Shown one piece after another: positions 1-11,301 of a DNA stretch of 11,301 bases. This DNA is from Synechococcales cyanobacterium PMM_0073. GTDB taxonomy: Bacteria; Cyanobacteriota; Cyanobacteriia; Elainellales; Elainellaceae. The notes below the pieces were generated by a model. That model had not been told where the DNA came from, made no database searches, and worked only from the letters and a program-made list of their open reading frames with translations. Position numbers and translations under genes: made by a program. The first letter of the stretch is position 1. Every line of letters begins with the position of its first letter. The DNA lies in NCBI GenBank assembly GCA_949127695.1, contig CASBQH010000198.1, positions 1 through 11,301 on the forward strand, in the 5' to 3' direction.

Positions 1-46
1 CGTCCTGGATCGGATCGTCGGGCAAGATATCGTCGGTGTCGTTCAC
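1..46 (-). CDS. 5' end of an unidentified gene running off the left edge
   Basis: On the minus strand a GTG (46-44) overlaps the stop codon of the upstream RSH gene (TGA, 45-43) in a GTGA arrangement typical of translationally coupled genes. The frame then stays open to the window edge and encodes about 15 very acidic residues (MNDTDDILPDDPIQD). Only this stub is visible, so neither the product nor the start can be established. The overlap is the only support. It could instead be chance read-through after the RSH stop. Confidence 0.3.
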   Translation of the reverse strand, partial: MNDTDDILPDDPIQD

Positions 47-2130
47 TGGGGAGAGTTTACTTTGGCGGCGGCCTGCCTTCGAGCCCGCGTGGCCCAGAAC
101 ATCCCCATGAGCAGAATGGCAATGCCGAGCCACTGTTCTGGAAGCACCGAAGAGCCCAGCGTCACCACGCCAATAATCGCCTCACCGGGCACGGGGGTAC
201 AGCAGCCCGCCAAGCTGTAGAGCAAGCCCTCGACGCCGTTAATTGGCGAGGACTTGGCGGTGGGGCGATGCGGCGCAGGAGTAATGGCCGCACCGCTAGC
301 CGGATGCAGCGCTTCTGGCTTTTCTTCTTTGGTGCCAATCGGCTGGCGGGCTTTAATCGCTTCTCGGAGCCGGTTGATCGCCAAATTCAGCGTGATTTCG
401 CCATAGCCAATCGCCGCCAGCAGATCGTCGGGGGTCTGGTAGTTGCAGCGTTCAGCCGCCGCCTGCATGGGTTCTGACTTCAGCAGCGCCTCAAAGCCCC
501 GCTTGCCCAGCTCTTTTTCCAGCATTTCGCGACCGCGCAAAATATTGTCGTCGCGGTGAAAATGCTTGTACCACTGCCGAATCCGGTTGCGCGCTCCCGG
601 CGTCACGGTAAAGTTGAGCCAGTCTAGGCTGGGATGGGCATTTTTTTGGGTAATAATTTCGACGATATCGCCGTTTTTCAAAGGCCGATCTAGCGTTACT
701 ATGCGGGCATTCACTCTAGCTCCGGCACAGCGGTTGCCCACCTGCGTATGGATGCGATAGGCAAAATCCACCGGAGTTGCGCCCTGTGCCAGGGCAATCA
801 CATCGCCATTCGGCGTGAACACATAGACATCATCATCAAACAGGTTGCCCTTAACGCTCTCCAGATATTCGTGAGCATCTTTGAGATCGTTCTGCCAGTC
901 GAGCAGCTGCCTCAGCCAGGTAAATTTTTCGTCATCCGCCGTCAGCTTGGCGTTGCTGCCGCCGCTTTCCTTATATTTCCAGTGAGCCGCAATCCCATAT
1001 TCAGCCACATGATGCATTTCTAAGGTGCGAATCTGCACCTCTAAAGGGCGTCCCGTATTGCCAATCACGATCGTATGCAATGACTGATAGCGGTTGGGCT
1101 TGGGCAGGCCAATATAGTCTTTGAACCGCCCCGGCACTGGACGAAAGGCATCATGCACCACGGCCAGCGCCCGGTAGCATTCGTCGTTGGTCTGGACAAT
1201 CAGCCGCACCGCCGCAATGTCATAGATCTCGTCAAAGCTTTTTTGCTGACGCTGCATTTTCTCATAGATGCCATACAGGTGCTTCGGGCGTCCGCTGATG
1301 TCATAGCACTGAATGCCCAGCTGATCGAGCCGCTCTTGCAGGGTGGCGGCGACGCTGGCGAGGCGGGCTTCACGGTCGCTGCGCTTGTCGGCAATCAGCT
1401 GGCGAATATCTTGGTAGGCTTCTGGCTCCAGATACTTAAAGGCCAGATCTTCTAATTCCCACTTAAATTGACCGATCCCCAGCCGATTCGCCAGCGGCGC
1501 AAAGATTTCGCGGGTTTCTAGGGCAATGCTGCGCCGCTTGGCGTCCGGCAGATGCTCCAGGGTTCGCATGTTATGCAGCCGATCGGCCAGCTTCACCACA
1601 ATCACCCGCACGTCCTGCGCCATCGCCAAGAACATGCGGCGGAAGTTTTCGGCCAGTCGCTCAGTTTTGCTGGAGAAATTGAACTTGGAGAGCTTGGTGA
1701 CGGCCTCAACTAGCCGCCGCACCTCTGCGCCAAACCGCTGCTCAATTTCTTCAGCGGTGACTTCGGTATCTTCAATCACGTCATGCAAAAAGCCTGCTGC
1801 AATCATGGTGGGACTGCCGCCCAACTCCCGCAGCAGCCCCGCCACCGCCACCGGATGGGCAATGTAGGGTTCGCCCGATGCCCGCTTTTGGCCTTTATGC
1901 AGCGCATAGGCAAAGGTAAAAGCATCGCAAACCAGGCGGGTTTCTGAAGAGCCTTCGAGAATACCGTTCTCTGGAGCCGACTGTAGGGTTGCCGCCGCTG
2001 CCCCAGATCCTATGGCCTCAGATCCTATGGCCTCAGATCCTGCCACCAATAAGGGCTGCTGCTCCCGCAAACAGTCTTGCAGCCAGTCTGGAACCGTAAT
2101 GTCAGTTGGGATTAAAGTTGCTGAGTTCAT
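43..2130 (-). CDS. rsh: RelA/SpoT-family (p)ppGpp synthetase/hydrolase, C-terminus replaced
   Basis: This bifunctional RSH enzyme makes and degrades the stringent-response alarmone (p)ppGpp in the cytoplasm. The HD hydrolase domain spans about residues 70-220, with His92, the His116-Asp117 pair (FLHDVIEDT) and LADRLHN at 181-187. The synthetase domain spans about 270-390, with RPKHLYGIYEKM (281-292), the GLPKPNRYQSLHT loop (341-353) and EVQIRT (364-369). A TGS domain lies at about 434-496 (VYVFTPNGD). The Cys-containing segment AGCCTPVPGE starts at 641, but after GVVT (654-657) the usual remainder of that domain and the ACT domain are absent. They are replaced by about 38 residues with one hydrophobic segment (663-680) and a basic tail, resembling the end of an EamA/DMT transporter. 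Cyanobacterial RSH proteins usually have about 740-780 residues; this has 695. The ATG at 2130 gives a family-like N-terminus, but no strong ribosome-binding site is seen. The N-domain identification is secure. Confidence 0.95.
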   Translation of the reverse strand: MNSATLIPTDITVPDWLQDCLREQQPLLVAGSEAIGSEAIGSGAAAATLQSAPENGILEGSSETRLVCDAFTFAYALHKGQKRASGEPYIAHPVAVAGLLRELGGSPTMIAAGFLHDVIEDTEVTAEEIEQRFGAEVRRLVEAVTKLSKFNFSSKTERLAENFRRMFLAMAQDVRVIVVKLADRLHNMRTLEHLPDAKRRSIALETREIFAPLANRLGIGQFKWELEDLAFKYLEPEAYQDIRQLIADKRSDREARLASVAATLQERLDQLGIQCYDISGRPKHLYGIYEKMQRQQKSFDEIYDIAAVRLIVQTNDECYRALAVVHDAFRPVPGRFKDYIGLPKPNRYQSLHTIVIGNTGRPLEVQIRTLEMHHVAEYGIAAHWKYKESGGSNAKLTADDEKFTWLRQLLDWQNDLKDAHEYLESVKGNLFDDDVYVFTPNGDVIALAQGATPVDFAYRIHTQVGNRCAGARVNARIVTLDRPLKNGDIVEIITQKNAHPSLDWLNFTVTPGARNRIRQWYKHFHRDDNILRGREMLEKELGKRGFEALLKSEPMQAAAERCNYQTPDDLLAAIGYGEITLNLAINRLREAIKARQPIGTKEEKPEALHPASGAAITPAPHRPTAKSSPINGVEGLLYSLAGCCTPVPGEAIIGVVTLGSSVLPEQWLGIAILLMGMFWATRARRQAAAKVNSPQ
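2004..2040. repeat. 15-bp in-frame tandem repeat in the RSH N-terminus
   Basis: The unit CAGATCCTATGGCCT occurs twice in full (2004-2018 and 2019-2033) and partly a third time (from 2034). On the minus strand it encodes the repeated GSEAI residues 32-41 in the linker ahead of the HD domain. The unit length is a multiple of three, so copy-number change keeps the frame. Confidence 0.9.
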
Positions 2131-2482
2131 GCCATCAAGCCCAGAATTTGGAGTGACTGATAAAGATGCGTGAGTAATGCAGTTGGCTAAAGTCTACAGC
2201 ATCGATCGAGCGGGATCTTGCCTCTGAGATAGTTCAGTCGGCGTCATTCAAGTCAGATCGTGAATTCTAGCCCAGCCCTAGTTTGGGAACTTAACTAGGA
2301 CTGACAGCGCGCAAAGTAAGGAATTGGGAGAAATCAAAGATCCCCGGCGCTCGATCACAGTCTGCAAGCGGCAAGTCTATATTCTTAACACTACTTTAAC
2401 CCGAACTGCCCAAACCCGAACCTGCCAAATTCTGGGGCGCTATGCTGGATCCAGCAGATCAATTTGTTGTAACCACAATCTG
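2131..2482. other. Divergent intergenic region between rsh and patD
   Basis: These 352 bases separate the diverging rsh and patD genes and must hold both promoters, but no convincing -35/-10 pair was found. A TTG-initiated frame continuous with patD begins at 2324, but its extra 53 residues look non-coding. Visible elements are a degenerate direct repeat at 2400-2429 and TTGTTGTAACCACAA (TTGT-N7-ACAA) a few bases upstream of the patD start. No RNA gene was recognised. Confidence 0.5.
2400..2429. repeat. Degenerate 15-bp tandem repeat upstream of patD
   Basis: CCCGAACTGCCCAAA (2400-2414) is followed directly by CCCGAACCTGCCAAA (2415-2429), with 12 of 15 positions identical. It lies 54-83 bases before the patD ATG, so it could be a paired protein-binding site. 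That role is inference. Confidence 0.5.
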
Positions 2483-2848
2483 ATGAACGCATCGGCATAT
2501 CAGCCCATCTATCAGCAGGCTCAGGCTTTGCTCCAGCGCTTGCAGCAGGCTAATTTGAGCGATGCAGAGCTGCTGGCCAGCTTGGCTCAAGCCCAGCAGC
2601 AGCTTCAGCAAGGCTTATCGCCAGATAGCGCCAGCGACTTGGGCCGCCAGCTTCAGCCGCTGCAAATTGAGATCAACAAACAGATGCGACTGCTCGAAAC
2701 CGATGCAATTTTTTTAAAAGCGGCAAGGCAACCCGCCACGGCTCACCAGCGTCGCCAGCAGATCCAAGTCAGAGTCGGGCTGCTGCTGCGCTACTCTGAG
2801 GCCATTTTGGCGCTCTGTGCTGCTGATCTAGGGGAACCGCCAGCCTGA
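2483..2848 (+). CDS. patD: PatD-like heterocyst frequency control protein
   Basis: This 121-residue soluble protein is rich in Gln, Leu and Ala and looks almost wholly helical. It matches the cyanobacterial PatD family as I remember it, notably in the segment LLETDAIFLKAARQPATAHQRRQQI at about residues 67-91 followed by a helix ending LLLRYSEAILAL. In Anabaena, PatD influences heterocyst frequency, and the family is also present in cyanobacteria that make no heterocysts, so it is not proof of differentiation. The ATG at 2483 is preferred over the TTG at 2324 because family similarity begins there. No strong Shine-Dalgarno precedes it. The gene points the same way as psbX, 127 bases downstream. 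The family call is from memory of conserved patterns. Confidence 0.8.
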   Translation: MNASAYQPIYQQAQALLQRLQQANLSDAELLASLAQAQQQLQQGLSPDSASDLGRQLQPLQIEINKQMRLLETDAIFLKAARQPATAHQRRQQIQVRVGLLLRYSEAILALCAADLGEPPA

Positions 2849-2933
2849 TTGCCTGCCCAGAATCATCTTGGCAAAGCTTCCCAAATGCGCCCTCAAATCG
2901 ATAATATGTTAAGCAGAAGCTACGGCAGCTCTC

Positions 2934-2962
2934 AATTCCGCACAAATTCCGCATAATCCGCA
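2934..2962 (+). promoter_or_regulatory. Helically phased (A)ATTCCGCA repeats before psbX
   Basis: AATTCCGCA occurs at 2934-2942 and 2945-2953, and the shortened AATCCGCA at 2955-2962. The copies start 11 and 10 bases apart, about one DNA turn, and end 13 bases before the psbX start codon. They could be binding sites for a regulator or an element of the 5' leader. The repeats are directly visible. The function is unknown. Confidence 0.5.
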
Positions 2963-2975
2963 AAGGTAAAATTTC

Positions 2976-3095
2976 ATGACTCCTTCTTTAGCAAACTTTC
3001 TCTATAGCATTCTGGCTGGCATCTTCATCGTGGTGATTCCAGTGATCGGCGCGCTGGTTTTCATCAGCCAAAAGGACAAAATTCAGCGCGGTTAA
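2976..3095 (+). CDS. psbX: Photosystem II protein PsbX
   Basis: This gene encodes 39 residues, the usual size for PsbX, a single-helix thylakoid subunit at the periphery of photosystem II near cytochrome b559. The protein begins MTPSLANFLYSILAG, crosses the membrane with a hydrophobic stretch at about residues 8-30, and ends with the hallmark FISQKDKIQRG. AAGG at 2963-2966 is a modest ribosome-binding site nine bases before the ATG. The gene is followed in the same direction by ycf66. It is easily missed because of its length, but start, stop, length and both family signatures all agree. Confidence 0.95.
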   Translation: MTPSLANFLYSILAGIFIVVIPVIGALVFISQKDKIQRG

Positions 3096-3118
3096 TGGCG
3101 CTGAGATAAATTACCCAT

Positions 3119-3169
3119 AGCTGCGGCTGCTTGATGCAGGGACTCCGCCCGACTCAGGCAGCTTTAATT
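3119..3169 (+). terminator. Possible weak terminator or attenuator between psbX and ycf66
   Basis: AGCTGC (3119-3124) can pair with GCAGCT (3158-3163), followed by TTAATTT. The stem is short and the loop long, although inner CTGC/GCAG pairing could stabilise it. It could partly separate the highly expressed small gene from ycf66. Confidence 0.25.
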
Positions 3170-3215
3170 TGCTGGCAAACTCGCTAACATAGGGACATAG
3201 AAACGGAGAACTGCA

Positions 3216-3962
3216 ATGCTGAACTGGAGCCTTGGACTGGGCGGGATCTTAGGCATCACGCTGATGATGGCAGGCGTAGGCTTATATTTTTTGCGGACGC
3301 TGCGCCCCAACTTGGCCAGAGATCACGATATCGTCTTTGCGGCGGTGGCTCTGCTCTGCGGCGGCATTCTGCTGTTTCAAAGCTGGCGACTGGATCCAAT
3401 TTTGCAGTTCGCGCAGTTCCTCTCCATTGGCTCGGCGGTCTGGTTTGCCTACGAAACCGTTCGCCTGCGCGGCATTACCACAGAGCAGGCCAAGCGCTCA
3501 ACGCCGATGGTGGACGATGAGCGTCCGGTCAGCCGGGTGTATCGAGCTGAGCTAGATGAGCTAACACCGCTCGACGAGCAGCGCAACACCACCCGCCGGA
3601 TTCGCAGCAGCCGAGACGGACGCGACGACTATCGCGACTCTGGCCGAGATGGCTACGACGAGCGGGGACGCGATTATCGCGGCGAGCGAGCCGCCAACGA
3701 CACCGACGCCCGCCGCAGCTCACGTCCGCTGCCGCCTGAGCGCGATAGCCGTGGCAACTGGGATGAGCCAGAAGCCAATCGCGGTATGAGAGAATCGATT
3801 CGAGACGACAGCTTTTCGCCGCGCCGCCCCAGCAGCAATCGCCCTGCCGCATCGCCGAGAAAGCGCGGCAGCGAAGCCGACTATGTAGACTATCGCCCCG
3901 TTGATCTGCCAGAAGGCTCAGACCGACCCGCCTCAGACCGACCCAGAGACGACTGGCAATAG
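3216..3962 (+). CDS. ycf66: Ycf66 family membrane protein with long Arg/Asp-rich tail
   Basis: This 248-residue protein belongs to the Ycf66 family, found in cyanobacteria and some plastid genomes, whose function is not established. Three hydrophobic segments lie at about residues 6-26, 38-56 and 62-82. The typical signature runs through RPNLARDHDIVFAAVALLCG and SWRLDPILQFAQF (residues 30-69). After about residue 88 the protein becomes a hydrophilic, probably disordered tail of some 160 residues dominated by Arg, Asp, Ser and Pro, with repeats such as SDRPASDRP near the end. The start is supported by GGAG at 3205-3208, seven bases before the ATG. A strong terminator follows the stop. The conserved part is the membrane domain; the tail is variable in such proteins. 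Confidence 0.9.
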   Translation: MLNWSLGLGGILGITLMMAGVGLYFLRTLRPNLARDHDIVFAAVALLCGGILLFQSWRLDPILQFAQFLSIGSAVWFAYETVRLRGITTEQAKRSTPMVDDERPVSRVYRAELDELTPLDEQRNTTRRIRSSRDGRDDYRDSGRDGYDERGRDYRGERAANDTDARRSSRPLPPERDSRGNWDEPEANRGMRESIRDDSFSPRRPSSNRPAASPRKRGSEADYVDYRPVDLPEGSDRPASDRPRDDWQ

Positions 3963-3989
3963 CTCTTCACTCTTCACTAAAGCTTTTAG

Positions 3990-4036
3990 ATCAGCTTTGA
4001 GCCTCGCCCTACGGCAAACTTAAAGCTGATTTTTTT
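3990..4036 (+). terminator. Rho-independent-type terminator after ycf66
   Basis: ATCAGCTTT (3990-3998) pairs perfectly with AAAGCTGAT (4022-4030) across a 23-base loop. Seven T residues at 4030-4036 follow, and a second run of T lies shortly after. It sits 27 bases past the ycf66 stop and closes the patD-psbX-ycf66 side. Confidence 0.75.
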
Positions 4037-4237
4037 GGTTTTTTTGGGGCGTCAATGCATCCGACGCGACAATATTCCAACTTTATTCGTATTTATAGTA
4101 TTGACAGGCAGGGGTTGTTGCAGGCTGTAATAGAGTTAGCAGCTTGTTTAAAAGTTCAGAAGGCCGATTTTGAACTTGCTCACCCAGCTCGCTCAGTCTG
4201 CTTGCTCCACACACCCTTAATCAAGCCAAAGTTCAGT

Positions 4238-5365
4238 ATGTATAAATTCTCTTCTCCTCACAAATTTTTCCGCCAAACGGCTGCCGCCTCGCTGGCGCTG
4301 ACCCTCCTGAACGCCGCTTCACCCGTGGAACTGTTAAACCTGGCCAAGCTGGGGCAACCCGCTAGCAGCGCTCTGGCTCAGCAAGATGCCGAAGAAGCCG
4401 TGAACGTCCGCGTCTATACAGCAGCCAGTCCGGCGGTCGTTTCTATTGAAGCGGGCGACGGCAGCGGCAGCGGCATTATTATTAGCCCTGATGGCCTGAT
4501 CTTGACCAATGCCCATGTGGTCAGCGGCCAGACTACAGTCAAGGTGATTTTGGCAGATGGCAAGAAGCTGGAGGGCGACGTGGTTGCCTTTGGCCGAGCT
4601 GATCTCGATTTGGCAGCTGTGCAGGTGCGAGATGCTCAAAATCTGCCGACGATCACGATTGCGCCCTTAGGCTCAGTGGCAGTGGGGCAGCGAGCTTTTG
4701 CCATTGGCAACCCGTTTGGCCAGTTTCAGGGCACTTTTACCACTGGCATTGTCAGCCGAATTGACCCAGAGCGCGGGCTGATTCAGACTGATACGGCCAT
4801 TAACCCCGGCAATTCAGGTGGCCCGCTCTTGAATAACCAAGGCGAGCTAATTGGCGTCAACAGCGCCATTTTTGCGCCCAGAGGCGCGTCCGGCAATATC
4901 GGCATTGGCTTTGCGATTAATATTGATCAAGTCGAGCCGTTTCTGGTTTCGGTGCGGGATGGCTCAGCGCCGCGCACGGCCCAGCAAACCTCGCCGCTCT
5001 TGGGCGGACAGCGGGCAGAGCGAATTGCCCTGAATCGCCCGGTAGAAGGGCAGCTCACCCAGGCCAGCGGCTTGCATCCGGCAGACCGCAGCTACTTCAA
5101 CGCCTACAATTTTGAAGGTAAGGCAGGGCAGCAGATCGAAATTGACATGACCAGCAGCGAAATTGATCCCTATCTGATTTTGCTGGCTCCAGATGGCCAA
5201 GACCTGGCGCATGACGATGATGGCGGCGGTGGCGCTAACGCCCGACTGGTGATGGCGCTGCCAGTAGATGGCACTTACACCGTGCTGGCTAATACTTACC
5301 GAGTGGGCGAAACTGGGCATTACAACCTGCGCCTCAGCCTGAAAAGCTCTCAGCTCCAGCGGTAG
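4238..5365 (+). CDS. Secreted trypsin-like serine protease with PPC domain (HtrA-like, no PDZ)
   Basis: With the ATG at 4238 this is a 375-residue exported protease. A signal peptide is visible: basic residues near 9-12, a hydrophobic core at about 14-26 and a likely cleavage after ALA at 45-47. The S1C/HtrA-type catalytic domain spans about 55-240, with His93 in TNAHVVSG, Asp124 in ADLDLAAV and Ser193 in NPGNSGGPLL. Where HtrA/Deg proteins carry PDZ domains, this one has a linker (242-265) and then a pre-peptidase C-terminal (PPC) beta-sandwich domain at about 268-369, with the acidic-glycine cluster AHDDDGGGGANARL. PPC domains usually occur in secreted peptidases. A periplasmic or extracellular role is therefore likely, and the substrate is unknown. 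The frame is open upstream to 4055, but those 61 residues lack any recognisable feature and would hide the signal peptide. No strong promoter was found in 4037-4237. Confidence 0.9.
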   Translation: MYKFSSPHKFFRQTAAASLALTLLNAASPVELLNLAKLGQPASSALAQQDAEEAVNVRVYTAASPAVVSIEAGDGSGSGIIISPDGLILTNAHVVSGQTTVKVILADGKKLEGDVVAFGRADLDLAAVQVRDAQNLPTITIAPLGSVAVGQRAFAIGNPFGQFQGTFTTGIVSRIDPERGLIQTDTAINPGNSGGPLLNNQGELIGVNSAIFAPRGASGNIGIGFAINIDQVEPFLVSVRDGSAPRTAQQTSPLLGGQRAERIALNRPVEGQLTQASGLHPADRSYFNAYNFEGKAGQQIEIDMTSSEIDPYLILLAPDGQDLAHDDDGGGGANARLVMALPVDGTYTVLANTYRVGETGHYNLRLSLKSSQLQR

Positions 5366-5387
5366 GCTGGGTTAAGCTATCAAAACC

Positions 5388-5426
5388 AAAGAGCGCGTCC
5401 AGACTCATGCTCTGGACGCGCTCTTT
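5388..5426. terminator. Strong bidirectional hairpin between convergent genes
   Basis: AAAGAGCGCGTCCAGA (5388-5403) and TCTGGACGCGCTCTTT (5411-5426) form a perfect 16-bp stem with a seven-base loop. It lies between the stop codons of the converging protease and DUF2996 genes. T runs are short on the plus side (TTT) and better on the minus side (CTTTGGTTTTG), so it probably ends both transcripts. Confidence 0.8.
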
Positions 5427-5452
5427 GAGTGAGTTGGCTAGCCAATAGGCGG

Positions 5453-5923
5453 CTAATTCATCACCAGCCATTTCTGGCCGTTCAGCCTTTGTAGCGTGTA
5501 GAGCAGCAGCAAATCGAGGTTAACTTTACGTTCGTCAATCATGAACGACTCGATCATCGTCGGCTCTGCGCCACTGTCGGCACAGGTGTAGAACTTCGCA
5601 GCCTGCAAATCTTCTTTGGAGAAGATGATCGTAAACTGTCGTCCACCCTGAATCTGGCCAATCACCTGCCAGCATTCCTCGTCGCCCAGCGCCGCAATGG
5701 GCAGTCGGCGCTTGACAAACTGGAGTTCGGTTTCTGGAATGCCTGCTTTCGCCAGCATCTGCTTTAGACCGGGCAGAAAATCCTGGCTGATAAATTCAGT
5801 AAATGGCTTGTCTTCTAAAGCAGGCGGCTTTTCTTTTTTGGCAGCTTTTTTTTCACTGACCTCGGCTGCGGGTGCTTTAGCCGCTGCTTCGGGGGTAGAA
5901 TCGGGCGCAGTTTCGTCTGGCAT
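5453..5923 (-). CDS. DUF2996 family protein
   Basis: This 156-residue soluble protein has a low-complexity, Ala/Lys/Glu-rich N-terminal stretch (1-38). The conserved DUF2996 domain follows, from KPFTEFISQDFLPGLK to the end. Diagnostic pieces are ECWQVIGQIQGGRQFTI (about 83-99) and the closing ESFMIDERKVNLDLL and LYTLQRLNGQKW. The family is typical of cyanobacteria and plants. From memory, the plant homologue has been linked to the NAD(P)H dehydrogenase-like complex subunit NdhV; I could not confirm that here. The gene lies 91 bases downstream of the MoaD-like gene on the same strand, with a short hairpin in the gap, so it may be the last gene of a thrC transcript or have its own promoter. It ends just before the bidirectional hairpin. 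Confidence 0.85.
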   Translation of the reverse strand: MPDETAPDSTPEAAAKAPAAEVSEKKAAKKEKPPALEDKPFTEFISQDFLPGLKQMLAKAGIPETELQFVKRRLPIAALGDEECWQVIGQIQGGRQFTIIFSKEDLQAAKFYTCADSGAEPTMIESFMIDERKVNLDLLLLYTLQRLNGQKWLVMN

Positions 5924-5975
5924 GGGCGACCTAGCTCTTTAAGTGAAGGGTGATACTCAAACTGTAAGACCTGCC

Positions 5976-6000
5976 GCAGAATTGTTCAAGCGAATTCTGC
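5976..6000 (-). terminator. Short hairpin downstream of the MoaD-like gene
   Basis: GCAGAATT (5976-5983) pairs with AATTCTGC (5993-6000) around a nine-base loop, 14 bases past the MoaD-like stop. There is no T run on the minus strand after it. It is at best a weak terminator or an RNA-processing element before the DUF2996 gene. Confidence 0.3.
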
Positions 6001-6014
6001 AATCCCAGCTCTGG

Positions 6015-6290
6015 CTAGCCGCCCGCTACTGCCGGAACGATGCTGACCTCATCGCCAGCGTTTAAGGCGGTATTTGGCCCATCTAGGAAGCGGATATCTT
6101 CGCTGTTGACATAAAAATTGATGAACCGCCGCAGGTTGCCCTGCTCGTCGCAAAGCCGCGCTTTAATGCCCGGAAAATCCTGTTCGAGTGTATTCAGGAG
6201 TTCTAGGATGCTGCCGCCATCGCATTCGATGCTGGCCTGATCGCGGGTGAACTTTTGCAGCGGCGTCGGAATGAGTACTTTGACAGACAT
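6015..6290 (-). CDS. MoaD/ThiS-family ubiquitin-like sulfur carrier
   Basis: This 91-residue protein has the beta-grasp pattern of the MoaD/ThiS family and ends exactly in Gly-Gly (IVPAVAGG), the tail that is adenylated and thiocarboxylated in sulfur carriers. Internal signatures are [23 protein letters not shown] (about 40-62) and GDEVSIVP near the end. It follows thrC by 69 bases on the same strand, so the two are probably co-transcribed. Pairing with a PLP enzyme recalls the CysO-CysM and HcyS-type systems, where a carrier protein donates sulfur for amino-acid synthesis. That role is inference. A classical function in molybdopterin synthesis is less favoured because no moa genes are nearby. 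The distance to typical MoaD sequences was not measured. Confidence 0.85.
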
Positions 6291-6359
6291 GGCTCAAAGA
6301 AAAAATAGTTGAACGAAAAAGCGAGTTGAACGAGGCTAGTCAAGATTTTGCCGCCGAAC

Positions 6360-7676
6360 TTAAACCAGCACCTGCTGCCACTCTAGGCGATCGAGGGTTT
6401 GGGCACGCTCCCAGGCGCGCTCAAAGGCATCTAGCTTCGGTTCAATGGTCAGCGGTTCGCCGATATAGCCTTGGACGGCCTCCTGCGTCTTCAGGCCATT
6501 GCCGGTGATGTAGACCACGGTGGTTTCGTCAGGGCTAATTTTGCCAGCTTCCACCAGCTTCTTTAGGACAGCCACGGTGGTGCCGCCAGCGGTTTCGGTG
6601 AAGATCCCTTCGGTCTCGGCCAGCAGTTTGATGCCTGCAATGATTTCTTGATCATTTACGGACTCAATGTTGCCGTTGGTTTTATGGGCGATATCGAGCG
6701 CATAGACGCCATCAGCTGGGTTGCCAATTGCAATGGATTTGGCGATGGTGTTGGGCTTGACGGGCGAGATAAAGTCGCGGTTCTCGCGGAACGCCTGGGC
6801 AATTGGCGAACAGCCCTCGGCCTGAGCGCCGCTAAAGCGCACTGGCTTTTCTGCCACCAGTCCAACCTTAATAAATTCTTGAAAGCCCTTGTGGATCTTG
6901 GTAAACAGTGAGCCAGAGGCCAGCGGTGCCACCACATGATCGGGCAGCTCCCAGCCAAGTTGCTCAGCCACCTCGTAGCCCAGCGTCTTGGAACCCTCAG
7001 AGTAATAGGGGCGCAGGTTGATATTTACAAAGCCCCAGCCGTGGGTGTTGGCCACCTCAGAGCAGAGACGATTGACCTGATCATAGTTGCCATGCACTGA
7101 CATCACGGTGGGCGAATAGATCAAGGTTCCCAGCACTTTGCCCGCTTCGAGATCAGAGGGAATAAAAACGCAGCATTCCAGTCCGGCATGGGCAGCAATG
7201 GCGGCGGTTGAGTTGGCCAAGTTGCCGGTGCTGGCGCAGGATACGGTGGTGAAGCCGAGTTCTTTGGCCCGAGTCAGTGCCACCGAAACCACCCGATCTT
7301 TGAAGCTGAGGGTGGGCATGTTCACCGCATCGTTTTTGATGTAAAGCTTTTTCAGCCCCAGCTGCCGCGCCAGTCGGTTGGCTCGCAGCAGCGGCGTCAT
7401 CCCGGTTCCCACATCAATTGGCGTATCGGTTTCGACGGGCAAGAAGGGGCGATAGCGCCAGATTGAGTGAGGGCCTGCCTGAATGCTGGCGCGGGTGACG
7501 GTTCGGCTCAGGGCGTCATAGTCATAGACGACTTCCAGTGGCCCAAAGCATTCTTCGCAGACATGGGTGGCTTTGGCTTCGTACTCCGCGCCGCATTCTT
7601 TGCACTTGAGTCCGGTAAAGGTGGCAGCAGAGGTGCGGGCACAGGTAGGTGCAATCTGGGAAATCGCTTGAGTCAT
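6360..7676 (-). CDS. thrC: Threonine synthase (PLP-dependent, with N-terminal zinc-ribbon-like Cys cluster)
   Basis: This 438-residue enzyme converts O-phosphohomoserine to threonine in the cytoplasm. Four cysteines in two CxxC pairs (Cys25, Cys28, Cys40, Cys43) form a probable zinc ribbon at the N-terminus, as in many cyanobacterial and archaeal threonine synthases. The PLP lysine is Lys126 in NMPTLSFKDR, followed by the substrate/cofactor loop SCASTGNLANS (146-156), ETAGGTT in the C-terminal half and the conserved TGNGLK near residue 391. Length is normal and no key residue is missing. A good promoter lies about 90-115 bases upstream (7764-7792), and AGGA lies about eight bases before the ATG. 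The gene is followed by the MoaD-like gene. The family assignment is strong; a shifted specificity, for example sulfhydrylation with the neighbouring carrier, cannot be excluded from sequence alone. Confidence 0.93.
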   Translation of the reverse strand: MTQAISQIAPTCARTSAATFTGLKCKECGAEYEAKATHVCEECFGPLEVVYDYDALSRTVTRASIQAGPHSIWRYRPFLPVETDTPIDVGTGMTPLLRANRLARQLGLKKLYIKNDAVNMPTLSFKDRVVSVALTRAKELGFTTVSCASTGNLANSTAAIAAHAGLECCVFIPSDLEAGKVLGTLIYSPTVMSVHGNYDQVNRLCSEVANTHGWGFVNINLRPYYSEGSKTLGYEVAEQLGWELPDHVVAPLASGSLFTKIHKGFQEFIKVGLVAEKPVRFSGAQAEGCSPIAQAFRENRDFISPVKPNTIAKSIAIGNPADGVYALDIAHKTNGNIESVNDQEIIAGIKLLAETEGIFTETAGGTTVAVLKKLVEAGKISPDETTVVYITGNGLKTQEAVQGYIGEPLTIEPKLDAFERAWERAQTLDRLEWQQVLV

Positions 7677-7763
7677 GGGTTCGTCCTGAGTTTGTCCTGG
7701 GTTTGCCTAAAGTTCGGTGGGGAGGTGCTTAGAGAATTAAGCATTTTTATCACTTGAGACTGA

Positions 7764-7792
7764 ATCGTATCACAGCTCAAAATCTGCGTCAA
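7764..7792 (-). promoter_or_regulatory. Predicted sigma-70-type promoter of thrC
   Basis: On the minus strand TTGACG (7792-7787) and TACGAT (7769-7764) are separated by exactly 17 bases. Each differs from the TTGACA/TATAAT consensus at one or two positions. The transcript would start near 7757, giving a leader of about 80 bases before thrC. Confidence 0.6.
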
Positions 7793-7797
7793 ACATA

Positions 7798-7816
7798 CCC
7801 GACAAAATTAGTCGGG
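7798..7816. promoter_or_regulatory. Palindrome upstream of the thrC promoter
   Basis: CCCGAC (7798-7803) and GTCGGG (7811-7816) form a perfect inverted repeat around AAAATTA. It lies five bases upstream of the thrC -35 box, within the divergent region shared with the DUF2237 gene, where an activator or repressor might bind. The regulator is unknown. Confidence 0.4.
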
Positions 7817-7891
7817 ATTGATCTGGGTCGGTTGTTTGGGGCTGTACTAAAATTTAAATAAGCTCTCCATCTGGATTCTGCCAATTGCGCT

Positions 7892-8299
7892 ATGGATAAT
7901 CCGACTTCACTTGATCCAATCCGCTCGCAGCCCTCTACTGAAAAAAATATCTTGGGCGAGCCGCTTGCCGCCTGCTCAACAGCGCCCATGACTGGGTTTT
8001 ACCGGAATGGCTGCTGCGAAACTGGCGCACAGGATCAGGGGGTGCATGTGGTTTGTGCTGAAGTAACCGCCGAGTTCTTGGCCTATACCAAAGCGCAGGG
8101 GAACGATCTGAGTACGCCGCATCCAGCCTATGGGTTTCCAGGTCTAAAACCGGGTGACTACTGGTGTCTCTGTGCGGCGCGCTGGCAAGAAGCCTTGGAT
8201 GACGGCGTTGCGCCGCGTGTCAAGCTGGCTGCCACCCATATCAGAGCGCTGGAATATCTCTCGCTGGATGACCTCAAGCAACATGCCGCAGAGTCATGA
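7892..8299 (+). CDS. DUF2237 family protein
   Basis: This 135-residue soluble protein matches the DUF2237 family over residues 22-132. NILGEPLAACS comes first, then MTGFYRNGCCETG, HVVCAEVTAEFLAYTKAQG, the nearly invariant NDLSTPHPAYGFPGLKPGD and WCLCAARWQEAL. Several conserved cysteines (about residues 30, 41, 42, 53 and 90-92) suggest metal binding or redox chemistry, but the function of the family is not established. The first 20 residues are variable and Ser/Pro-rich. The gene diverges from thrC and its stop is seven bases from the end of the minus-strand fragment described next. No strong ribosome-binding site is visible, but the ATG at 7892 is the only good start. Confidence 0.9.
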   Translation: MDNPTSLDPIRSQPSTEKNILGEPLAACSTAPMTGFYRNGCCETGAQDQGVHVVCAEVTAEFLAYTKAQGNDLSTPHPAYGFPGLKPGDYWCLCAARWQEALDDGVAPRVKLAATHIRALEYLSLDDLKQHAAES

Positions 8300-8305
8300 C
8301 TCTAT

Positions 8306-8452
8306 CTATCCAGGCCGATGCACAATTTCTTTGACGAGTCCCAGTCGGTCGCGGTCGATGCCAACCAGCCGGATACAGTCCTGGTTATGTTCAGCAAAGC
8401 AGGCTTCCAGGATGACTGTGGCCTGCTCAAAGCTAGTCCTGGGCTTAACCAT
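8306..8452 (-). pseudogene. Fragment resembling the C-terminal half of a Rubisco-small-subunit-like domain
   Basis: A 48-residue minus-strand frame starts at ATG 8452 and ends at TAG 8308-8306. It reads FEQATVILEACFAEH, then CIRLVGIDRDRLGLVKEI and finally VHRPG. This matches the pattern of the RbcS-like (SSUL) modules of CcmM and some Rubisco activases, in which VLxxLExCLxEHxGEYVRLIGID is followed by a closing Ile/His-Arg-Pro. A full module has about 85-90 residues, so the first half is absent. An in-frame TAG lies four codons before the ATG. A different upstream frame (about 8519-8444) encodes a helix-like stretch ending LAVLQHG that overlaps this ATG. A frameshifted remnant is therefore possible. 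It lies just beyond the putative attC site at 8504. The likeness is judged by eye, and the opposite-strand frame 8318-8509 is the competing reading. Confidence 0.4.
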
Positions 8453-8503
8453 GTTGTAGCACTGCTAGAAATTGGTGCGAAACCGCTTCAATCAAATAGT
8501 TCA

Positions 8504-8587
8504 AGCTAACGTTGCCCATCACCCGCCGCAGATCACCTTTGTAACATACCGACTGACGCTCAACGGTCGTTGTGCGCGTTGTTAGGC
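8504..8587 (-). other. Putative attC-type recombination site (cassette B end)
   Basis: Read on the minus strand, GCCTAAC (8587-8581, fits RYYYAAC) and GTTAGCT (8510-8504) bound an 84-base segment, a normal length for attC. The stop codon of the NTF2-like gene lies inside GCCTAAC, as is common for integron cassettes. Internal pairing is weak: GC, CA, AC and CCG blocks near both ends, plus a central CAACG/CGTTG hairpin. Confidence therefore rests mainly on the boundary logic shared with 10031-10115. Confidence 0.4.
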
Positions 8588-8965
8588 ACCGAGGCCGGAC
8601 GATGGAAGCAGGCAGACTTCCATGCCTTGAATCAAGCCGTGCTCAATGGTGAATCGATGACCAACATGCTCATCAGCAAGTATGGCTCCAGCCAAATCGT
8701 GAACGACTTGATGCACATCGACCAAAATCCGTCCGCCCTCCTCCAGGTGAAAGGCAACCGGCTCGACCTGTCCATTAATCTCGCTCCACTGCTCCGTCCA
8801 GTAAGCGCGGACTTCTTCAGATCCATGGACAAAACCGCCTTTGAACGCCCTGGGCCAGGCCACGTCTGGAGTCATGAGGGCGAGGGCGGCATCAATGTCA
8901 CGCGCGTTAAAGGCCGCATACGCTGTGCGTAGTAGCTCTATTTCTGGTGCAGGTTGATCTGGCAT
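8582..8965 (-). CDS. NTF2-like / SnoaL-like small protein
   Basis: This 127-residue protein has the cone-shaped NTF2-like fold pattern. The N-terminal helix LLRTAYAAFNARDIDAALALMTPDVAWP (about 11-38) is followed by FKGGFVHGSEEVRAYWTEQW and a run of beta strands ending in FTIEHGLIQGMEV. Members include SnoaL-type cyclases, isomerases and many ligand-binding or detoxifying proteins, so no reaction can be named. Its TAA stop falls within the core of the putative attC site. It diverges from the AraC-type gene with a gap of 128 bases, an arrangement often seen when a regulator controls its neighbour. No clear ribosome-binding site precedes the ATG. Confidence 0.8.
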   Translation of the reverse strand: MPDQPAPEIELLRTAYAAFNARDIDAALALMTPDVAWPRAFKGGFVHGSEEVRAYWTEQWSEINGQVEPVAFHLEEGGRILVDVHQVVHDLAGAILADEHVGHRFTIEHGLIQGMEVCLLPSSGLGA

Positions 8966-9093
8966 AGGAGGTAGGTGAAGGAGTAGACACCCCTACAATA
9001 GTCTTAGCCTCAACCTGCCGGCTCATCCAATTCTGCTAAAATTATTCTAATCCTGCTTGAGATGTGAAATCTTGACTGGATTAAAGCTCATCC

Positions 9094-9984
9094 ATGAACC
9101 ATGCACCCGACACACTTGATCTTACAAATCAGCAGGAAGCCGCGCGAGTGCTTCCACAATCGCCCCTAGTCGCTAGCTATCATACGGGATGGAAGGGATT
9201 AACCTTCACCCACTACTGCCATCCTCCCCACAAAACGGTGGAGCATTGCCTCCTACAACATTCACTGGTGATCACAGACTCCAAAAGTTGCTTCAAAGCA
9301 GAGCGTCATTTGGACGGCAAATTTAGCCGCTACGTCCACGGCAACGGTCGCGTAGATATTATCCCAGCATTTCTAAATCATTGGACAAACTGGGATCAGG
9401 AAGTCGAATTTTCGGTGATTGCGATTTGTCCGACATTGCTGAATCAAACTACTCAGGAATTGATGCAGCGTGAAATAGAGCTGATTCCACAGCTTTCAAT
9501 CGATGATCCGGTAATCCAGCAATTAGCCCTCGCGCTCAAGACGGAAATCCAAACGGGTTGTATGTCTGGCAGGTTATATGGCGAGTCATTGGGAACAGCG
9601 CTTGCCGCTCGTTTGGCGTGGAACTATGCCGTCAACAAACCTTCGCTGGAGTTCAAAGCCAACGGTTTACCCCAATCACAGTTGGAGCGAGTCATTGATT
9701 ACATGAAGGCGAATTTGACACAAGATTTATCGATTTTAGATCTGGCGACCCTGACTGGCATGAGTGAATCCCACTTTAGCCGAGGCTTCAAGCAATCAGT
9801 GGGAATTGCGCCCTATCAGTATTTGATCCGAGAACGTGTGGAACGAGCCAAGCAACTACTGAAACAGCAAGCCGTCTCAATTAGCGACATTGCTCTGGAT
9901 TGTGGCTTTGCAAATCAAACTCATTTAACAAAAGTCTTCCGTCAGATGACAGGGATGACACCCAAAGCTTATCAGAAGCGATGA
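9094..9984 (+). CDS. AraC/XylS-family transcriptional regulator
   Basis: This 296-residue regulator has a typical C-terminal AraC DNA-binding domain at about residues 195-296. The first helix-turn-helix lies around LSILDLATLTGMSESHFSRG (212-231), followed by the linker GIAPYQYLIRERVERAKQLL. The second helix-turn-helix is SISDIALDCGFANQTHLTKV, followed by FRQMTGMTPKAYQKR. The N-terminal 190 residues are a probable ligand-sensing region with no domain I can name. It diverges from the NTF2-like gene and is flanked by two attC-like sites, so it may be carried in the same mobile cassette in reverse orientation. AT content appears higher than in rsh or thrC, consistent with acquisition. Likely targets are itself and the divergent gene; this is inference. 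No confident promoter was assigned in 8966-9093. Confidence 0.92.
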   Translation: MNHAPDTLDLTNQQEAARVLPQSPLVASYHTGWKGLTFTHYCHPPHKTVEHCLLQHSLVITDSKSCFKAERHLDGKFSRYVHGNGRVDIIPAFLNHWTNWDQEVEFSVIAICPTLLNQTTQELMQREIELIPQLSIDDPVIQQLALALKTEIQTGCMSGRLYGESLGTALAARLAWNYAVNKPSLEFKANGLPQSQLERVIDYMKANLTQDLSILDLATLTGMSESHFSRGFKQSVGIAPYQYLIRERVERAKQLLKQQAVSISDIALDCGFANQTHLTKVFRQMTGMTPKAYQKR

Positions 9985-10030
9985 TCCAAAGTGAATTTTG
10001 GGGTCACAGATTACGCACTGCAAGATGTAA

Positions 10031-10115
10031 GCCTAACGATTAAGATAAGCGGTGGCCGATGAGCTTGGCAACCCAACCGAGACTCTCGACCATCCGCTTC
10101 ATCGACTTGTTAGCT
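10031..10115 (-). other. Putative attC site downstream of the nucleotidyltransferase gene
   Basis: GCCTAAC (10031-10037) and GTTAGCT (10109-10115) bound 85 bases with a long imperfect palindrome. GAT, AAGCGG and TGG (10044-10055) pair with CCA (10090-10092), CCGCTT (10094-10099) and ATC (10101-10103). This leaves two unpaired bases, T10093 and C10100, on one arm only. A bulged one-sided stem between RYYYAAC/GTTRRRY-like cores is the defining architecture of integron attC sites. The side carrying the bulges and the GTTAGGC core indicate a minus orientation, placing it as the attC of the nucleotidyltransferase cassette, 15 bases past that gene's stop. Confidence 0.6.
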
Positions 10116-10130
10116 GGCTGTTGATAGGCT

Positions 10131-11012
10131 TTAAGGTGAGTCACTGACAGGCAACTTCCACTTCGGATAAAGTCGGTTGAACGTTTCACGCTGCTGCTTG
10201 AGGTCAACTTGCGGCAAGTGCTTCTCTACAAGGTCGAACGTTTCCTCCGAGAGTTGTCGTAACTCATGGGTTCCGCCTGCGGCATCAGATTGAAAAACAC
10301 GCTCCAACCGCGCAAAAAACTCAGGCGGTTTGATGTTCATTTCTTCAACAAAGTAACGTGTCCACTTGAAACCGGGATGATAAATACGGTTTACCCCAAA
10401 CAGCAGGTTGAGAAGCCAGCGCACAATGGTGCAGTTGTTTTCGTACAGCATCGGAATCTCAAGGCGTTCAGTCAGTATTTGTTGACCATCGAACGGGCGG
10501 AATTTCAGATGCTTCTGAACCATCGCCACAGCCAGATCTTCAGGATAAGGAGAAAGTCGGGTTTGCCAATGTTTGATAATGTCTTCGCCGTAAAGAACAA
10601 TCGCGCGTTGAAGATGAGATGCTGTGGCTTGCTTCTCAAACAAGAGTCCGGTTTGCGACACATCGTAGTGCTCAACAACATCAATCACGATGTTGTCCAT
10701 CGTATCGCGCGCCCAATGCCCCGCTTCGACTTTCATTCCGTATATGTAGAACTGCTCCAACCACGCCTGTTTCGCTTCCCCATACGGCTCAATTTCCCAC
10801 CCCTTGACACCAACACTTTGTGCTGTGGCTTGTAATTCTTCGACAGACGGCAGTTGTGACCAGATAAAGGCTAACTCAAGGTCAGAATACTGATCTGAGA
10901 TACCTAATGCTGCCGAGCCAAATACAAAACACGCTTCTACTTTGGGGTTAGCAGTGAAAGCATGAGCGATTTTGTGAGCCAACGAAATCCGCCATACGCT
11001 GTGTTCAGTCAT
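10131..11012 (-). CDS. Nucleotidyltransferase-fold protein (antibiotic/minor nucleotidyltransferase-like)
   Basis: This 293-residue protein has the polymerase-beta-type nucleotidyltransferase motif near its N-terminus. FVFGSAALGISDQYSDLEL carries Gly32-Ser33 and then Asp44-x-Glu46, so the second metal ligand is Glu rather than the usual Asp. The remainder (about 110-290) is helical, with KWTRYFVEEMN and ENNCTIVRWLLN resembling the helical part of DUF4037-like and aminoglycoside or lincosamide nucleotidyltransferase relatives. Such enzymes transfer a nucleotide to small molecules or macromolecules. Neither substrate nor resistance can be inferred. GGAGGA lies 14 bases before the ATG, an unusually long gap. 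The gene ends 15 bases before an attC-like site, and a core-like GTTAGCC lies 45 bases upstream of its start, so it looks like one complete cassette. Confidence 0.75.
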   Translation of the reverse strand: MTEHSVWRISLAHKIAHAFTANPKVEACFVFGSAALGISDQYSDLELAFIWSQLPSVEELQATAQSVGVKGWEIEPYGEAKQAWLEQFYIYGMKVEAGHWARDTMDNIVIDVVEHYDVSQTGLLFEKQATASHLQRAIVLYGEDIIKHWQTRLSPYPEDLAVAMVQKHLKFRPFDGQQILTERLEIPMLYENNCTIVRWLLNLLFGVNRIYHPGFKWTRYFVEEMNIKPPEFFARLERVFQSDAAGGTHELRQLSEETFDLVEKHLPQVDLKQQRETFNRLYPKWKLPVSDSP

Positions 11013-11056
11013 GTTGAGAATATAAATCCTCCATCGAAATAATGCAGCGCTCAGCA

Positions 11057-11073
11057 GGCTAACTTCTTTTTAG
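11057..11073 (-). other. Cassette boundary core resembling the end of an attI site
   Basis: On the minus strand CTAAAAAGAAGTTAGCC (11073-11057) matches 14 of 17 positions of the cassette-proximal end of class 1 attI1 as I remember it (CTAAAACAAAGTTAGGC). GTTAGCC fits the GTTRRRY core except for one position. No attC partner core was found within 140 bases upstream, which favours attI over another attC. The match is short and could be chance. Confidence 0.4.
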
Positions 11074-11076
11074 AGA

Positions 11077-11172
11077 GAATCTTTCCTCAGATCCACCCAA
11101 ACGAGATGGATCGGCAGAAACTTTCCGCATATTACGCCGGCTAGGGTGGATCTGAGGAAACTTTCCGTATAT
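11077..11172. repeat. 40-bp-period direct repeats combined with a 17-bp perfect inverted repeat
   Basis: GAAACTTTCC-like decamers start at 11077 (GAATCTTTCC), 11117 and 11157, exactly 40 bases apart. The last two extend to GAAACTTTCCG(C/T)ATAT, and each is preceded by TGGATC (11107, 11147). Overlaid on this, TTTCCTCAGATCCACCC (11082-11098) and GGGTGGATCTGAGGAAA (11144-11160) are perfect inverted repeats 45 bases apart. The block sits next to the attI-like core, where integrase-binding repeats would be expected. It could also be a miniature inverted-repeat remnant or an operator. From 11173 to the window end nothing further was recognised. Confidence 0.7.
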
Positions 11173-11301
11173 CTTCAGATTTAGAGAAAACTGCAAGTAT
11201 CATCGAATACAGATTCATCCTCAGCTTGCCTGTTCACCGAAAGCAATCTTGCTCAACAGCTTCCTGGGTGGTTAAAAGATCAACAAACGTAAATATTCTT
11301 C

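Follow-up and report, generated by a model that had tools for sequence, protein, structure and literature searches.

Two attC-bounded gene cassettes beside an attI region and an apparently lost integrase gene in a cyanobacterial draft genome

The end of one cyanobacterial contig raises the question of whether two short, gene-bearing segments are cassettes of an integron and, if they are, what became of its integrase gene (intI). The window, by which we mean the whole 11,301-nt stretch of DNA that was analysed, is the entire contig C198 of a 3.6-Mb draft genome (529 contigs, 77.75% complete). An initial annotation had read an integron-type cassette array in a cyanobacterial chromosome out of the last part of the window, and attC covariance models, attI homology and canonical orientation support that reading. 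The region very probably belongs to a chromosomal integron whose own integrase gene has been lost, and forms its attI-proximal end; the order would be attI, cassette A, attC, cassette B, attC and then ordinary chromosome, with the DUF2237 gene (Table 1). Sedentary chromosomal integrons, for example those of Vibrio and Xanthomonas, consist of intI, attI and a cassette array.

Table 1. Coordinates of the array and its flank within the window
Feature	Position	Strand	Basis or remark
attI / intI-upstream region	11064..11182	-	nhmmer homology, L073 alignment; putative crossover G(11063)|T(11062)
26-nt direct repeats	11107-11132 and 11147-11172		within attI region
expected intI start (~11240)	11183..11301	+	by the L027 and L073 spacing; IntI not readable
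cassette A, 1026 bp	10037..11062	-	cores, attC by R1 and R2
cassette A gene, DUF4037 (PF13228), 293 aa	10131..11012	-	family matches
attC of cassette A	10031..10115	-	R'' AGCTAAC 10115-10109, R' GTTAGGC 10037-10031; R1, R2, fold
cassette B, 1527 bp	8510..10036	-	cores, attC by R1 and R2
AraC-family regulator	9094..9984	+	antisense to cassette, divergent from NTF2-like gene
SnoaL_2/NTF2-like protein, 127 aa	8582..8965	-	TAA stop within attC R'' (GCCTAAC)
attC of cassette B (array's distal end)	8504..8587	-	R'' GCCTAAC 8587-8581, R' GTTAGCT 8510-8504; R1, R2

Cassette boundaries and attC sites

Minus-strand GTTAG cores at 11063 (GTTAGCC), 10037 (GTTAGGC) and 8510 (GTTAGCT) bound two segments of 1026 bp (11062→10037) and 1527 bp (10036→8510), and the two cassette-sized segments previously marked out between such cores were recovered at identical positions. 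The boundary bases also follow the cassette rule as had been described: segment 10036→8510 opens with TTAGGC and is a perfect match for its R'' (GCCTAAC), and segment 11062→10037 opens with TTAGCC against an R'' of AGCTAAC, with one mismatch in seven.

To assess these sites we used two covariance models built in this analysis. The first, R1, comprises 42 sites, none from the genome under study, of which 16 come from IntI-bearing loci and the other 26 from loci that a search with the window's own site had found; BLAST with C51, which that site had itself brought up, supplied all 42 rows. Its alignment (A1, made with MAFFT) uses 42 of 50 BLAST seeds, leaving out odd or cut sequences from L132 (two), L122, L126 and L133 (one each) and near-duplicates from L083 (two) and L031 (one). 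The second, R2, was intended to lessen circularity and comprises 89 sites matched by R1 at E≤1e-6, all in IntI-bearing loci and drawn from 39 of the 44 such loci with R1 matches; L088, L089, L099, L100 and L107 (Chloroflexota labels, 23-36 bits) are left out and L042 (Gracilibacteria label) is kept. The rows of R2 were located by R1, so that the two models are partly dependent. Site 8587→8504 never served as a query for training rows.

Both models match both sites. R1 scores 84.8 bits (E 4e-23) at 10115→10031 and 35.1 bits (E 2e-8) at 8587→8504, with 11.5 bits for its next best match in the window, and R2 scores 73.7 bits (E 1e-18) and 44.5 bits (E 2e-10), respectively, with 8.9 bits for its next best. 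The covariance-model check proposed for these sites is thus positive, and the earlier count of three core-like sites can be divided: those at 10037 and 8510 are the attC sites, whereas that at 11063 goes unmatched by either model. Neither model matched a fourth GTTAG at 10875, within the DUF4037 gene, or the GTTAG motifs outside the array at 5239, 3565 and 3188. The stem itself covaries. In A1, both sides have changed in 12 of 19 pairs, with a covariation of 0.294 against 0.121 in shuffled alignments and at most 0.096 in slid ones; in A2, an alignment fitted to the structure, this rises to 14 of 19 pairs and 0.423 against 0.131 and at most 0.078. On a measure of further pair types, A2 performed no better than its shuffles (163 of 500). 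Rfam, searched at gathering and relaxed thresholds, returned no relevant match.

Folding of 10115→10031 gives a long hairpin with unpaired bases mainly on one arm, the one-sided bulged stem that the initial annotation had noted at one site; 8587→8504 folds poorly by energy alone. Relatives of both sites were found by sequence comparison: BLAST places copies of 10115→10031 elsewhere in the genome, on contigs C51 and C98 (80% and 76% identity), and in the IntI-bearing loci L075, L031 and L087 stretches of 67-73 nt match 8587→8504 at 79-85% identity. A strict home-made attC finder, combining boxes with a 6-bp inner stem, was dropped in favor of the covariance models; it had returned 48 matches in 94 loci, many of them on both strands, versus 16 in reversed sequences. 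The pattern GYCTAACN{30,60}GTTAGRC, whose spacer is too short for these sites, gave 0 matches in the genome.

The attI region and the missing integrase gene

The flank beyond the first core was compared with the best 80 of 526 IntI loci from public genomes, using nhmmer with 11057-11182 as query and one iteration. Of the 14 first-round matches, 13 (7 loci) lay upstream of the intI match at a distance below 500 nt, and in the second round this held for 118 of 123 (42 loci). The five remaining second-round matches are spread over L049, L035 and L075: a broken intI, present as fragments, comes after the attI-like region in the first two, and L075 has no clear intI behind it. These three are probably second platforms that have kept attI and lost intI. 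Alignment with a Phormidesmis locus (L073) reveals the same core and repeats, continuing into intI. Judging from this homology, core 11063 is the attI crossover point and not an attC. A regular expression for attI had been tried and was set aside for nhmmer; it passed over clear cases, since cores are not strictly GTTRRRY, and matched 4 of the 80 loci. An inverted repeat at 11077-11165 was considered as the end of an insertion sequence and rejected, being part of the repeats 5' of intI.

The same 80 loci show how the attC sites stand relative to the integrase gene. R1 (E≤0.1) has 112 matches in 44 loci, of which 111 are opposite in strand to intI, the exception overlapping a stronger match on the other strand. 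Likewise, 111 of the 112 lie 5' of intI, the exception being in L075, despite the fact that only 340 kb of DNA was compared on the 5' side versus 646 kb on the 3' side. All 44 positive loci are among the 55 with at least 1500 bp 5' of intI. This placement and orientation is the canonical integron layout. By analogy with known integrons, and from the anatomy of the window, the cassettes would have been captured by IntI-type recombination between a folded attC bottom strand and attI, with intI diverging from the array on the plus strand.

At the place expected for that gene, no IntI N-terminus can be read in 11183-11301; the best tblastn match there (E 0.011, residues 52-98) runs over the repeats. 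Since only about 60 nt separate the expected intI start from the contig end at 11301, we infer the loss of intI rather than see it. A copy elsewhere in the assembly points the same way. Window positions 11143-11299 are 89% identical to C76:3964-4120, and no intI was found past 4120 in the 225 nt that remain to the end of contig C76, which runs on into DNA resembling that after the intI of C298 without an intI between. The integrase gene beside the attI of the window thus appears to have been lost, as suggested by its unreadable start and the copy on C76; it may have degenerated or been deleted, and deletion would have come before the C76-type segment was copied. Our confidence in the reading of an integron without its integrase gene is set slightly lower because this loss rests on about 60 nt and that copy.

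A genome-wide search for an IntI-family recombinase, which had been suggested for the flanking DNA, returned a sole match over the family cut-off in the assembly, on contig C298 (394 bits; cut-off 265). This IntI is 5'-truncated, its N-terminal part missing, and its last 16 residues are in another frame. Its nearest named relatives are from Nodosilinea, Myxacorys, Leptolyngbyaceae and similar cyanobacteria, which speaks to the kinship of the IntI only and not to the host. By eye, the frame ahead of it resembles the end of a serine recombinase. IntI over the cut-off occurs in 17 of 36 genomes of the order, including the genome under study.

These observations bear on two other readings. A complete, working integron could have an intact intI just past the contig end, given that the window stops so soon after the expected start, that assemblies often break in integrons and that this one is far from complete; against it stand the unreadable N-terminus, the C76 copy that continues without intI and the truncated state of the only IntI match in the assembly, and we regard it as improbable. 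In the second, the attC cassettes would be a cluster that an IntI encoded elsewhere had inserted off target, into a secondary site of the chromosome without attI. The IntI on another contig, the attC matches on 10 contigs and the ordinary genes that adjoin the array would all suit such an insertion, which we nonetheless hold to be quite improbable: the flank at 11057-11182 is homologous to the region upstream of cyanobacterial intI genes and is not arbitrary DNA. If the array is an integron that has lost intI, it would now be fixed unless an IntI acts in trans.

Cassette genes and chromosomal flank

Between the attI crossover and the cassette A gene lie 50 nt, and a further 15 nt separate the stop of this gene from its attC. 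The N-terminus of its predicted product is nucleotidyltransferase-like (Polbeta PF18765, 25.4 bits, below the cut-off of 26.9). A search of solved structures gave nothing convincing for this protein, the best match being a histidine decarboxylase chain (E 0.006), with a lincosamide nucleotidyltransferase at E 0.3. From its family matches, nucleotidyl transfer to a small molecule or a protein is the likeliest role. Leaving aside the genome's own entry, identity is 76-93% among the 120 relatives listed of 170, and the organisms named among those 120 are cyanobacteria. The distribution of the gene is patchy: 13 of the 388 genomes searched in the class, including the genome under study, have it at E≤1e-40, and none of four genus mates does.

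The cassette A gene occurs as a cassette at other places. At 5 of 14 places outside the window (L199, L200, L201, L206 and L210, from four genomes), an attC lies 22-24 nt past the aligned coding region, compared with 16 nt in the window when measured likewise; 3 of these 5 have a further attC 45-46 nt before the gene start. The other 9 places, which include two with partial genes and one (L211) with a relative of only 34% identity, have no R1 match at the 3' end of the gene, and a second search of 5 of them with R2 found no attC there.

In cassette B, an AraC-family gene and an NTF2-like gene diverge from each other, 128 bp apart. The likeliest role of this cassette, as far as the protein families indicate, is to provide an AraC-controlled small enzyme or binding protein. 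A regulator gene in antisense orientation would bring the cassette's own control with it, as its layout suggests; the promoter-like matches within cassette B are consensus matches only. An AraC gene antisense to the attC is unusual in cassettes. Both proteins are common, with 3515 and 761 relatives at the limits used, and among the 120 listed for each, own and near-own entries aside, identity is 81-92% for the NTF2-like protein and 84-93% for the AraC protein. For the cassette B genes, the places compared were the plasmid stretches L214-L216, which carry NTF2-like relatives, and none has an attC at the gene end. None of the five plasmid stretches with relatives of the cassette genes (L212-L216) has an attC at any gene 3' end; L214 has a single R1 match (28.7 bits), 589 nt 5' of the gene, which R2 matches in part at 15.8 bits. 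A defence-family search with the three cargo proteins returned a single match, at 13.7 bits.

Beyond the array, the window carries relA/spoT-like, trypsin-like, DUF2996, threonine synthase and DUF2237 genes. The array is placed on a chromosomal contig because the genes at 416-8293 are colinear with a 16-kb stretch of the genus mate G010, aligned in pieces at 73-95% identity. Colinearity ends at DUF2237 and the array is absent from G010, in whose colinear stretch a covariance-model search found no attC; two further genus mates (G011 and G013) match the window around DUF2237 only. Window positions 8300-8504 have no relative in the IntI and cassette-gene loci compared or in the plasmid collection. 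In G010, an alpha/beta hydrolase gene follows 22 nt beyond DUF2237. G000 has only the first ~40 residues of this hydrolase, at the end of contig C93; a second match in G000, on contig C529, is 25% identical. The empty site for which relatives had been proposed as a source did not emerge in clean form from G010, G011, G013 and the genome's own contigs.

Spread of the attC type and relation to known integrons

The search for related attC sites in this genome and its relatives, also proposed earlier, yielded further sites. Counting the two of the window, R1 matches the genome 12 times at E<0.002, on 10 contigs, and once more at 0.04. Of the 36 genomes compared from the order, 19 have a BLAST match to 10115→10031 (E≤0.001), and R1 at E≤1e-4 matches 109 of 145 from the class, the genome under study being counted in both. 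The 145 genomes are a sample of a larger group, and at most 30 candidates were scored in each, so that counts per genome are lower bounds. Some genomes have R1 matches yet no IntI at E≤1e-60; G010 has at least 25. What had been named as grounds for abandoning the array was thus not encountered: the attC models match, further copies exist in the genome, and the colinear stretch of G010 is without the array.

Such wide occurrence, together with genomes like G010, would also be expected if the palindromes were a dispersed cyanobacterial repeat or terminator family with no tie to integrons. The one-sided placement and orientation of the matches relative to intI, the R' and R'' boxes with their covarying stem, and gene stops inside or just ahead of the sites largely refute that reading, as do the weak matches (23-36 bits) in the five IntI loci labeled Chloroflexota, and we consider it very improbable. 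The integron with a lost integrase gene remains the preferred reading, and, judging by the breadth of its attC type, Cyanobacteria may capture genes in integron fashion far more often than an emphasis on Proteobacteria would lead one to expect. More tentatively, Cyanobacteriia might possess a class-wide cassette economy with attC and attI families of its own, in which attI platforms without intI persist as docking sites; this is possible, if rather unlikely. Were it so, most genomes would carry scattered attC cassettes, and the IntI of another platform or cell could still use an orphan attI.

Integrons in Cyanobacteria are already known, and the wide spread of attC is the less expected part and the one most worth following. 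Passages of PMC8618304 and PMC9668308 list integrons in Cyanobacteria, and intI genes are covered in part of PMC2426708. As excerpted, PMC8352920 (Commun Biol 2021) describes a Cyanobacteria attC covariance model and a structured attC set common to the phylum, as is found here; the cyanobacterial attC family has a conserved central region, and the attC sites of the window probably belong to the same family as that set. Cyanobacteria are not named in the main text of PMC9024848, and in the integron papers as cited here Cyanobacteria are mentioned just in passing. The present locus shows how a cyanobacterial integron is built, with its repeat-bearing attI, attC sites and cassette geometry.

The locus resembles sedentary integrons in its G|TT attI crossover, in attC sites with R''/L''/L'/R' boxes and extrahelical bases, in cassettes of ~1-1.5 kb and in an array divergent from the place of intI. 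Unlike them, the window has two cassettes only, an unrecognisable intI and a cyanobacterial attC family. In passages of PMC9668308 and PMC9024848, a CALIN is defined by two or more attC sites spaced by less than 4 kb, without an IntI nearby. With two attC sites ~1.5 kb apart and no IntI match on the same contig, the window falls under this definition; unlike a CALIN formed by off-target insertion, it keeps a recognisable attI, which points to loss of intI. According to a proposal relayed in PMC8618304, clusters without an integrase come about through off-target insertion, intI loss or rearrangement. Among these origins, the window is best read as a case of intI loss, and it would provide a concrete example in which attI is retained and intI is apparently gone. 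In G159, a single-contig genome, the listed R1 matches are both clustered and widely spaced.

Integrase and attI-side sequence elsewhere in the assembly

The sole integron integrase (IntI) found in the PMM_0073 assembly lies at positions 1-971 of contig C298 (locus L005) and is truncated at its 5' end. Judged by eye, the frame ahead of the match resembles a serine recombinase terminus; the final 16 residues of the IntI match are read in a different frame. Another copy of the window's attI-side segment, without intI, occupies positions 3964-4345 of contig C76 (locus L196), where it adjoins a polA-like gene and continues into sequence similar to that flanking the C298 intI on its 3' side. Extra attI-like regions were also present in other compared loci.

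Extra attI-like regions in other loci, each apart from the intI by which its locus was found
Locus	Position	Sequence that follows
L035	1983-2070	intI fragments
L049	5361-5438	intI fragments
L075	14953-15106	

Cassette genes and the distal flank

Among the matches listed, the longest contigs of NTF2-like and AraC relatives are often equal in size (for example 2054, 2138, 5122 and 29506), which hints that these two genes of cassette B may form a conserved pair. On Fischerella sp. NIES-4106 plasmid2 (L213), a gene with the annotation rifampin ADP-ribosyl transferase is immediately followed by one for a shortened homologue of the cassette A protein, and the attC covariance model R1 has no match there. 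The 205 nt separating DUF2237 from the distal attC (8300-8504 of the window) contain a minus-strand reading frame of 48 aa; no relatives of this segment were found among the compared loci or in the plasmid collection.

Dispersed attC sites

R1 matches are numerous in three highly complete genomes, with at least 25 each in the genus mate G010 and in G003 and at least 28 in G005, and a genome search of all three yielded no IntI match at E<=1e-60. In PMM_0073 itself, an attC-like site on contig C51 (11564-12016; L014) is flanked by an IS5-like transposase and by a contig-edge gene that runs off the contig; both the transposase and the apparent HEPN-like character of the edge gene were judged by eye.
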